Source of the DNA: Occallatibacter savannae
GTDB lineage: Bacteria > Acidobacteriota > Terriglobia > Terriglobales > Acidobacteriaceae
Reading direction: 5' to 3'
Assembly: GCF_003131205.1 (NCBI RefSeq)
Contig: NZ_QFFY01000003.1
Span: forward strand, 434,001 to 498,000
Length of the DNA: 64,000 nt
Shown: positions 1 through 64,000 of the stretch, one piece after another
How the letters are laid out: every line of letters begins with the position of its first letter
How positions within the stretch are numbered: the stretch's first letter is position 1
The notes under the pieces: generated by a model
The model's database searches: none
What the model was told of the DNA's origin: nothing
What the model saw: only the letters and a program-made list of their open reading frames with translations
Program-made: the position numbers and the translations under genes

Positions 1-2
1 CG

Positions 3-1205
3 CAGTTCAAAGCGGAGCATTTCAACGCGACGGAATGGGCGAAGCTCTTCAAGGAGGCGGGCGCGCAGTATGTGGTGCCGGTGGCAGAGCATCACGATGG
101 CTTCTCGATGTACGACTCAGGCCTGTCGGACTGGACAGTGGTGAAGATGGGGCCGAACCGGGATACGCTGGGCGAACTGGCGGCCGCGGTGCGTGCACAG
201 GGGCTGCACTTCGGGCTGAGTTCGCATCGCGCGGAGCACAATTTCTTCTACTCATTCGGGCGTGTGAACCGGTCGGATGTCAATGATCCGAAGTACGCGT
301 CACTGTACGGCCCGGCGCATCAGTGGCTCGAGCCAGGCAGCGACGAGCACGGCATGATGAACGACTGGACGTATGTGAGCGAGGCGTGGACGAGGGACTG
401 GCTGGCGCGCGATACGGAGTTGGTGGAGAAGTACAAGCCGGAGATTGTGTACTTCGACTGGTGGATCGGGCAGCCGAACTTCCGCCGTGCCGTGACGGAG
501 TTTGCGGCTTTCTATTACAACTACGCAGCGGCCCACAACTCGACGGCTGTTATCGACTTTAAAGATTACTCGCTGAACTGGAAGGCGGCTACGCGCGACT
601 TTGAACGTGGACAGCAGGACAAAATCATCGCAGACCACTGGCAGACAGACACGTCGATCAGCAATGCGTCGTGGGGATACATTGAGCACGACACGTTCAA
701 GTCGCCTGAATTCCTTGTGCATCAGTTGGTTGACATTGTGAGCAAGAACGGGAACCTGCTGCTGAATTTCGGGCCGCGTTCGGACGGGACGATTCCGGAC
801 GAGGTGCAGAATACGCTGCGGGAGATGGGCGCGTGGCTGAAGGTGAACGGCGAGGCGATCTACGGCACAACAACATGGAAGACATTTGGTGAGGGCCCGA
901 CGAAGGTGGTTGGCGGGGCGTTCCACGATACGGATACGAAGCCTTACACGCCGGAGGACTTCCGCTTTACGGCGAAGGGCAATGCGGTGTACGCAATCGG
1001 CATGGCATGCCCGGCGGATGGCAAGGGAACGATCCACGCGCTCGGAACATCGCATGAAGGCGGAGCGCTCGCGTTGGGAAACGTTGAACTGCTCGGGTCG
1101 ACGGAGAAGGTCAGCTTTAACCAGACTGCAGATGGACTCGAGGTGACGCTGCCGGCCGGCGCTCAGTGTAAATACGCGTACGCGCTGAAGCTCACTGCGA
1201 AGTAG
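3..1205 (+). CDS. Alpha-L-fucosidase, GH29 (5' truncated by window edge)
   Basis: Retaining exo-fucosidase that releases L-fucose from plant or glycan chains. The reading frame is open from base 3, with no start in view, so the N-terminus lies outside the window. HHDGF and GLHFGLSSHRAEHNFF near the start match the GH29 TIM barrel. YFDWW, with its Asp codon at 456-458, fits the GH29 nucleophile strand, and the sequence ends with a beta-sandwich-like C-terminal domain. A GH32 gene follows 127 bases downstream on the same strand. The family call is secure; secretion cannot be judged without the N-terminus. Confidence 0.92.
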   Translation, partial: QFKAEHFNATEWAKLFKEAGAQYVVPVAEHHDGFSMYDSGLSDWTVVKMGPNRDTLGELAAAVRAQGLHFGLSSHRAEHNFFYSFGRVNRSDVNDPKYASLYGPAHQWLEPGSDEHGMMNDWTYVSEAWTRDWLARDTELVEKYKPEIVYFDWWIGQPNFRRAVTEFAAFYYNYAAAHNSTAVIDFKDYSLNWKAATRDFERGQQDKIIADHWQTDTSISNASWGYIEHDTFKSPEFLVHQLVDIVSKNGNLLLNFGPRSDGTIPDEVQNTLREMGAWLKVNGEAIYGTTTWKTFGEGPTKVVGGAFHDTDTKPYTPEDFRFTAKGNAVYAIGMACPADGKGTIHALGTSHEGGALALGNVELLGSTEKVSFNQTADGLEVTLPAGAQCKYAYALKLTAK

Positions 1206-1332
1206 GTACGGCATCGGCTGGCGGTGCGTGACCCCATTCACCTCGCCGGCATTGATTCTGGTGACTGATCGCGGGACGTCAACATTGGCGTGCCGCGATA
1301 TAGTCTCAGGGAGACGGAGGTATGGGCGCGGT

Positions 1333-2841
1333 ATGAAGCAGTGTCGTCGCAGCTTTCTCAAATCCGGAGTTGCCGCCGCAGCCCTGATGGCTACGAAGCC
1401 CTGCGCGAGCCTCGCCGCGCCTGATGTCGCAGAGATTGCGCACGATCCGCTGCGGCCTGAGTTTCATTTAATGCCGCAGCACAACTGGATGAACGATCCG
1501 AACGGGCCGATCTGGTGGAAGGGGCAGTACCACCTGTTCTACCAGCTGAATCCACATGCGGCGGTGTGGGGCGACATGCACTGGGGACATGCGGTGAGCC
1601 CGGATATGATTCATTGGCGTCACGAACCGATTGCGCTGGCGCCGACTCCAGGTGGTGCGGACAGCGAGGGATGCTTCAGCGGATCGGCCGTTGTGTTCGA
1701 TGGTAAGCCGACCTTCATCTACACCGGCGTGCAGAACGCGCCGCCAGATCAGGTGACGATCCGAGACGGGAATGACAAGCTGCGCGAGACGCAGATGCTG
1801 GCCGTTGCAGAAGACGACAAGTTGCTGCGGTGGAAGAAGGATCAGAAGCCGGTTATTGCATCGCCTCCGCCGGGAATGATGGTGACTGGGTTTCGCGATC
1901 CATGCCCCTGGCGCGAGGGCGACACGTGGTATCTGGGTGTGGGTTCAGGCGAGCGCGAGGTGGGCGGGTGCGTGCTGCTGTACCGCTCGAAGGATCTGCG
2001 TCACTGGGAGTACCTGCACAAGCTGGCGCAGGGCAAGCCGAACGGCAAGGTTGCGGTGAATCCGTGCGACAGCGGCGAGATGTGGGAGTGCCCGGACTTT
2101 TTCGCTCTCGACGGACATCATGTACTGCTCTATTCCTCGGAGAACAAGGTTTTCTGGACGACGGGCGAATATGACACGCACAAGCACCTTTACTTTCCCC
2201 TGAAGACCGGGGTGCTCGATCATGATGCGGCGTACTATGCGCCGAAGAGTTTTGTGGCGCCGGATGGCCGGAGGATTCTGTGGGGATGGCTGCGGGAGAT
2301 GCGGCCGGATGCGCAGTTCTCCGCTGCGGGATGGGCGGGCGCTATGAGTTTGCCGCGAGTGCTGAGCGTAAATCACGATGGATATCTGGAGATGATGCCG
2401 GCGGGGGAATTTGAGAAGCTTCGCGGCGAGGCCGTGACTGCGAAGGTGAGCGCCGGCGAGCCGCTCCGGCTCAAGCTCGATGCGCTGCGGCACGAGATTT
2501 CTATTCCGCTGGGCACAGCGGCTCCGAAGTTCAGCGTGAAGCTGGTAACAGATGGGAGGAAGGCGTGGGAGCTTGCTGTTGACGTTGCAGGACGGACCGT
2601 CACCTGCGGAGAGATTGCGGTGCCCATTCCGCAGACACCGTGGAAGAGCGATGCGTTGCGGATTATTGTTGATGCGTCGGTGATTGAGACATTTGTCGTC
2701 GGTCGCGAGGCGCTGACCAGCCGTGTGTACAACGTTGCGGCGGGCAAGACGGAGTTGCAGATCGATGTGATTGGTGGCGAAAGTGTTGAAGTGAAGCACT
2801 GGCCGCTGCAGGCGATATCGAAGGATCGGCTGACAACCTAA
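1333..2841 (+). CDS. Tat-exported GH32 beta-fructosidase (levanase/inulinase/invertase type)
   Basis: Hydrolyses terminal beta-fructofuranosyl bonds of fructans or sucrose. I chose the ATG at 1333 because a GGAGG at 1316-1320 precedes it and because it begins with a twin-arginine signal (CRRSFLK), placing the enzyme in the periplasm or outside. The GH32 triad is visible: WMNDPNG (nucleophile Asp about residue 55), FRDP (about 189) and MWECP (acid/base Glu about 252). A five-bladed propeller is followed by a short C-terminal beta-sandwich ending in VEVKHWPL. The frame stays open upstream to 1228, but that extension would mask the signal peptide. Length 502 aa, usual for the family. Exact substrate is not readable. 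Confidence 0.92.
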   Translation: MKQCRRSFLKSGVAAAALMATKPCASLAAPDVAEIAHDPLRPEFHLMPQHNWMNDPNGPIWWKGQYHLFYQLNPHAAVWGDMHWGHAVSPDMIHWRHEPIALAPTPGGADSEGCFSGSAVVFDGKPTFIYTGVQNAPPDQVTIRDGNDKLRETQMLAVAEDDKLLRWKKDQKPVIASPPPGMMVTGFRDPCPWREGDTWYLGVGSGEREVGGCVLLYRSKDLRHWEYLHKLAQGKPNGKVAVNPCDSGEMWECPDFFALDGHHVLLYSSENKVFWTTGEYDTHKHLYFPLKTGVLDHDAAYYAPKSFVAPDGRRILWGWLREMRPDAQFSAAGWAGAMSLPRVLSVNHDGYLEMMPAGEFEKLRGEAVTAKVSAGEPLRLKLDALRHEISIPLGTAAPKFSVKLVTDGRKAWELAVDVAGRTVTCGEIAVPIPQTPWKSDALRIIVDASVIETFVVGREALTSRVYNVAAGKTELQIDVIGGESVEVKHWPLQAISKDRLTT

Positions 2842-2922
2842 GCTTTGATCTCGCGAAAGAGTCCCGACAGCGCTCAGCTATATTGAAGCGGTAGCTGTCT
2901 TCCCCATTCCAAGGACTCACAA

Positions 2923-4797
2923 ATGACATTGAACCGTCGTGGTTTTCTTGCCGTGTGCAGCAGTGCAGGCATCACCTCCGCTCTTTTTCCTGGAGTTCTC
3001 TATACCCTGGCCGCGCAGGCGCAGGAGGCGAGTGGGACAGATCAGTCGAAGCCGCCGAAGATTACGCCGGAGATGATCGACGCGGCGGCGGTGCTGGCGG
3101 GTGTCGGGCCGTTTACGGATGCGCAGAAGAAGATGATGATGGACGGGCTCGTGGATGAGAACGGGTCGTACAAGGCGATTCGAAAGCTGAAGATACCGAA
3201 CTCGGTGCCGCCGGCGTATGTGTTTCATCCGCAGGTGCAGGGAACTCCGAAGCACTTGGTTCAAGAGCTGGGTCGAGGGGGATGGAGTCCGAGATCTGAT
3301 GTAAGTGCTCCATCGAGGATCGAGGACCTCGCTTTCTCGACGGTGAGCGAATTAGCAAGCCTGCTACGAACGCGCAAGATCACGTCGCTCGCGCTGACGC
3401 AGATGTACATCGCAAGACTGAAGCGATACGACTCGAAGCTGCACTTTGTGATCACGCTGACGGAGGAGCGGGCGCTGGCGCAGGCGAAGGCGGCGGATGC
3501 GGAGATTGCTGCGGGCAAGTATCGCGGGCCGCTACATGGGATTCCGTGGGGTGCGAAGGATCTGCTGGCGGTGAAGGGGTATCCGACGACGTGGGGTGCG
3601 GGTGGATTCGAGCACCAGTCGTTTGATGAAGACGCGACTGTGGTGAAGCGGCTCGACGAGGCTGGGGCGGTGCTGGTTGCGAAGTTCACACTTGGCGCGC
3701 TGGCGATGGGCGACAAGTGGTTTGGCGGCCGCACACGCAATCCATGGAATCCGGAGCAGGGATCGAGTGGTTCGTCGGCGGGATCGGCGAGTGCTGTCGC
3801 TGCAGGTTGCGTGGCGTTTGCGATTGGGTCGGAGACACTGGGGTCAATCAGTTCTCCTTGTACGCGGTGTGGAGCTACGGGCCTGCGGCCTTCATTTGGT
3901 GCGGTGCCGCGCACGGGAGCGATGGCGTTGAGCTGGACCATGGATAAACTCGGGCCCATCGCGCGCTCGGCTGAAGACTGTGCGCTGATTCTCGATATCA
4001 TTCACGGCCCCGATGGTCATGACACGTCGGCAGCTGAGATGTACTTTCGCTACCCACCGCAAGAGAATCTGCGTTCGCTCCGCGTGGGATACATCAAACA
4101 TGACTTCGACGAGCCTGAGCCCTTCAAAACCGAACCGCCTCCGAAGTCTGAAACCGCAGAGGAAAAGAAAGAGCGCGAGAAGCGCGAGGCGGAGGGGAAG
4201 GCTGCGTACGAGCGGCGCATGTACGATCGGCGCTACGATCGCGCGGCGCTCGACAAGCTGCGCGGCATGGGCATCGAACTGATTCCGGTGGAGCTGCCGA
4301 AGCTGCCGTATGGCGCGATGGTTCCGCTGTTGACTGCGGAGGCCGCAGCGGCGTTCGATGATCTGACACTGAGCGGACGCGATCGGTTGCTGACGGAGCA
4401 AGGGATTGAGGACTGGCCGAATGCATTCCGTACGGCGCGATTCTATCCCGCGGTGGAGTACATCCAGGCAAATCGCGCGCGGACGCTGGCGGTGCAGCAG
4501 GTATCGGCGCTGTTCGAGAAGGTCGACATCATCGTGGCGTCGTCAGGCGGCATGCAGCTGCTGGCGACGAACCTGACGGGGCATCCGGCTGCGATCGTTC
4601 CGAACGGGATTCGCGGAGACGATGCGCCCCGTCCCCCAAAGGTCGACACCGGAGATGAAGACAACATCGGCGGGCCGGGGACGCCGGTCTCGATTACGTT
4701 CCTCGCAGGTCTGTATGACGATGCGCGGCTGGCGGCGTTCGCACAGGCGTATCAGGATGCGACCGGATTCAACAAGGTTCATCCGAAGCTGGATTGA
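2923..4797 (+). CDS. Tat-exported amidase (amidase-signature family)
   Basis: Amide hydrolase with the Ser-cisSer-Lys triad of the amidase-signature family. Lys212 lies in GIPWGAKDLL, cis-Ser about 282 in the GSSGSSAG loop, and the nucleophile Ser about 308 in TLGSIS. The start ATG at 2923 has AAGGA at 2911-2915. The N-terminus (LNRRGFLA) is a twin-arginine signal, so this is an exported amidase, not GatA. About 130 residues precede the signature domain. Residues 395-430 form a Lys/Glu-rich charged insertion (EEKKEREKREAEGKAA) that looks like a surface helix or disordered loop. The substrate is unknown. Confidence 0.9.
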   Translation: MTLNRRGFLAVCSSAGITSALFPGVLYTLAAQAQEASGTDQSKPPKITPEMIDAAAVLAGVGPFTDAQKKMMMDGLVDENGSYKAIRKLKIPNSVPPAYVFHPQVQGTPKHLVQELGRGGWSPRSDVSAPSRIEDLAFSTVSELASLLRTRKITSLALTQMYIARLKRYDSKLHFVITLTEERALAQAKAADAEIAAGKYRGPLHGIPWGAKDLLAVKGYPTTWGAGGFEHQSFDEDATVVKRLDEAGAVLVAKFTLGALAMGDKWFGGRTRNPWNPEQGSSGSSAGSASAVAAGCVAFAIGSETLGSISSPCTRCGATGLRPSFGAVPRTGAMALSWTMDKLGPIARSAEDCALILDIIHGPDGHDTSAAEMYFRYPPQENLRSLRVGYIKHDFDEPEPFKTEPPPKSETAEEKKEREKREAEGKAAYERRMYDRRYDRAALDKLRGMGIELIPVELPKLPYGAMVPLLTAEAAAAFDDLTLSGRDRLLTEQGIEDWPNAFRTARFYPAVEYIQANRARTLAVQQVSALFEKVDIIVASSGGMQLLATNLTGHPAAIVPNGIRGDDAPRPPKVDTGDEDNIGGPGTPVSITFLAGLYDDARLAAFAQAYQDATGFNKVHPKLD

Positions 4798-4804
4798 GTT
4801 GGGC

Positions 4805-4830
4805 GTTCGGCAACCTTAAGGCTGCCGAAC
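4805..4830. terminator. Hairpin between convergent genes, probable bidirectional terminator
   Basis: GTTCGGCA at 4805-4812 pairs with TGCCGAAC at 4823-4830, and the interior CCTTAAGG is itself palindromic. It lies between the amidase stop (4797) and the FKBP stop (4844), which converge. There is no clear T-run, so Rho-independent function is uncertain. Confidence 0.55.
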
Positions 4831-4843
4831 ACGATAGAACAGG

Positions 4844-5608
4844 TTAGTTTGACTGCGGCTTCTCTGCAGGTGGAGCCCCGATGGGCGGGGTTGCAGGCGG
4901 AGGAGTTCCGGCGGGAGGAGGCGCGCCTGGATTTGCGCCAGCCGGAGGCGGAGTCGCTTGATCTGTCGGTTTACCGCCTGGAGCAGGGGAACGCATCGGC
5001 TGTCCGGCGGGACGACCCATCGGCATCTGTGTTTCGAGGTCGCTCTGATCCACGAGCTCAACGTCAAAGATCAGGTCGGCTTTCTCAGGAATTGCACCGG
5101 GACGGCCTCGCACTCCGTAGGCGAGCTGCCAGGGGATGAATAGGCGTCGCTTTCCGCCAATTCTCATGCCGGTGAGGCCCTGATCGAATCCGGGTATCAG
5201 CTTTCCGAATCCCTGCGGGAACGGTAGCGGGCGCGGCTCGCCCATCTTCGGCTTGCCGTCTGCGTCCAGTTCCGGCTTGCCGTCCTTGTCGAGCACGGGG
5301 GCAGGGTGATCGTAGGATGAGTCGAACTTCTGGCCGTTTGAAGCGAGCCAGCCGGTGTAGTGGACTTTGTATAGCTTGTAGGGTTCGGCTAGCGGACCGG
5401 TGCCGATCTTGAGGTCCTGGTAGCGGAGGGAGAACGCCGTTTTCACGAGCCCGTGGCCTGCGGGAATGCCGGGAGGAAGCTTGACCCAGGGTGCCGGCGC
5501 GCTTCCGGTTTTGGCCGCCGGGGCATGACTGGCCGGTTTGGGTGCGGGCTGCGCGCACACCGCGACAGAGGTGGCCACAGCGAACACAGGTGCGAGGAAA
5601 TGTTTCAT
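4844..5608 (-). CDS. Exported FKBP-type peptidyl-prolyl isomerase with Pro-rich tail
   Basis: Catalyses cis-trans isomerisation of prolyl bonds, probably on exported proteins. Start at 5608 (MKHFLAPVFAVATS) gives a Sec signal peptide; a GGGAG lies about 10 bases upstream. An in-frame upstream ATG at 5671 would bury the signal. The FKBP_C domain spans roughly residues 70-190, with VHYTGW, GQKFDSS and ELVDQ as recognisable strands. A loop carrying DKDGKPELDADGKP is inserted after the GQKFDSS strand. The last 60 residues are almost entirely Pro, Ala and Gly, a low-complexity tail unusual for the family. It converges with the amidase. Confidence 0.9.
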   Translation of the reverse strand: MKHFLAPVFAVATSVAVCAQPAPKPASHAPAAKTGSAPAPWVKLPPGIPAGHGLVKTAFSLRYQDLKIGTGPLAEPYKLYKVHYTGWLASNGQKFDSSYDHPAPVLDKDGKPELDADGKPKMGEPRPLPFPQGFGKLIPGFDQGLTGMRIGGKRRLFIPWQLAYGVRGRPGAIPEKADLIFDVELVDQSDLETQMPMGRPAGQPMRSPAPGGKPTDQATPPPAGANPGAPPPAGTPPPATPPIGAPPAEKPQSN

Positions 5609-5734
5609 TGCGTTGGAATGCTCCCGTCTGTTCTTATTTCGGGAGTTTAGCAGCAGCTCCCTTCCCAACATTTGCGGTAGCAGACGGTCCTGAAAACTTA
5701 TGGGGACTTTATCTGCTCGCCGCTACAGTAGCTC

Positions 5735-6529
5735 ATGGACGCACTCATCCTTCAACTTCTCCATCATTCCTGGCTCCCCGCCGGATCGTTTCTCGCTGGA
5801 GTATTGAATTCGATCGCGGGTGGTGGCTCATTTTTGTCACTCCCTGCATTGTTCGCCAGCGCTGCCGGCGCGGGTGCAGTTGCCATTCAGGCTACGAATA
5901 CAGTCGCGTTATGGCCGGGTCAGCTTACGGGACTTGTCGCGTTTCGCAAGGAGCTGCGCGAATATAAGCGCGAGCTTCTGCCGCTGGGCATAGCTGCGGG
6001 GCTGGGCGGCTGGGTTGGCGGACAGCTACTGCTGCGAACGAAAAATCACATGTTTCTGAAGCTGCTGCCCTGGCTGCTGCTGTTTGCTGCGGTGATGTTT
6101 GTGCTCAGCTTTCCCCTCGGCCGTTGGATGAAGACGCTCAACGGCGGCGAGCGCCATACCAAGTTGCTGATGATCGGCATGGTGCTGGTGAGCGTGTACG
6201 TCGGCTACTTCGGCGCGGGGGGCGGATTCCTGGTGATGGCGCTGTTCGGGGTATGCGGCGTGCACGATATTCACGAGATGAATGCGCTGAAGGTGCTGAC
6301 GGCCGCGGTGTCCATTGGTATACCGGCGATCTCGTTTATAGCCGCGGGACGCGTGCAGTGGTATTTCTGCTTTGAGATGGCAATTCTTGCGGCTCTGGGC
6401 GGATTCATCGGCGCACACTACAGCCGATTGATCAACCAGGCGCTGATGCGGAGGACGGTAGCGGCGATCGGATTCATGACGTCGGCATACTTCTTCATGC
6501 AGAACTATGCCATGCATCCGGTGCGCTGA
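5735..6529 (+). CDS. TSUP-family membrane transporter (TauE/SafE type)
   Basis: A 264-aa polytopic inner-membrane protein of the sulfite/organosulfur exporter family. The family hallmark GxLNSIAGGGSF appears near residue 25 and a second half-repeat GYFGAGGGFLVM near residue 160, as expected for the two-fold pseudo-repeat. About eight hydrophobic segments can be seen. Start ATG at 5735 lacks a strong Shine-Dalgarno. Its stop is one base away from the stop of the convergent gene at 6531. Substrate unknown; a second TSUP paralogue is at 27698. Confidence 0.85.
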   Translation: MDALILQLLHHSWLPAGSFLAGVLNSIAGGGSFLSLPALFASAAGAGAVAIQATNTVALWPGQLTGLVAFRKELREYKRELLPLGIAAGLGGWVGGQLLLRTKNHMFLKLLPWLLLFAAVMFVLSFPLGRWMKTLNGGERHTKLLMIGMVLVSVYVGYFGAGGGFLVMALFGVCGVHDIHEMNALKVLTAAVSIGIPAISFIAAGRVQWYFCFEMAILAALGGFIGAHYSRLINQALMRRTVAAIGFMTSAYFFMQNYAMHPVR

Positions 6530-6530
6530 A

Positions 6531-7097
6531 TCAGTTGGCGATTCTCACCTCGGAGCCCTGCGCCATCTTGGTCCAGTGCACATTGTCCGGTGAGAACTCC
6601 TGCGCGTATTCGATGTGGTCGTGGTCTTTGAAGACGTTCACTACGTGGAAGAAGGTCGTGACACCGCCATCCGTGCTCTCCCATGGGAACGTCCACACGT
6701 TTCCGACGATCTGCAGGCGGCCTGAACCGACGGCCTGACCATCCTTGGGGATGGGGTAGCTTGTGTACATCTTAGTCAGGTCGCTGTAGGTGAAGACGAG
6801 AAGGACCTTGGATTCGCCGTTGACGTATTGATTGCAGGCGACGTATCCACCGCTCTTCCAGCAATCGTTGCGGAGCGTCGTGTCTTCCTTGCCGGCATCG
6901 CTGTGAGCAGTGGCGAAACGCTCGCCGGTCACCTTCCAAGTCCCTGCGTAGGCCATCACAGTGTCAATTCCGCCGGATGCCTGCTGATCAGCGATGACGG
7001 GGGGCTTGCGATCATTGGGAGCCTGCGCAGATGAAGCAGGCATGATGAGCAGGGTTGCGGCCAAGCCAAACACGAGGGGAGAGATGAAGCGACGCAT
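6531..7097 (-). CDS. Secreted protein of unknown function, DUF1579/lipocalin-like
   Basis: 188 aa with a clear Sec signal (MRRFISPLVFGLAATLLIMPASSA) and an AGGAGG about 8-10 bases before the ATG. The mature part has a beta-rich pattern (YAGTWKVTGER, LLVFTYSDLTKMYTSY, NVWTFPWES), resembling DUF1579 or lipocalin-like proteins in which GxW opens the barrel. Two cysteines (NDCWKSGGYVACNQY) could form a disulphide in the periplasm. No catalytic residues are evident. Family assignment is tentative. Confidence 0.75.
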   Translation of the reverse strand: MRRFISPLVFGLAATLLIMPASSAQAPNDRKPPVIADQQASGGIDTVMAYAGTWKVTGERFATAHSDAGKEDTTLRNDCWKSGGYVACNQYVNGESKVLLVFTYSDLTKMYTSYPIPKDGQAVGSGRLQIVGNVWTFPWESTDGGVTTFFHVVNVFKDHDHIEYAQEFSPDNVHWTKMAQGSEVRIAN

Positions 7098-7157
7098 GAA
7101 TCCGGACCTCCTGCCTACGCTGCCATGGTAACTGCGAAAAATCCGTCAGAAAAGTAC

Positions 7158-8294
7158 TCAGCTTGATCTCGCCAGCATTCCGGCTAGAAGGGCCGTGCGG
7201 GGCGCCAGATGCTCGAGCAGAATCGACTCGTGGGTGGCATGCGCTCCCTCGCCAACAGCACCCATGCCGTCGAGGGTTGGTATGCCGAGAGCTGAAGTGA
7301 AATTGCCGTCGGAGGCTCCGCCGGTTGCGGCTTCTTGCAACCCAATGTCGATGTCAGCCGCCAGAAGTCGGGCTCGGTTGAAGAGTTGCACGGTTCCACG
7401 CGTGCGCTCCATCGGCGGCCGGTTGATGCCACCGGTGATGTTGAGAGAACAGCGGCGGTCGGCGGCTTTGAGCGAAGCGAATTTTCGCTCGATGCGAGGA
7501 CCGTCGGCTATTCGGGCGATGCGCACGTCGACTTCGGCAAAGGCTTCCGCTGGGATGACGTTTGTTTTGCTGCCACCGCCTGCGACTCCGACGCTGACGG
7601 TGAGGCCGCGTTTGAGGTCGGTCCAGCTGCTGACGGTGTCGATGACGCGAGAGAGTTCGCGCAAAGCGCTGACGCCCTTCTCGAAGTCGACGCCGGCATG
7701 AGCCGCGACTCCTCGGATGTCGATGCGCCAGTTTCCGGTGCCCTTGCGTGCTGTTTTATAGGCGAGACCCTGAGCTGGTTCGAGAACAAAGACCGCTGCG
7801 CATTGTCTTGCCAGGGCTTCGGTAATGGGGCGCGAAACAGGGCTACCGATCTCTTCATCGCTGTTCAGAAGCAGGATCACTTCTTGCTGAATCAGATCCG
7901 CTTCCGTGAGCATCTCCAGTGCGGTGAGAGCCAGGGCGACGCCGGCCTTCATGTCCAGCGTGCCGGGGCCCCAGAGTCGGCCCTCGGCGATGCGGCATGG
8001 CATGGAGCGGAGCGTGCCGATCGGCCAGACCGTGTCCAAATGACCGAGGAGGAGAACAGGCTTGCCAGGGGCTTGTTCACGGGGCCCGAACCGCGCTTCG
8101 AGGATGTCTCCGTAAGCGCGCCGGCGATGCAGCTTGACTCTCCCTCCGCGAGCGCGGACTTCACCGGCGGCGATGGCGACGCAGGCGTCTACATCCGGCT
8201 TGCTGTCGGAGGGTGATTCGCACATGACGAGTTTGCGCGTGAGTGCGAGCAGTGACGACTCTTTGCGGCGGGCTCCGGCCAGCAGCGCGCGCAT
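7158..8294 (-). CDS. M20 family metallopeptidase (carboxypeptidase G2-like)
   Basis: Zinc-dependent exopeptidase or deacylase. The ligands and catalytic residues are in order: GHLDTVW (His, Asp), GPGTLDMKAG (bridging Asp), NSDEEIGS (general-base Glu and ligand Glu), GVAAHAG (dimerisation-domain His) and GEGAHATHE near the C-terminus. The layout fits the CPG2 subgroup. The start is uncertain: ATG at 8294 gives MRALLAGARRKESSL, GTG at 8327 and ATG at 8405 are in frame, and the last overlaps the start of the divergent YCII gene. I prefer 8294 because homology-like sequence begins there. No signal peptide, so cytoplasmic. Confidence 0.88.
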   Translation of the reverse strand: MRALLAGARRKESSLLALTRKLVMCESPSDSKPDVDACVAIAAGEVRARGGRVKLHRRRAYGDILEARFGPREQAPGKPVLLLGHLDTVWPIGTLRSMPCRIAEGRLWGPGTLDMKAGVALALTALEMLTEADLIQQEVILLLNSDEEIGSPVSRPITEALARQCAAVFVLEPAQGLAYKTARKGTGNWRIDIRGVAAHAGVDFEKGVSALRELSRVIDTVSSWTDLKRGLTVSVGVAGGGSKTNVIPAEAFAEVDVRIARIADGPRIERKFASLKAADRRCSLNITGGINRPPMERTRGTVQLFNRARLLAADIDIGLQEAATGGASDGNFTSALGIPTLDGMGAVGEGAHATHESILLEHLAPRTALLAGMLARSS

Positions 8295-8403
8295 CGGGAT
8301 TTCGGCATCAGGTTCGTGCGGGTTCACGGCTCTCAGTTTAGCGGTCAGGATGGAATTTGCGGCGAGGCTCTCTGAAGTAGAATCCGAATCGACAGGAGTT
8401 GCC

Positions 8404-8706
8404 ATGCACTACCTGCTCTTCTACGAAGTGGCGGACGACTATATCGATCGCCGGGCGGAATTCCGGAATATCCATCTGAAGCTGGGCTGGGAAGCAGCCG
8501 AGCGCGGCGAACTGGTGCTGGGCGGCGCGCTGGCCAACCCGCCCGACGGAGCCGTGCTTCTTTTCAAGGGCGACTCGCCGGCAGTGGCGGAGAAATTTGC
8601 AGAGGCTGATCCCTACGTGAAGAACGGCCTGGTGAAACGATGGCATGTCCGCGAGTGGACTACGGTAGTGGGAGAGCTCTCCGCGAACCCGAAGCGCCCT
8701 GCTTAG
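8404..8706 (+). CDS. YCII-related domain protein
   Basis: A 100-aa small alpha/beta (ferredoxin-like) protein of the YCII family. The conserved His is in RNIHL (residue about 24), and the C-terminal DPYVKNGLVKRWHVREW block is diagnostic. The start ATG at 8404 has CAGGAG six bases upstream. It diverges from the M20 peptidase, so the two genes share a promoter region inside 8295-8403. Family members include chlorodienelactone-related proteins, but most are uncharacterised; the reaction cannot be inferred. Confidence 0.88.
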   Translation: MHYLLFYEVADDYIDRRAEFRNIHLKLGWEAAERGELVLGGALANPPDGAVLLFKGDSPAVAEKFAEADPYVKNGLVKRWHVREWTTVVGELSANPKRPA

Positions 8707-8817
8707 CTTCTGATTCCTTCTCTGTTGGGCCTGACGCCCGGGCCCAGGTATTCGAAGGGGGACAGAACAGCCGCATATTCAACGCTTGCGGTCCTGTACA
8801 CTAAAAGGTTCAGTCCA

Positions 8818-9942
8818 ATGCAAAACAAATATCCAATCGGCATCCTCGGCGCGACCGGAATGGTAGGCCAGCGCTATATTCAACTACTCGCAGATCATCC
8901 GTGGTTTGAAGTGGCCTGGCTGGCGGCCAGCGACCGCTCAAGCGGCAAGCCGTACGGCGAAGCCGTGAAGTGGCGGCTTGATACTCCCCTTCCCGAAAAG
9001 ATTGCGAAGATGCCGGTTTCACCGGCCGATCCGGCTGGTGCGCCCCGCATCATCTTTGCGTCGGTGGATGCAGCGTTCGCGCGGGAGCTGGAGCCGAAGT
9101 TTGCCGATGCCGGGTGCGCGGTGCTTTCGAACTCGAGCGCGTTCCGCATGACGCCGAATGTTCCGCTGGTCATCCCCGAAGTGAACGCGGACCATCTGCA
9201 ACTGATCGAGGAGCAGGAGTCGCGCAAGCAGTCAGGCGGCTACATGGTTACAAATCCGAACTGCTCGACGATCGGGCTGGTGATGGCGCTGAAGCCATTG
9301 GAAGAGCGGTTCGGGATCGAGCAGATCTTTGTGACGACCATGCAGGCGGTGAGCGGAGCGGGATATCCAGGCGTTGCCTCGATGGACATTCTGGATAATG
9401 TTGTTCCCTACATCGGCAGCGAAGAAGAGAAGATGGAGGCCGAGACGCTGAAGCTGCTCGGCAAGTCTGAGGGACACACGGTGACTCCGCTGAATGCCGG
9501 AATCACTGCGCACTGCAACCGGGTGCCTGTGGTCGATGGACACACAGAGTGCGTCTCGATCAAGTTCCGCAAGACAGCGACACGGGAGCAGATACTGGCT
9601 GCGTGGGATGAATTCAAGCCGCTGGCCGGGATGGATCTGCCGTTTGCGCCGAAGCAGCCGGTGCAATTTGCCGAGCAGCCGGATCGGCCGCAACCGCGGC
9701 TCGACCGGAATCGCGAGCGCGGCATGGCCGTGACGGTGGGACGTCTGCGTCCCTGCAATCTGCTGGACTGGAAGTTTGTGCTTCTGTCGCATAACACGGT
9801 ACGCGGCGCGGCGGGCGCCACGATCTTGAATGCGGAACTGCTGGCGAGCCTTGGCAAGCTGGGAGTTCAGGCCGACAGGCAGGAACCTTCTGATCGTTCG
9901 CGTAGATGGGAGCCGGATACGGAGACGATCGCGCGGACGTAG
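8818..9942 (+). CDS. asd: Aspartate-semialdehyde dehydrogenase
   Basis: Reduces L-aspartyl-4-phosphate to aspartate semialdehyde, the branch point to lysine/DAP, threonine and methionine. ATG at 8818 has AAAAGG at 8803-8808; the open frame upstream to 8725 is not needed. The Rossmann motif GILGATGMVGQRY opens the protein, the catalytic Cys is in NPNCSTIG, and the active-site His lies in ITAHCNRVPVVDGH. The spacing and the SGAGYPGVASMDILDNVVP block match the archaeal/fungal type of Asd more than the classical E. coli type. lysC follows 95 bases downstream, making a biochemical pair. Confidence 0.95.
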   Translation: MQNKYPIGILGATGMVGQRYIQLLADHPWFEVAWLAASDRSSGKPYGEAVKWRLDTPLPEKIAKMPVSPADPAGAPRIIFASVDAAFARELEPKFADAGCAVLSNSSAFRMTPNVPLVIPEVNADHLQLIEEQESRKQSGGYMVTNPNCSTIGLVMALKPLEERFGIEQIFVTTMQAVSGAGYPGVASMDILDNVVPYIGSEEEKMEAETLKLLGKSEGHTVTPLNAGITAHCNRVPVVDGHTECVSIKFRKTATREQILAAWDEFKPLAGMDLPFAPKQPVQFAEQPDRPQPRLDRNRERGMAVTVGRLRPCNLLDWKFVLLSHNTVRGAAGATILNAELLASLGKLGVQADRQEPSDRSRRWEPDTETIART

Positions 9943-10037
9943 ATCCGGCGAGGTTTTCCTGATGCGGCGCGGCTCCGGTCCTGCCGAAAGAGGTTCGATA
10001 AGAAACGGGCTTCAGCCCCGAGGTACGACAGCAAAGC

Positions 10038-11456
10038 ATGAGCCTGGTTGTCATGAAATTCGGCGGCACCTCGGTCGAAGATCCGACCGCAATCAACCGT
10101 ACCGCTTCCATCGTGGCGGGCCGGGTAGCCGCCGGCAAGCAAACCGTGGTGGTTGTGAGCGCGATGGCAAAGGTGACGGATCTATTGCTCCGCGCTGCGG
10201 GCTCTGCAGCCCAGGGCGACAGAACCGGCGCGCTGGCCATCAGTTCCCGCCTGCGGGCGCGGCACCGGGATACAGCTTGCGCGCTGGTCAAGACTCCAGC
10301 GAGCGCATCGGCCTTGTGCAATCACATCGAGGAGGAGTTCGACTCTCTGGATGAGATTTTGCGCGGATTGGCGGCTATTCTCGAGCTGACGCCGCGCATC
10401 TCGGATTTGATTGTCAGTTATGGCGAAAGGCTATCCAGTAGGATGATCGCTGCGGCCTTTGTGGAGCGCGAGATTCAAGCGGCTCACGTCGATTCGCGAA
10501 CTGTGATCATCACCGACTCGCAGTTTCAGAAGGCGGCGCCGATTGATGCGCTGATCGAAAAGCGGGCAGAGGAGCACTTGCGACCACTGCTGAAGGACGG
10601 CAAGGTTGTCGTCATGGGCGGGTTCATCGGCTCCAATGAGGAAGGGATCACGACGACGCTGGGACGCGGCGGGTCAGACTTTACCGGCGCTCTGGTGGGT
10701 GGAGCGCTGACGGCAGATGCGATCGAGATCTGGACGGATGTCGATGGGATTATGACCTCGGACCCACGCGTGTGCCCGGATGCGTTGCGCGTGAAAGTGA
10801 TCAGCTTTGAAGAGGCAGCTGAGCTTGCGTACTTCGGCGCGAAGGTGCTGCACCCGGCAACTATTCTGCCGGCAGTGAAGAAGAGCATTCCGGTTTACGT
10901 GCTCAACAGCAGAAATCCGTCCAACGAGGGGACGCGGATCATTTCTGTTGCGCCGCATTGCAAGAGCCCGTTCAAGTCGATTGCAGTGAAAAAGAAGTTG
11001 AGCATCATCGACGTGGTAGCGAGCCGGATGCTGATGACGCACGGATATCTAAAGGCCATCTTCGATATTTTCGACAAGCACCAGTGCCCGGTGGATATGG
11101 TTTCGACCAGCGAGGTCTCGGTGTCGTTGACTGTCGATTCAAATGACAAGCTTCCGCTGATTGCGGCTGATCTGAGCAAGCTAGCCGATGTGAACTACGA
11201 GGGCAAAAAGGCGCTGGTCTGCCTAGTGGGCGAGGATATTCGTGGACAGAGCGGTATGGCGGCGCAGGTCTTCAGCGCCATCAAGCATGTGAATGTGCGG
11301 ATGATTTCGCAGGGGGCCAGCGAAATCAACATGAGCTTCATGATTGAAGAAGACGATGCGGATGAGGCGGTGCGGTCGCTGCATGCCGCGTTCTTCAAGG
11401 ATCCTGACCCAAGCATCTTTGACGTAGACGCGCGGAAAGCCATAGTAAGCAACTAG
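10038..11456 (+). CDS. lysC: Aspartate kinase
   Basis: Phosphorylates L-aspartate, the committed step of the aspartate family. It starts MSLVVMKFGGTSVED (kinase K-F-G-G motif). GRGGSDFTGA and WTDVDGIMTSDPR mark the nucleotide and aspartate sites. Two C-terminal ACT domains begin around residue 315 (KKKLSIIDVVASRM; LVCLVGEDIRGQSG), so feedback inhibition by lysine or threonine is likely. Length 472 aa resembles monofunctional E. coli LysC. It is read with asd. No lysine riboswitch was recognised in the 95-base gap before it. Confidence 0.95.
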   Translation: MSLVVMKFGGTSVEDPTAINRTASIVAGRVAAGKQTVVVVSAMAKVTDLLLRAAGSAAQGDRTGALAISSRLRARHRDTACALVKTPASASALCNHIEEEFDSLDEILRGLAAILELTPRISDLIVSYGERLSSRMIAAAFVEREIQAAHVDSRTVIITDSQFQKAAPIDALIEKRAEEHLRPLLKDGKVVVMGGFIGSNEEGITTTLGRGGSDFTGALVGGALTADAIEIWTDVDGIMTSDPRVCPDALRVKVISFEEAAELAYFGAKVLHPATILPAVKKSIPVYVLNSRNPSNEGTRIISVAPHCKSPFKSIAVKKKLSIIDVVASRMLMTHGYLKAIFDIFDKHQCPVDMVSTSEVSVSLTVDSNDKLPLIAADLSKLADVNYEGKKALVCLVGEDIRGQSGMAAQVFSAIKHVNVRMISQGASEINMSFMIEEDDADEAVRSLHAAFFKDPDPSIFDVDARKAIVSN

Positions 11457-11474
11457 GCGCCAAGGAGCAGTCGG

Positions 11475-12008
11475 GTGAGACGCTTGCAAAAGATTCCCGG
11501 CGTTGTGGCGCTACTAATTTCTTCCTTCTGCCTGCCCAGCTTGATGCCGGCGCAAAATACTTTGCAGCCTAAGGCGCCTCAGCTCCGATTCACGTTTGAA
11601 GAACAGGTGACGCTCGCTGCGGATATTCCCGTGGGGGAGACTCCGATGGGAAAGCGCAATATTGTTCCCATTACCGGAGGCACTTTCGAAGGATCCGGTT
11701 TGCACGGGAAGATCATGCCCGGCGGATGGGACTGGCAGCTTACGCATCCGAGCGGCTGCTTCGATTTGCACGCCGATTACATGATTCAGACCAACGATGG
11801 TGTGATCATCCATGTGATCAATCAGGGAATGGTATGCCCGAATTCAGCGGGCAAGCGCGATGGCCTGTTCACGACACCAACGTTTGAAGCTCCCAAGGGC
11901 AAGTACGACTGGTTGGATGGTGGCGTGTATGTGGGAACCGTGGAAGGCATGAAGATCGACGGCAAGCCGGGCGTGCGCATCCGGTTCTTCAAAGCGTTTG
12001 CCGATTGA
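11475..12008 (+). CDS. Exported DUF3237 family protein
   Basis: 177 aa starting with GTG at 11475, supported by AAGGAG at 11462-11467. An N-terminal hydrophobic segment ending MPAQN looks like a Sec signal. The mature protein reads as one DUF3237 domain: TGGTFEGSGLHGKIMPGG, DLHADYMIQTNDG and FEAPKGKYDWLDGGVYVGT are its usual blocks. Function of the family is not established. It lies 18 bases after lysC, suggesting cotranscription with the aspartate genes, though a metabolic link is not evident. Confidence 0.85.
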   Translation: MRRLQKIPGVVALLISSFCLPSLMPAQNTLQPKAPQLRFTFEEQVTLAADIPVGETPMGKRNIVPITGGTFEGSGLHGKIMPGGWDWQLTHPSGCFDLHADYMIQTNDGVIIHVINQGMVCPNSAGKRDGLFTTPTFEAPKGKYDWLDGGVYVGTVEGMKIDGKPGVRIRFFKAFAD

Positions 12009-12061
12009 GAGCGCAGCAATTTTTCTGCAGGGCCGCTGGTCGCCAATTCCGGTTCTGACCC

Positions 12062-12101
12062 ATTAAGCTAGGAGCTAAAAGCTGACAGCCAGGAGCTGAC
12101 G
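12062..12101. repeat. Degenerate AGCT/GACAG-type intergenic repeat
   Basis: The bases just before dapB consist of alternating AGGAGCT, AAAAGCTGACAG and AGGAGCTGAC units. Read on the minus strand this is the same low-complexity class (GTCAG, CTTTTAG, CTCCTAG) found after glnD and after efp. The second AGGAG (12091-12095) also serves as the dapB Shine-Dalgarno. Confidence 0.5.
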
Positions 12102-12103
12102 AA

Positions 12104-12781
12104 ATGCTTCTTCTTGTTCTGGGCAAGGGAAAAACTGGTTCGCTCGTCGCTGAGGTGGCGCGGGAGCGGGGTCACGGTGTGCGCGCGCTCGATATCACTG
12201 AAAATCAACATGCATCGGCGCTGAACGGACCGAATCTTGCGGGCGTTGATGTCGTGATCGACTTTACGACGCCGGACGCGGCCGTCGAAAACATCCGGGC
12301 CGTACTTGCACTTGGCTGCCGCATCGTGGTGGGGACGACAGGCTGGTACTCGCAACTGCCCGACCTGAAGGCGATTGCGCATCGGCGCGGCGGAGCGCTT
12401 CTATATGGAACGAACTTTTCTATCGGGGTGCAAAAGCTGTTCAGGTTGACGGCGGAGCTGGCGCGTATCGAAGGCTACAAGTTCTCAATTAATGAGACGC
12501 ACCATACGTCGAAGCTCGATGCGCCCTCTGGAACCGCGATCACGCTGAAAGAGATCATTCACTCGGTTCAGCCGGGGATCGAGGTGCCGATCGAATCTCA
12601 CCGTATCGGTGATGCGAAGGGCGAACACGTCGTCACCGCGACAAGCGAGCACGACGTGATCGAGTTGCGGCATGATGCGTTTTCCCGGCGCGGGTTCGCG
12701 CTTGGAGCCGTGCGTGCGGCGGAGTGGGTAGCGGGCAAGTCGGGGGCATGGGAGTTTCGGGAGATCTTCGACCAGCTCTGA
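12104..12781 (+). CDS. dapB: 4-hydroxy-tetrahydrodipicolinate reductase
   Basis: Second committed step to DAP/lysine. The protein is 225 aa, shorter than the usual 240-270. The N-terminal nucleotide-binding loop is GKGKTGSL, followed by VIDFTTPDAA and GTTGW. The catalytic signature NETHHTSKLDAPSGTA carries the His pair and Lys. ATG at 12104 has AGGAG eight bases upstream. It lies 95 bases after the DUF3237 gene. dapA is found 3.5 kb further on, so the pathway genes are clustered but interrupted. Confidence 0.95.
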   Translation: MLLLVLGKGKTGSLVAEVARERGHGVRALDITENQHASALNGPNLAGVDVVIDFTTPDAAVENIRAVLALGCRIVVGTTGWYSQLPDLKAIAHRRGGALLYGTNFSIGVQKLFRLTAELARIEGYKFSINETHHTSKLDAPSGTAITLKEIIHSVQPGIEVPIESHRIGDAKGEHVVTATSEHDVIELRHDAFSRRGFALGAVRAAEWVAGKSGAWEFREIFDQL

Positions 12782-12828
12782 ACGTTATAAGGAATATAGA
12801 ATTCTCGGTTGGGTAGATAGAGGAGATC

Positions 12829-13599
12829 ATGTCACGCCAATTGCTCGCGTGCCTCGCCGCTCTGCTTGCATTCTTTCCACCGGCCGTTCTGGGGCAGTCT
12901 GACCCGGCTGCCAAGCCTCTCGCGTGGGATGTGATTTCGGTGAAGCCCAACCACTCACTCGATCCCTCATCGTTCATGCGATGGAACCTGAATGGGATCG
13001 AGTTCAGGAACACAACTCTGCATGGCACGCTGCTGAATGCTTTCGAAGTCCGATCAGAGAGCCAGATCACCGGCTATCCCGGATGGGTCAATTCAGAGCA
13101 TTTTGATATCGAAGCCAAGATGGATGCCGATACTGCCGCAGCGTACCGTGCGCTCAGGGGAGAAGCGAGCAAGCAGCAGTGGCACGCCTTCATGCAGCAA
13201 ATTCTCGATGAGCGGTTCGGGATGAAGTTTCACGTCGAGAAGCGCGAGCTGCCGGTTTACAACCTGGTGGTCGCGAAGCAAGGGGTGAAGTTAAAGATTT
13301 CGGCACCCGAGGAAACTGGATCTTCGTCCATGGGTCCCGGCAAGTACAGCGCGCGACGTGGACATGCGGGTGGGCTGGCGTTCAGTCTTTCCGGTGTAGT
13401 GGGGCGAGTGATTTTCGACAGGACCGGCTTGACCGGCGATTACGACATTGACTTGACGTGGGCGCCTGACGACAAGCCTGATGCCGGTCCTTCAATCTTC
13501 AGTGCGCTCCAGGAGCAGCTTGGATTGAAGCTCGAACCGGCGAAGGCGCCCGTAGATGTGATCGTGATCGATCATCTCGAGCGCCCTTCGGAGAACTAG
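12829..13599 (+). CDS. TIGR03435 family protein (Acidobacteria soil-associated family)
   Basis: 256 aa with a signal peptide (MSRQLLACLAALLAFFPPAVLGQ). The family blocks are visible: WDVISVKPNHS, the NTTLHGTLLNAFEV segment, ILDERFGMKFHVEKRELPVYNLVVAKQG, then DRTGLTGDYDIDLTWAP and a C-terminal QEQLGLKLEPAKAPVDVIVIDHLERPSEN. The middle is shorter than in many members. The family is found in large numbers in Acidobacteria and has no assigned role. It converges on the TonB-fusion gene with only 15 bases between stops; a short CCAGA/TCTGG stem lies there. Confidence 0.88.
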   Translation: MSRQLLACLAALLAFFPPAVLGQSDPAAKPLAWDVISVKPNHSLDPSSFMRWNLNGIEFRNTTLHGTLLNAFEVRSESQITGYPGWVNSEHFDIEAKMDADTAAAYRALRGEASKQQWHAFMQQILDERFGMKFHVEKRELPVYNLVVAKQGVKLKISAPEETGSSSMGPGKYSARRGHAGGLAFSLSGVVGRVIFDRTGLTGDYDIDLTWAPDDKPDAGPSIFSALQEQLGLKLEPAKAPVDVIVIDHLERPSEN

Positions 13600-13614
13600 C
13601 CAGACGTTTCTGGA

Positions 13615-15327
13615 TTATTGCTTACCGCCGAACACGACGGTGACGTTTGTCTCGACGGCGACGGGCTGGCCGTCAAGCATGTAGGGCCTGTACTTCCACG
13701 TTTTCACTGCGTCCACCGCAGACGGAGCGAGCAGTTTCGGGCCACTGAGAACCTGGATACCCTCAATCGATCCCTGTTTGGTGATGGTCGCTTTCAACAC
13801 CACGGTTCCTGTGATGTGTGCGTCCTGGGCGAACTTCGGATATACGGGCGCGGTTTTGTGGACGATCATGCCTGCGGCTACGCCGGCCGAGATGGGCACG
13901 ATATGCGGCATCACCTTCGCCTTGGGACCGGAGCCGAACACGGAGCCCGGCACCGAATTATTGTCGTCGAGCGAAACCGCGGCGGGAGCGCTTGGCGGAG
14001 GTTCGTCAGCCGGAGCGGCCGTCTTGATTTGGCCTGCGATCCGGGTAGGGGCAACGAGCTGAGCGGCCATGGCGTCCGGCGAGACCGAAGCAGCCGGCTG
14101 TGCGTCCTGTGCGGGTGCTGCCGGCTGCGCCTGGGTCTGGGATGCTGATGGCTTGAGGTTGGGAGTTTGTACGTTGCTGCCCGGCTTCCCTGTTGCATTG
14201 ACGATGAGGCGGCCGGCTGCAGCAGGATCATCTTCCTTTGCGAGGGCGGGGGCGGGTGTTGAAGCAGCGGCCGCGCTCTGCTTCGTGTTGGAAGCAGCGG
14301 CACTGGGCGATGAAGAGCGCGAGAAGACCACCAGAAGCACCAGGGCGAGGACGACGGGGCCGGCTGCGATCAGGACCCACTTCATCACATTGGCGCTCTG
14401 CTTCTCGGCGGCTTCACTGTTCTCGGAGTGGAATGTCGCGGACCGGAAGATATCTACGGCCACCGGCGGGCGCTCAATTGGCGGAGCGATCGGGGCCGGC
14501 GCCGCTTCAACGACAGGCTCGGGCTCTGGCTCCTCCACCTTTGGGACTACTCGGACCGGTTCGGGCGCCTTTCGCTTTTCGGGAACAAGAGCAGGACGAG
14601 GCCGCGCATCCGGCTTGGGAACCGGAGGCATCGATGCCCGACGGAGATTGGCTGCATCCCAGGCGGCGAAATCGGATTCCTCAGGATTCGCAGCCGCAGG
14701 TTCCGGAACTGGCTTGGTCGCTTCTGTTTCCTTGAGTATGTTCACCGAGGGTTCGACCGCCGGCTCGAGCCGCTTTTCAGGAACGATGGGCGTCACGTTG
14801 GAGCGCGTAGCCGGAATAGGCCCCTGCACCGGTTTTGCAGGTGGAGGCGGGATGGCCGGTTTTGCGACGGCCTTGGGCGCCGGCATGACAGGCTTGGGTG
14901 CCACTGCCGTGGCGCTGGAACCAGGGCCGCCTTCCGACGGCAGGGGCAGGAAGTCGCGCGCTCCCGCGCGCATGCAGCTCTTCAGCAGATCTTCATCAGT
15001 CCGTGCCGAGTACGCCATGACCGCTGGTCCGAGTTCGGCGAGTTTGGAGATGATTTGCAGAGCGTAGCTCTCGTCGGTATCGACATCGACCAGCACGACG
15101 TCGAATTTTGTCTCCATCATGCGGGCCAGGTCGCTGAGTGTCGCCGGATAGTCAATGAACTCGTGAACCTTACGTCCATCAGCGGAGGCGAGAGCCCGGG
15201 CAACGGTCTGCCGATGCGCATCATTGGGACCGATCAGTGCAACCGACATGCCTTTCGCGCCGCTGGAGTTCTGCGGCTGCTCGGAAAGTTGTGCGTTGGT
15301 CGACATCTCAGCTCTGGCGATCATCAT
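13615..15327 (-). CDS. Receiver-like domain fused to TonB C-terminal domain through Pro-rich linker
   Basis: Start at 15327 (MMIARAEM) follows AGAGGA at a good spacing; an open frame to 15531 lacks support. Order of parts: residues about 25-130 are a response-regulator-like or CpaE-like pseudoreceiver (MSVALIGPN, VVLVDVDTDE, AVMAYSARTDEDLLKSCMRAGARDFLPLP). A long Pro/Ala/Glu-rich stretch follows, then one transmembrane helix (VMKWVLIAAGPVVLALVLL), then another Pro/Ala linker and a TonB-type C-terminal domain (KTAPVYPKFAQDAHITGTVVLK, WKYRPYMLDGQPV). In this order the receiver would be cytoplasmic and the TonB domain periplasmic. No ExbB/ExbD neighbours are in view. Confidence 0.85.
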   Translation of the reverse strand: MMIARAEMSTNAQLSEQPQNSSGAKGMSVALIGPNDAHRQTVARALASADGRKVHEFIDYPATLSDLARMMETKFDVVLVDVDTDESYALQIISKLAELGPAVMAYSARTDEDLLKSCMRAGARDFLPLPSEGGPGSSATAVAPKPVMPAPKAVAKPAIPPPPAKPVQGPIPATRSNVTPIVPEKRLEPAVEPSVNILKETEATKPVPEPAAANPEESDFAAWDAANLRRASMPPVPKPDARPRPALVPEKRKAPEPVRVVPKVEEPEPEPVVEAAPAPIAPPIERPPVAVDIFRSATFHSENSEAAEKQSANVMKWVLIAAGPVVLALVLLVVFSRSSSPSAAASNTKQSAAAASTPAPALAKEDDPAAAGRLIVNATGKPGSNVQTPNLKPSASQTQAQPAAPAQDAQPAASVSPDAMAAQLVAPTRIAGQIKTAAPADEPPPSAPAAVSLDDNNSVPGSVFGSGPKAKVMPHIVPISAGVAAGMIVHKTAPVYPKFAQDAHITGTVVLKATITKQGSIEGIQVLSGPKLLAPSAVDAVKTWKYRPYMLDGQPVAVETNVTVVFGGKQ

Positions 15328-15722
15328 CCTTGATCCTCTTCTTATTTCGCTGTCGATCGTTGTGCCATTCAGTTCATCGGCAGCTCTGGTCGACATCGTC
15401 GACAACGGCAGGCAAGGCCCACCTTTACTTCGGCTGTGCAAAACGGGATCTGGGAAAGGAAAAACGCCTGCGAAGTACTTTGTCAACCGCAGAATCAGAC
15501 CCTTTGGATTCAGCTTGTTGCGGCCGCTCAAAGCTTTGGCTAGAGCTCACGCACTCCGAATTCCGGTCCTGTAACGGTCATCGTAACGGGTCTGTGACCC
15601 AGATGGAACTACCGGACTATGTCTCCTACGTGCCTTTCGTCACGTGAGGGCTCAGCAGGACCCCGGACTTTCGTGACTGCTCGGGGCTCTGCTCAAGCAA
15701 GTCAGTACAATCCTGTTAAGCC
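15328..15722. promoter_or_regulatory. Divergent intergenic region with repeats
   Basis: 395 bases between the TonB-fusion gene and the GNAT gene; no plausible gene. It holds a direct repeat GTAACGG (15571-15577 and 15583-15589) immediately followed by an inverted repeat GGGTC-TGT-GACCC (15588-15600), plus an ACGTG/CACGT inverted repeat further on. A TACAAT (15706-15711) lies only 12 bases before the GNAT ATG, which would imply a very short leader. Regulatory use is inferred. Confidence 0.4.
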
Positions 15723-16196
15723 ATGCGCCTTCGTATCGCAGTTCCCGCAGATGTTCCCGCCATTGTGAGCCTCGAAGGTTCGCCGATCGCCCGTGACTAT
15801 GTGGGCCGATGGAGCAAGGAGCGCCACCTAACGACGCTCGACTCTGCCGACGCCCGGTATTACGTCAGCGAGACAGAGAGGGGCGATGTCGAGGCATACG
15901 CGATCCTTCGCGGGCTGAGCGAGGACTCGAGATCGATCGAATTGAAGCGGATTGTGGTCGGTCAACCAGAACGGGGAACCGGCCGCCGGATTCTCAGCGA
16001 GATTCTTCGAATTGCCTTCCGTGAATTGGGTGCGCACCGGCTTTTCCTAGATGTTTTTGAGGACAATGCCCGGGCACGTCACCTCTATGAGAGTTTGGGA
16101 TTCAAGTATGAAGGGGTGATGCGCGAATCGGCGCAGCGAGACGGGCGATGGTACAACCTGCATCTGATGTCGATGCTCGAATCGGAATACAACTGA
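15723..16196 (+). CDS. GNAT family N-acetyltransferase
   Basis: Acetyl-CoA-dependent acyltransferase of 157 aa. Motif A, RIVVGQPERGTGRRIL, provides the pyrophosphate-binding loop, and HRLFLDVFEDNARARHLYESLGFKYEG is the motif B region typical of RimJ/RimL-like members. The acceptor (protein, amine or sugar) cannot be told. dapA follows 45 bases downstream on the same strand. Confidence 0.88.
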   Translation: MRLRIAVPADVPAIVSLEGSPIARDYVGRWSKERHLTTLDSADARYYVSETERGDVEAYAILRGLSEDSRSIELKRIVVGQPERGTGRRILSEILRIAFRELGAHRLFLDVFEDNARARHLYESLGFKYEGVMRESAQRDGRWYNLHLMSMLESEYN

Positions 16197-16241
16197 CATT
16201 CGTCACAGCATCCGAACGCGTTCCATCGATATACACTTTTC

Positions 16242-17171
16242 ATGATGGAAACGACAGGTTGTGGTACGGCAATCGTCACGCCTTTTCGGGCGGACGGAAC
16301 GATCGATGAGCCCGCGCTCTGGGCGCTGGTGAATTGGCAGATCGATGCAGGCATCGACTTCATTGTGGCCTGCGGGTCGACGGGCGAAGCAGCAACACTC
16401 GACGAGCAAGAGTGGCTGCAAGCAATCCGGATTGTGGTGGAAGCGGCTGCGGGCCGTGTGCCGGTCTGGGCTGGATGCACACATAACTGCACGCGAGTTC
16501 TTCTGCATCAAGCTGCGATGCTGCGGCAGGTGCCAGGAGTCGACGCCGTGCTTTCGGCCAACCCTTACTACAACAAACCGACACAGGAAGGGCAGTTCCA
16601 GCACTTCCTCGCTCTGGCGAAGATGGTCGCGCCGCTGCCGGTGTGCCTGTATAACGTACCTGGCCGCACCGGAGTGAATCTCGACCCCCAGACAGTCGTT
16701 CGACTGATCGAAGCTGCACCGAACATTCAGGCGATCAAGGAGGCAAGCGGAAAGCTTCCTCAAATTGCTGAGATCGTGCACTCTGCTCCATCGACATTCA
16801 AGGTATTCTCCGGGGACGATAACCTGGCTCTGGCAGCGATCGGGGTAGGCGCTCAGGGGCTGATCAGCGTTGCCTCGAACGAGATCCCGGCGGAGATGGC
16901 CCGGATGATCAATGCCGCTCTTCATGACGAGTGGGCAGAGGCCCGTGAGATCGAGCGGCGATTTGGGCGGCTGTTCGATGCAAATTTCTGGGAGTCGAAT
17001 CCCGGACCTGTAAAGACAGTCCTGAATCTGATGGGCCGGTCTTCGGACACGCTTCGCTTGCCTCTCGTTCCTCCGACGGTGGCGACCCGGAGCAAGCTTG
17101 AACGGCTCGCCGGAGAGTTGGGATTGCTTAAATTTTCGCCTATCCCGGCGGGCGACATGCGAATGTATTAA
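16242..17171 (+). CDS. dapA: 4-hydroxy-tetrahydrodipicolinate synthase
   Basis: Condenses pyruvate with aspartate semialdehyde. TIM-barrel class I aldolase family: GSTGEAATL is the phosphate/carboxylate loop, YNVPGRTG holds the catalytic Tyr, and IKEASGKL carries the Schiff-base Lys. 309 aa, with about 15 extra residues over E. coli DapA. Together with asd, lysC and dapB it supplies DAP for peptidoglycan and lysine. NAL/KDG aldolase paralogues share the fold, but the pathway context favours DapA. Confidence 0.93.
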   Translation: MMETTGCGTAIVTPFRADGTIDEPALWALVNWQIDAGIDFIVACGSTGEAATLDEQEWLQAIRIVVEAAAGRVPVWAGCTHNCTRVLLHQAAMLRQVPGVDAVLSANPYYNKPTQEGQFQHFLALAKMVAPLPVCLYNVPGRTGVNLDPQTVVRLIEAAPNIQAIKEASGKLPQIAEIVHSAPSTFKVFSGDDNLALAAIGVGAQGLISVASNEIPAEMARMINAALHDEWAEAREIERRFGRLFDANFWESNPGPVKTVLNLMGRSSDTLRLPLVPPTVATRSKLERLAGELGLLKFSPIPAGDMRMY

Positions 17172-17180
17172 GTTCTGGAA

Positions 17181-17201
17181 AACCGCGGGAAGAACGCGGT
17201 T
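17181..17201. terminator. Hairpin between dapA and asnB
   Basis: AACCGCG (17181-17187) pairs with CGCGGTT (17195-17201), loop of 7. On the minus strand it is followed by TTTT, so it better fits termination of asnB; it also lies just past the dapA stop. Confidence 0.55.
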
Positions 17202-17235
17202 CACTCAAGATCGGCTCACGATTCGCACACGTGGC

Positions 17236-19104
17236 TTACAGAACGATTGCCACATCTTCTTGCCGGGTGCCGAAAGAGCCGGGCATCACCGACTTTAAGA
17301 AACAGTGCATCACGATCCTCGCCCATCTTCGAGTCCATGGGTTTTCTGTGCCAGGGATCGGGCGAAGTCTAAGATCCATGCTGTCGACAGCGGAGGCCAG
17401 CCACTCCGTCATGGGAACAGTGAAGCCTGTTTTGCGACGTCTCGCGATGCTTGGGGGCAGAGGATTGGACGGCACCCCTGCGAGCAGCCGCTTCCCCCGC
17501 CCATCGCGGAACATCGTGTGCAAACTCGAGAGGTCGCGAAGTAGGGCCGCATCCACCAGTGGAGTGCGGAGTTCGAGCGAATGAGCCATACTCGTCCAAT
17601 CGCTGTCGCGAAGAAGCATATTTCTCATATAGAGCGTGGAATCGAGCATGCAAATCTGACCGCTGACGTTGGGCGCACGGTTTCCGTTCATGGTGGGCGG
17701 AACCACTCCGAGACGCCCAAGCCCCTCCTCAGCCGCATCAGGACCCATGACCCATGGCAATTCGAATGGCATGAACAGTCCGCGCTTCAGAAAATACTCG
17801 CCTTCAACGGAGCCCATAAAGTCGGGGAGTCCCCGCACCTTGGGATGGATTCTTCCCAAGGCGACAGCGTCGATCGCCTTCCTGGCCAGGGCGCGGCCGC
17901 CGGGGAATTGCGCAATGCCTCGCGCCAGATTCAAGCGACGAGGAATTTCCCGTGTAAGACCATAGCCATAGAAGAGTTCATCCCCGCCGACGCCAGAAAG
18001 CACCACTTTGTAGCCGCGCTCTGCGGCGGCCTTACTGGCAAACCAGGTATTTACTCCATCGATGGTTGGCTGATCCATCGCTTCCATGAACAGCGGGATA
18101 TCCCTGTCGAACTCCGACCGGGTCACGTAACGGATGTGATGTTTGAGGCGGTAGTGTTTTGCGATCTCCGCAGCTACTGGTCCTTCGTCCAGTTCCCGGT
18201 CAGCAAACTCGTTGAAGGCGATCGTGACTCCCTCGAGGTTTGCGCCAAGTTCGGAGAGGATCCCCGCAATTGCTCCGGAGTCGATCCCACCGGATAGAAA
18301 TACGCTCACCGGCACATCAGCAACGAGATGCGCGCGAACGGAGTCGGTGATTGCGTTTCGTACGCGCTCCTGCAGTTCGCGCTCGCTCAATGTGACCTGG
18401 GCATGGCTCCATGCCGTGCCTATGTCGTCCCAGGTTACGGGCAAAGTTGGAAGGTTGGATCGGACCCTCATCCAGCTTCCGGCGGGGAGACTTCGTACGT
18501 TTCTAAATGTGGTCCAAGGCTCAGGGACGCTACCCCAGAGATAAAACCCGGCCAATCCGGCTGGTTCGATCTCCGCTGAAATAAGACCGCTTGCGAGCAA
18601 GGCTTTGACTTGTGAGGCGAAAAGCAGACCGTAAGGCGTCTCAGCGTAGTAAAGGGGCTTGATGCCGTAGGAATCGCGCGCCAGGAACAGCTCACGCGAT
18701 TGCGTGTCCCAGATGGCGAATGCGAACATGCCTCGGAGACGGGGCAGCATCTTCTCGCCCATGCGCTCATAGAGAGCGAGTATCACTTCGGAATCCGAAG
18801 TGGTCCGGAAGCGCTCACCCTGTGCCTCCAGCTCGCGCTTGAGCTCCCGGTAGTTGTAGATTTCACCGTTGAAGACCAATACATAACGTTCGTTGGAGAA
18901 CGTCATGGGTTGATTCGATCGAGGGTCGAGATCGATGATGGCTAGCCGCTTATGCCCGAGGACAACTCCGTGTCCTGTCCAGAGGCCTTCTGCATCGGGG
19001 CCGCGGGCATCCATCCGCCGGATTGTCCGTCGCACCGGGTCGACGTGCACAATCTCGTCAGTCGACTCTCCAGCAGGAACAACGAGCCCGGCAATGCCAC
19101 ACAT
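17236..19104 (-). CDS. asnB: Asparagine synthase (glutamine-hydrolysing)
   Basis: Makes L-asparagine from aspartate, ATP and glutamine. Cys2 (MCGIAG) is the glutaminase nucleophile, and the N-terminal class II amidotransferase domain runs to about residue 200 (RGPDAEG, VFNGEIYNY, FAIWD, RDSYGIKPLYY). The synthetase domain has the PP-loop SGGIDS at 271-276 and LSGVGGDELFYGYG. At 622 aa it matches the longer B-type enzymes common in Acidobacteria rather than E. coli AsnB. Some relatives act in exopolysaccharide or exosortase loci, so a non-asparagine amidation is possible. Consumes the same aspartate pool as the neighbouring lysC pathway. Confidence 0.9.
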   Translation of the reverse strand: MCGIAGLVVPAGESTDEIVHVDPVRRTIRRMDARGPDAEGLWTGHGVVLGHKRLAIIDLDPRSNQPMTFSNERYVLVFNGEIYNYRELKRELEAQGERFRTTSDSEVILALYERMGEKMLPRLRGMFAFAIWDTQSRELFLARDSYGIKPLYYAETPYGLLFASQVKALLASGLISAEIEPAGLAGFYLWGSVPEPWTTFRNVRSLPAGSWMRVRSNLPTLPVTWDDIGTAWSHAQVTLSERELQERVRNAITDSVRAHLVADVPVSVFLSGGIDSGAIAGILSELGANLEGVTIAFNEFADRELDEGPVAAEIAKHYRLKHHIRYVTRSEFDRDIPLFMEAMDQPTIDGVNTWFASKAAAERGYKVVLSGVGGDELFYGYGLTREIPRRLNLARGIAQFPGGRALARKAIDAVALGRIHPKVRGLPDFMGSVEGEYFLKRGLFMPFELPWVMGPDAAEEGLGRLGVVPPTMNGNRAPNVSGQICMLDSTLYMRNMLLRDSDWTSMAHSLELRTPLVDAALLRDLSSLHTMFRDGRGKRLLAGVPSNPLPPSIARRRKTGFTVPMTEWLASAVDSMDLRLRPIPGTENPWTRRWARIVMHCFLKSVMPGSFGTRQEDVAIVL

Positions 19105-19198
19105 CTTCAGCCTTCCTACGTCCCGTGCGCACGGCCAGCAACAATTCCCGGGTAGGCCGAATCTACTAAAACAGCGCCCCTGGGCACGTGATGAACCG

Positions 19199-19204
19199 AT
19201 TATA
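19199..19204 (-). promoter_or_regulatory. Candidate -10 box for asnB
   Basis: On the minus strand the bases read TATAAT, about 95 bases before the asnB start codon. A -35 box is weak (AAGACG about 17 bases upstream). An AACAAT-TT-ATTGTT palindrome at 19263-19276 lies further upstream and could be an operator. Confidence 0.4.
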
Positions 19205-19362
19205 CGTAGACGTTTTTGCCCCGTCTTTGATTACGTGGACATCTTTATGAATTGTTTATGCGAACAATTTATTGTTGTCCAAAACAGTGAAATTCGGCCC
19301 TACCGAATGATGCGATTGAAACGGGAAATGCCCATCTCGCCGCGCACCCGCTGGAAAATCGC

Positions 19363-19375
19363 TTATTCTGGTAAG
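19363..19375 (+). repeat. Candidate attL core (13-bp direct repeat)
   Basis: TTATTCTGGTAAG occurs here and exactly again at 24114-24126, in the same orientation, flanking the recombinase-bearing segment. The match continues as one mismatch followed by CA in both copies. It is the natural candidate for the left attachment core. Confidence 0.6.
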
Positions 19376-19420
19376 TCAAGTGGATTGGCGCAAACCCTTG
19401 TGTTTATTGGTGTCTCGGGG

Positions 19421-19498
19421 GTGTCCAAAGATTTCTGGACACTTGCGCGTTTTCAAATCGCCAGTGTTTATGCGGCGATGTCCATGGGGAGTGGACAC
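19421..19498. repeat. GGACAC motifs at the left island end
   Basis: GTGTCCA (19421-19427) and TGGACAC (19436-19442) form a 7-bp inverted repeat with an 8-base spacer; another TGGACAC is at 19492-19498. The same hexamer recurs three times at the right end. Possible recombinase arm-binding sites. Confidence 0.4.
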
Positions 19499-19520
19499 CC
19501 AGAGGTTACCATAATTCGGC

Positions 19521-19536
19521 TGTGATATCGCTCACA
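19521..19536. promoter_or_regulatory. CRP/FNR-family type palindrome
   Basis: TGTGA-TATCGC-TCACA matches the CRP consensus TGTGA-N6-TCACA at all ten defined positions; the symmetry extends to GCTGTGA/TCACAGC (19519-19538). No gene starts nearby, but a terminator-like hairpin lies 55 bases downstream. Confidence 0.45.
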
Positions 19537-19590
19537 GCTAAATAGTAATCAGACAGTCACTTTTGCGGATAAGTCAGGACAAAACCCTTC

Positions 19591-19632
19591 GGGCCGCCCG
19601 GGAGCGCGGCCCTGGCTTTTGCTTTTGCTTTT
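19591..19632 (+). terminator. Rho-independent terminator-like hairpin
   Basis: GGGCCGC (19591-19597) pairs with GCGGCCC (19606-19612), loop of 8, followed by TGGCTTTTGCTTTTGCTTTT. No upstream plus-strand gene is recognised, so it may end a short untranslated RNA beginning after 19540. Confidence 0.55.
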
Positions 19633-19698
19633 CACGAGACATGCCCCGGATAGTTGGCCGTGTGCGCGGGCGTGTCAATGCCGGAGTCGTGAAACGAT

Positions 19699-19997
19699 CG
19701 GAGCGAAGCGGAGAGCATTGACGCGTCCGCGATGATGGCGAGCTGCGCGGGCATGGCTCGTGTCCTCTGCCGTGCGGAGCACGGCGGCGCGACGAAGGCG
19801 CGTGCTCTTTATGGGTGTGTATCTATCCCCACGGGCGCGCGTCGAGGATCTTCACACCAGGGCTTTTTATAAACAGACGCGCGACCCGTAGGGTGGGCGG
19901 GGGGCCGGAGCGAAGCGGAGGGGGGCCGCCCACCGTGGGGTGGGGCGGCGGCGCGAAGCGTGGCCGCCTGGCCGGAGAAGAGACCGAGCGAAGCGAG
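19699..19997. repeat. GGAGCGAAGCGGAG repeats and long GC-rich stem-loop
   Basis: CGGAGCGAAGCGGAG occurs identically at 19699-19713 and 19906-19920, with a shorter variant at 19985-19997. The second copy sits in the loop of a stem formed by GGTGGGCGG (19892-19900) and CCGCCCACC (19926-19934). No reading frame here looks coding. Confidence 0.55.
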
Positions 19998-20160
19998 CTC
20001 CTTGTAGAACATATAGTTCTTTAGCTCTTATCTAGTTGGGTTGTATCTATGGTCTTTTATTGGAGGCGTGTCCTGGCGACGGAGGCCTGGCTGTCGCGAT
20101 GAGCTGCTCGGCGATGGTTCTTTTAACTCAGGGGAACGATGGCCATCACAGCATGTAGAG

Positions 20161-20340
20161 TCAGTCGGCGGCTTGGTCTTGCTGGAGGCGGGCGCGGAGG
20201 TCGCCGATTGCTTGCTCAAGAGCAGCTCTGGCCGGAGCGAGGCTGGAGGGGATTTCGCTCATGCGGTGCTCGTAGTAGTCCACCAGCGAGAGGGTGCCTT
20301 CGAGAATCTCGGCGAGGTCTTTGTACGGATTTGATGGCAT
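20161..20340 (-). CDS. Small unknown protein (59 aa), island
   Basis: An open frame from ATG at 20340 to TGA at 20161, below common length cut-offs. The sequence is low in Cys and rich in Ala, Leu, Glu and Arg (KDLAEILEGTLSLVDYYEHRM, then ALEQAIGDLRARLQQDQ) and reads as two amphipathic helices, possibly a short coiled coil. Codon use is normal for the genome (C or G in third positions). It is last in a run of minus-strand small genes beginning at 21535. Function unknown. Confidence 0.6.
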   Translation of the reverse strand: MPSNPYKDLAEILEGTLSLVDYYEHRMSEIPSSLAPARAALEQAIGDLRARLQQDQAAD

Positions 20341-20455
20341 GGGCCCTGGGCCGTTATCGCGGCGATATTGCGCCCGGGGGATTGCGCAGGTGAATCATAG
20401 CCGACGCTGAGCGGCGTTCGCAAGAAGCAATGGACGCGGCGAAGAGGTGTTTGCG

Positions 20456-20641
20456 CTAGCGCAAGTAATTGCCAAGCAGCTCGGCGGGTGGGTCGTCTTC
20501 GATGAGGTTGAATTCCCGGAGAATCTCAAGGAAGGTGCGCTTGACTTCGATGGTGACGGGATCGTCTTCACCTAGGGTCGAGTCAAGGTCCCTGAGGGCC
20601 CGGTAGACGGCGGGCAAGAGGGATGTGCTTGCGGGATTCAT
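20456..20641 (-). CDS. Small unknown protein (61 aa), paralogue of the next gene upstream
   Basis: Starts MNPASTSLL at 20641 and ends at 20456. An in-frame GTG at 20707, directly abutting the stop of the preceding gene, is possible but lengthens the protein beyond its paralogue. The two align as MN-S-LL-V-RA followed by a shared EDDP/QDDP core and a -VIEL/-TIEV-R helix. Predicted helical; no known domain. Probably translated from the same message as the sigma-like gene. Confidence 0.6.
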   Translation of the reverse strand: MNPASTSLLPAVYRALRDLDSTLGEDDPVTIEVKRTFLEILREFNLIEDDPPAELLGNYLR

Positions 20642-20707
20642 CCTGAGTACCTGGATGAGGGTTGCGATGCGAGCGGATCCGGGAGGGTTGCCCGGCTCAC
20701 GGCGCAC

Positions 20708-20881
20708 TCAGTTCGCGAGGTCGTCGGGGAGCTCGGCGAGTTCTTGATGGATGCGGCGCTCGAGGATGGCCCTGAGTTCAATGACGGCGGGGTCGTCCTG
20801 GCTCCAGTCGGCGCTGGTTTCGACGTGGAGGAGTGTAGCCCTCAGGACCTTCAAAAGGTGATGCGATTTACTGCTGTTCAT
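20708..20881 (-). CDS. Small unknown protein (57 aa), paralogue of the next gene downstream
   Basis: Starts MNSSKSHHLLKVLRA at 20881. An upstream start at 20974 would overlap the sigma-like gene and add a low-quality segment. The core SQDDPAVIELRAILERR parallels EDDPVTIEVKRTFLE in the downstream gene, so the pair looks like a tandem duplication. Its stop lies just before the downstream frame. No function can be assigned. Confidence 0.6.
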   Translation of the reverse strand: MNSSKSHHLLKVLRATLLHVETSADWSQDDPAVIELRAILERRIHQELAELPDDLAN

Positions 20882-20945
20882 GCGAGTTGTTAGACGTAGT
20901 GTTACACGGATGGAATTGCCGTGCCGGGAGAGTTGGTGACGGCTG

Positions 20946-21296
20946 TCACAGCAGGTCGAGGCGGTCGAGTACATCGGTCAATCGACGACGAGCGGCGGGG
21001 ATGAGGTAGTAGACGTTGCGCTCACTCATGCCCAGGACGCGGGCGGCGTCGCGGTGGCGGACACCGTCGCGATACGTGAGCACCAGGACTTGTTGGTGGA
21101 TGGGGTCGAGGCGAGAGAAGGCGCGTTCGAAGTCGAGGACGCGGACCTGGCGGGAGTCGGCTTCGGATAGACGACGCTCGCGCCAGCCGGAGCGCTTGAG
21201 GCGGGCGGTGTTGCCCTGGCGTAGCGCAGTGCGTTCGAAGGCCCACTGACGCAGGCGCAGGATGGCTAGGACTTGGTCTGACGGGATACCAGGCAC
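20946..21296 (-). CDS. Sigma-70 region 4-like DNA-binding protein
   Basis: 116 aa from GTG at 21296, preceded by GGAG in GGAGAAGAGAAA. The C-terminal 60 residues are a region 4 helix-turn-helix: FSRLDPIHQQVLVLTYRDGVRHRDAARVLGMSERNVYYLIPAARRRL. No region 2 is present, so it is not a complete sigma factor; stand-alone region 4 proteins occur in mobile elements as transcription regulators. It overlaps the preceding gene by 31 bases (coupled translation). A longer open frame to 21755 exists, but its added part is an Arg/Pro-rich shadow of the overlapping gene. Confidence 0.75.
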   Translation of the reverse strand: MPGIPSDQVLAILRLRQWAFERTALRQGNTARLKRSGWRERRLSEADSRQVRVLDFERAFSRLDPIHQQVLVLTYRDGVRHRDAARVLGMSERNVYYLIPAARRRLTDVLDRLDLL

Positions 21297-21535
21297 TTTC
21301 TCTTCTCCGGGTTGTATTCGTCGAGTTCTGCGACGGCCTCCTGAAGGTGTGCCAGGGGCATGCCGCTGGCCTCTGCGATTTCGCGGAGGACGGACTGCTG
21401 GCGGTCCAGTGTCGGCGCGGGCGGCTGGGGATCTTCGAGCCAGGCGAGGGCTTCGGCGGCGGGAGTTTCTTCTCGGGCGGGGGTGCGTTGGGCGGGGTCG
21501 GAGTCTAGGAGCGGGTGCACGGATGAGAATACCAC
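21266..21535 (-). CDS. Unknown 89-aa protein upstream of the sigma-like gene
   Basis: Reads from GTG at 21535 (or GTG at 21520) to TAG at 21266. The Pro/Glu-rich first half (AREETPAAEALAWLEDPQPP) is followed by a helical segment (RQQSVLREIAEASGMPLAHLQEAVAELDEYN) that could be a small helix-turn-helix or dimerisation helix. Its 3' end overlaps the sigma-like gene. An inverted repeat covers the first start codon, suggesting autoregulation. No family recognised. Confidence 0.55.
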   Translation of the reverse strand: MVFSSVHPLLDSDPAQRTPAREETPAAEALAWLEDPQPPAPTLDRQQSVLREIAEASGMPLAHLQEAVAELDEYNPEKRKCLVSRQTKS

Positions 21536-21563
21536 AGGTTGTGGTTACATCGGACGACCACAA
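21531..21563. promoter_or_regulatory. Operator-like inverted repeats between divergent island genes
   Basis: ACCACA-GGT-TGTGGT (21531-21545) is a perfect 6-bp inverted repeat; its right arm TTGTGGT (21539-21545) also pairs with ACCACAA (21557-21563). Three half sites in 33 bases at the head of the minus-strand operon suggest binding of a dimeric regulator, perhaps one of the small proteins encoded there. Confidence 0.45.
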
Positions 21564-21644
21564 CATATTGCGGTTTACTCTTTTATAACTTCCGAGTGGC
21601 CGACAATCCGGGCCTATTATGAAAAACGGCAGGTATCTGACATT

Positions 21645-21875
21645 GTGAGCCGCACTCGAAAAGACGCCAGACGGCAGCAAGGCACGGTGATTGAAGTCGT
21701 CAAGGTTGGTAGCGACGCCTTCGATCTGTTGATCAATCGCGAAATCTTTCGGCACAATGCGCCTGAGGCCGCATTACCAGAATTGCTGTGCATTCGCTAC
21801 GGATTCTGCGGCGAAGAGTACGAAGCAATACTTGAGGAGATCGAACGAGAGGGTAAGAAGGTCATCGTTCTTTGA
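21645..21875 (+). CDS. Unknown 76-aa cargo protein A
   Basis: Open frame ending at 21875; the GTG at 21645 is the only reasonable start close to the conserved-looking part, with AGG about 12 bases upstream. The frame is open further up to 21360 but there it is antisense to the 89-aa gene. The sequence (TVIEVVKVGSDAFDLLINREIFRHN, then CGEEYEAILEEIEREGKKVIVL) alternates strands and helices and is acidic at the end. The surrounding DNA is poorer in G+C than the rest of the island. No family recognised; the start is uncertain. Confidence 0.5.
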   Translation: MSRTRKDARRQQGTVIEVVKVGSDAFDLLINREIFRHNAPEAALPELLCIRYGFCGEEYEAILEEIEREGKKVIVL

Positions 21876-21899
21876 GACTCTCGGGCCCGTAAATTACAT

Positions 21900-22211
21900 A
21901 TGACAAGCAAAGAGGGAATGCGAGAAATCGAATCGGCAATTCGCGGCGTCCTCATGGCAAAGTGGGATCCGATAGGCGTGAGCGATGAACCTCAAGCCGC
22001 TGACGAATACGACAGCTACATCTGGGGCATCTATGGTCTCTTCAAGAAGGGCGCAAATGACGAGGAGATCGCGGAACATCTTGTAAAGATCGAAACAGAG
22101 AGAATGGGTCTTACCGATCTAGAGGGAAAACCATTCGCTTCGCAGCAGGCGCTTCTTTCGGTCGCGGCTGACCTACGAGAGATTCTGACGTCGGTTTCGC
22201 GTAAAGCCTGA
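21900..22211 (+). CDS. Unknown 103-aa cargo protein B, DUF1871-like
   Basis: ATG at 21900 follows the previous stop by 24 bases; ATG at 21918 is the alternative. The block VLMAKWDPIGVSDEPQAADEYDSYIWGIYGLFKKGANDEEIAEHL resembles small DUF1871-type or immunity-like proteins in which WDPIGV and DEYDxY recur. This is a tentative pattern match. It is helical and acidic, with no signal peptide. With gene A it forms the only plus-strand unit in the island, so the two are probable cargo. Confidence 0.6.
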   Translation: MTSKEGMREIESAIRGVLMAKWDPIGVSDEPQAADEYDSYIWGIYGLFKKGANDEEIAEHLVKIETERMGLTDLEGKPFASQQALLSVAADLREILTSVSRKA

Positions 22212-22276
22212 ATCACCGGCAACTCGGAACCAAGGATTTTTTCGGTCAGCCGGTGCGGGGAAGTCGCACCGAAAGG

Positions 22277-22612
22277 TTAAGCGCTTGGGCAGGCAGCGAG
22301 GATCCGACTGGCGATGGCGCGGGCCTCTTCCCACATTTGAGCTTCGTCCTGTTCGGTGGCTACGTCCCACAGATCCATGGCGGCGTTGTGGAGCACGGCG
22401 GCGAGCTTGGCGGCCGGCGCCGGTTGCCGCACCAGCGGCCCAGGGACTTCGCGGCGCTGTTTGGCGAGCGAGACCTGGACACGGGCGCAGATTTGAGCGG
22501 CGGTGAGGACGGGCTTTGTTGGTTTCCCAGGTCCCGACACAGGGACGACCTGGGGCACCCGGGCGGGTGGGTTGATGGGGGCGGGCTTGGCGGCGGGGGT
22601 GGGGGTGGTCAC
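22277..22612 (-). CDS. Unknown 111-aa protein co-encoded with the integrase
   Basis: Begins with GTG at 22612 overlapping the TGA of the preceding gene (GTGA). The first 45 residues are Pro/Ala/Val-rich (KPAPINPPARVPQVVPV), the rest is helical: LTAAQICARVQVSLAKQ, LAAVLHNAAMDLWDVATEQDEAQMWEEARAIASRILAACPSA. No DNA-binding motif is obvious. Third gene of the recombinase operon. A longer frame to 22870 overlaps the preceding gene and is not needed. Confidence 0.65.
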   Translation of the reverse strand: MTTPTPAAKPAPINPPARVPQVVPVSGPGKPTKPVLTAAQICARVQVSLAKQRREVPGPLVRQPAPAAKLAAVLHNAAMDLWDVATEQDEAQMWEEARAIASRILAACPSA

Positions 22613-22965
22613 TTCTTTCTGGCTCCTTTGGCTTTGAGAGTGGACATGGCAACTTGTGCGGCGTAGAGGAGTTGCGAGCCGTCGCGCCCGTCGAAGACTT
22701 CGAGGGCGATGCCCTGCGCGATGCAGGCAATTGCGGCGCGGATGGCGTTTAGAGACTCCATGCGCGGCATGGCGAGCTTGTAAGCAACAGACGCCATGCG
22801 GAGCGCTTTGGGCTGGGCGAGGCCTTTCTCTTTGGCGAGGGCGAAGGCGTGGTGGTATTCGTCCTGGCACTTGGCGACGGCGCGCGCGGCGAGGCTGGTG
22901 CGGTCGCGCGGCGGTTCGGCGTGGGCGTGGAGGATGAGAGGTCGAGCGAGGAGGGCGGTTCTCAT
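22609..22965 (-). CDS. Unknown 118-aa protein co-encoded with the integrase
   Basis: ATG at 22965 overlaps the integrase stop (ATGA). Ala-rich and helical throughout, with a distinctive run CQDEYHHAFALAKEKGLAQ and KLAMPRMESLNAIRAAIACIAQGIALEVF. The C-terminus is basic (LKAKGARKK). Stop and start overlaps on both sides show tight coupling with the recombinase and the 111-aa gene. Might be a recombination directionality or accessory factor, but nothing in the sequence proves it. Confidence 0.65.
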   Translation of the reverse strand: MRTALLARPLILHAHAEPPRDRTSLAARAVAKCQDEYHHAFALAKEKGLAQPKALRMASVAYKLAMPRMESLNAIRAAIACIAQGIALEVFDGRDGSQLLYAAQVAMSTLKAKGARKK

Positions 22966-23989
22966 GCGGTGCGGGGTTCGCTTTCTGCGGCGGTGATGCG
23001 CCGCTTGATGAGTTCGAGGTTGTGACGTGGAACGGGTCGGAGGTCGTGGTCGAGGTACCAGATGGTTGACTGAAGCGACCGGTGCCCGAGGATGGCTTGC
23101 ACGTCGCGCACGTCGTGGGTGAGGCGGAGCATGCCGACTGCTGTGGTGCGGCGGAGGTCGTGGGGCGTGATGCGGCGCTCGATTCCCTGCTCTTTGCAGA
23201 GTTGGCGAAAGAGAATGCGGAGGCGATCCGCGGATGTGCAGTCGCGTTTGGGTCTGCGCCCGAGCTCGCGGGGCTTGCGCATCCAGAGCTGACGGACGAA
23301 GGATGTTGGGTCGCGGAGATCGCAGAGCGCGATGAGGTCCGCTATCTCTTGGGTGACAGGAAGGGCGAGCCGAGCCTCGCACTTGGTGGTGAAGCGGAGC
23401 ATGCGCTCGGATGCGTCGTATTGGTAAGGGCCGAGTCGCGCGGCGGTGCCGGAGCGAATGGCGAGGTCGGAGCAGAAGAGAATCCAGAGGCGGAGGAAGT
23501 CGGGCGCGGCGTCGAGCAGTGCGGCGATTTCTTCATGGCGGACAGTGACGCTGCGCGGGCGAATGCCGTGATAGGCGCGCATCTGCTGGTCGAGCTTTGG
23601 CGCGCCGTGATACTCCCAGAGCCAGCGGAGAATGCGGCGGATCGCGGACGAGAGAAGCGCCTTGGTGGTGTAGGCGTAGCCGGAGCGGTAGAGCTGCTCG
23701 TCGAGGTCGGTGATGTGCGCGGCGCTTAGACGCTGCGGCGGAAGGTCACCAGCTTGGGCGATGAGACGCTTCGCGCCCTGGTTCTGAGCGTCACTGGTGC
23801 GGAGCCCGAGGTACTGGGCGCGGAGTATCGAGGCGAGCGTTGGCCCCGCGCCTTCGATTTTGGGTGGGCGAGTTCCTTCTGCTCGGCTTCAAATTGGAGA
23901 GCGGCGCGGCGGGTGGTGAAGGATTTGCGGAGGCGTCGACCTGTGCGGTCGCGCCAGTCGGCGTAGAACTTGCCCTGCTTTTCGAACAT
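22962..23989 (-). CDS. Tyrosine recombinase (integrase) read through a -1 frameshift
   Basis: Start ATG at 23989 has AAGGA six bases upstream. Frame one encodes an arm-binding-like N-terminus (MFEKQGKFYADWRDRTGRRLRKSFTTRRAALQFEAEQKELAHPK). It then runs out of homology and would stop at 23726, giving 87 aa. Shifting by -1 at 23858-23864 joins it to a frame open down to 22962. That frame encodes a core-binding domain (TLASILRAQYLGL, LSAAHITDLDEQLYRSGYAYTTKALLSSAIRR) and the catalytic domain with Arg-I in AIRSGTAAR, HDLR, LGHRS and the Tyr of STIWYLDHD. The fused product would be about 342 aa, normal for an integrase with all key residues intact. Programmed frameshift is plausible; a simple indel pseudogene is the alternative. 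Confidence 0.75.
23817..23864 (-). promoter_or_regulatory. Candidate programmed -1 frameshift signal in the integrase mRNA
   Basis: On the minus strand, C CCA AAA (X XXY YYZ, bases 23864 to 23858) lies in the incoming frame. A 5-base spacer TCGAA follows. Next comes a stem of GGCGCGGGG (23852-23844) with CTCCGCGCC (23825-23817): nine pairs including one G-U, loop of 18. This is the standard arrangement for -1 frameshifting. Efficiency cannot be judged from sequence. Confidence 0.6.
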
Positions 23990-24034
23990 GCGGCGTCCTT
24001 GCGTGGAGTGTAGCTCTCGCCCACGATTTGCTAC

Positions 24035-24105
24035 GGACACCGATGGACACTAGCTGGATATCGATATCGTCGCAATTGACGCGGGTGCGGAGCTGTGACG
24101 GACAC
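24035..24105. repeat. GGACAC motifs at the right island end
   Basis: GGACAC at 24035-24040, TGGACAC at 24044-24050 and GGACAC at 24100-24105, all in the same orientation, between the integrase start and the attR-like core. They mirror the motifs at 19421-19498. Confidence 0.4.
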
Positions 24106-24113
24106 TACATGGT

Positions 24114-24126
24114 TTATTCTGGTAAG
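24114..24126 (+). repeat. Candidate attR core (13-bp direct repeat)
   Basis: TTATTCTGGTAAG, identical to 19363-19375. It lies 125 bases outside the integrase start and 38 bases before glnD, the usual position of an attachment site next to an integrase gene. It contains TATTCT, which could act as a glnD -10 box. Confidence 0.6.
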
Positions 24127-24164
24127 ACATCATTAAGCACGACTTGCCTTCACAATAGACACTC

Positions 24165-26774
24165 ATGACTCCAGTCGCTCTAGCGGTTGACGATCTACGG
24201 GATCAGTATCTCCGGGAGATGGCGCTCGTCCGGCAGACCTGCGAGCGGACCGGGGATGGGACCGCGGCGATCCGTCGAAGGTCGGCGGTGGTGGACCGTA
24301 TCCTCATTGAAATGTGGCGTCGGGCGTTCGCAGGACAGCCTGCCCAGAACGTTGCGCTACTGGCGCTCGGTGGCTACGGACGCAAGGATTTATTCCCTTT
24401 CTCGGACATCGACGTGCTGTTTGCGTTTTCGGACGAGAAGACGGAGGAGCAGACCCGAGAGGCTGTCCGTTCGGTGATTCAAGGGATGTGGGACATCGGC
24501 CTGCGGGCCAGCCCAACGTCGAGGACAGTGAAGGAAGCAGGGCGGTTCGATCCGGACAATCTCGAGTTCACCCTGGCGACGCTGGATCGGCGATTTCTGG
24601 CCGGGCAGTTCCCTCTTTACCAGCAACTGCACCAGACGGTCTTTCCCGGGCTGGTTCTAAGCGAGTGGAACACGATTACCCAGAAGCTGGGAGAGATTGC
24701 CCGGGGACGGCACGCGAAGTACGGCAACACCATCTTCCACCTTGAGCCGAATCTGAAGGAGTGCCCCGGTGGGCTGCGGGATTACCACCTGGCTGTCTGG
24801 TTTGCGCTGCTCTTCCACCTCAAGGAGACGAAGGAGTGGCCGCGCCAGCGCGGGGGCGTTTTCCAGAGCGCGCGCGGCGATGCCGAGGCGGCGTTCGACT
24901 TTCTGGCTGCGGCGCGCTGTTTTCTGCACTTCCGGCATGGACGCGACGACAATACGCTCGACTGGCAGTCGCAGGATGAGGCGGCGGCGAATTCGATTGG
25001 GCTGGAGACCCGGGGGACGGCCGATCCGGCGTACTGGATGCGGACCTACTACCGGCATGCGCGCGTGATTTACCGCAGGGCGGCGCTGCTGATGGAGCAC
25101 TTGCCTGCACCCGTGAGCTTCTACCGGCAGTTCCGGCGGCGGCGAACCCCGATTGCCGGAACGGATTTCATTCTGGATCAGGGCCGTATCGACATCCTCC
25201 CTGGAGCGCAGTTCAGCGATACGGCGGCGATTCTGCGGGTGTTCTCGCTGATGGCAACGCACGGGTATGCGCTGTCGCAGGCTGCGGAGGACCGGATCAC
25301 GGATGCCCTGCCGGCATTGGCGATCCATATCCCCGAGGGGCCGTACCTCTGGAACGCGCTGCGCGAAGTGCTGCTGGGCCCGCATGCTGCACACGCGCTG
25401 CGGACCATGCATGCCCTGGGCGTGCTGGAGATGCTGATTCCAGAGTTTCACCTGATTGACGCTCTTGTGATTCGCGACAGCTATCACCGGTATACGGTGG
25501 ATGAACATACTTTTCTGACTATCGACAACGTGCACAGCCTTCGCCAACCGGCACATGACTACGAGCACAGGCTGGCGCAGCTGTTGCCGGAGATCGACAG
25601 GCTGGACCTTTTCCTGCTTTCGCTGTTGCTGCATGACACCGGCAAAGGACGCAGGAGCGGCGAGCATACCGGACAAAGCGTCGAGTTGGCAGACGGCTTC
25701 CTCGCACGTCTGGACTTCGATTCTGAAGAGCGAGACCAAGTGTTGAAGCTGATCCGGCTGCATCTGGACATGTCGAATGCGCTGCGCAGAGACATCTTCG
25801 ATGCGGACAACATTCGAAATTTCGCGGAAAAGGTCGGAAGCCCGGCCCTGCTGAAGATGCTTACGCTAATGACCTATGCGGACATCAAAGCCGTCAATCC
25901 GGAAGCGCTGACCCCGTGGAAGGCCGAAAACCTCTGGCAGCTGTATATGGCGACCGCGAATTTCATGGATCGGAGCGTGGATGAGGTTCGATACCATTCG
26001 GCAATTGATCCCACGCTGCTAAACCGGATTCGATCGATGGTGCCGTCGAGCCAGTACGACGCGCTCCGGCAGTTCCTGGAAGGGCTCCCCCAGCGCTATC
26101 TGCAGACGCGACTGCCGGAACACATCCGGAACCACTTCCAGCTTGCTTTGAATCTCGACAAGAACCCCGTCCAGCTTGACCTCCGACCCCAGCGACAGCT
26201 TTTCGATCTGACCGTGATCGTCCGCGATCGCAGCAGGCTATTCGCCGATGTTGCGGGAGCGCTTGCGGCCTGGGGGATGAACATCGTGAAGGCAGGCGCG
26301 TTCTCAAATGATGCGGGTGTTGTTGTCGACAGCTTCCAGTTTACGGATGTGTTCAGGACCATTGAGCTGAATCCGAGTGAGAAGGATCGTTTCCTGAGCT
26401 ACCTCCACGAAGTCGTTGCGCAGAAGGTCCCGGTGGAGCAGATGCTCGATTCGCGCCGCCATACGAGCAGCGGCAGCAATGTGAAGGTAGAAGTTGGAAC
26501 TCGGCTGCAATTCGATTCGGAATCGTCGAGCCATTCCACGCTTTTGCAGGTGGTGGCGCAGGATGGGCCGGGACTTCTTCGGCAGATTGCGCTTACGCTA
26601 AGCCAGCACAAATGCAACATCGAGGTTGCGCTTATCGATACCGAGGGAGAGACCGCAATCGACGTCTTCTACCTGACTGAGAATGGGGCAAAGCTCGGCA
26701 GTGATGTACAGAAGGCGCTGGCCGCAGATCTGACCGCGGCGATCGCGGAGTTGCGGACTCCGGCGAATGCGTGA
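24165..26774 (+). CDS. glnD: [Protein-PII] uridylyltransferase / uridylyl-removing enzyme
   Basis: Senses glutamine and modifies PII proteins. Domains in order: nucleotidyltransferase with GGYGR (69-73) and SDIDVLF (Asp81, Asp83); central helical region; HD domain with [15 protein letters not shown] near residue 490; two C-terminal ACT domains ([25 protein letters not shown] and [44 protein letters not shown]). Full length at 869 aa. No strong SD before the ATG. Its upstream region is the right border of the mobile island, so the insertion may have replaced part of its promoter. Confidence 0.95.
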
Positions 26775-26781
26775 AGCAAGC

Positions 26782-26812
26782 CGCCAGTCTTCAGCTTTCA
26801 GTCACCAGTTCC
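26782..26812. repeat. TCAG-type intergenic repeat after glnD
   Basis: CAGTCTTCAGCTTTCAG and TCACCAG units, the same class as the repeats before dapB and after efp. Confidence 0.45.
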
Positions 26813-26928
26813 GCAATACTGCCCAGGCTCAGCGCTCTCAAGACTGGGGCCTTCGGCCTCCGGCACGCTAGCTTCTGCTCGATCAGCCGAGCAATTAGAA
26901 TCGATGTAACTACGATTGAGGAATTTGC

Positions 26929-27504
26929 ATGGCTGCACTGATTGACGCGATCGATGTGAAGCGAAAGATGTATTTCGAGTTTGAGAACACTCCCTACTAC
27001 TGCCTGGACGTAGAGGTATCCACGCCGACGGCGCGGGGCGGACAGACACTGGTTCGTCTGAAAATGCGGAATCTGCTGACGCGCGCGGTGTTCGACAAGA
27101 CGTTCAAGGCCGGCGAGAAATTCAAAGAGCCTGACCTTGAGACTGTCGAAGCTTCGTATCTGTACTCCGACGGGGATGCATCGCATTTCATGGACCAGGA
27201 GTCGTTCGAGCAGATCGAGTTGACGCCAGAGAAGCTGGGCGACGCGCAGCTCTTCCTTACCGAGGGAATGATCATCAAGATCGACAAGTTCAATGGAAAT
27301 CCGATCGGCATTCAGCTTCCGGAGAAGGTTGAACTGAAGGTGGCGTATACCGAGCCTGGCGCCCGCGGCAATACAGCGAGCGGAGCGGTGACGAAACATG
27401 CGCGCCTGGAAACGGGGCTTGAGGTCAAAGTGCCGTTCTTCGTGGAAGAAGGCGAGACGGTGAAGATCTACACCGAGACACGGGAGTTCGCGGGGCGGGC
27501 GTGA
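26929..27504 (+). CDS. efp: Elongation factor P family protein with EfpL/YeiP-type loop
   Basis: EF-P enters the ribosomal E site and rescues stalls at polyproline. ATG at 26929 with GAGGA at 26918-26922. Three beta-barrel domains are present: KOW-like N-domain, OB domain with SYLYSDGDASHFMDQESFEQ, and C-domain with KHARLETGLEVKVPFFVEEGETVKIYTETREF. The domain I tip reads STPTARGGQT, which matches the SPTARGAAT loop of E. coli YeiP/EfpL rather than the PGKG loop of lysine-type EF-P. An unmodified arginine tip is therefore likely. 191 aa, standard. No modification enzyme gene is in the window. Confidence 0.9.
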   Translation: MAALIDAIDVKRKMYFEFENTPYYCLDVEVSTPTARGGQTLVRLKMRNLLTRAVFDKTFKAGEKFKEPDLETVEASYLYSDGDASHFMDQESFEQIELTPEKLGDAQLFLTEGMIIKIDKFNGNPIGIQLPEKVELKVAYTEPGARGNTASGAVTKHARLETGLEVKVPFFVEEGETVKIYTETREFAGRA

Positions 27505-27508
27505 AAAG

Positions 27509-27572
27509 ACAGTTGTCCGTCTTCAGTTGTCAGTTTTCAGTGGTCAGTGGTCAACCTTCAGTTCTGAGCCAT
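27509..27572. repeat. CAGTTTTCAG-type repeat cluster after efp
   Basis: Successive CAGTTGTC, TTCAGTTGTCAG, TTTTCAGTGGTCAGTGGTCA and CTTCAG units over about 60 bases. Imperfect tandem repeats with a 7-10 base period. Confidence 0.55.
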
Positions 27573-27697
27573 TAGTTCTCATTGAAGTGTGAGATTACCT
27601 GATTGCCTGTGAGACTGCGGACTGAACGCCTGCAGTCGATTTTTATCTTTCCGCGAGGGGCAAGTACGTACACTGATTCGGCATCTGGTTCCGAGTC

Positions 27698-28435
27698 ATG
27701 CCTGAGGCGCTTCGATTTTCGCTCTTAGCTCTGGTTGCGTTCATGGCGGCGCTGCTGGCGGCCGTAACGGGCTTCGGCGGTGCGGCGGTGCTGTTGCCGA
27801 TGCTGGTATTCGTGTTCGGTGTGCGCGAAGCCATTCCGATCCTCACCGTTGCGCAACTGATTGGGAATGCAAGCCGGGTGTGGTTCAACCGGGGCGAACT
27901 GGACTGGCGCGTTGTGGGTTGGTTTTCGCTGGGCGGAGTGCCGATGGCACTGCTGGGCGGAGTGCTCTTCGCACATGCTCCGATGCGCGCGCTCATTCGC
28001 GTGCTGGGCGCATTTCTCATCCTCATCGTGGTGATCCGGCATACGCCGAAGATAAAGGCTTTCCGAACGCCTCTTAAAGGATTTGCGCTAATCGGCGCAG
28101 GATCCGGCTTTCTTTCCGCGCTTCTGGGAAGCGTTGGACCGCTGATGGCACCGTTCTTCCTGGCTTACGGGCTTGTGAAGGGTGCGTACATTGGAACAGA
28201 GGCTCTCTCGACTGTCGTGATGCACGTGACGAAATTGATCGCATACCGGCAATCGTCCGTGCTTCCGATGCATGCCGTAATGAGCGGACTGACGCTCGGG
28301 CCCATCATGGCGGCTGGATCATTCGCCGGAAAGAGCGTTGTCGATCGCCTTCCGGAGCGCGTCTTTGTGCTGATCATCGACGCCACTCTCGTCGCCGCAG
28401 GGGTGATGTTTCTGGGCGCGTGGGGCAAGGTCTAG
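27698..28435 (+). CDS. TSUP-family membrane transporter, second paralogue
   Basis: 245 aa, about eight transmembrane segments. Half-repeat signatures AAVTGFGGAAVLLPML (residue about 25) and GFLSALLGSVGPLMAPFFL (about 130). The family exports or imports small sulfur-containing anions and other organics; substrate unknown. No SD before the ATG. It converges with the RcnR/FrmR-like repressor, whose stop lies 18 bases away, so it may not be in the same regulon. Confidence 0.82.
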   Translation: MPEALRFSLLALVAFMAALLAAVTGFGGAAVLLPMLVFVFGVREAIPILTVAQLIGNASRVWFNRGELDWRVVGWFSLGGVPMALLGGVLFAHAPMRALIRVLGAFLILIVVIRHTPKIKAFRTPLKGFALIGAGSGFLSALLGSVGPLMAPFFLAYGLVKGAYIGTEALSTVVMHVTKLIAYRQSSVLPMHAVMSGLTLGPIMAAGSFAGKSVVDRLPERVFVLIIDATLVAAGVMFLGAWGKV

Positions 28436-28453
28436 AAAGTGCAGCGTTGCCGC

Positions 28454-28726
28454 TCACTTGAGGTAGGCGCGAACCAGATCGATGAGGTCTTCGGCCAGTT
28501 CAGGGGCGATCTGCTCTTTTGCGCCGTCAACGAGGTGGAAGCGGATATGTGTCTCGAGAATTTCAGCCATAAGGCCGTTGATGCCTCCGCGCACAGCGGC
28601 CAGCAGCATGAGCTGACCCCCACAATCCTCATCGGAGGTCACGAGACGCTCGACCGCATCAAGTTGGCCGCGCAAACGACGGACCCGCTGGAGAAGCTTG
28701 ACCTTTTCACGTTCCTGGAGGGACAT
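28454..28726 (-). CDS. CsoR/RcnR/FrmR family metal- or aldehyde-sensing repressor
   Basis: 90 aa, all helical, start at 28726 with AGAGGA six bases upstream. Fold-typical LLQRVRRLRGQLDAVERL and LLAAVRGGINGLMAEILETHIRFHL. Cys35, His60 and His64 are present, as in the nickel/cobalt sensor RcnR (His3, Cys35, His60, His64), but residue 3 is Leu; FrmR has Pro2 and no His64. So it lies between RcnR and FrmR in ligand pattern. Two G-tract operators precede it and face a divergent porin gene. Confidence 0.88.
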   Translation of the reverse strand: MSLQEREKVKLLQRVRRLRGQLDAVERLVTSDEDCGGQLMLLAAVRGGINGLMAEILETHIRFHLVDGAKEQIAPELAEDLIDLVRAYLK

Positions 28727-28747
28727 GGGTATTCCTCTTGAATACAT

Positions 28748-28786
28748 ATACCCATCCGGGGTATAGTACATACCGTAACGGGGTAT
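28748..28786. promoter_or_regulatory. Two tandem CsoR/RcnR-type operators
   Basis: ATACC-N4-CGGGGTAT occurs at 28748-28764 and again at 28770-28786, 22 bases centre to centre. The form (AT-rich flanks around a G/C tract with inverted ATACC/GGTAT arms) is what RcnR and FrmR bind. They lie between the repressor start (28726) and the porin start (28826), so both genes should be controlled. Confidence 0.7.
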
Positions 28787-28825
28787 ACATATTTCTCTGC
28801 TATCTTAGCCCAGACCAAATTCTTT

Positions 28826-30301
28826 ATGTACGTAAACACCAATGTGCTCGGTCTTCTTCTCTGCGCCGCGACGATTGTTCCGGCGGGAGCACAGCATACA
28901 TCCGCGCCGCCGACATCTTTGTCGGCGTTCCAGGCGAATCCCGGAAGTGCAGATCAGAAGAGCGAGGGCGTCGAACCCAAGGCCCAGACTCCGGAACCGC
29001 CACCGGACTCTCCGGCAAGTACGATCTTCCCGCATCCGGAGAATGCGCGTTACTGGATATCCGGGCAGGCCAATGTGATTTTTCAGGGCCGTGTTCCCTT
29101 TCACTCGCCCTACGAGGGCCCGGATACCTTTCGCAATTCAGCGGAATACAAGACGTCGATGGTGGAGACGCTGTACACCGCAATCAGGCGGAACCGCTCG
29201 ACTCGCTACGACACGGATTTCATTCTCGATATCGAGTCTGCTGGAGGGCGTGGACTGAGCGAGGCGCTGGGGCTGGCGGGGTTCACAAATCTTGATGTGG
29301 TGCGGAATCCGAATCTGGGCTCGAAGCCATACATCGCGCGGTACGGCATCCACCAGGTAATCGGGCTTACGGAGAAGACCGTGCGCCAGGAAGCCAACAT
29401 GTTTGCGCCTGCTCCGGAGGTTCCGGAGCGGCGCGTGGAGTTCAGAGCGGGCAAATTGACCCTGCCAGACTTCTTTGACGTGAACTCGGTGGGGTCCGAC
29501 AGCCATCTGCAGTTCATGAACTGGACTGTAGACAACAACGGTGCGTGGGACTATGCGGCGGACACGCGCGGATATTCCGTGGGTGGGATGGCGGAGTACG
29601 ACGATCGGGCGTGGAGCATTCGCTACGGGCTGTTTGCGATGCCCACGGTGGCCAACGGGATCGACATGGACTGGGCGTTCAGCAGAGCGCATGCGCAGAA
29701 CGGAGAGTTCGAAGTGCGCAAGGGCTGGGTGCCGAGTCGGAAAGGCACCTCGCGGGTGCTGTTCTACGCGAATCGCGCTCATATGGGCGTGTATCGCGAG
29801 GCAGTGCGTGCGTACCTTTCAGGAGAGGACACGAAGCCGGCTATCACTGCACATGAGCACTACGGCGCTTTGAAGTATGGGTTCGGCTACAACACGGAGC
29901 AGGAGCTCACAGCGAATCTGAGGGTCTTCGGAAGATTCGGATGGAACGAGGGGCAACACGAGTCGTTCGCATACACCGAGGTGGACCAGACGGTGGAGGG
30001 CGGAGCTGACTACTCCGGCGTCCGCTGGCACAGGCCCCAAGACAAGGCGGCGATCGCGGTGGTGTCGAATGCAATCAAGCGTGATCATCAGAACTATCTC
30101 CGCCTCGGCGGGCTCGGCTTTCTGCTCGGCGACGGGCGGTTGAACTACGGGCGAGAGAACATCGTGGAGAGCTACTACACGCTGCACGCCTGGCGAGGTC
30201 TGTTCTATTCGCTTGACGTGCAGCACATCAACAACCCCGGGTACAACCGGGATCGTGGGCCGGGGTGGGTGGGATCAGCGCGGGCGCACGTGGATTTCTA
30301 A
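28826..30301 (+). CDS. OprB-like carbohydrate/substrate-selective porin
   Basis: 491 aa with a signal peptide (LLLCAATIVPAGA) and a beta-barrel ending in aromatic Phe (RAHVDF), typical of outer-membrane proteins. Family blocks include YWISGQANVIFQGRVPFHSPYEGPDTF, RAGKLTLPDFFDVNSVGSDSHLQFMNW, NGAWDYAADTRGYSVG and QHINNPGYNRDRGPGWVGSARAHVDF. The OprB family usually transports sugars, but the RcnR-type operators upstream suggest regulation by a metal or aldehyde, so the cargo here may differ. Its stop overlaps that of the convergent gene by 4 bases. Confidence 0.85.
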   Translation: MYVNTNVLGLLLCAATIVPAGAQHTSAPPTSLSAFQANPGSADQKSEGVEPKAQTPEPPPDSPASTIFPHPENARYWISGQANVIFQGRVPFHSPYEGPDTFRNSAEYKTSMVETLYTAIRRNRSTRYDTDFILDIESAGGRGLSEALGLAGFTNLDVVRNPNLGSKPYIARYGIHQVIGLTEKTVRQEANMFAPAPEVPERRVEFRAGKLTLPDFFDVNSVGSDSHLQFMNWTVDNNGAWDYAADTRGYSVGGMAEYDDRAWSIRYGLFAMPTVANGIDMDWAFSRAHAQNGEFEVRKGWVPSRKGTSRVLFYANRAHMGVYREAVRAYLSGEDTKPAITAHEHYGALKYGFGYNTEQELTANLRVFGRFGWNEGQHESFAYTEVDQTVEGGADYSGVRWHRPQDKAAIAVVSNAIKRDHQNYLRLGGLGFLLGDGRLNYGRENIVESYYTLHAWRGLFYSLDVQHINNPGYNRDRGPGWVGSARAHVDF

Positions 30302-31146
30302 TCGCCTGCCTGCGTCGGCACGGGTTTGCCGCGGAGCAGGTCAGAGAGGTCGTCGATTCGCTCATCGAGCAGGTGCATCTTGCGCGAGAGACCCTGGATT
30401 TCCATCTCTGCGCGGCGGTTCACTTCGAAGTCAAGTTCGCTGCGGAGGCGGTCCTTCGTGTCCTGACGATTCTGGCTCATCATGATCACCGGCGCCTGAA
30501 TGGCAGCGAGCATGGACAGGAAGAGGTTCAGCAGGATGAACGGGTACGGGTCCCACGCCCTTTTGTCGAGGAACACGTTCGCTGTGGTGTAGGCAAGGAG
30601 CACGATCGCAAAGGTGATGATGAAGGTCCAGGAGCCGCCAAAGCCGGCGACGGCGTCGGCAATGCGTTCGCCGGTGGTCTCCTGCTTCTCGATGATCTCG
30701 TTCGGACTGCGCGTGGCGCGCAATCGGACGAGCTGATGCGCAGCATGGTACTGGTGAGCGAGAGTCGTCAGCAGATCCATGCCAGCGTCCGGTTTGCGCA
30801 GCATGAGGGTTTGAATATCGTCGCGCGAGATTTCAAGGCAGACGGATTCTTCAAGCGCGGTGGCGTTGGTCTGGTGAGGAGTCTCCTCGAGCATGGACGC
30901 GAATCCGAAGAACTGGCCCGGACCGGTTTCATCGACCACGACCTCCTGGTGATCCTCGTCGATCGAGGTGACGCGGACTTTTCCGGACACGGTGACATAG
31001 GCCATGCCGACATCGCCTGCCTTGTAGATACGCTGGCGGGCCGCGTAATTCTTGATGTCGACCTGCGAGGCGAGGACAGCAATTTCGTCGTCGTCGAGGA
31101 GAGAGAAAAGAGGCACGGTCTTGAGCATTTCGGGTTTGCAGCTCAT
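30298..31146 (-). CDS. Cyclic-nucleotide-binding domain + DUF1003 membrane protein
   Basis: Start at 31146 (MSCKPEML) with GGAG six bases upstream. Residues about 10-125 are a cNMP-binding beta-roll (LFSLLDDDEIAVLASQV, RIYKAGDVGMAYVTVSGKVRV, GPGQFFGFASML). From about 170 the DUF1003 domain has two transmembrane helices (WTFIITFAIVLLAYTTANVFL and PFILLNLFLSMLAAIQAPVIMMSQNRQ) and a C-terminal coiled region. The start overlaps the preceding gene (ATGA), so the two are one transcript. Ligand and output unknown. Confidence 0.88.
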   Translation of the reverse strand: MSCKPEMLKTVPLFSLLDDDEIAVLASQVDIKNYAARQRIYKAGDVGMAYVTVSGKVRVTSIDEDHQEVVVDETGPGQFFGFASMLEETPHQTNATALEESVCLEISRDDIQTLMLRKPDAGMDLLTTLAHQYHAAHQLVRLRATRSPNEIIEKQETTGERIADAVAGFGGSWTFIITFAIVLLAYTTANVFLDKRAWDPYPFILLNLFLSMLAAIQAPVIMMSQNRQDTKDRLRSELDFEVNRRAEMEIQGLSRKMHLLDERIDDLSDLLRGKPVPTQAGD

Positions 31147-32009
31147 GGAGTTCTCCGTAGTGGGGAAGCGGTAGGTTCGTTGAATGCGGATTTTATGGTA
31201 GCCGGGTGGCGAAGGGGAAAGTCTATTTCGTAGCCAAACTGGCACCCGATTCGTGGGCTGGCGATGTGGGCTCCACCGAGGATTGCAAAGGTGACACTGG
31301 TACGCCTGTTCAATGCCCAGGCACCGCCGAGAAGCGCCTGCAACTGATCTTTGCCGAGGCCGTTGTTATCGTCGAGAGCTCCGTAGAGCTCGCCACCGAG
31401 GGTAAGGCGCGGGCTAAAGTCGTGCGTGAGAGACAGACCGCCGGTGTAGACGTGGCCGTGTGTGGTCTGGATGCCGAGGACGCCGGTGCTGGTGTTACCG
31501 GCGAAGAGGAAGCCGAAGTTCCCGTTGATTCTTGTCTTGTCGGAGATGGCTTCCTGCGCTATCGAGTTCAGTGCGTAGTCGGTGAGCCCTGAGCCCAGAG
31601 ACTGGCGGTCGTCGCCGGTCGGAAATTCGATATAGAGACTTGAGGAGAGAGAAGGCGCTCGAAGCGGACGCGGAGCCTTGTAGAAGTTCCACTTGATTCC
31701 CATGTCGGCGTCACCGTTTCCGTTGGCGGTTTGAGAACCCGGTGCGCGGTAGATCGAGAGCCAGGGGATATCGAAATCGAGTTCCAGGGCATGCGGAAGG
31801 CCGTAGTTGACCTTGAAATTGGCGGTGTTCTGGCGAAGGTTAGGATACTGCGCGGATTGCAGGCCATCGTACTCGTTGAAGATCTCGAAGTGAAGGGTGC
31901 CCTGGTCAGTGACGTCTGCATTGTCCGTATAGAACGGCATCTGGGCGTAGAGCGGCGCCGCTACGGATGCGAGGACAGCCAGGAGCAGGTGCCGGAGGGG
32001 AGGTCGCAT
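31143..32009 (-). CDS. Outer-membrane beta-barrel protein, MetA-pathway phenol-degradation family-like
   Basis: 288 aa with a Sec signal (LLLAVLASVAAPLYA). Repeated amphipathic strands (LHFEIFNEYDG, FKVNYGLPHALELDFDIPWLSIY, ADMGIKWNFYKAP, SLYIEFPTGDD, NGNFGFLFAGN, YTGGLSLTHDFSPRLTLGGELYGA) and the GDADMGIKW/FPTGD motifs resemble Phenol_MetA_deg outer-membrane proteins. Role of the family is poorly known. It heads a two-gene unit with the cNMP-DUF1003 protein. Confidence 0.78.
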   Translation of the reverse strand: MRPPLRHLLLAVLASVAAPLYAQMPFYTDNADVTDQGTLHFEIFNEYDGLQSAQYPNLRQNTANFKVNYGLPHALELDFDIPWLSIYRAPGSQTANGNGDADMGIKWNFYKAPRPLRAPSLSSSLYIEFPTGDDRQSLGSGLTDYALNSIAQEAISDKTRINGNFGFLFAGNTSTGVLGIQTTHGHVYTGGLSLTHDFSPRLTLGGELYGALDDNNGLGKDQLQALLGGAWALNRRTSVTFAILGGAHIASPRIGCQFGYEIDFPLRHPATIKSAFNEPTASPLRRTP

Positions 32010-32185
32010 GCAGGTTGAGAATTACTATACCGGGCGTGCGATCGGGCTGAATGTAAACGGAGGGTGAAACAGCGCCTTCATCTCGGTTGGGGATGGGGGT
32101 GACGGTGTCGTGTGACGCCGAACGCGGGTAAGGAGCCAGCACTCGTACGCTTACAATGGTTGAGATTCTCTGAGGAGCGTGTTTC

Positions 32186-33070
32186 TTGAGTCCGGATGTT
32201 GATCCGTGTGTTCTGGTGTACGACGTTGGCGGAAGCCATATCTCGGCGGCAGTCTGCCGGAGAAATGGGTACAGCCTGGGCACGGTGGTTCGTGCGAATC
32301 TGCCGGAAGAGCAGAGCAGCGCGGCGTTCATGGAAGTGCTGCATTCACTGGCGCTGAAGGCGAACGAGGGCAGGGCAGACGTTGAGGGTGCAGAGTTCGC
32401 GATGCCGGGGCCGTTCGACTACGAAAAGGGCATCAGCTGGATGGAGCACAAAATGCCTTACCTCTATGGCGTGAACGTGAGTGAGGGGCTGGCGGAACGT
32501 CTTGGATGGAAGCCGGAGCAGGTGCGATTTCTGAATGATGCTGCAGCGTATCTGCTGGGAGAAGTAGGGGCGGGCGCGGCCCGAGGAGTGAAGCGGGTGG
32601 TGTGCTTCACGCTCGGAACCGGGCTTGGATCGGGTTTTGCTGTGGATGGGCGCGTGGTCACAGAAGGAAAGGGCGTGCCGCCTGGAGGCGAGATCTGGAA
32701 TGCACCGTATCGAGGAGGAATTGCTGAGGACCAGATTTCAACGCGCGCTATCAAGAAGGCATACCTCGACCGCAAGGGTCAGAATCGCGAGGTGGCGTCG
32801 ATTGCGCACTATGCGATCGGGGGCGATCCGGACGCGGTGGCGGTGTTCCAGGAGTTTGGGAAGACACTGGGCATCCTGATCAAGGAACTTTTGAGAGACT
32901 TTGCGCCGGATGTGGTTGTCCTGGGCGGCGGGATTTCGCGGTCGGCTCCACTCTTTCTGGATGCCGTGAAAGCCGAGCTGAAGGACACGGGAATTGAGGT
33001 GCGGATCGCGGAGCTTGGGGACAACGCGCCGCTGGCGGGAGCAGGGGTGGCGTGGTTTACGAAGACTTAG
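32186..33070 (+). CDS. ROK family sugar kinase, TTG start
   Basis: Probable glucokinase or related hexokinase. The TTG at 32186 is chosen because AGGAG (32173-32177) sits eight bases before it. DVGGSHISAAV forms the phosphate-1 loop, LNDAAAYLLGE carries the catalytic Asp, TLGTGLGSGFAVDG is phosphate-2, and VVLGGGISRS is the adenosine motif. The usual ROK zinc signature CxCGxxGCxE is absent: the segment after GGEIWNAPYRGG has no cysteines. Substrate therefore uncertain. Convergent with the ftsB-like gene. Confidence 0.85.
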   Translation: MSPDVDPCVLVYDVGGSHISAAVCRRNGYSLGTVVRANLPEEQSSAAFMEVLHSLALKANEGRADVEGAEFAMPGPFDYEKGISWMEHKMPYLYGVNVSEGLAERLGWKPEQVRFLNDAAAYLLGEVGAGAARGVKRVVCFTLGTGLGSGFAVDGRVVTEGKGVPPGGEIWNAPYRGGIAEDQISTRAIKKAYLDRKGQNREVASIAHYAIGGDPDAVAVFQEFGKTLGILIKELLRDFAPDVVVLGGGISRSAPLFLDAVKAELKDTGIEVRIAELGDNAPLAGAGVAWFTKT

Positions 33071-33080
33071 TTTTCGGTTC

Positions 33081-33485
33081 TCAGCGTTCTTGCCCAGGTG
33101 TAGCTGGCTTTTGCTTCACATCCGGAGGCAGGCTGTAGATGACCTCGCCCGGACGGGCGTAGTGGAGTTTTTCGCGGGCTTCGTGCTCGATGGCGTCGGG
33201 ATCGCTTTTGAGGCGGTCGACGTGCTGCTTGAGGCGTGCGTTTTCGTCCTGTAGCTGCTGAATCTCGTTCTTAAGCTGCTTCTCCTGGCTGCGCTGTCCG
33301 TACCAGGTGGAGAGGCCGTGCCGGCCATTGACAACGCTCCACGCGAAGGCGAGCGCGAGCGCGACGGCAAAGACGGTGCCGGCGGGACGCCAGCCCTGCT
33401 GAAGCCAGGCGGCGGCCCGCTGAGACAGCGGAAGCGGCTCAGTGGCCGCTTCCTTTTTTGGAGTGAACAGATTTGGGTGTTGCAT
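33081..33485 (-). CDS. ftsB: Septum formation initiator family protein (FtsB/DivIC-like)
   Basis: 134 aa: a short cytoplasmic tail, one transmembrane helix (GTVFAVALALAFAWSVV), then a coiled coil (SQEKQLKNEIQQLQDENARLKQHVDRLKSD) and the FtsB block PDAIEHEAREKLHYARPGEVIY. AGAGG precedes the ATG. It would act in the divisome with FtsL and FtsQ. C-terminal Pro/Lys-rich tail. The gene lies directly after the phosphohexomutase on the same strand. Confidence 0.85.
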   Translation of the reverse strand: MQHPNLFTPKKEAATEPLPLSQRAAAWLQQGWRPAGTVFAVALALAFAWSVVNGRHGLSTWYGQRSQEKQLKNEIQQLQDENARLKQHVDRLKSDPDAIEHEAREKLHYARPGEVIYSLPPDVKQKPATPGQER

Positions 33486-33510
33486 TTGGCCTCTACTGCG
33501 AAATTACGGC

Positions 33511-34914
33511 TTAGCCCTGGACGAACTTTTCGGCGGCGGAGCGAAGAGCGACCATGTCTTTCTCGTCGCGTGCTTCGGTGTAGGCCCGCACCACCGGCTC
33601 AGTGCCGGATAGGCGGAAGCACACCCACGATCCGTCGTCGAGGACCAGCTTGAGACCATCGGTGCGCACAATCTCTTTGACCTTGCGCCCGCCGAGCTCA
33701 GTCGGATCCTTCTTCAATTCTTCAGTGAACGCGGCTTTGCGATCCGGGGTCAAGCGGAAGTTCTCTCGAACGGGATAGAAGGAACCAACCTTGGCAAACA
33801 GTTCCTTGAGCTGACGTCCGATGCTCTTGCCGCGCGCGGCGACCATCTCGGTGACGAGGAGGCCGGCGATGATGCCGTCCTTCTCGGGAACGTGGCCGCG
33901 GATCGTGAGGCCGGCAGACTCTTCGCCACCGATCGCGATCTTGTCGGCGATGATGAGCTCGCCAATGTATTTGAAGCCGACTGGAGTCTCGTAGAGCGGA
34001 ACCTTGTGATAGTCCGCGAGCGCGTTGATGAGGTTGGTGGTGGCGACGCTTTTGGCCACGCCGTTCTTCCAGCCGCGAGTTTCGACGAGGTAGTCGAAGA
34101 GGAGCGCGATGACGTAGTTGGGCTGAATGAAGGTGCCGTCTTCGTCAACGATGCCGAAGCGGTCTGCGTCGCCATCGGTGGCGATGCCGATCTTCGCGCC
34201 GATCTCCTTCATCTTGTTCTTGCAGGTGTCGAGGAGGTGGTCGTCAGGCTCTGGAGCGTGTCCGCCGAAGAGGACGTCGCGGTAATCGTGCACGGTGGCG
34301 ACTTCGACTCCGGCTTCGCGGAGGAGGTGGCAACTATAGCCGCGGCCTGCTCCCCAGAAGGGGTCGTAGACGACCTTGATGTGCGATTTCGCGATCGTCT
34401 TAAGGTCGACGAGTTCACTGAGGCGATGCAAGAAGCCGGGCTTGACGTCGGCGGTCTCGAAGCCGCCGGCCGGGGGCTCAGCATGCGGGATCTTGCCTTC
34501 CGTATTCGCATAGATAGCGGCTTCGATCTGCTTTGTGACCTCGGGAAGTGCCGGTGCGCCGTCGTGGGTGGAGAATTTGATGCCGTTGTACTCCGGCGGA
34601 TTGTGCGAGGCCGTGAAGTTGATGGCTCCGGAGGTCTTGAGGGCACGAACTGCCTGCGAGATGGCCGGGGTGGGTGCGGCATCGGGAATGACGATGGGCG
34701 TAATGCCGGCTCCGGCGAGAACCTTCGCGGCCTCGGCTACGAAGGACTCCCCGAGGAAGCGCGGGTCTCGGCCGACCAGGACGCGGTGTGGTGAGGGCTG
34801 GGTTTTGACGTAAGCGGCGATGCCTGCAACGGCCAGGCGAATGTTGGCCAACGTAAATTCGTCGGCAACGATGGCCCTCCATCCGGAGGTGCCGAACTTG
34901 ATTACGGAACTCAT
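33511..34914 (-). CDS. Phosphoglucomutase/phosphomannomutase (alpha-D-phosphohexomutase)
   Basis: Interconverts hexose 1- and 6-phosphates. Start at 34914 (MSSVIKFGTSGWRAI) with AGGAG nine bases upstream. Four-domain family motifs: catalytic phosphoserine in TASHNPPEYNG, metal loop DGDADRFG, sugar-binding GGEESAG and phosphate-binding RLSGTEP. 467 aa. Sugar preference is not readable from these motifs. Provides sugar phosphates for cell-envelope glycans; sits with FtsB and diverges from cutA. Confidence 0.92.
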   Translation of the reverse strand: MSSVIKFGTSGWRAIVADEFTLANIRLAVAGIAAYVKTQPSPHRVLVGRDPRFLGESFVAEAAKVLAGAGITPIVIPDAAPTPAISQAVRALKTSGAINFTASHNPPEYNGIKFSTHDGAPALPEVTKQIEAAIYANTEGKIPHAEPPAGGFETADVKPGFLHRLSELVDLKTIAKSHIKVVYDPFWGAGRGYSCHLLREAGVEVATVHDYRDVLFGGHAPEPDDHLLDTCKNKMKEIGAKIGIATDGDADRFGIVDEDGTFIQPNYVIALLFDYLVETRGWKNGVAKSVATTNLINALADYHKVPLYETPVGFKYIGELIIADKIAIGGEESAGLTIRGHVPEKDGIIAGLLVTEMVAARGKSIGRQLKELFAKVGSFYPVRENFRLTPDRKAAFTEELKKDPTELGGRKVKEIVRTDGLKLVLDDGSWVCFRLSGTEPVVRAYTEARDEKDMVALRSAAEKFVQG

Positions 34915-35162
34915 GGAAGCGTTCTCCTGACTCGTTTTCCTGGACGGCTCTGGGCCGTGGATGTTGCGAAGACTAAGATGCGAGCCGCAAGCAACATACT
35001 GCAACACGGGATTGAAGTCGGCAAGTTGGGGTCCGGCGCTGAGGAAGGGCCCAGGATGATTACGTTGGGGCGGTCAGCTTGATTCATCAGGCGAAATTTG
35101 TGAAGTGGGCGGCGCGGCTTTGTCCGTACACTGGACCATAGATCGACCGGAGAGAGAAAGAA

Positions 35163-35495
35163 ATGCAAGAAAACAGCCCGCAGGCACGGATTGTCCTGAC
35201 CACCGAAAGCACCCTGGAAGAAGCGAACAAGCTGGGACGCACGCTGGTGGAGGAGCGGCTGGTAGCGTGCGCGACACTGCTGCCCGTGGTGCAGTCGATC
35301 TACCACTGGAACGCCCAGATCCAGTCGGCGCCTGAGACGATGGTGCTGCTGAAGACGAGCACGGAAAAGCTGGATGCGCTGGAGAAGCGGCTGAAGGAGT
35401 TGCACAGCTATCGGCTTCCCGAGTTCCTGGTCATCCCGGTCGAGAGCGGGAGTGCCGCTTACCTGGAGTGGATGTTCGGGACATTAGCGAAGTAG
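35163..35495 (+). CDS. cutA: Divalent-cation tolerance protein CutA
   Basis: 110-aa trimeric ferredoxin-like protein. Typical blocks: VLTTESTLEEANKLGRTLVEERLVACATLLP, SIYHWNAQIQSAPETMVLLKT and LHSYRLPEFLVIPVESGSAAYLEW. A GGAGAGAG precedes the ATG. Linked to copper tolerance in E. coli, though its general role is unclear. Confidence 0.95.
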   Translation: MQENSPQARIVLTTESTLEEANKLGRTLVEERLVACATLLPVVQSIYHWNAQIQSAPETMVLLKTSTEKLDALEKRLKELHSYRLPEFLVIPVESGSAAYLEWMFGTLAK

Positions 35496-35576
35496 CGCCC
35501 GGCGCAACGACGGATGTGCCACACGCCTTGCGCGTGGGTGACGCGATTCCTGTCTGATATTCTGAGCTCGGTTGTG

Positions 35577-35741
35577 ATGCGCTGGTTACTGATTGCGCTT
35601 CTGGTTTCTTTGGGAGGTCTGCTTCTGGCAGCCGCTGGTGTCGCCCGTCATGTCTGGGTTCACCGCAAGCAGTTGAAACAAAAGCAACTGCAAAGCGATG
35701 TAGTTGTCGTGGGCGCTCCGGAAGAATCGGACTTGAGCTGA
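35577..35741 (+). CDS. Small single-pass membrane protein (54 aa)
   Basis: ATG at 35577 gives MRWLLIALLVSLGGLLLAAAGVARHVWVHRKQ: one transmembrane helix followed by a Lys/Gln-rich cytoplasmic tail. The frame is open to 35514 but that part (MCHTPCAWVTRF) looks non-coding. Located 20 bases before bioY. Function unknown. Confidence 0.55.
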   Translation: MRWLLIALLVSLGGLLLAAAGVARHVWVHRKQLKQKQLQSDVVVVGAPEESDLS

Positions 35742-35760
35742 GAACGTTAAGGATAACAAC

Positions 35761-36360
35761 GTGGAAAATAGACTTCCGATAGTTTCTGAGACGGCTCATT
35801 CTGCCGCCGCCACCGGGCTGCGCACCGCAGGAGTGATTCTGGGTGGTAGCGCATTCGTCGCCGTATGCTCTCACATCTCGATTCCGCTGTGGTTTACGCC
35901 GGTACCGCTGACCCTTCAACCGTTCGCTGTGCTGCTGGTGGGGCTGATGCTGAGTCCGAGAGTGGCGGCAGCGACGCTCGGCGCGTATCTGCTGGAAGGT
36001 GCGGCTGGATTGCCGGTGTTTGCTCCTGGGTTCACTCTCGGGGCTGGAATGGCGCACCTGCTGGGGCCGACCGGCGGGTACCTGATGTCGTATCCGGCGG
36101 CGGCAGCACTCGTAAGCTGGATGCGTTCGAACGTGGGGCGAGGGTTCGGGGGCGCGGCACTGAGTGCGGCATCAGGCAATGCTGTGATTCTGCTGTGCGG
36201 GTTTGCGTGGCTGGCGAGGTGGACGCATGCTGCCGCTGGACCAGCGTTTGCGCTGGCGGTACTTCCCTTCCTGCCGGGAGACGCGCTAAAGGTCGTGGCG
36301 GCAGCGGGCATTGCCCGAGGCTGGGATCGCATTCGACGGGATCGATATACGTATCCTTAG
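35761..36360 (+). CDS. bioY: Biotin transporter BioY (ECF S component)
   Basis: GTG start at 35761 with AAGGA eight bases upstream. About six transmembrane segments; PLWFTPVPLTLQPFAVLLVGLML, AYLLEGAAGLPVFAPG and GPTGGYLMSYPAAA are BioY-diagnostic. The ATPase and T components (EcfA, EcfT) are not adjacent, so it may work alone or with a shared energising module. Confidence 0.93.
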   Translation: MENRLPIVSETAHSAAATGLRTAGVILGGSAFVAVCSHISIPLWFTPVPLTLQPFAVLLVGLMLSPRVAAATLGAYLLEGAAGLPVFAPGFTLGAGMAHLLGPTGGYLMSYPAAAALVSWMRSNVGRGFGGAALSAASGNAVILLCGFAWLARWTHAAAGPAFALAVLPFLPGDALKVVAAAGIARGWDRIRRDRYTYP

Positions 36361-36404
36361 AGAGACGGGCAAAGAGAAGTTTGCCGAAAGGATTTTTGTC
36401 TTAA

Positions 36405-37277
36405 GTGAGCACTGAGAGTTCTGCACCTACTGTTTCCAACTCTGTACGGGAAATTTCGATTGCGCACAGTCCGGACTCGGACGACGCATTCATGTTCTAT
36501 GGCCTGGCAACGAACAAGGTTCGAGTGCCGGGGTACAAGTTCACGCACACTCTGACTGATATTGAGACACTGAATCGCAAGGCGCTGAACGAGGCGTTCT
36601 ACGACGTCACGGCAATCAGCTTTCATGCTTATCCCTACCTGCAGGACAACTACGCGTTGATGGGTTGTGGCGGCAGCGTTGGCGAGGGCTACGGGCCGAT
36701 GGTGATCGCGCCTCGTCAGATTTCGCCGGAGCATCTGCGGCGGATCCGGGTGGCGGTGCCGGGAACGCTTACGACTGCTTACCTGGCCCTGAAGATCTTC
36801 GATCCGGAGATTGAGACGGAGGTCGTTCCCTTCGACCAGATCATCCCCCAAGTGCTGGCGGGTAAGTACGAGGCTGGCCTCATTATCCATGAGGGACAGC
36901 TCACCTATAACAGGAGCGGGTTGCACAAGATCATCGATCTGGGCGTGTGGTGGCGCGAAACGACAAAGCTCGTGCTTCCGCTGGGAGGTAACGCAATCCG
37001 GCGGTCGCTGGGATCTGAGGCGCACAGGATCATCTCGAAGGCGCTGCGCGACAGCATCCAGCACGGTCTGGATCACCGCGAGCAGGCGCTGGAGTATGCG
37101 ATGCAGTTCGCCCGTGACTTGGATACGGGTCTGGCGAGCCGGTTCGTCAGCATGTACGTGAACGAACGGACGCTCGATTACGGAGCGGATGGGCGCGAAG
37201 CGATCCGGAAGCTGTTGGAGATGGGACACGAGCGCGGAATTATCTCCATGCAGCCAAAGGTCGAGTTCGTGGACTGA
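36405..37277 (+). CDS. mqnD: 1,4-dihydroxy-6-naphthoate synthase (futalosine menaquinone pathway)
   Basis: Converts cyclic de-hypoxanthine futalosine to 1,4-dihydroxy-6-naphthoate. GTG at 36405 with AAAGGA about 12 bases upstream. Periplasmic-binding-protein-like fold; IAHSPDSDDAFMFYGLATNKV, the YDVTAISFHAYPYL segment and GYGPMVIAP are family hallmarks. A closely related fold is MqnA, but the SPDSDDAFMFYGL N-terminus favours MqnD. Other mqn genes are outside the window. Confidence 0.85.
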   Translation: MSTESSAPTVSNSVREISIAHSPDSDDAFMFYGLATNKVRVPGYKFTHTLTDIETLNRKALNEAFYDVTAISFHAYPYLQDNYALMGCGGSVGEGYGPMVIAPRQISPEHLRRIRVAVPGTLTTAYLALKIFDPEIETEVVPFDQIIPQVLAGKYEAGLIIHEGQLTYNRSGLHKIIDLGVWWRETTKLVLPLGGNAIRRSLGSEAHRIISKALRDSIQHGLDHREQALEYAMQFARDLDTGLASRFVSMYVNERTLDYGADGREAIRKLLEMGHERGIISMQPKVEFVD

Positions 37278-37300
37278 GTGTGTTCCGTTGTGAGACAGAG

Positions 37301-37326
37301 ATCCGGGGCTTCGGCCCCGGATTTTT
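37301..37326 (+). terminator. Rho-independent terminator after mqnD
   Basis: ATCCGGGGC (37301-37309), UUCG tetraloop, GCCCCGGAT (37314-37322), then TTTTT. A strong textbook terminator. Confidence 0.9.
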
Positions 37327-37426
37327 CATGAGGCAAGAACCGACTCGACCCGAATGCGGCTGTCCTACCCGGACGCGGCTAAAAGGCCTTCGACGGATGC
37401 CGATGTACTGAGGATGGAGGACACCC

Positions 37427-37954
37427 ATGCTGCTGAGCCGCGATGAACTGATCCGAACCGCGTTTCGTGAGACAGACCGGGCTCAGCGGATGAAGACAGC
37501 GCTCTCAATCATCTTGTGCGGAATCGATGGGTTAATGCGCGGGAGAACCGCACTCGACGAGCGGAAACTGGTGCTGGTGGAAGAGCAATTGTCCGCGAGA
37601 GTGCTGCGGGTGCTGCGCTGCTACGATGCGGCGGGTTGGTATGGCCCTGAGGTGCTTGGACTGATACTTCCGGGGTGCAACAGCTTCAGTGCATTTGCGA
37701 TGGCGGAGCGACTCAACTCTGTTGTCTTCGGGGCGGAGTTTAGAGCAGGCGATGAGGATTTGGTTTTGACCGCCTGCTTTGGCGTTGCCGGAAGCGGCGG
37801 TCGATCGCCGCTAGTGGTCATGCGAAACGCGGAAGCTGCGTTGAACAAAGCAAAAGAAATCGGACAGGGCGCGATTGAGCGCAGTTCCTACGATGCTGAG
37901 CCTGATCCTGCAACCCTCCGGATGCCGATCATGAATGAGCTGAGCAGCTTCTAG
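37427..37954 (+). CDS. Degenerate GGDEF-domain protein
   Basis: 175 aa consisting of a lone GGDEF-like fold: LSIILCGIDGLM corresponds to the first strand, LRCYDAAGWYGPEVLGLILPGC aligns where GGDEF should be (here YGPEV), and ACFGVAG...VVMRNAEAALNKAKEIGQGAIE is the C-terminal end. The active-site Gly-Gly-Asp/Glu-Glu is lost, so cyclase activity is unlikely; it may bind GTP or c-di-GMP. ATG at 37427 follows GAGG. Its stop overlaps that of hemW by 4 bases. Confidence 0.72.
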   Translation: MLLSRDELIRTAFRETDRAQRMKTALSIILCGIDGLMRGRTALDERKLVLVEEQLSARVLRVLRCYDAAGWYGPEVLGLILPGCNSFSAFAMAERLNSVVFGAEFRAGDEDLVLTACFGVAGSGGRSPLVVMRNAEAALNKAKEIGQGAIERSSYDAEPDPATLRMPIMNELSSF

Positions 37955-39192
37955 CGTGCGGCAGAGGCGTGCTCCGCTCCGGCTTGCTCAAGGAACTCCT
38001 GGAAGACGTCATTGGAGAGCAGGCGTCCCTGTGGAGTGAGGCGAACAACCGGGCCTGCGCTAGTGAGAAGACCTCGGGCGGCCAGTCGCGTCACGATCTC
38101 AAGAGAACGCGCAAGGCGGTGATGGCCGAATTCACGACGGAGAGCGGCGATAGAGACGCCCTCGTTGAGGCGAAGTCCGAGAAACCATGCTTCCTCGTGC
38201 TGGCGATCGGGAGATAGCCAGGCGGTCTCGGACGGCTGGGAGCCTGCGATATAGCCGTTCAGATCGTCTGCGGTGGTGGAGCGCAGGACGTAGGCGGATT
38301 CGTCTGACTCGGCCAGCGAAGTTGACTCGCGAAGCATGGAGGAAGCGTCGAGGCCGAGACCGAGGTAGGGACGACGCTGCCAGTATCGGAGGTTGTGGCT
38401 CGACTCGTGACCGCTGCGGGCGAAGTTGGAGATCTCGTATTGAACGAGACCGGCGTCATTGAACGCTTCGATGGCGTACTCGTACATGCGGGCGATGGTG
38501 TCGTCTGTGGGGACGACGTCGGCGTGATAGCGAGCGCCGCCGGACAGCAGTTCCCTGCCAAGGCGGGATTCATCGTCGACCTCGAGCATGTAAACGCTGG
38601 CGTGCGGCACGCCGGTCGAGATCAGGGTGGAGACTGATTCCACCCAGGAGGCGAAGGTTTGTCCCGGCAGGCCGGCAATGAGATCGAGGTTGAGATTGCG
38701 AATGCCCGCAGAGCGGAGGCGGACCAGATCGTTAAGGACGATTTGCCGGGTGTGAAGGCGGCCACTCTGACGCGCCTCGGAATCAATGAAGGACTGGACG
38801 CCGAGGCTGATGCGGTTCACTCCTGCACGGACGAAAGCGGCCAGCGTGTCGTCTGAAAGCTGCCCGGGAGCGCACTCTACCGTGATTTCACTTTCGGGGC
38901 TCAGAGAGAATTCAGTACGGATTGCGTGGAAAAGCTGATCGACGAACTCAGACTCGAGAAGACTGGGAGTACCACCTCCGAGATAGATGGTGTCCACGGC
39001 TTCGGGCAGGTGCGCACCCAGGCTTTCGCTCCATGTACGAGCCTGGCGCATCTCTGCGATGAGACGCTGTACATACCGCGCGTGTTCATGCGCGGGAAAT
39101 ACACCCGAAGCAAAATTACAGTACGTACATTTGGAGCGGCAGAACGGGATCGAGATGTAGAGGCCAAGCTGGTCGGAGCCGGGAACTGCCAT
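37951..39192 (-). CDS. hemW: Radical SAM heme chaperone HemW (CPO-like)
   Basis: 413 aa. The 4Fe-4S motif is FCRSKCTYCNF (CxxxCxxC), followed by YLGGGTPSLL (SAM-binding GGGTP), GVNRISLGVQSF and LNLDLIAGLPGQT. The C-terminal part has the HemW domain (YEISNFARSGHESSHNLRYW). Named coproporphyrinogen oxidase in many genomes, but the CxxxCxxC ending in Phe and lack of HemN extras fit HemW, a heme-trafficking protein. Divergent from the GH42 gene, with 102 bases between. Confidence 0.9.
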   Translation of the reverse strand: MAVPGSDQLGLYISIPFCRSKCTYCNFASGVFPAHEHARYVQRLIAEMRQARTWSESLGAHLPEAVDTIYLGGGTPSLLESEFVDQLFHAIRTEFSLSPESEITVECAPGQLSDDTLAAFVRAGVNRISLGVQSFIDSEARQSGRLHTRQIVLNDLVRLRSAGIRNLNLDLIAGLPGQTFASWVESVSTLISTGVPHASVYMLEVDDESRLGRELLSGGARYHADVVPTDDTIARMYEYAIEAFNDAGLVQYEISNFARSGHESSHNLRYWQRRPYLGLGLDASSMLRESTSLAESDESAYVLRSTTADDLNGYIAGSQPSETAWLSPDRQHEEAWFLGLRLNEGVSIAALRREFGHHRLARSLEIVTRLAARGLLTSAGPVVRLTPQGRLLSNDVFQEFLEQAGAEHASAAR

Positions 39193-39294
39193 GTCTCAAT
39201 TCTTTCATGTCTCGTGTTGCTCATCTTCGAGTAGACGTGTTTTGATAATCCTTCCTCTTGAACAGGCAGCCCGATCAACTCGAAAGGCAGGATT

Positions 39295-41475
39295 ATGGAG
39301 TCCAAAAGAAAACGCTTTCAATCCGCGGTGCTTGCTGCCGGTCTGGTTGCCTGCGCGGCGAGTGCTCAGCAGAGTAATCCGAAGCCGAGAGCGGAGGCGC
39401 AGAAGACCCTTGAGTTCCCTACCGTGCTCTACGGCGCGGCTTATTACAACGAGTACGAGCCCGGAGACCAGGACGAGCGTCTGACGAAAGACGTCGAATT
39501 GATGAAGGCGGCGGGCTTGAACGTGGTGCGCATGGGCGAGTCGACCTGGAGCTTGTGGGAGCCGGAGGACGGCAAGTTCGAGTACGCGTGGATGGACCAT
39601 ATCGTCGAAGCGATGGGCAAGGCTGGGATCAAGGTGATCCTCGGGACGCCGACCTATTCAATTCCAGCCTGGATGGCGCATCAACATCCGGAGATTCTTG
39701 CCGACCGTATTCCGCCCGGGCAGTTTGGCGGCAAGGCGGTGGCGGGCATCTACGGCATGCGGCAAAACATGGATACCGATTCGCCCGCGTACCGTTTCTA
39801 TGCGGAGCGGCTGATACGGCACATCGTTGCACACTACAAGGACAATCCGACGGTGATCGGCTGGCAGCTTGATAACGAAACAGCGAGCTATGACGCAGCA
39901 AATCGCGATGTGTTCATCGGATTCCAGCACTATCTTGAGAAGAAGTTTCACAGTCCCGAGGAGCTGAGCAAGGCGTGGTTCCTCAATTACTGGGGCGAGA
40001 ATCTGCACACATGGGAGGACCTGCCCACTCGCGAAGGCGCCCAGAGCACCGGATACAAATTGGAGTGGTCGCGCTGGAGCCAGATGCGCGTGACGGATTT
40101 TCTGCACTGGCAGGCCGCGTTGGTCCGCGAATGCGCCGGTGTGGCGCAGTTCGTAACCACAGACTACGGCGGCATGATGAAACGCGACGTCAATGAGAAT
40201 GCCATCGCTGATTCGCTCGACGTGGTCGCCGACAACATCTACCACATGGTCCCGCAGGATCGCTTCGACGGGGCGACGCAATCCATCCAGGGAGACTTCT
40301 CGCGTTCGTTGAAACACGCAAACTACCTGGTGACGGAGACCAACGCGCAATCGACGGACTGGAGTTCCGCGTTCCAATACCCGCCCTATGACGGTCAGCT
40401 CCGGCAGAACGTGTACACGCACCTCTCCAATGGCGCCAACATGGTGGAGTACTGGCACTGGGCCTCGATCCATGGCGGCCAGGAGACGTACTGGAAGGGT
40501 GTGCTGTCGCACGATCTCGAGCCGAACCGCGTGTACGCCGAGTTCTCGAAGACGGCTCACGAACTCGAAAAGATAGGCCCGCACCTGGTAGGCCTGAAGA
40601 TCAAGAATGACGTTGCCATTCTGTGGAGCAGGGACTCGGCAAATGGCATCGGGTTTATGCCGTTTACGGCGTCGGGGCCGCAGTGGAGCTTCGCCGGCCC
40701 GGTGGCCGACTACACGTCTCTGGTGGCGCAGATTCATCGCGCACTGTACGACATGAATGTGGGCACGGATTTCGTGTTTCCGGAGACGGAGGATTTCTCC
40801 GCATACAAGGTGCTGATTGTGCCGGCGCTCTACATCGCCGACGATGCGCTACTGCAGCGCATTTCGGATTACGTGAAGAACGGCGGCCACGTAGTAATGA
40901 CCTTCAAGAGCGGATTTGCAAATGAGAACTCAGCAGTCCGATGGGTGAGGGCGCCGGGGCCGCTGCGGGAGGCTGCAGGATTCAGCTACCAGGAGTTTTC
41001 GAATCTGGAGAAGCCGCTGGCTCTGAAGGGCGATCCATTCAATGCCAGTGCTGACAACAAGGTGAGCTACTGGGCCGAATTCCTGATGCCGGATCACGCC
41101 AAGGCGCTGGCAACCTACGATCATCCGTTCTTTGGCAAGTGGCCGGCGATTACGGAAAACCAGTTTGGGACTGGGACCCTGGTATATGAGGGGACCTACC
41201 TGTCGGACGCGCTGCAGAAGGCTGTGCTGAAGCGGACGCTGGATGCCGCGGGGTTGACCGGACCGGATCAGCAACTGACTCCAGGTGTTCACACGGCGCA
41301 TGGAGTGAATCGCTTGGGCAAGCGGGTTCACTACTATTTCAACTATTCGTCAGCGGAGGTAAGGCCCGTGTACGCGCACGAAGCGGGAACGAATCTGCTG
41401 GACGGAAAGGCGGTGGCGAGGAGTTCCGCCCTGGTGCTTGCGCCGTGGGATGTCGCGATCGTTGAGGAGAAATAA
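39295..41475 (+). CDS. Secreted GH42 beta-galactosidase
   Basis: 726 aa with a Sec signal (RFQSAVLAAGLVACAASAQ). TIM barrel with the acid/base Glu in GWQLDNETASYD and the nucleophile Glu in YLVTETNAQSTDW; WHWASIHGGQETYWKGVLSHD is also conserved. A trimerisation domain and short C-terminal beta domain follow. ATG at 39295 with AAAGGCAGG upstream. GH42 enzymes act on beta-1,4- or 1,3-galactans and galacto-oligosaccharides. Export suggests polymer breakdown. Confidence 0.93.
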   Translation: MESKRKRFQSAVLAAGLVACAASAQQSNPKPRAEAQKTLEFPTVLYGAAYYNEYEPGDQDERLTKDVELMKAAGLNVVRMGESTWSLWEPEDGKFEYAWMDHIVEAMGKAGIKVILGTPTYSIPAWMAHQHPEILADRIPPGQFGGKAVAGIYGMRQNMDTDSPAYRFYAERLIRHIVAHYKDNPTVIGWQLDNETASYDAANRDVFIGFQHYLEKKFHSPEELSKAWFLNYWGENLHTWEDLPTREGAQSTGYKLEWSRWSQMRVTDFLHWQAALVRECAGVAQFVTTDYGGMMKRDVNENAIADSLDVVADNIYHMVPQDRFDGATQSIQGDFSRSLKHANYLVTETNAQSTDWSSAFQYPPYDGQLRQNVYTHLSNGANMVEYWHWASIHGGQETYWKGVLSHDLEPNRVYAEFSKTAHELEKIGPHLVGLKIKNDVAILWSRDSANGIGFMPFTASGPQWSFAGPVADYTSLVAQIHRALYDMNVGTDFVFPETEDFSAYKVLIVPALYIADDALLQRISDYVKNGGHVVMTFKSGFANENSAVRWVRAPGPLREAAGFSYQEFSNLEKPLALKGDPFNASADNKVSYWAEFLMPDHAKALATYDHPFFGKWPAITENQFGTGTLVYEGTYLSDALQKAVLKRTLDAAGLTGPDQQLTPGVHTAHGVNRLGKRVHYYFNYSSAEVRPVYAHEAGTNLLDGKAVARSSALVLAPWDVAIVEEK

Positions 41476-41722
41476 GGCCCAAGTTTTCGGCGCGCCTGAG
41501 GGAGCCCGGAGTAGAGGCGGCTCATTTTACTCCTTCCGAACGAAGGTCGGAGAGGCGGAAAACACGCAAGCTATCTGTTTGATTTTATTGAACTTTTAGT
41601 TTTTCGGAGACGTCGCAACCGGACCAATGTTCGTGCAACCTTGGGTAGAAAGGGCGGCATCCCACGATGACAGCCAGCGTTACGTACGCGTAAGAGGTGC
41701 AGCGCGGCCAAGGAGCAGTTGT

Positions 41723-42043
41723 ATGGCAAACACACAAGGCTCACAAGGAACGGGATCCAGCAGCGGAATGAAGAGCGATCGCGATCGTGACATGACCCAG
41801 CAGAGCGGCAGCGGCCAGCACTCACAGCAGAGTGGAAAGATGACGGACGCGAACGAGCGTCAGGGCAGCGGCCGAAGCGGGAGCAATCAGTCAGGCAGTG
41901 GAAGCAGCCAGTCGGGTAGTGGAAGCAGTTCGCAGCACTCCGGTAGCGGGACCAGCAACCCGAACCCCTCGAAGGGGAACACGGGAACGAGCGGCGGGCA
42001 GTATTCCGGCGGCTCGGGCGGCACTGGCGGCAACGATCGTTGA
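41723..42043 (+). CDS. Ser/Gly/Gln-rich disordered protein (106 aa)
   Basis: ATG at 41723 with AGGAG (41710-41714) eight bases upstream. The sequence is nearly all Ser, Gly, Gln, Asn and charged residues: tandem SGSGSSQSGSGSSSQHSGSGTS, SGGQYSGGSGGTGG, and KMTDANERQGSGRSG. No signal peptide, no hydrophobic core. A clear Rho-independent terminator follows, which supports a real transcript. May be a stress-related hydrophilin-type protein; function not inferable. Confidence 0.7.
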   Translation: MANTQGSQGTGSSSGMKSDRDRDMTQQSGSGQHSQQSGKMTDANERQGSGRSGSNQSGSGSSQSGSGSSSQHSGSGTSNPNPSKGNTGTSGGQYSGGSGGTGGNDR

Positions 42044-42066
42044 TTCGTCTCTGAATTGAATGTGAA

Positions 42067-42099
42067 AAAGGCCCACGGCTTCGAGGAGCGTGGGCCTTT
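42067..42099 (+). terminator. Rho-independent terminator
   Basis: AAAGGCCCACG (42067-42077) pairs with CGTGGGCCTTT (42089-42099), an 11-bp stem with loop of 11. Confidence 0.88.
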
Positions 42100-42198
42100 G
42101 TGCGTTGCGGTCACTGAAGTTGCATGTGCAGGCGTCACATGCTGCGACGATTGAGTTCGCTATGATCGCTGTTGCTGCTGCCTTCGGGAGATGTAACT

Positions 42199-43959
42199 GT
42201 GAAGAATTCCTCCGAACCGAACTCTGCTCAATTCTCTATTCAACATCCCGCTCACAATCGCAATGTGATTCGCACCAGACTGCAAGGTGCGGACCTGCTG
42301 TTCAACTCGCGATTGAACAAAGGGACGGCATTCAGCGAGCACGAGAGGGATGTCTTCGGACTCCACGGTTTATTGCCGCCGCACATTGGAACGCTCGAAG
42401 ATCAGCGCGAGCGGCGCAAGCGCGTGCTGGACTCGCGCGATACGGCATTCGGCAAGTACAGCAACATGCGCGATCTGCAGGACAACAACGAGATACTGTT
42501 TTACTCGATAATCGAGCACTACACTGAGGAGCTGCTGCCGGTTGTTTACACGCCGGCAGTGGGCGAGGGTTGTCAGCGATTCTCAGAGATCTGGCGGCAG
42601 CCGCGCGGACTGTTTATCAGCTATCCGAATCGCGACAGGATCGAACAAATTCTGGCCGACAAGCGCTACGACGATGTGCGCTGCATCGTGGTGAGCGATG
42701 GGGAGCGCATCCTTGGCCTGGGCGATCAGGGTGCCGGCGGGATGGGCATTCCGATTGGCAAGATGGCGCTGTATACCGCGCTGGGCGGAATCCCGCCGGA
42801 GCACTGCCTGCCAATCCTGCTCGATGCGGGAACCGACAACGAGGAACTCCTGCAGGACCCGATCTACATAGGTTGGCAGCATCATCGCATTCGCGGGCAG
42901 GAGTACGACGATTTCGTCGAGGCGTTTGTGTCGGCGGTAGAGAAGCGGTGGCCGCATATTCTGCTGCAATGGGAAGACTTCGCGGGGGCGAACGCTGCGA
43001 GACTGCTGGAGCGCTACCGCGACCGCCTCTGCACGTTCAACGACGATATCCAGGGAACAGCCGCAGTGACGACAGCGACCCTGCTCGCTGCCGTACACGC
43101 GACCGGCGTGCCGCTCGCGAAGCAGACCATCGCGATGTTCGGTGCCGGAGCTGCGGGAGTGGGCATCATCGATCTGCTGATTACCGCGATGAAGGAAGAA
43201 GGCCTGAGCGACAGAGAAGCGCGAAGCCGGATCTATGCCTTCAATCGCTACGGGTTGCTCGCGGAGGGCGCGCGCGGCGTAAAGGAAAGCCAGATGCCTC
43301 TGATGCGGAGCCGGGCGGACATCGCCGGGTGGAAGCTCGATGGCAGCGCAGACGTTTCTCTCCTGGATGTGGTGCGCAACGCGAATGTGACGGTGCTCGC
43401 CGGCGTCTCGGCACAGGCGGGCGCTTTTACGGAAGAGATCGTGCGTGAGATGGCGCGGCACACGGAGCGGCCGATCATCTTTCCGCTGTCGAATCCTACG
43501 TCGAAAGCGGAAGCGACGCCTGCCGATCTGCTGCGCTGGACGGAAGGGCGGGCGCTCGTGGGCACGGGAAGTCCCTTTCCGCCCATTGAGATCAATGGAA
43601 GAAAGACGAGGGTCTCGCAGGTAAATAACTCATTCATCTTCCCTGGGCTGGCTCTCGGGATTCTCGTTTCTCAGGCAAGTCGAGTCACAGACGGCATGAT
43701 CATGGCAGCCGCGAAGGCACTCGCCGGCCTCTCTCCTTCGCGAACTGACAGCAGCGCACCGCTCCTGCCCGCAGTGGGAGAGTCGCGCAACGTTGCGATG
43801 GTGGTCTCAAAAGCAGTGATTCACCAGGCCATGGCGGACGGGGTTGCGAACATCAAGGGTGATGGGGACCCGCAAACGCTGATTAATGAGTATGTTTGGA
43901 ATCCCGTTTACTTACCATACGAGCGCGTGGAGCTATCGCGCTCGACGGACACTGCCTAG
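42199..43959 (+). CDS. maeA: NAD-dependent malic enzyme
   Basis: Oxidatively decarboxylates malate to pyruvate. GTG at 42199 is preferred: GGGAG at 42186-42190 precedes it by eight bases. LPVVYTPAVGEGCQRF, ISYPNRDR, VVSDGERILGLGDQGAGGMGIPIGK, WEDFAGANAARLLERYR (substrate/metal) and CTFNDDIQGTAAV are all large malic enzyme motifs; FGAGAAGVGII is the NAD loop. About 586 aa, the size of E. coli MaeA (SfcA). Cofactor choice is by family, not proven. Confidence 0.9.
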   Translation: MKNSSEPNSAQFSIQHPAHNRNVIRTRLQGADLLFNSRLNKGTAFSEHERDVFGLHGLLPPHIGTLEDQRERRKRVLDSRDTAFGKYSNMRDLQDNNEILFYSIIEHYTEELLPVVYTPAVGEGCQRFSEIWRQPRGLFISYPNRDRIEQILADKRYDDVRCIVVSDGERILGLGDQGAGGMGIPIGKMALYTALGGIPPEHCLPILLDAGTDNEELLQDPIYIGWQHHRIRGQEYDDFVEAFVSAVEKRWPHILLQWEDFAGANAARLLERYRDRLCTFNDDIQGTAAVTTATLLAAVHATGVPLAKQTIAMFGAGAAGVGIIDLLITAMKEEGLSDREARSRIYAFNRYGLLAEGARGVKESQMPLMRSRADIAGWKLDGSADVSLLDVVRNANVTVLAGVSAQAGAFTEEIVREMARHTERPIIFPLSNPTSKAEATPADLLRWTEGRALVGTGSPFPPIEINGRKTRVSQVNNSFIFPGLALGILVSQASRVTDGMIMAAAKALAGLSPSRTDSSAPLLPAVGESRNVAMVVSKAVIHQAMADGVANIKGDGDPQTLINEYVWNPVYLPYERVELSRSTDTA

Positions 43960-44051
43960 CTGGACCGGCTCCGAAGGACACGGCGAGTGGCCGGTCTTTG
44001 TTGGTAGTATGGTGTGCGTCCAAGATGAATCGTTTTACCAATGAGGGAACT

Positions 44052-46298
44052 ATGAAGCATAAAGCCTTCCGCGCCGGCCTTGCGGCTCCGGCGATTTTGT
44101 TTTTGAGTCTGGCATTCATGCAGTTAGGAGCGGCTCAGCGTCCGCAGCAGAAGCCTCATCCCACCGGCCCGTGGATGAACACGAGTCTCTCGCCCGATGA
44201 GCGCGCGGATTTGGTGATGAAAGAGATGACGCCCGACGAGAAGGTCGCGCTGCTACACGGCGTGGGTATGCCGACAGACGATCCGGTTACTCCCGAGAAT
44301 GCGCCTTCAAACCGCGGCGTCGGCTACACGGTTGGCGTTCCCCGGCTCGGCATTCCAGGTATTGACATGAGCGATGCCGCGTACGGCGTTCGCTCCAGCG
44401 GGGTCAACGGACGCTACTCTACTGCGCTTCCTGCGAACGTGGCCGCTGCGTCAAGCTGGGATCCCGAGGCGGCGTATGAGTACGGAGCGCTGATCGGCCG
44501 TGAACTCCGTGCCCAGGGCTTCAATATGTCGCTCGGCGGCGGCGTCAACCTGACACGCGATCCTCGCAACGGGCGCACGTTCGAGTACCTGGGCGAAGAC
44601 CCGGTGCTGGCCGGAACGCTGGTGGCGCGGCTCATCCAGGGCACGCAGTCAGCTAACGTGATCGGCGACATCAAGCACTATGCACTGAACGATCAGGAGA
44701 GTGGCCGCAACGCCGTGAACATCCACATCAGCAAGCGCGCAGCACGCGAGAGCGATCTGCTCGCCTTTGAGATAGGCGTAGAGAAGGGACAGCCCGGCGC
44801 GGTGATGTGCTCGTACAACCGTGTGAACGGAGACTTCGCCTGCGAGAACCAGTGGCTCCTCACCGATGTCCTGAAAAAGGCATGGAAGTTCCCGGGCTTT
44901 GTGCTGTCTGACTGGGGTGGAACGCACAGCGACGTGAAGGCATCCGCGGCAGGACTCGATAACGAGCAGCCGGGGCGCTTTTTCTACGAGAAGCGGTTCA
45001 AGGATGCGCTCGACGCCGGAAAGATTCCGCAGAGCGAACTCGACGATCACGTGCACCGAATCCTTCGCACGATGTTTGCGCAAGGTCTGGTGGATCATCC
45101 ACGGCAGCGGTCGGTGATCGATCCATTTGCCGGGTTCGAGACGGCACGGAAGATCGAAGAGAGCGGAATCGTCCTGCTGAAGAATGAGAAGGCTGCGCTG
45201 CCGCTGAGCGCCGCAAAGCTGAAGACCATTGCCGTAATCGGATCGCACTCGGATGTGGGCATGATATCCGGCGGCGGTTCGGCGCAGGTTGATCCGATCG
45301 GCGGAAACGCCATCAAGGCGGCGGGGCAGGGCGCAACCCACTGGATGGAAGAGATCTGGTTCCCCACATCGCCGCTGAAGGCGATCCAGGCTCGTGCTCC
45401 TCATGCAACGGTGAAGTACGATGCGGGCACCGATCCCGCTGCTGCGTCCGCTGCCGCGAAGGGCGCTGACGTTGCGATTGTGTTCGCGTATCGCTGGGCA
45501 AGTGAGGGAATGGATCTGAAGGATCTTTCGCTCCCTCATAATCAGGACGCGATTATCTCTGCGGTGGCTTCTGCCAATCCCCATACCGTTGTTGTTCTTG
45601 AGACGGGAAACCCGGTTACGATGCCGTGGGTGGACAAGGCATCGGCCATTCTCGAAGCGTGGTTCGCGGGGAGCGACGGCGCGGATGCAGTTGGCAATGT
45701 GCTGTTCGGAACCGTGAACCCGAGCGGCAAGCTGGTGAACACCTTCCCGAAGAGCGAAGGGGATTTGCCGCATCCGACCATCACGATGCCGCCGAAAGAA
45801 TCGACTGGTTTCGACGGTGCCGCTACTCCGGAAAAGTGGGCGGCTGGGCTGCCTCCATTCGAGGTCACTTACGATGAGGGCGTGAAGGTCGGGTACAAGT
45901 GGTATGACGCGGAGGACAAGAAGCCGCTTTTCCCCTTCGGTTTTGGACTTTCGTATACGACGTATCGCTACTCCGGGTTGCAGGTAACGCCGGGCGAGAA
46001 GACCAAGGTGACATTCACCATCACGAACACCGGGTCTCGTGAAGGTGCGGAGATCGCGGAAGTCTACGCGGGCCTGCCTGCCGCTGCGCAGGAACCACCA
46101 AAGAGACTCGTCGGCTTTACTCGTGTGAAGCTCAACCCCGGCGAGAAGAAGACCGTGAGCGTAGAGATCGAGCCAAAGTATCTGTCGATCTTCGATGAGC
46201 AGAAGGACGACTGGTCACTGCTGCCGGGCGACTACACGATCATGGTTGGCGGATCATCGGATAATCTGCCGCTGAAGGGGAACGTCAATCTGAAGTAG
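44052..46298 (+). CDS. Secreted GH3 beta-glucosidase-type glycosidase
   Basis: Start ATG at 44052 with GAGGG upstream; the longer open frame to 43896 overlaps the malic enzyme gene. Sec signal FRAGLAAPAILFLSLAFMQLGAA. GH3 N-terminal barrel (GIPGIDMSDAAYGVR, NMSLGGGVNLTRDPRNGRTFEYLGEDP, GDIKHYALNDQESGRN), catalytic Asp in GFVLSDWGGTHSDV, GH3 C-terminal domain (LLKNEKAALPL, VAIVFAYRWASEGMDL) and a fibronectin III-like end (YRYSGLQVTPGEKTKVTFTITNTGSREG). 748 aa. Substrate likely beta-glucosides or xylosides. Confidence 0.93.
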   Translation: MKHKAFRAGLAAPAILFLSLAFMQLGAAQRPQQKPHPTGPWMNTSLSPDERADLVMKEMTPDEKVALLHGVGMPTDDPVTPENAPSNRGVGYTVGVPRLGIPGIDMSDAAYGVRSSGVNGRYSTALPANVAAASSWDPEAAYEYGALIGRELRAQGFNMSLGGGVNLTRDPRNGRTFEYLGEDPVLAGTLVARLIQGTQSANVIGDIKHYALNDQESGRNAVNIHISKRAARESDLLAFEIGVEKGQPGAVMCSYNRVNGDFACENQWLLTDVLKKAWKFPGFVLSDWGGTHSDVKASAAGLDNEQPGRFFYEKRFKDALDAGKIPQSELDDHVHRILRTMFAQGLVDHPRQRSVIDPFAGFETARKIEESGIVLLKNEKAALPLSAAKLKTIAVIGSHSDVGMISGGGSAQVDPIGGNAIKAAGQGATHWMEEIWFPTSPLKAIQARAPHATVKYDAGTDPAAASAAAKGADVAIVFAYRWASEGMDLKDLSLPHNQDAIISAVASANPHTVVVLETGNPVTMPWVDKASAILEAWFAGSDGADAVGNVLFGTVNPSGKLVNTFPKSEGDLPHPTITMPPKESTGFDGAATPEKWAAGLPPFEVTYDEGVKVGYKWYDAEDKKPLFPFGFGLSYTTYRYSGLQVTPGEKTKVTFTITNTGSREGAEIAEVYAGLPAAAQEPPKRLVGFTRVKLNPGEKKTVSVEIEPKYLSIFDEQKDDWSLLPGDYTIMVGGSSDNLPLKGNVNLK

Positions 46299-46323
46299 AC
46301 GGATCACAGCAATCAACATCATT

Positions 46324-46391
46324 CCCCGGTCCCCGAAAGCGATGGGACCGGGGGCACCCACCGGCTGATGCGAATCCGCCGGTTGTTTTTT
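46324..46391 (+). terminator. Tandem hairpins and T-run after GH3
   Basis: First stem CCCCGGTCCC (46324-46333) / GGGACCGGGG (46344-46353). Second stem ACCGGC (46360-46365) / GCCGGT (46378-46383) followed by TGTTTTTT. The second is a good intrinsic terminator. Confidence 0.85.
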
Positions 46392-46393
46392 GC

Positions 46394-47842
46394 TTAGGAG
46401 TTCTCGAGAAGCTTCGGATTCGTCTTGTCCAGCTTCAGAATCAGTTCGCCAAAAAGCGTGTTGGCCCACGCAAACCACTTACGCGTAAACTTCGCCGGAT
46501 TGTTCTTATTGAAGCTTTCGTGCATGAAGCCAGTTCCGGCATGGGTAGTCTTGAGCCAGTTGAGACATTGGCGCTGCTCGCTTTCATCGCTGGTTGTGAG
46601 AGCGCGAATAATGATGCCCATCGGCCAGATCATGTCCTGCCCAATGTGCGGACCGCCGATGCCTTCCGCCGCCGTGCCGCGGAAGAAGTAGGGATTTGCC
46701 TCGCTCAACACAAATCGCCTCGTAGCGAGATAGATCGGATCTGTCTCGGAACAGGTCTCGAGATACGGCATTCCAAGGAGGCTCGGAACATTGGCATCAT
46801 CCATGCATAAAGCATTCCCGAAGCCATCGATCTCGTAAGACCAGATCTCGCCGCCCGTGGAGTGATGTGTTCGCGCGTGAGTGTCGAGAGCGGACTTGAC
46901 CTCCGCGCGCAAGCGACTCGCCTGAGACGCGGCTGTGCTGTCATGCGCGATCTCCGTAAGCATCTCCTCGATTCGCTCAAGAGTCTTGACCGCGAAAAAG
47001 TTGCCGGGAATGTTCAGCGGGTAGATGCATGAATCATCCGACGGCCGGAAGCCGGAATGAATCAGCCCTACCGGACGCGCCGGATTGCCAAAACCATCTT
47101 CGCTCAGCGTGTCATAGGGCGTCTCGGCCTTGCGCTGGAAATGATACGGACCGCGCGAGGTCTTTCGCTGCTGTGCAGTGAACGTTTCGAGTATGGTATG
47201 CATGGCGCTGGCCCACTGCGGCCCGAACGGCCTCGTGTCGTGCGTAAGGCGCCAGTATTCATGCGCCAGCCGAACCGGGTAGCAGAGAGAATCGACCTCC
47301 CACTTGCGTTCGCCGACCCCTGGCTTCATATCTGTGCGATCGGTTTTGCTCCACGAGAGAGGCTCAGGGCTCGAGAGATCCGGCATGAAGGCGTTTGCAT
47401 ACGGATCGGCAAGGATACAGCGCGTCTGACGCCGAACGACTCCTTCGATCAGCCGCGCCAGTTCCGCGTCGCCCGTGATGAAGGGCAGATACGGCCACAC
47501 CTGCGCAGAGGAATCGCGCAGCCACATCGCCGGAATGTCGCCGGTTACGACGATAGTGTCGGGCCCGGTCGGACCATTCTTGAAGGTGACTGTCGTGTCC
47601 AGCGTGTTTGGGAGGCAGTTCGAGAAAAGCCACGCAAGTTCCGGGTCGCGCATCTTCGCCGAGACGGACTCGATCGCTGCGTCCACCGCCATGCTGCGGA
47701 AGCGCCGCGCAGTCGGTGTGGGGCGCTTCGAAACAAATTTGCTTTGGGCTGACGCGCGGTTTGGAATGAGCGTCGAGGAAGCGATGAGGGCGGATGCACC
47801 GCTGATAAAATTGCGGCGAGAGATTTCAGAGCTACGGCTCAT
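46394..47842 (-). CDS. GH125 exo-alpha-1,6-mannosidase family protein, Tat-exported
   Basis: 482 aa with twin-arginine signal (ISRRNFISGASALIAS). GDIPAMWLRDSSAQVWPYLPF is the diagnostic GH125 block, with FQRKAETPYDTL, PVGLIHSGFRPSDDS and DDANVPSLLGMPYL following. Bacterial GH125 removes terminal alpha-1,6-mannose, for example from fungal or yeast mannans and N-glycans. ATG at 47842 is only 10 bases from the start of a divergent gene at 47853. Confidence 0.88.
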   Translation of the reverse strand: MSRSSEISRRNFISGASALIASSTLIPNRASAQSKFVSKRPTPTARRFRSMAVDAAIESVSAKMRDPELAWLFSNCLPNTLDTTVTFKNGPTGPDTIVVTGDIPAMWLRDSSAQVWPYLPFITGDAELARLIEGVVRRQTRCILADPYANAFMPDLSSPEPLSWSKTDRTDMKPGVGERKWEVDSLCYPVRLAHEYWRLTHDTRPFGPQWASAMHTILETFTAQQRKTSRGPYHFQRKAETPYDTLSEDGFGNPARPVGLIHSGFRPSDDSCIYPLNIPGNFFAVKTLERIEEMLTEIAHDSTAASQASRLRAEVKSALDTHARTHHSTGGEIWSYEIDGFGNALCMDDANVPSLLGMPYLETCSETDPIYLATRRFVLSEANPYFFRGTAAEGIGGPHIGQDMIWPMGIIIRALTTSDESEQRQCLNWLKTTHAGTGFMHESFNKNNPAKFTRKWFAWANTLFGELILKLDKTNPKLLENS

Positions 47843-47852
47843 TTAGGTCACC

Positions 47853-48485
47853 ATGAGTGTGAGTTTTTCGTCAGCACTCATCATAAGAGTCGTAATTGGG
47901 GGACGGAAGGTGGGGCCGAAGTTTCCGGAAGAAAGCTACAAATTTGGGATTGAAGAAAATGGTTCGGCAGAATACGTGTACGGCAATATCTGGGCACGCG
48001 AGCAGACTACCGGCCCTCAACGTCTGATCATCGCACCCACCAGAGGACAGGTTGATCTTCTACTCAGATTGAGCCGGAGCATGCCTGCGCCTTACTGGTT
48101 ACTGTACGTCCTGCTGGTGTCGCGAATTGACTCGAGGCCCGGAAGGTACCAAGTTCCTGCTCCACTCAAACCTGAGGAAGTGGAGCACTTTCTTACTCGA
48201 TTTTCGAAGTTCCTGGAGGGCGACGCTCGCCACCATCTTTGGATCGGCTCAGAAAACAGCCTGGATTTACTTGTCTATGACAATCACAACGTGATCTACG
48301 CATATGGCGACCTTGATAGGTTCGAGCAAATATTAACGAGTAGTGGTATTCAGCAGGTCGAGAGTATTCCTTTTCCGTGTCCGCACTCGCACAACTATCA
48401 TGCTCGTTTTGATAAAGCCGAGGAAGACATTATGCGTTTCCAGGATTGGAGGTACTTCCCTCTACAGTATTCAGACGATTTGTAG
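47853..48485 (+). CDS. Unknown 210-aa protein
   Basis: Complete frame, lower in G+C than its neighbours. Blocks: GPKFPEESYKFGIEENGSAEYVYGNIW, GPQRLIIAPTRGQVDLLLRLSRSMPAPYWLLYVLLVSRIDSRPGRYQ, LWIGSENSLDLLVYDNHNVIYAYGDLD and PFPCPHSHNYHARFDKAEEDI. No signal or TM helix; the acidic C-terminus and layout resemble small immunity-type proteins, but this is only an impression. Starts 10 bases from the GH125 start on the other strand; AGG six bases before the ATG. Confidence 0.7.
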   Translation: MSVSFSSALIIRVVIGGRKVGPKFPEESYKFGIEENGSAEYVYGNIWAREQTTGPQRLIIAPTRGQVDLLLRLSRSMPAPYWLLYVLLVSRIDSRPGRYQVPAPLKPEEVEHFLTRFSKFLEGDARHHLWIGSENSLDLLVYDNHNVIYAYGDLDRFEQILTSSGIQQVESIPFPCPHSHNYHARFDKAEEDIMRFQDWRYFPLQYSDDL

Positions 48486-48540
48486 TTGGGTGTGAGAATC
48501 TCCGAGAAACTATTCGCGGCCAGCCTTTCGAACTGCTCTT

Positions 48541-49284
48541 TCAACTCGCAATCGCCGCAAGCTGAATCTCAAAGATCTGCTTCAGGCCGACTTCTGCCAG
48601 ATCAATAAGAGCATCCAGTTCGCGGCGCGAGAAGCTTCCCTTCTCCGCGGTCGCCTGCGTTTCCACCAGACCGCCATCTGCCGTCATCACCACATTCATG
48701 TCGACCTCCGCCTGCGAATCCTCCTCATAGCAGAGATCGAGCAGCGGTGTACCTCCGAGTATGCCCACTGATGTCGCAGCCACAAGCTGCTTCATCGGCG
48801 ACTGCTTCAGCGTTCCGGCCTTTACCAGCGCATTCAGGGCGATGGAAAGTGCGACTGCTGCGCCAGTGATGGCTGCGGTTCGCGTGCCGCCATCCGCCTG
48901 GATGACATCGCAGTCCAGAATTACCGTGCGCTCGCCCAGAGCATGCATATCAATCACCGACCGAAGGCTCCTGCCGATCAGCCTCTGGATCTCATGCGTG
49001 CGCCCGCCGATCTTGCCGCGCTCGCTTTCGCGCGGGGTACGTGTCACCGTAGAGCGAGGCAGCATCGAGTACTCCGCCGTTACCCATCCGCGGCCCGAGT
49101 TGCGCAGCCATCCCGGCACGCCCTGTTCGATTGTGGCGTTGGTTAGAACTCGCGTGTTTCCCAACGTGACGAGTACCGAGCCCTCCGCGGTCTGGACAAA
49201 GTCAGGAGTCAGAGTCAGGGGACGAAGCTGGTCGGGTTTGCGATCCCCGGGACGAAAAAAAGCGGAATGAGCCTGGCCGTTCAT
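48541..49284 (-). CDS. rph: Ribonuclease PH
   Basis: Phosphorolytic 3'-5' exoribonuclease for tRNA 3' maturation. Start at 49284 ([25 protein letters not shown]); the open frame to 49395 is not conserved-looking. RxGRPxDQ-like start, [60 protein letters not shown] and [20 protein letters not shown] are all present. 247 aa, slightly over the E. coli length. Confidence 0.95.
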
Positions 49285-49613
49285 AGCGCGATTGTACGGG
49301 AACCAAGCATGCAGATCGGGAATAGATCCCGGGTGCTCCATTTCGATACATGTCCAGAGTGGGAATGGCGTCAGCGTGCACCTACAAGTACTCACTCATC
49401 AGCGACTTACAACTAAATAGCCCATTTGCCGAGCCCATTTCGGGAAACAGCGCCTCGCTTTCGGGTCCCAGCGATTCTGCCCTGAAACCTGTGGAAGTGC
49501 TTAACTTCAGGTCACTTAGCTCGAGTGTCCCGGTTTGGCACGCTGCGTGTATAGAAGAAAAGGCAAAGAGCACGCTGCAGCAGTTACCCAGATTGAAGGA
49601 AAAGGATCGGACC
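49285..49613. promoter_or_regulatory. Divergent intergenic region rph / histidine kinase
   Basis: 329 bases. A plus-strand open frame runs through it into the kinase from 49350, but its residues look non-coding and the kinase has its own SD at 49599-49608. No palindrome or hairpin of note seen. Confidence 0.4.
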
Positions 49614-50483
49614 ATGGAACAGCTTGGACGCTTGCCGGAGTTGGGACAAGAAGAACAGACTCGCGTGGACAGAGTAATCGCAACCCTGAGTTCTCTCGGA
49701 GAGCGCGGTGAAACCGTGGCGGAGATCGCGCATGATGCGCGCAACATGGTTACGGCTCTGGATCTGTACTGTGACCTTTTGCAGCAACCCGGAGTTCTCG
49801 CGGATCCCTTCACGCATTACGGGGGAGAATTGCGGCTTGTGGCGGCCGCAAGCCGGCGCCTAGTCGAGAAATTGAGTGCTACTGAGGAAGGTGTTGCTGA
49901 AAAGTTCGATCCATCGACAATTGACTCTCGCGCATTGCCGCCTTTCACAGGGCCACGGGCGGGGCGGGCTGAAGTGTGGAAGAGCATCCCAGCCGAACCC
50001 GTGCGGAACCTGGCGGAAGAACTCCTCGCGAACCGACATCTGCTCGCCTCACTGGCTGGTCCGACCATCGGTCTCACGGTCGATGTACAGGGTGGGGCTC
50101 TGCCGATTCGCATGACCGGCGAGGATCTGACGCGTGTCCTCATCAACTTGACCAGGAACGCAGCGGAGGCGATGTCCGGCGTAGGGCGGATTCACATCTC
50201 TTTGCGCGAGAGCAGCGGAGATCCTGGGAACAGTCCATGGGTGACGATCAATGTGGAAGACAACGGTCCGGGCCTCACGGATCAGGTCCTCGGAAGAATC
50301 TTCAAGCCCGAGCCCGCAGAGCGTTCTGGCAACACCATGGCGGGCGGATGGCCGATGGCGCATCGCGGAATGGGGTTGTCCATCACGCGTTCGCTCATTG
50401 AAGCCGCAGGCGGAGTGATCCATGCCGCGAATCGGGATCCGGTTGGAGCGTGCTTCCAGATTGAACTGCCTGTTTCGCATTAG
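49614..50483 (+). CDS. Soluble histidine kinase
   Basis: ATG at 49614 with AAAGGA upstream (spacing 7). 289 aa without signal or TM segment. DHp helix TVAEIAHDARNMVTALDLYCDLLQQ (phospho-His in EIAHDAR), then HATPase with N box INLTRNAAEAM, G1 VEDNGPGL and G2 HRGMGLSIT. No sensor domain; a partner or allosteric input is implied. Followed closely by a response regulator with a degenerate receiver and a small receiver-like protein, forming an atypical signalling cluster. Confidence 0.88.
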   Translation: MEQLGRLPELGQEEQTRVDRVIATLSSLGERGETVAEIAHDARNMVTALDLYCDLLQQPGVLADPFTHYGGELRLVAAASRRLVEKLSATEEGVAEKFDPSTIDSRALPPFTGPRAGRAEVWKSIPAEPVRNLAEELLANRHLLASLAGPTIGLTVDVQGGALPIRMTGEDLTRVLINLTRNAAEAMSGVGRIHISLRESSGDPGNSPWVTINVEDNGPGLTDQVLGRIFKPEPAERSGNTMAGGWPMAHRGMGLSITRSLIEAAGGVIHAANRDPVGACFQIELPVSH

Positions 50484-50562
50484 CAGCAAATCCCGCTGCT
50501 GCACTTCCAATTGAAACAGTCGTGATCTGGCCCACATAGCCAGAGTGAACGAGGCGCGTACT

Positions 50563-52020
50563 ATGCTTTCGACGTCGTATTGCTCGCATTTCATGGACAC
50601 GGACCATCAAATCGCTCCGGAAGCGACCGGCCTGCACGTGCTGGTAGTGGATGAGGATGAAGCTGCACGGTCAGCGTGCGTAGAGATCGCCAGAGATCTT
50701 GGACACAGAGCTCGCGGTGTTGAAGCACTGAATCCTGTGATCTCGACGATGGAGCGTGCGACCACAGACATCGTCCTGATCAGTATTCCCAGACGGGGAC
50801 ACGGGAGTCTAGAGGCGGTTACCGAGCTTCACACGCTCTTTCCGTTGATCTCAATCATTGCCATGGCTCCTGTGGACTCGGCAGCCATGGCTCTATCTGC
50901 TTTGCACCATGGCGCTGCTGACTATCTGAACAAACCGTTCACGATGGACGAGCTCGCCTCAGCATTGCAGCGCGCCGTAGTCGGGCGACAGGTCAACAGT
51001 GACTCGCGGCGCATACGGGAGCGTCTGAGGCTTGAGCCTGGCATGGGGCAGATGATCGGGCGCTCTCCGCAGATGGAGAAGCTGTACCGGATCCTTGCCA
51101 AGGTTGCGCAATCCACGCACCCGGTCCTCATCCTGGGCGAGAGCGGGACCGGCAAGGAACTGGTGGCGCGCACGATTCACAGCTTCGGACCGAACGCCGA
51201 GAAGCCGTTCTTGCCGGTGGATTGCGGTTCCCTGGTTCCGACGTTGGTGGAAAGCGAACTGTTCGGCTATGTGAAAGGCGCTTTCACCGGCGCGAATCAC
51301 TCCAAAGACGGCCTCCTGGTCTCAGCGGGTAACGGAACAGTGTTTCTTGACGAGATTGGCGAACTTACGCTGGACCTGCAGGCGAAACTACTGCGAGCGC
51401 TGCAGGAGAAAGAGGTAAGGCCGGTCGGATCGACGCAGCGAATTCCGATCAAGGCGCGCATCCTCACGGCAACCAATCGCGACCTCGGTGCCATGGTCGA
51501 TCGCGGCGCATTCCGAAAGGATCTCTACTACCGGCTGAATGTGGTCAATCTGCGCCTCCCTTCGCTGCGAGATCGCAAGGATGACATACCGTTGCTGGTT
51601 GCGCATTTCCTGAACAAAGTACATCGCACACACCCAGGGCGTTTCACAATCCATGATGACGCTTTGCGGGTAATGATGCAGTACGACTGGCCGGGGAACG
51701 TTCGCGAGCTGGAGAATGCCGTTGAGCGGGGAGTCACGATGACTTCAGGCGGAGAGATTCAGCTCGGAAACCTGCCTTCACCCTTGAGGAATCTGGCTCT
51801 GGCGAGACTCCATGAAGCGAAGCCCGTAAAAGCCACGGACGCCCGCGGTGCAGTAAAGGTGATCCCCCTTGCCGTCCAGGAGCGAGAGGCGATCTACGAA
51901 ACGCTCAAGCTGACCGGCGGTGACAAGCTGAGAGCTGCGGAACTGCTGGGGATCGGGAAAACGACCCTCTACCGCAAGCTGAAGGAATACGAAGCGCTCG
52001 ATCTACGCCGAACCAACTAG
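50563..52020 (+). CDS. Sigma-54-dependent transcription activator with degenerate receiver
   Basis: NtrC-family layout. ATG at 50563 follows GAGG; an in-frame GTG at 50545 is also possible. Receiver (VLVVDEDEAARSA...) ends beta-3 with IVLISIPRRG where Asp-phosphorylation normally sits in LLD, so the phospho-acceptor is a Ser; the conserved Lys in LNKPF is kept. AAA+ domain: Walker A GESGTGKE, sigma-54 contact GAFTGA, Walker B GTVFLDEIGE. C-terminal Fis-type HTH DKLRAAELLGIGKTTLYRKLKEYE. Control probably does not rely on standard phosphorylation. Confidence 0.92.
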   Translation: MLSTSYCSHFMDTDHQIAPEATGLHVLVVDEDEAARSACVEIARDLGHRARGVEALNPVISTMERATTDIVLISIPRRGHGSLEAVTELHTLFPLISIIAMAPVDSAAMALSALHHGAADYLNKPFTMDELASALQRAVVGRQVNSDSRRIRERLRLEPGMGQMIGRSPQMEKLYRILAKVAQSTHPVLILGESGTGKELVARTIHSFGPNAEKPFLPVDCGSLVPTLVESELFGYVKGAFTGANHSKDGLLVSAGNGTVFLDEIGELTLDLQAKLLRALQEKEVRPVGSTQRIPIKARILTATNRDLGAMVDRGAFRKDLYYRLNVVNLRLPSLRDRKDDIPLLVAHFLNKVHRTHPGRFTIHDDALRVMMQYDWPGNVRELENAVERGVTMTSGGEIQLGNLPSPLRNLALARLHEAKPVKATDARGAVKVIPLAVQEREAIYETLKLTGGDKLRAAELLGIGKTTLYRKLKEYEALDLRRTN

Positions 52021-52054
52021 TCGAACATTTTTCAGATAGCAGAAGGAGAGACCA

Positions 52055-52564
52055 ATGGCCATTCTGATCGTCAGTGGGATGGAAGGTGTGCGCAATTGCG
52101 CTGAGGTCGTGTCGAAGCAGCTTGGGATGAATGTCGAGTTTGCAAGCGGTCGCCGCAGCGCCGTGGATGCATTGCGGAAAAGGGAGTTTTCAGTGGTGGT
52201 GCTGGATGAGACCCTAGCGGAGTGCGATCCGGAAGCAGCAGAAGCGATCTGGGAGCGTTCCGGCCTGGCCATCCCTGTGCAAATCAACTTCGGCCTTGCG
52301 GGAGCGGCACGTGTCATTCGCGAAATCCGCGCCGCGCTCCAGCGCCGACAACGAGAACAGGCTGCGGCACGACTGGCCGCACGCGAAGATATCGGTGCGG
52401 AGTTGAAGAACACGCTTAGCGGGTTGTTGCTGCAGTCGCAACTCGCGCTCGCCGACAATGGACTTCCCCACAACGTCGTTCAGAAGCTGCGTATGGTCGA
52501 AGATCTGGCAGGAAAGCTCCGGATGCAGCTGGCTGCTGAACCCAGTAGAGGCCCCCGAGAGTAG
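52055..52564 (+). CDS. Receiver-like protein with DHp-like C-terminal helices
   Basis: 169 aa; good SD GGAGAG before ATG at 52055. Residues 1-110 look like a response-regulator fold: AILIVSGMEGVRN, SVVVLDETLAEC (Asp in the phospho position), but no acidic pair at the first loop and no Lys in the final loop. The C-terminal part, AREDIGAELKNTLSGLLLQSQLALADNGLPHNVVQKLRMVEDLAGKLR, resembles a two-helix DHp domain lacking the His. Likely a phosphotransfer decoy or protein-interaction partner of the kinase two genes upstream. Confidence 0.65.
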   Translation: MAILIVSGMEGVRNCAEVVSKQLGMNVEFASGRRSAVDALRKREFSVVVLDETLAECDPEAAEAIWERSGLAIPVQINFGLAGAARVIREIRAALQRRQREQAAARLAAREDIGAELKNTLSGLLLQSQLALADNGLPHNVVQKLRMVEDLAGKLRMQLAAEPSRGPRE

Positions 52565-52646
52565 AGATAGTCGCACGTGTCCTTGACCAGGCAGAGAGCG
52601 TATAGCGGACCGTTGAGCCGCATGGATGCCTTAAGCTGGAAGGACC

Positions 52647-53531
52647 ATGAAGGATACCGCGGTTCTGCTCATCGATTGCCCGGACCGCAAGGGCTTGGTA
52701 GCTCGAGTTTCAGGTCTACTGTACGAGCACGGAGCGAACATCCTCCATGCCGATCAGCATCAGGACCATGAGTTGGGCAAGTTCTTCATGCGCGTGGAGT
52801 GGGCGCTGCATGAAAACGGACACGAGGATCGAGCCGCATCGGGAACGGCCTTCGATCTGGTGAAGTTTTCGAAAGCTTTCACACCGATCGCCAAAGAGTT
52901 GGAGATGCATTGGCAGATCGGGGTGATGAACCTGCCCTCTCGCATTGCGCTGTTCTGCTCGCAGTACCTGCACTGCATGGCTGATCTCCTGCACCGCTGG
53001 CAGTCGCGCGAGCTGAGCTGCGATATCCGGGTGATTGTGTCGAACCATCGGGAAGTGGAGAAGCTTGCGGCATACTACGGCGTTCCGTTCGAGCACGTCG
53101 CGGTGAGCCCCGCAACGCGGGCCGAAGCAGAGCAGAGGCAGCTGAAAATCCTGGAGAGATATGGAGTCGAGCTGGTGGTCCTGGCGCGCTACATGCAGAT
53201 TCTCTCTCCCGAATTCGTCGCGCATTATCCGTCGGCCATCATCAACGTGCACCACTCGTTTCTGCCGGCGTTCATTGGAGCGCGGCCCTATCATGCTGCG
53301 CATGCGCGTGGGGTCAAGCTGATCGGCGCAACAAGCCATTACGTGACCGAGGTGCTGGATGATGGGCCGATCATCGAACAGGATGTAGCGCGTATCTCCC
53401 ACCGAGACCAAGTTGAGGATCTGGTCGCACAGGGACGCGATCTGGAAAGGCTTGTGCTATCCCGCGCAGTCAAGTGGCATTTGGATAGGCGCATCCTTTG
53501 CTACGGCAATAAGACGGTGGTGTTCGACTAG
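52647..53531 (+). CDS. purU: Formyltetrahydrofolate deformylase
   Basis: Hydrolyses 10-formyl-THF to formate and THF. N-terminal ACT domain (VLLIDCPDRKGLVARVSGLLYEHGANILHADQHQD) and C-terminal formyltransferase-fold domain with NVHHSFLPAFIGARPYHAAHARGVKLIGATSHYVTEVLDDGPIIEQD (Asn-His-Asp catalytic set). 294 aa. ATG at 52647 with GGAAGGA just before. The ACT domain likely binds methionine or glycine. Confidence 0.95.
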   Translation: MKDTAVLLIDCPDRKGLVARVSGLLYEHGANILHADQHQDHELGKFFMRVEWALHENGHEDRAASGTAFDLVKFSKAFTPIAKELEMHWQIGVMNLPSRIALFCSQYLHCMADLLHRWQSRELSCDIRVIVSNHREVEKLAAYYGVPFEHVAVSPATRAEAEQRQLKILERYGVELVVLARYMQILSPEFVAHYPSAIINVHHSFLPAFIGARPYHAAHARGVKLIGATSHYVTEVLDDGPIIEQDVARISHRDQVEDLVAQGRDLERLVLSRAVKWHLDRRILCYGNKTVVFD

Positions 53532-53622
53532 TTCCGCCCCCGCAAGCTGGGGCTGAGGACGCCAGTGGCACCCTTCCTGTTCCTGAGTACAATGGCGGGA
53601 CAGACTTCCCGGAGGGAAAAGC

Positions 53623-54762
53623 GTGAAACGAATTGTTCCCATCGTTGTGATGGTGCTGATGGCGTCGCCTGGCTGGGCTGCGAAGAAGATGACTGCGGAA
53701 CAGCTCAAGGACCTACTTGCGGCCGACCATAAGGCTCAGAAGTCCGACGCAGATGTTGCAGGCCAGCTCAAGGATCTGGAACTTACAGAAGAGTTGACCA
53801 AAAGCACAATGGATGCGGTGAAGCCGATGGTTCCCGGCCCGCTCACGACGGAGCAGCTTTTCATTCTGGAAGTTCGAGCTGCGGCCCTCCCTCCTCCGGC
53901 AAGCGAGATCCCCGCGAAACCTGCTCCCGACGCGGCGCAGCAAAATGCCATTCTGGACAAGGCAGCAGCGTTTGCGAAGGTCTTCGTTCAAGCCCCTACG
54001 CTTACCGCAACCAGAACAATGCGCCGGTTCCAGGACAGCGCGCAGCAGGATCAGCCGGCATTCGGCTCACATACGAGCGCTGTACTGGCGCCTACGTATA
54101 CGCCGATCCGCTATGCGGCCTCCGACGAGGCCAGGGTGACATTCAAAAAGGGCGTAGAAGAGAATCCGGTTGCGAATCAGAAGACGAATTGGGGCGATAA
54201 CGGAATGATCGCGCTTCTCGGCCAGAGCCCCGACCCAGCCAGCGTTCTGCAAACCGCGCGAGCAGAGGGAAAGATGAGCTGGTTGCGGTGGCAAACGGTG
54301 AATGGGCACGAACTGGCGGTTTTCTCGTTCTCTGTCGACAGGAAGAAGAGCCAATATGCAGTGAACTATTGCTGCTTTCCCGAGACGAGTCAGGCGGGCG
54401 AAGTCGCTATGCGAGGCGTTGCGCAGGGAGGCGGTCCGGGCAACTACCAGACCAGCGCGAACTGGAAACCATTCAAAGCCACGGAAGGGTACCACGGAGC
54501 CATTTACATCGATCCAGAAACGGGCGTGATCTACCGTCTAGTGATGCAGGTGGAGTTCAAGGGTTCCGATCCGGTGAAGCTGGAAAACCAGCGAATCGAC
54601 TATGGAACGGAGACGATAGACGGCAAAAAGCTCGTGGTACCCGGTTTTGTCACGATCGACACAGTCGAGCAGCCGTATCCCAACTCGCCGCAGGGCAGAT
54701 TCATCACTCGCCACACGCTGTTTACGCTGACCTATTCGGACTACAAGATGGCTGGAAGTTGA
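53623..54762 (+). CDS. Exported protein of unknown function
   Basis: 379 aa. GTG at 53623 with GGAGGG seven bases upstream. Signal MKRIVPIVVMVLMASPGWAA. A helical N-terminal part (MTAEQLKDLLAADHKAQKSD, LELTEELTKSTMDAV) precedes a beta-rich half (NGHELAVFSFSVDRKKSQYAVNYCCFPE, YHGAIYIDPETGVIYRLVMQVEF, GTETIDGKKLVVPGFVTIDTV). The latter resembles outer-membrane-lipoprotein-like sandwich proteins of Acidobacteria. No known catalytic motif. TACAAT at about 53588 may be its -10. Confidence 0.75.
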   Translation: MKRIVPIVVMVLMASPGWAAKKMTAEQLKDLLAADHKAQKSDADVAGQLKDLELTEELTKSTMDAVKPMVPGPLTTEQLFILEVRAAALPPPASEIPAKPAPDAAQQNAILDKAAAFAKVFVQAPTLTATRTMRRFQDSAQQDQPAFGSHTSAVLAPTYTPIRYAASDEARVTFKKGVEENPVANQKTNWGDNGMIALLGQSPDPASVLQTARAEGKMSWLRWQTVNGHELAVFSFSVDRKKSQYAVNYCCFPETSQAGEVAMRGVAQGGGPGNYQTSANWKPFKATEGYHGAIYIDPETGVIYRLVMQVEFKGSDPVKLENQRIDYGTETIDGKKLVVPGFVTIDTVEQPYPNSPQGRFITRHTLFTLTYSDYKMAGS

Positions 54763-54899
54763 ATCACAAGCCGCAGACTCGAATCCGAGTCTAGCAACTC
54801 GTTGAGAACCACCGGAAATCGCTGTTGCTTTCCGATGCTCTGCAAAGGCAATCCCACAGGCGGGAACCGCTGCGGATGCACTACTCTTTCTTCTGAGAC

Positions 54900-55739
54900 A
54901 TGCGGAAGTTTCTGCGCCATTTTCGTAAGGCCGTGTTTCTGGCCCTCGAACACGATGTACTGAATACGGCTAAAGCGTCAGCCTATTCGGGCATGCTCAT
55001 GTTCTTTCCAGCGTTCATTGTGCTGACCGCAATCATCGCCAAGTTTCCGGAAGGAAACACAGCAGTGGGCGAGATTCGCTGGGTTTCGGGGCAGATTCTG
55101 CCGGCAGATACGGTGCATCTGATGCTGTCGTCGATGCATTCGCGCAACGCACATCCGGGGCGGCTGATCACTTCGGGATTCATTCTCAGCGTCTTTGCCG
55201 GTTTGGGGCTGATGCTTACGCTCATGGAGGGCTTTCGGAGGGCGTACCGGTTGCCGCGCAATGATTGGGGGTTCTGGGAGCGGCGGGCGCGTGCGTTGTT
55301 CCTGGTGTTCATTGTGCTCGTGCCGCTCGCACTGGCGACGATTGTTCTTGTGTTTGGAAGAGCGATCGAACTATGGCTGATCTTCAACGCGGGCCATCAG
55401 CTTCGCAGCGTTGTTCTGTTTCTGTGGCGGATGGTGCGATGGACGTTGGCCTTCGGTACCAGCCTTGCGGTGCTCGGGGCTCTCTATCACTTTGGCACGA
55501 AGCGCGGCGAACACTGGATGCGGATCATGCCTGGGGCGTTCGCGGCAAGCATCGTATGGTTTACAGCGACATTAGGCTTTGGATGGTACGTGACGCGCAT
55601 TGCGGACTATACGATCTTCTACGGGTCGTTTGGAGCGGGCATCGCGACGCTGGTGTGGCTCTATATCACTTCGTTCACTGCACTGCTCGGCGCAGAGTTG
55701 AATGGAGTTCTCTTCCGCGAGCGGAACCGGCAGCTTTAG
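54900..55739 (+). CDS. YihY/virulence-factor BrkB family membrane protein
   Basis: 279 aa with six hydrophobic segments (SAYSGMLMFFPAFIVLTAIIA, TSGFILSVFAGLGLMLTLMEGF, ALFLVFIVLVPLALATIVLVF, WTLAFGTSLAVLGALYHFG, PGAFAASIVWFTATLGFGWYV, AGIATLVWLYITSFTALLGAELNG). The last includes the family motif. Formerly annotated as ribonuclease BN; the true function is probably transport or scaffolding. No clear SD. Confidence 0.85.
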   Translation: MRKFLRHFRKAVFLALEHDVLNTAKASAYSGMLMFFPAFIVLTAIIAKFPEGNTAVGEIRWVSGQILPADTVHLMLSSMHSRNAHPGRLITSGFILSVFAGLGLMLTLMEGFRRAYRLPRNDWGFWERRARALFLVFIVLVPLALATIVLVFGRAIELWLIFNAGHQLRSVVLFLWRMVRWTLAFGTSLAVLGALYHFGTKRGEHWMRIMPGAFAASIVWFTATLGFGWYVTRIADYTIFYGSFGAGIATLVWLYITSFTALLGAELNGVLFRERNRQL

Positions 55740-55804
55740 AGCCCCGCGCGTACGCGGAAGGGCAGGTGGTGTGGTGTGCCCGCAAGCCGCATTGCAACCG
55801 CTTG

Positions 55805-55810
55805 TATAAT
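55805..55810 (+). promoter_or_regulatory. Candidate -10 box for pyk
   Basis: Perfect TATAAT 63 bases before the pyruvate kinase ATG. A -35 box is not convincing. Confidence 0.45.
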
Positions 55811-55872
55811 GAAGGTGACCGCACACATACATTCTTTATTCCCCTTCATCTCTTTCTCTGGAGCTTACTTTG

Positions 55873-57471
55873 ATGCCGTTCGTTGAATCGAACCTGAACG
55901 AAACCCCCATCCAGCGGCGGGCAAAGATCGTGGCCACGCTTGGACCGGCCTCGAATACGGAGCCGGTTCTCCGGGAGCTGGTACGGGCGGGAATCGACGT
56001 TGTACGACTGAATTTCTCGCACGGCACGCATGACGAAAAGCTTGCGCTGATCCAGATGATTCGAAAGGTAAGCCGGGAGGAGCACAAACCGCTCTGTATC
56101 CTAGGCGATTTACAGGGGCCAAAGATTCGGACATCCAAGTTGAGAGATCACCAGCCGGTACTTTTGAAGGCGGGCAGCCGGCTCACGATTACGCCGCGCG
56201 ATGTGCCCGGTACGGCGACTCTGGTGGGAACGACTTTCAAGACGCTTGCAGAGAACGTGGAACAAGGGTCGCGCATTCTGCTCTCGGACGGACTGATCGA
56301 ATTGCGCGTGCACGAAGTAATTGGCCCGGATGTGGTGTGCGAAATCGTCAATGGCGGCATGCTGGGCGAGAACAAAGGGATCAACCTACCAGGAATTCCA
56401 GTTCGCGTGCCATCGCTGACGGACAAGGACTCGCAGGATCTCGAATTTGCGCTAAAGAACGGCGTAGACGCGGTGGCCGTCTCGTTTGTGCGTACGGCCG
56501 AGGATGTGCGGCTGGTTCGTGATCGAGTGTCGGCTTATGGCGGTGAGACATGGATCATCGCCAAGCTGGAAAAGCCTCAGGCGATCGAACACCTCGACAG
56601 CATTTTGCAGGCCGCAGATGGCATCATGGTGGCCCGCGGCGATCTGGGTGTCGAGGTTCCTCCGGAAAAGGTTCCTGCAATTCAAAAGCACATCATCCGG
56701 CGCGCTGCCGAGTACTTCAAGCCGGTGATCACTGCGACGCAGATGCTGGAGTCGATGATCGAGAACCCGCGTCCCACGCGCGCCGAAGTCTCAGACGTGG
56801 CAAACGCGATTTATGACGGAACCGATGCGGTGATGCTGTCAGGTGAATCGGCTGTGGGCAAGTACCCGATCGAGGCGGTCACCATGATGGGCCGAATTAT
56901 CAGCGAAGCGGAGCGTCACATCAAGGAAGAGCATCTGAATCAACCCATGCTGCGCCAGACCCGATTGTCGATCGCGCAGACGATCTGTGAAGCAACGGCT
57001 CACGCGGCGGACGATCTCGATCTGCGCGGCATCGCCCTGTTCACTGAGTCGGGGGCCACAGCGCGCCAGCTGTCGAAGTATCATCCCACCGCGCCCATCT
57101 TTGCGCTGAGCCCGGTGGACATCACGATCAACCGCCTAAACCTGCTGTGGGGGACGACACCGGTGCGGTGTCCCAAGGTCAACTCGACAGAGGCGCTGGT
57201 GGATGTAGCAGAGAGCCTGCTGGAACAGCATGGATATGTCCGCAACCGCGAGGTAATTGCAATTGTGGCGGGAACGCGGACGAAGTCTGGTTCAACAAAC
57301 TTTCTGCGGCTGCACGTGCTCGGCGAGCACAACCTCGAAGGCGTGCGGTTTTTCGCTCCGCATGAGGATGAGCCCGCACGCGATGCTGCGGATCAGAAAC
57401 CCAAGCGGCGCAAGGTAACACCAATACGGCAATACCCTTCGCCAAATCCGCCAAAGATCTCCAATCCGTAA
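55873..57471 (+). CDS. pyk: Pyruvate kinase
   Basis: Last step of glycolysis, making pyruvate and ATP from PEP and ADP. ATG at 55873 with GGAG nine bases upstream; the TTG one codon earlier (55870) is in frame but less favoured. Motifs: KIVATLGPASN, VVRLNFSHGTHDEKL, GDLQGPKIRTSKL, SFVRTAEDV, ARGDLGVEVPPEKV (Mg/K site), TATQMLESMIENPRPTRAEVSDVANAIYDGTDAVMLSGESAVGKYPIEAV. 532 aa, longer than most because of a basic C-terminal tail (DQKPKRRKVTP). Confidence 0.96.
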   Translation: MPFVESNLNETPIQRRAKIVATLGPASNTEPVLRELVRAGIDVVRLNFSHGTHDEKLALIQMIRKVSREEHKPLCILGDLQGPKIRTSKLRDHQPVLLKAGSRLTITPRDVPGTATLVGTTFKTLAENVEQGSRILLSDGLIELRVHEVIGPDVVCEIVNGGMLGENKGINLPGIPVRVPSLTDKDSQDLEFALKNGVDAVAVSFVRTAEDVRLVRDRVSAYGGETWIIAKLEKPQAIEHLDSILQAADGIMVARGDLGVEVPPEKVPAIQKHIIRRAAEYFKPVITATQMLESMIENPRPTRAEVSDVANAIYDGTDAVMLSGESAVGKYPIEAVTMMGRIISEAERHIKEEHLNQPMLRQTRLSIAQTICEATAHAADDLDLRGIALFTESGATARQLSKYHPTAPIFALSPVDITINRLNLLWGTTPVRCPKVNSTEALVDVAESLLEQHGYVRNREVIAIVAGTRTKSGSTNFLRLHVLGEHNLEGVRFFAPHEDEPARDAADQKPKRRKVTPIRQYPSPNPPKISNP

Positions 57472-57501
57472 TCGCGGAACCTGTCTGGCTAAGAAATACA
57501 A

Positions 57502-57530
57502 AGGGCGCTTCGACTGGATCGGAGCGCCCT
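57502..57530. terminator. Bidirectional hairpin between pyk and acnA
   Basis: AGGGCGCT (57502-57509) pairs with AGCGCCCT (57523-57530), with inner C-G-A/T-C-G pairs and loop CTGGA. CTCTTTC follows on plus, TTTGTATTTC on minus. Confidence 0.8.
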
Positions 57531-57543
57531 CTTTCAATTCCAG

Positions 57544-60387
57544 CTACCTGGTTGCGAGTTGGCGCAGAACGTAGAGCAGAATTCCTCCGTGCTCGTAGTA
57601 CTCGATTTCCTGTGGCGTGTCGATCCGGACGATCGCGTTGAACTCTCTTTCGCTGCCTTGTGGGGATTTAGCTTTCACCTTCAATGTGCGCCCGTTCTTG
57701 AACTTCGCTTTGAGCAGATCGGTGAGACCGGCAAAGCCGTAAATCTCTTCGCCGGTGAGGCCGAGCGATTCTGCGTTCTGCCCTTCTTCGAACTGCAGAG
57801 GGAGAATACCCATGCCTACAAGGTTGGAGCGGTGGATGCGCTCGAAGCTCTCCGCTATAACGGCGCGGACGCCGAGCAGGTTTGGGCCCTTCGCTGCCCA
57901 GTCGCGCGACGAGCCTGAGCCGTACTCCTTGCCAGCGATGATGACCAGAGGCACCTTGCGTTCGGCGTACTTCACGCTGGCGTCGAAGATGGACATTTGC
58001 TCGCCCTCGGGCAGGAGGCGCGTGACGCCGCCCTCCGTTCCCGGTGCAAGTTTATTGCGCAGGCGAACGTTGGCAAAGGTGCCGCGCACCATCACCTCGT
58101 GATTGCCACGACGCGAGCCGTAGGAGTTGAAATCTGCAGGTTTCACGCCGTGCTCGGCAAGATACTTCCCTGCCGGACCGTTTGCCTTGATGTTGCCCGC
58201 CGGGGAGATGTGGTCGGTGGTGACGGAGTCTCCAAGAACAGCGAGAACGCGTGCACCGAGGATGTCGGTGACGGGGTCGGGCTGCTTCTTCATGCTATCG
58301 AAGTACGGGGCCTGGCGGATGTAGGTGGAGTCCGGCTCCCACTTGTAGACGTCGCCGGTAGGAAAGCTAAGACCTTGCCAGCTTGCATCACCCTGCGACA
58401 CGGTGGCATACTCCCGGCGAAATCCCTCGCTGCTGATGCCCTTTTCGATAGCGTCGGCAACTTCCTGCTGGGTGGGCCAGATGTCCCGAAGGTAAACCGC
58501 GGCGCCCTTTTGATCTTTGCCGAGCGGCTCCGTATCGAAGTTATGGCCGATGCGTCCGGCGAGAGCGTAAGCGACAACGAGCGGCGGAGACATGAGGTAG
58601 TTCGCGCGAACGTCGACGTTCACACGGCCCTCGAAATTGCGATTCCCGCTGAGCACGCTGACGGCGACGAGACCGTGCTCGTCGATCGATTTGGAGACGT
58701 CGGTCGGGAGCGGCCCAGAGTTTCCGATGCAAGTCGTGCAGCCGTAGCCAACCACGTTGAAGCGCAGCTTCTCGAGATAGGGCAGCAAGCCCGATTTTTC
58801 GTAGTAGTCGGTCACCACGCGAGACCCGGGAGCAAGCGAAGTTTTAACCCAGGGTGGAACCGACAGGCCCTTCTCGACTGCCTTTTTCGCGAGAATGCCG
58901 GCGGCCAGCATCACAGATGGATTCGAGGTATTGGTGCAGCTTGTGATGGCGGCGATTACGACTGAACCGTGGTCGAGATACTTGTCGGGATCGACGTTAA
59001 ATCGCTCTTTGACGGTGGTGGTGATCGGGCCAGTGGTGAACGTTTGTTCGGCCGGATGAGCGTTCGCGAGGGCAGATGACGTCGCTGGGCCTTCACCTTC
59101 TTCGCGTGCTACAGCCAGCGCAGTGTCGGTGATCGCAGTCGGCTCCCATAGCGCGGCGGTGCGGGTACCGAGCGGCTTGGCGGTTGGAGACAGTAGCGAG
59201 GGAAGTTGCTTTGCAAAGCTCTCTGCCGTGTCCTTGAGGAGGACGCGATCCTGGGGCCTCTTCGGTCCGGCAACGCTGGGTTCGACTGCGGCAAGGTCAA
59301 GTTCGAGCGTCTGCGAGTACTCGGCTTCGGGCGCGTCTCCGGTATTGAAGAGGCCTTGCTCTTTGTAGTACGCCTCGACCAGCGCGATCTGCTCTTCGCT
59401 GCGACCCGTGAGACGCAGATATCGAAGGGTCTCAGCATCGACCGGGAAGATGCCGCAGGTTGCTCCGTACTCCGGAGCCATGTTGCTGATGGTGGCGCGA
59501 TCTGCGAGCGGCAGAGCGGCGACGCCGGGTCCGTAGAACTCAACAAATTTGCCCACCACTCCGAGTTTGCGCAGCGCCTGAGTCACGGTCAGCACGAGAT
59601 CGGTCGCGGTTGCGCCCTCGCGGAGTTTTCCCGTGAGTTTGTAGCCCACCACCTGCGGAACCAGCATGCTGACCGCCTGGCCGAGCATGGCGGCCTCGGC
59701 TTCGATGCCGCCTACACCCCAGCCCAGGACGCCGAGGCCGTTGATCATCGTGGTGTGGGAATCGGTGCCCACGAGGGTGTCGGGATAAGCCTGCAACTCA
59801 CCGTTTACTTCGGTGGTGAAGACGACGCGGGCCAGATACTCGAGATTAACCTGGTGGCAAATTCCCATGCCCGGCGGCACAGCGCTGAAATTACGGAAAG
59901 CAGTCTGGCCCCACTTGAGGAACGCATAACGCTCGCGATTGCGCTGGAACTCGAGGAGCGAGTTGGCTTCATAGGCGCGCGGCGTTCCGAACTCATCCAC
60001 CTGTACGGAGTGGTCAATGACCAGTTCGGCGGGGATGAGCGGGTTGACCTTTTGTGGATCGCCGCCGAGCGTCTTGATCGCATCGCGCATGGCGCCCAGG
60101 TCAACCACCGCGGGAACTCCCGTAAAGTCCTGCATGAGGACACGCGCTGGCATATAGGCAATCTCGCGATTGGGTTCAGCCTTCGCATCCCATTGCGCCA
60201 GGAACTCGATGTCTTCTGCGGTGACGTTAACGCCGTCTTCGCGGCGCAGCAGGTTTTCGAGCAGGATCTTGAGGCTGAACGGCAGGCGGGCCAGATTGAA
60301 CCCGCGAGCACTGAGGGCCGGAAGGCGGAATATCGTGTAGGACTTAGCGCCGGATTTCAGCGTGGCTTTGCTTTGGAAGCTGTTCAT
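57544..60387 (-). CDS. acnA: Aconitate hydratase A
   Basis: TCA-cycle interconversion of citrate and isocitrate. 947 aa, standard for AcnA/IRP1 type. The 4Fe-4S Cys are in AITSCTNTSNPSVM and GYGCTTCIGNSGPL. Also GTDSHTTMINGLGVLGWGVGGIEAEA, MQDFTGVPAVVDLGAMRD and YGSGSSRDWAAKG. Terminates convergently with pyk across a shared hairpin. AAAGG about nine bases before the ATG; a TATAAC 200 bases upstream could be its -10. Confidence 0.96.
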   Translation of the reverse strand: MNSFQSKATLKSGAKSYTIFRLPALSARGFNLARLPFSLKILLENLLRREDGVNVTAEDIEFLAQWDAKAEPNREIAYMPARVLMQDFTGVPAVVDLGAMRDAIKTLGGDPQKVNPLIPAELVIDHSVQVDEFGTPRAYEANSLLEFQRNRERYAFLKWGQTAFRNFSAVPPGMGICHQVNLEYLARVVFTTEVNGELQAYPDTLVGTDSHTTMINGLGVLGWGVGGIEAEAAMLGQAVSMLVPQVVGYKLTGKLREGATATDLVLTVTQALRKLGVVGKFVEFYGPGVAALPLADRATISNMAPEYGATCGIFPVDAETLRYLRLTGRSEEQIALVEAYYKEQGLFNTGDAPEAEYSQTLELDLAAVEPSVAGPKRPQDRVLLKDTAESFAKQLPSLLSPTAKPLGTRTAALWEPTAITDTALAVAREEGEGPATSSALANAHPAEQTFTTGPITTTVKERFNVDPDKYLDHGSVVIAAITSCTNTSNPSVMLAAGILAKKAVEKGLSVPPWVKTSLAPGSRVVTDYYEKSGLLPYLEKLRFNVVGYGCTTCIGNSGPLPTDVSKSIDEHGLVAVSVLSGNRNFEGRVNVDVRANYLMSPPLVVAYALAGRIGHNFDTEPLGKDQKGAAVYLRDIWPTQQEVADAIEKGISSEGFRREYATVSQGDASWQGLSFPTGDVYKWEPDSTYIRQAPYFDSMKKQPDPVTDILGARVLAVLGDSVTTDHISPAGNIKANGPAGKYLAEHGVKPADFNSYGSRRGNHEVMVRGTFANVRLRNKLAPGTEGGVTRLLPEGEQMSIFDASVKYAERKVPLVIIAGKEYGSGSSRDWAAKGPNLLGVRAVIAESFERIHRSNLVGMGILPLQFEEGQNAESLGLTGEEIYGFAGLTDLLKAKFKNGRTLKVKAKSPQGSEREFNAIVRIDTPQEIEYYEHGGILLYVLRQLATR

Positions 60388-60667
60388 CAGGGAACCTTTC
60401 TATCCGCGCCTGTGCAGCGGATGGAACACGCGTGAGTGCCCCTGAGGCTGCCCTGAGCAAAGACGAAGGGTCTTGCTCCTGACACCTGGGACCTTGATTT
60501 CGTCGAAACAAAGACTAATTGGCTGGGCGAATTAGCGTCCACGGTCGTGGCGTCCGCGGCGGAAGCGCTTCAGAAGGGGTCTGGCAAGGTTATAAGGAGC
60601 CTTGTTCATACCTGACGGAGAGATTTTATCGCGGGAGAAGGGCGTCGCGAAAGCACTACCTGGCTGA

Positions 60668-61237
60668 CTAAGGAAGGGCCTGCGCCATGTCAGAAGAGAG
60701 CCCTTTCGGGAACCACTTTTCTCTGATCTCGACTGCTACCTCAACGTCTTCTAGGCCAAAGGGCAACGGCATGTTGCGCTGTACTTTACCCGGCGTCAGA
60801 GGTGAGATCGAGACCGCTCCAAAGCTCTTTCCAGACCTGTATCTGATCTTGAATCCGGTTGAAACGTCTCCGCTCTGACTCAGGATTTGCATCCCGCTGG
60901 TCCGCAGTTGCTGTCCAAGATCGTTGTAAACCGCCTGCATCAGGGGAACCCTCCGGTCAGAACGCATGGGGAAGGATTCGCCGAAATCAGCGGTATGCTC
61001 CACTTTGTCCTCTCCCGCAACTCCGGCTGAACCCGTGTGGTCGCTGATTCCGCCAGGAGGATCGACAAAAGGCAATACAACACGCTTGAGAGAGTAGGTA
61101 CGCAGAAATGCGCTTTCGTTCTCCGGGGCTGGATAGTGCATATGGGCTGGTTCCCACGCGCTCAAAAACATACCGAAGGCGACCAAGACGGCAATCAGCG
61201 CTCCCGTGCCGAGTACCACTCTAGCCAGTACTCTCAT
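60668..61237 (-). CDS. Membrane-anchored unknown protein (189 aa)
   Basis: Start at 61237 (MRVLARVVLGTGALIAVLVAFGMFLSAW) with GAGG eight bases upstream; the longer frame to 61351 overlaps the divergent gene. One N-terminal membrane anchor, then a periplasmic part: LKRVVLPFVDPPGGI, TADFGESFPMRSDRRVPLMQAVYND, and LPFGLEDVEVAVEIREKWFPKG near the C-terminus. No family recognised. Confidence 0.65.
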   Translation of the reverse strand: MRVLARVVLGTGALIAVLVAFGMFLSAWEPAHMHYPAPENESAFLRTYSLKRVVLPFVDPPGGISDHTGSAGVAGEDKVEHTADFGESFPMRSDRRVPLMQAVYNDLGQQLRTSGMQILSQSGDVSTGFKIRYRSGKSFGAVSISPLTPGKVQRNMPLPFGLEDVEVAVEIREKWFPKGLSSDMAQALP

Positions 61238-61351
61238 TCGCTTCGCCTCTACGCGGAAAGACCGGAGACAACTGCCTACCCAGCTTGCCACAAAAACCGG
61301 CAGATTAGAATGCTTCCCATGCCACGATCTGCTCGTGACGGGAGTTCCCAA

Positions 61352-62467
61352 ATGCCCTACCGCTGTGCCTCGATCCTGCTTGCTATTGCGGTATTCTTCC
61401 CAGCCGGCTTCTGCCAGACTCCGTCACAGGCGACTACTGCTCCGTCCGCGGCCTCTCACTGGGCGACCAAAGACGAGGTTGTCACGCTTCGGGACTTCCG
61501 CTTTGGCTCCGGCGAAACCCTGCCCGAATTGCGCCTTCACTACCTCACGCTTGGCTCGCCGCACCGGGATGCGGCAGGTCACGTCGACAATGCAATCCTG
61601 CTGCTGCACGGGACCGGCGGCAGCGCACATTCGCTGCTGAACCCCGTCTTCTCCGACGTGCTGTTTGTGCCGGGTGGAGTGCTCGATATCCAGAAGTACT
61701 TCCTGATACTGCCGGATGAGATTGGCCATGGCAAGAGCTCGAAGCCTTCAGATGGCATGCACATGCACTTCCCTGCTTACGACTACGACGACATGGTGGG
61801 CGCAGATCGGATGATGCTCGACCAGATGCACGTCGATCATTTGCGCCTTATTTTCGGCACCTCGATGGGGTGTATGCAGGGCTTCGTCTGGGCAGAGACC
61901 TACCCCGACTTCATGGATGCGCTCGCGCCCCTCGCCTGCCTGCCGGTGGAAATTGCCGGCCGCAACCGCATGATGCGCTACATGGCGATCCAAGATCTCA
62001 AGCTCGATCCCGCATGGCAGAACGGCGAGTACAAGTCCGAACCACAAGACGGGCTGCGCGCAGCAAATGAAATGCTGCTCGTCATGGGTTCCGCGCCACT
62101 CGTGATGCAGAAGGAGGCACCCACACGCGCCGACGCGGAGCGATTCGTGGACCGTTACCTCACGCGTACTATGGCCTCGACCGATGCGAACGACATGATC
62201 TACTACCTCAACGCAAGCCGCAACTACAACCCCGAGCCGAAGCTCGAGAGCATCAAGGCTCCTGTGCTGTGGATCAACTCCGCCGACGACTACATCAACC
62301 CGCCCGAACTTGGCATTGCAGAGAAGATGGTGAAGCGAATCTCGCATGGTCGGTTCATCCTGCTTCCCATCAGTGACAAGACGCACGGCCACGGAACACA
62401 TACCGAAGCGGCGGTGTGGAAAGACTATCTGGCAGAATTCATGGAAGCGACATCGCCCAAGCATTAG
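61352..62467 (+). CDS. Exported alpha/beta hydrolase, homoserine acetyltransferase-like
   Basis: Start ATG at 61352 with GGGAG seven bases before it; the frame is open further but would overlap the divergent gene. Sec signal CASILLAIAVFFPAGFC. Alpha/beta-hydrolase motifs: LLHGTGGSAHS (oxyanion), nucleophile Ser in FGTSMGCMQGF, Asp in WINSADDYINPPE, His in KTHGHGTHTE. The fold and the SMG elbow match MetX-type acetyltransferases, but the signal peptide argues for a periplasmic esterase or lactonase. 371 aa. Confidence 0.85.
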   Translation: MPYRCASILLAIAVFFPAGFCQTPSQATTAPSAASHWATKDEVVTLRDFRFGSGETLPELRLHYLTLGSPHRDAAGHVDNAILLLHGTGGSAHSLLNPVFSDVLFVPGGVLDIQKYFLILPDEIGHGKSSKPSDGMHMHFPAYDYDDMVGADRMMLDQMHVDHLRLIFGTSMGCMQGFVWAETYPDFMDALAPLACLPVEIAGRNRMMRYMAIQDLKLDPAWQNGEYKSEPQDGLRAANEMLLVMGSAPLVMQKEAPTRADAERFVDRYLTRTMASTDANDMIYYLNASRNYNPEPKLESIKAPVLWINSADDYINPPELGIAEKMVKRISHGRFILLPISDKTHGHGTHTEAAVWKDYLAEFMEATSPKH

Positions 62468-62765
62468 GCGTCTAGTTCGGATCTGAAAAAGGAGTGGCCC
62501 TGCGCGCCCGTGTGCAAGGCCACCCGAACCGGACCGATGCGCGGAGGATCAACCGTGTGCCATTGGAGTCGAATGGCTGCATCAGCCCGGGATAGTCGCT
62601 GAAATCATCTTCCCTGAGTGAAACCCGGAGCGGAAGAACCCGGGCACGCAAATGACAAACAAGTGACGCGGGTTTTCCGAATCCTTCGCTTTTCGAGCTC
62701 GAGTCTGGCAGGGCGACGGACTCTTATACTGAGGTTGAGTCTTGTCTCCAGAGGTCCCCCGATAA

Positions 62766-64000
62766 TTGAGTAACGCTAAGTGGCTGCGCAATGTTTTGAC
62801 GCGCTTTGTGGCTTGGTTCACCGCGAGGATGGCCAATGAGCGGCAAAGATTGCTCGCGGTGACCATTCTTGCCGGCGGCCTGTGCGGACTTTCTGCAGTG
62901 GCATTTCACCTGGCGATTGCCTGGCTCGAGAATCTAATGATCAACCGAGCTAACTTTGCGCACGGGCACACATGGATTTTCTGGACGATTCTTTCGCCGT
63001 GCGTGGGCGGTCTGATCGTCGGGCTGGGGCTCACCTTCTGGGCGCCGGCGGCGGCGGGTTCCGGGATCCCGCAGGTTAAAGTAGCCTTCGCTTTGCGCTC
63101 GGGGCTGGTCTCATTGCGCGAGACTGTCGGCAAATTTGTCCTGTGCGCGTTTCAGATCGGCTCGGGTGGGTCTCTCGGACTTGAAGGCCCGACAGTCCAG
63201 ATCTGTGCGGGCGTCAGCAGCCTAATGGCACGAGCGGCACGGCTCAGTCCGACCAACTGCCGGCGGATGACATCGGTGGGAATGGCGGCCGGTATTGCCG
63301 CGGCCTTTAATGCTCCGATTGCCGCCATCACCTTCACGCTCGAAGAGCTGATCGGCGATCTCGATCAGACCATGCTATCGGGCGTGATCGTCGCTGCCGC
63401 GCTGGCCGCAGTCGTCGAGCACTCGATTCTTGGGAAAACTCCTGTATTTCACATGCCACGCGCCTACGAACTCGGTGCGGCGTCTTCGCTGATCTGGTAC
63501 GCGCTCCTGGGCATTCTCGCTGCCGTCGTTTCGATCACCTTTACAGATGGCTTGTTGAACGTACGCGCTCTGTTCAAGCGATGGACAGCAATACCTAAAT
63601 GGATACATCCCGCAGTGGGAGGGCTCGCGACTGGTGCCATGGCGGCCCTGGCCCTCTACTGGTTTCACTTGAACGGGATCGCCGGGGATCCGTACCGAAC
63701 TCTGGAGTTAGCTTTGACGGGCACGATGCCCCTGCTGTTCATGGTTGTACTCTGCGTGCTCAAGCTGGCCGCGACGGTGAGTTCCTATTCCAGTGGAGGT
63801 TCGGGCGGCATCTTCGCTCCATCGCTGTTTATGGGTTCAATGCTTGGCGGTGCGGTTGGCTATCTCGACGTGACGGTCTTCCATCACCCGGCGGATTCGG
63901 TGGGCGCATTCGCGGTGGTGGGGATGGGGGCTGTGTTCGCGGGCATCGTTCGGGCGCCCATGACTTCAATTCTGATCGTGTTTGAGATGACGGGAGGGTA
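62766..64000 (+). CDS. CLC-family chloride channel/antiporter (3' end beyond window)
   Basis: TTG at 62766 follows an in-frame TAA, so it is the first possible start; AGAGG lies about 12 bases upstream. CLC selectivity motifs: AAGSGIPQVKVA, SGGSLGLEGPTVQ (the GREGP gating region; Arg replaced by Leu), NAPIAAITFTLEE and GSGGIFAPSLF. Multiple TM helices. The frame is open to base 64000, ending FEMTGG. CLCs move Cl- with or without proton exchange; the gating Glu is kept, fitting an antiporter. The C-terminal part lies outside. Confidence 0.9.
   Translation, partial: MSNAKWLRNVLTRFVAWFTARMANERQRLLAVTILAGGLCGLSAVAFHLAIAWLENLMINRANFAHGHTWIFWTILSPCVGGLIVGLGLTFWAPAAAGSGIPQVKVAFALRSGLVSLRETVGKFVLCAFQIGSGGSLGLEGPTVQICAGVSSLMARAARLSPTNCRRMTSVGMAAGIAAAFNAPIAAITFTLEELIGDLDQTMLSGVIVAAALAAVVEHSILGKTPVFHMPRAYELGAASSLIWYALLGILAAVVSITFTDGLLNVRALFKRWTAIPKWIHPAVGGLATGAMAALALYWFHLNGIAGDPYRTLELALTGTMPLLFMVVLCVLKLAATVSSYSSGGSGGIFAPSLFMGSMLGGAVGYLDVTVFHHPADSVGAFAVVGMGAVFAGIVRAPMTSILIVFEMTGG

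Follow-up and report, generated by a model that had tools for sequence, protein, structure and literature searches.

A Conserved -1 Ribosomal Frameshift Very Probably Controls the Tyrosine Integrase of a Small Integrative Element in Acidobacteriota

Introduction

The enzymes of the insertion sequence families IS1 and IS3 are DDE transposases, and the short InsA and OrfA proteins of these elements bind DNA, the slip in IS1 and IS3 falling at a domain boundary. In IS1 (InsA/InsAB') and IS3 (OrfA/OrfAB), just as is proposed for the locus described here, the reading frame changes by -1 at an X XXY YYZ or Z_ZZN motif that is accompanied by a stimulator. As set out in the accessible text of PMC4066793, two overlapping genes thus yield a short product and a fusion product, the latter being the transposase; the same text counts V_VV.A_AA.R among the most efficient heptamers in Escherichia coli and describes C_CC.U as a shifty tetramer that works given a strong stimulator. 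Unlike these DDE enzymes, the protein considered here is a tyrosine recombinase, and it belongs to an integrative element with an att core and putative arm sites.

The joined protein resembles lambda Int and the integrases of Tn916/Tn1549, in that a (probable) arm-binding domain is followed by core-binding and catalytic domains with the catalytic residues in place, and the element resembles the lambda Int type in having an att core and, at either end, repeats that look like arm sites. Arm-binding domains of integrases are AP2-like. The relatives examined for comparison are single open reading frames (ORFs), whereas at our locus the probable arm-binding domain lies in another frame.

For the regulation of such elements, two described systems bear comparison. 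In KplE1 the integrase promoter overlaps the att region, IntS can repress its own gene, and intS is regulated both by IntS itself and by the RDF TorI (PMC2951348, accessible text). IntS therefore provides a precedent for autorepression, but the repressor proposed below would be the arm-binding fragment that results from not shifting. In the ICEs of Mesorhizobium, a frameshift makes FseA (Msi172-Msi171), a regulator needed for the transcription of rdfS (PMC5882170, accessible text). FseA thus resembles our locus as a case where programmed ribosomal frameshifting controls a mobile element; here, however, the frameshift would make the recombinase and not a regulator of the directionality factor gene.

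An earlier reading of the same DNA, made from the letters alone (hereafter the sequence-only reading), considered a -1 frameshift unusual for a tyrosine recombinase, and no such case was found in the literature searched, subscription journals and supplements apart. The accessible texts of PMC3711429, PMC5009743, PMC4066793, PMC10885494, PMC8138268, PMC5882170, PMC3091744 and PMC2884959 likewise contain none, and the main text of the tyrosine integrase family survey PMC8138268, as far as accessible, has no word beginning with "frameshift". An earlier mention, say among frameshift clusters tabulated in a supplement, is possible. The mechanism itself is known; its use for a tyrosine integrase, as it seems kept across a whole group, we have not found in print.

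Results

The Integrase Gene and Its Two Predicted Products

The integrase gene lies on the minus strand of the window, by which we mean the whole stretch of 64,000 nucleotides from Occallatibacter savannae (contig NZ_QFFY01000003.1) that was analyzed. The first ORF (23726-23989) runs from the ATG at 23989 to the stop at 23726, comprises 87 codons and is preceded by an AAGGA sequence at 23996-24000, also on the minus strand, which is its likely ribosome-binding site (6 nt 5' of the ATG). Judging from the ORF call, the structural model and the lengths in homologues, this 0-frame ORF encodes an N-terminal (N) domain followed by an unconserved tail. The catalytic frame is open from 23888 to the stop at 22962, and the slippery heptamer CCCAAAA at 23864-23858, recognized from the sequence and from homologues, reads C CCA AAA in the incoming frame. 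Joining the -1 frame at this heptamer gives a product of 342 amino acids (aa), of which the part encoded at 22962-23864 would form the core-binding and catalytic domains of a tyrosine integrase, as judged from the sequence, PF00589, the conserved residues and the model; PF00589 matches the joined protein at 58.6 bits (cut-off 27.1). The sequence-only reading had placed the N-terminal domain (from 23989) and the catalytic domain (to 22962) in different frames, with C CCA AAA in the incoming frame at their junction, and had given 87 aa for the unshifted and about 342 aa for the shifted product. Rechecking of the coordinates to the base and a recount of the codons bear this out.

The N domain is predicted to fold as beta-beta-beta-alpha (pLDDT 80), with a helix that runs to residue 41, some two codons short of the slip; in the model, the split falls at the end of the probable arm-binding domain. 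Among fold matches of similar size, the AP2/GCC-box domain 1gcc comes closest (Z 4.9, rmsd 1.9 over 45); its Z score is in the middling range and below those of three Toxoplasma mitoribosome rows (Z 5.0-5.3). No solved integrase arm domain is among the fold matches, which does not exclude kinship, and Foldseek gave no match for the domain at E <= 0.001. At the sequence level, the N domain matches PHROG integrase family 11531 (5.9e-05), and its consensus weakly matches annotated phage integrases (best 2e-3). Since the Z score is middling and integrase arm domains are missing from the matches, we regard it as only likely that the 87-aa product is an AP2-like arm-binding domain. The 0-frame product varies in length from 48 to 209 aa among 37 loci and its tail is unconserved, which fits a product defined by the N domain.

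The model of the C-terminal (C) part is that of a tyrosine recombinase (pLDDT 92) and matches IntI4 (2a3v), XerA (5hxy) and lambda Int (1z19 and 1z1b). In an alignment of 35 rows, which leaves out G166 and G587, residues K161, H235, D236 and R238 are invariant, and R137, H261 and Y270 are present in at least 90% of the rows. The earlier claim that the shifted product holds all catalytic residues agrees with this, R, K, H-x-x-R, H and Y being kept in at least 90% of the 35 rows. As read from the sequence, the shifted product would be a complete tyrosine integrase with probable arm-binding, core-binding and catalytic domains. Membership of the integron integrase or XerCD class was rejected on NCBIfam scores far under the curated cut-offs (XerA-type 54.9 bits against 220, XerC 47.8 against 335, integron integrase 33.5 against 265), and an IS1 or IS3 family element on the ground that the catalytic part is a tyrosine recombinase and not a DDE transposase.

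Homologues Share the Frame Offset

In a first search among 60 relatives, the N and C parts of several homologues came up as separate matches in different frames. Wider searches covered 399 genomes of the class (protein and profile), 398 of the family, 396 of the phylum, and genome contigs; matches in the latter include Terracidiphilus gabretensis S55, whose slip site is of the C_CCT type, as well as a Granulicella MAG and other Acidobacteria. All three frames near the C domain were scanned for the N domain in the loci taken further, so that a single-frame gene would have shown up. The catalytic part lies in the -1 frame in 39 of the 39 distinct examined loci with both domains (37 loci, G129 and G499b), none of which has an intact single ORF. 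The recurrence of frame change and heptamer in homologues had been suggested as a check of the sequence-only reading, and the outcome was 39/39 for the offset and 31/39 for the heptamer. Identity to the catalytic part of the window ranges from 20 to 57% (34 other aligned rows).

Frames were examined for the better-scoring loci only. The family search found 54 of 398 genomes at 1e-20, and those examined were the new loci among the best 30 rows plus G499b, rows weaker than about 8.6e-24 being left out of the frame census, as were the weakest rows of the class search (G378, G079 and G428). In the phylum search, 25 loci were scanned for the ORF of the catalytic part only, in a single frame. Dropped before the count of 39 were the second, identical tandem copy in G163, refetched duplicates (L063-L066, L068, L070-L073 and similar), L067, G561, G597 and G035, where no N domain was found, G021, with the N domain only, and G675. 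In the decayed-looking G675, the one locus to break the pattern, the two domains share a frame, but two stops separate them and a -1 segment lies mid-way, apparently a second shift. G166 contains stops within its catalytic match.

An unrooted C-domain tree separates the 37 frameshifted loci, by a branch with SH-aLRT 100, from 33 single-ORF recombinases. The latter were chosen from 71 loci with a usable ORF, among which are a few members of the frameshifted group. Single-ORF relatives were found only outside this group, and the existence of full-length ones such as L143, where one ORF matches profile positions 2-327, points to the frameshift as a derived trait. All confirmed members are from Acidobacteriota, the searches beyond the phylum being limited to genome contigs, viral contigs, plasmids, phages and the N-domain consensus. 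Plasmids and phages, searched by tblastn with the fused protein, yielded nothing at 1e-5; viral contigs gave ten distant matches, and the ORFs of those scanned are single. At a separate locus (L038 in G021:C147, about 4115-4585), the same N domain is fused in frame to another sequence, presumably CutA-like, with no catalytic domain detected in the fusion; it may have arisen by deletion, or it may represent an arm-binding domain that was captured.

A Slippery Motif of Changing Sequence

Close to the domain boundary, 31 of the 39 loci have an X XXY YYZ heptamer in frame, namely at codons 37-53 in 29 of 37 and in the two later loci G129 and G499b. The types found are CCCAAAA, AAAAAAA, CCCAAAC, GGGAAAA, AAACCCT and AAAAAAC. 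Five more of the 39 loci have a C_CCT tetramer (G017, G155a, G005 and G668 by script, G018 by eye), while the remaining three (G482, G587 and G600) show neither X XXY YYZ nor C_CCT near the boundary; their U_UUC or U_UUU tetramers at codons 35-36 were left out of the motif count. Across 37 loci, such heptamers occupy 33 of 442 codons at positions 37-48 and are rare elsewhere: in the two-frame overlap 9 of the other 2920 codons carry one, and in the catalytic frame 9 of 8425. For the 34 typed loci, one quick tree implies no fewer than 11 changes of motif, so that slipperiness, rather than sequence, appears to be what is kept. Over the first 45 nt past the slip, substitutions are not enriched at third positions of the -1 frame (89, 67, 82).

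One subgroup (L132-L137, L131 and L009, from G668, G482, G674, G010, G587, G600, G259 and G018) has mostly an RKRG-type N terminus. It keeps the -1 split, its slip sites are more varied (CCCAAAC, AAACCCT, C_CCT or none clear), and it is without GTGTC in the 160 nt upstream.

A Stem Downstream of the Motif

The nine-pair stem that had been proposed to follow the heptamer of the window after 5 nt was found as described, with eight Watson-Crick pairs and one G-U pair. Its 5' arm, GGCGCGGGG, lies at 23844-23852 and its 3' arm, CTCCGCGCC, at 23817-23825, both on the minus strand; the assignment draws on the pairing, the stem test in homologues and folding. Folding of the first 41-50 nt past the heptamer gives this stem as the structure of lowest energy (-16 to -17 kcal/mol), but with 60 nt a different fold is preferred (-21.4 versus -17.8 with the stem enforced). 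Taken alone, the stem of the window has p = 0.02 against dinucleotide shuffles, and its support comes from recurrence and not from the window copy alone. In 33 loci, stems starting 2-9 nt after the motif give a summed z of 13.9 against dinucleotide shuffles, compared with -1.84 to 1.28 at five control offsets further down the gene; kinship of the loci inflates the summed z, and the control offsets carry the same kinship. Individually, 21 of the 33 stems reach p <= 0.05 and 12 miss that level, those of G054, G363 and G674 scoring below the shuffled mean.

RNAalifold found no consensus structure on a codon alignment of 18 loci, because the stem registers differ by indels, and covariation was for this reason counted only in 8 loci, selected from the 33, that share one register without gaps. 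Their covariation score is 0.413 against 0.119 for shuffled alignments, with none of 500 shuffles as high and 0.052 to 0.198 for slid registers; both sides changed in 4 of the 9 pairs, a number that 37 of 500 shuffles reach, the shuffles in both cases ignoring relatedness. Fold energy gives weak z-scores, averaging -0.67 for stretches of 60 nt and -1.18 for stretches of 50 nt, against -0.19 in 165 control windows of 60 nt, and Rfam has no match in 19000-24500. We take the stem to be a probable stimulator of slippage.

Another candidate stimulator is an AAGGA sequence at 23874-23878 (minus strand), 9 nt before the heptamer, which could act as an internal Shine-Dalgarno sequence such as that of E. 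coli dnaX and ranks at 0.03 among the positions of the window gene. Upstream duplex energy averages -3.0 in 33 loci, against -1.1 at other gene positions. An internal Shine-Dalgarno sequence common to all members was rejected, only 12 of the 33 loci ranking at 0.08 or lower.

The Integrative Element

The gene belongs to an integrative element of 4751 bp, core to core (19363-24113), delimited by its cores, arm repeats and an empty site in a relative. The att core TTATTCTGGTAAG is found on the integrase side at 24114-24126, upstream of a gene that we take to be glnD-like, and at the far end at 19363-19375; both copies were assigned from the repeat and the empty site, and they are the only two in the 6.28-Mb genome, 4751 bp apart. 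In G001 a single core copy (one mismatch) stands in front of the corresponding homologue, joining 29 nt that resemble the left flank of the window (93%) to a stretch of 590 nt that resembles its right flank (83%); we read this as an empty site, with modest support on the left. A third, weaker copy (71%) of the 21-nt repeat that contains the att core occurs at 19556-19576, about 200 bp inside the far end.

Repeat searches revealed putative arm sites just inside both cores: a GTGTC pair 10 bp apart at 24036-24050 (minus strand), between the core and the integrase start, and a pair 11 bp apart at 19410-19425 (plus strand) at the other end. These (19410/19421 and 24036/24046) are the only same-strand GTGTC pairs 9-13 bp apart in the window; a third copy lies at 24101, and reverse copies at 19438 and 19494. 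By a wider criterion (either strand, 8-20 bp apart), 19 of 37 loci have GTGTC pairs within 160 nt upstream of the integrase, as opposed to 1 of 217 control windows inside genes, and in many loci the pairs overlap the ribosome-binding region. Each end of the element would thus combine an att core with putative arm sites.

G163 (L100, G163:C6, 6201-13275) carries a tandem of two identical 3527-bp elements and, with it, three copies of the 21-bp core TTGTCGAGGACGAAGACCATG, which covers the start of a presumably trpG-like gene (MVFVLDNYDSFTY...). From the empty site and this tandem, it follows that the elements probably moved with the integrase gene already in split form.

Downstream of the integrase, on the same strand, an ORF at 22609-22965, found in the ORF list and the region comparison, overlaps the integrase stop with its ATG (ATGA); its cluster recurs at this position in 14 of 26 integrase regions, partly via overlapping frames, and its Pfam, NCBIfam and PHROG matches are all insignificant. 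A protein encoded at 20946-21500 (minus strand; provisional start codon) was recognized by a domain match to a sigma-70 region-4-like HTH and by region comparison. It is possibly the element's own regulator, and its cluster is found in 6 of the 26 regions compared. PADLOC gave no match for seven proteins.

Discussion

Alternative Explanations

A pseudogene created by an indel, or a sequencing error, in which a base was lost near the AAAA run and the heptamer is coincidental, is what prior expectation would suggest for a single broken integrase gene, and decayed or truncated relatives do occur (G675, G166, G561 and G597). The sequence-only reading had kept a pseudogene as a possibility, which the census refutes for the group: the same -1 offset at the same place in all 39 examined two-domain loci, from many assemblies, together with the heptamers in homologues, leaves an indel or an assembly error without explanatory value. 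A slippery motif and a covarying stem accompany the offset, moreover, and the catalytic residues are conserved. We consider this explanation exceedingly improbable; as distant relatives share both the break and the type of signal, the frame change has the look of a functioning control switch and not of a gene that was damaged.

If instead RNA polymerase added a base at a homopolymer, some mRNAs would encode the fusion without any slip of the ribosome. A run of seven A does occur in 11 of 34 typed loci and in G129, but the window has only C3A4 and other loci GGGAAAA, CCCAAAC, AAACCCT or C_CCT, and polymerase would need neither an X XXY YYZ or Z_ZZN motif set in the ribosome's frame nor a stem 2-9 nt further on; transcriptional slippage therefore strikes us as very unlikely. 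Overlapping ORFs with translational coupling are also known to occur, and the catalytic part might initiate by itself inside the first ORF, yielding a split integrase of two proteins. Eight of 37 loci indeed have an ATG, GTG or TTG in the C frame by codon 60, but 29 have none at or before that codon (CTG and ATT are not excluded), and in the window the first one, at 23582, comes 94 codons past the slip, so that a protein starting there would lack most of the core-binding domain. Separate initiation would also leave heptamer, spacer and stem unexplained, and we give it very little probability.

Proposed Mechanism

The evidence from the sequences argues strongly for a conserved programmed -1 ribosomal frameshift, which very probably controls the tyrosine integrase of this small integrative element. 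Most ribosomes would stay in frame and make the 87-aa protein, while a minority would slip back by one base on the heptamer and make the 342-aa integrase, aided by the stem and, in the window gene, perhaps also by the internal Shine-Dalgarno sequence. Low integrase output alone would explain selection for such a signal.

The short protein may itself be useful, by binding the GTGTC repeats and thereby lowering integrase synthesis or modulating integration or excision; this we propose tentatively, giving it somewhat less than an even chance. With arm-like repeats lying next to the start codon, the short product might repress the gene or else give shape to the att complex. For such a division of domains between two products, OrfA of IS elements is a precedent. 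On this basis one can conceive of a two-protein switch, a possibility we put slightly below its negation, in which translation without a shift would provide a free arm-binding protein and translation with a shift the complete integrase. The free protein would bind the GTGTC sites by the start codon and the att core, repress integrase synthesis, and compete for, or shape, the arm sites during integration and excision.

Significance

Programmed frameshifting in this group would mean that control by fusion through frameshifting, as in DDE transposases, can arise in an unrelated class of recombinases and do so at an equivalent point, the junction of the DNA-binding and catalytic domains. If the two-protein switch is also true, tyrosine recombinases would have evolved the OrfA/OrfAB logic of IS1 and IS3, once in Acidobacteriota. 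The proposal opens to experiment the question of whether recombination is regulated in trans by a separate arm-binding domain, and the 39 loci offer a natural set where heptamer, tetramer and stem vary together. Finally, if the frameshift is real, a whole group of tyrosine integrases would be made only by recoding; such integrases would look broken to annotation software, and the elements that carry them would therefore be overlooked.
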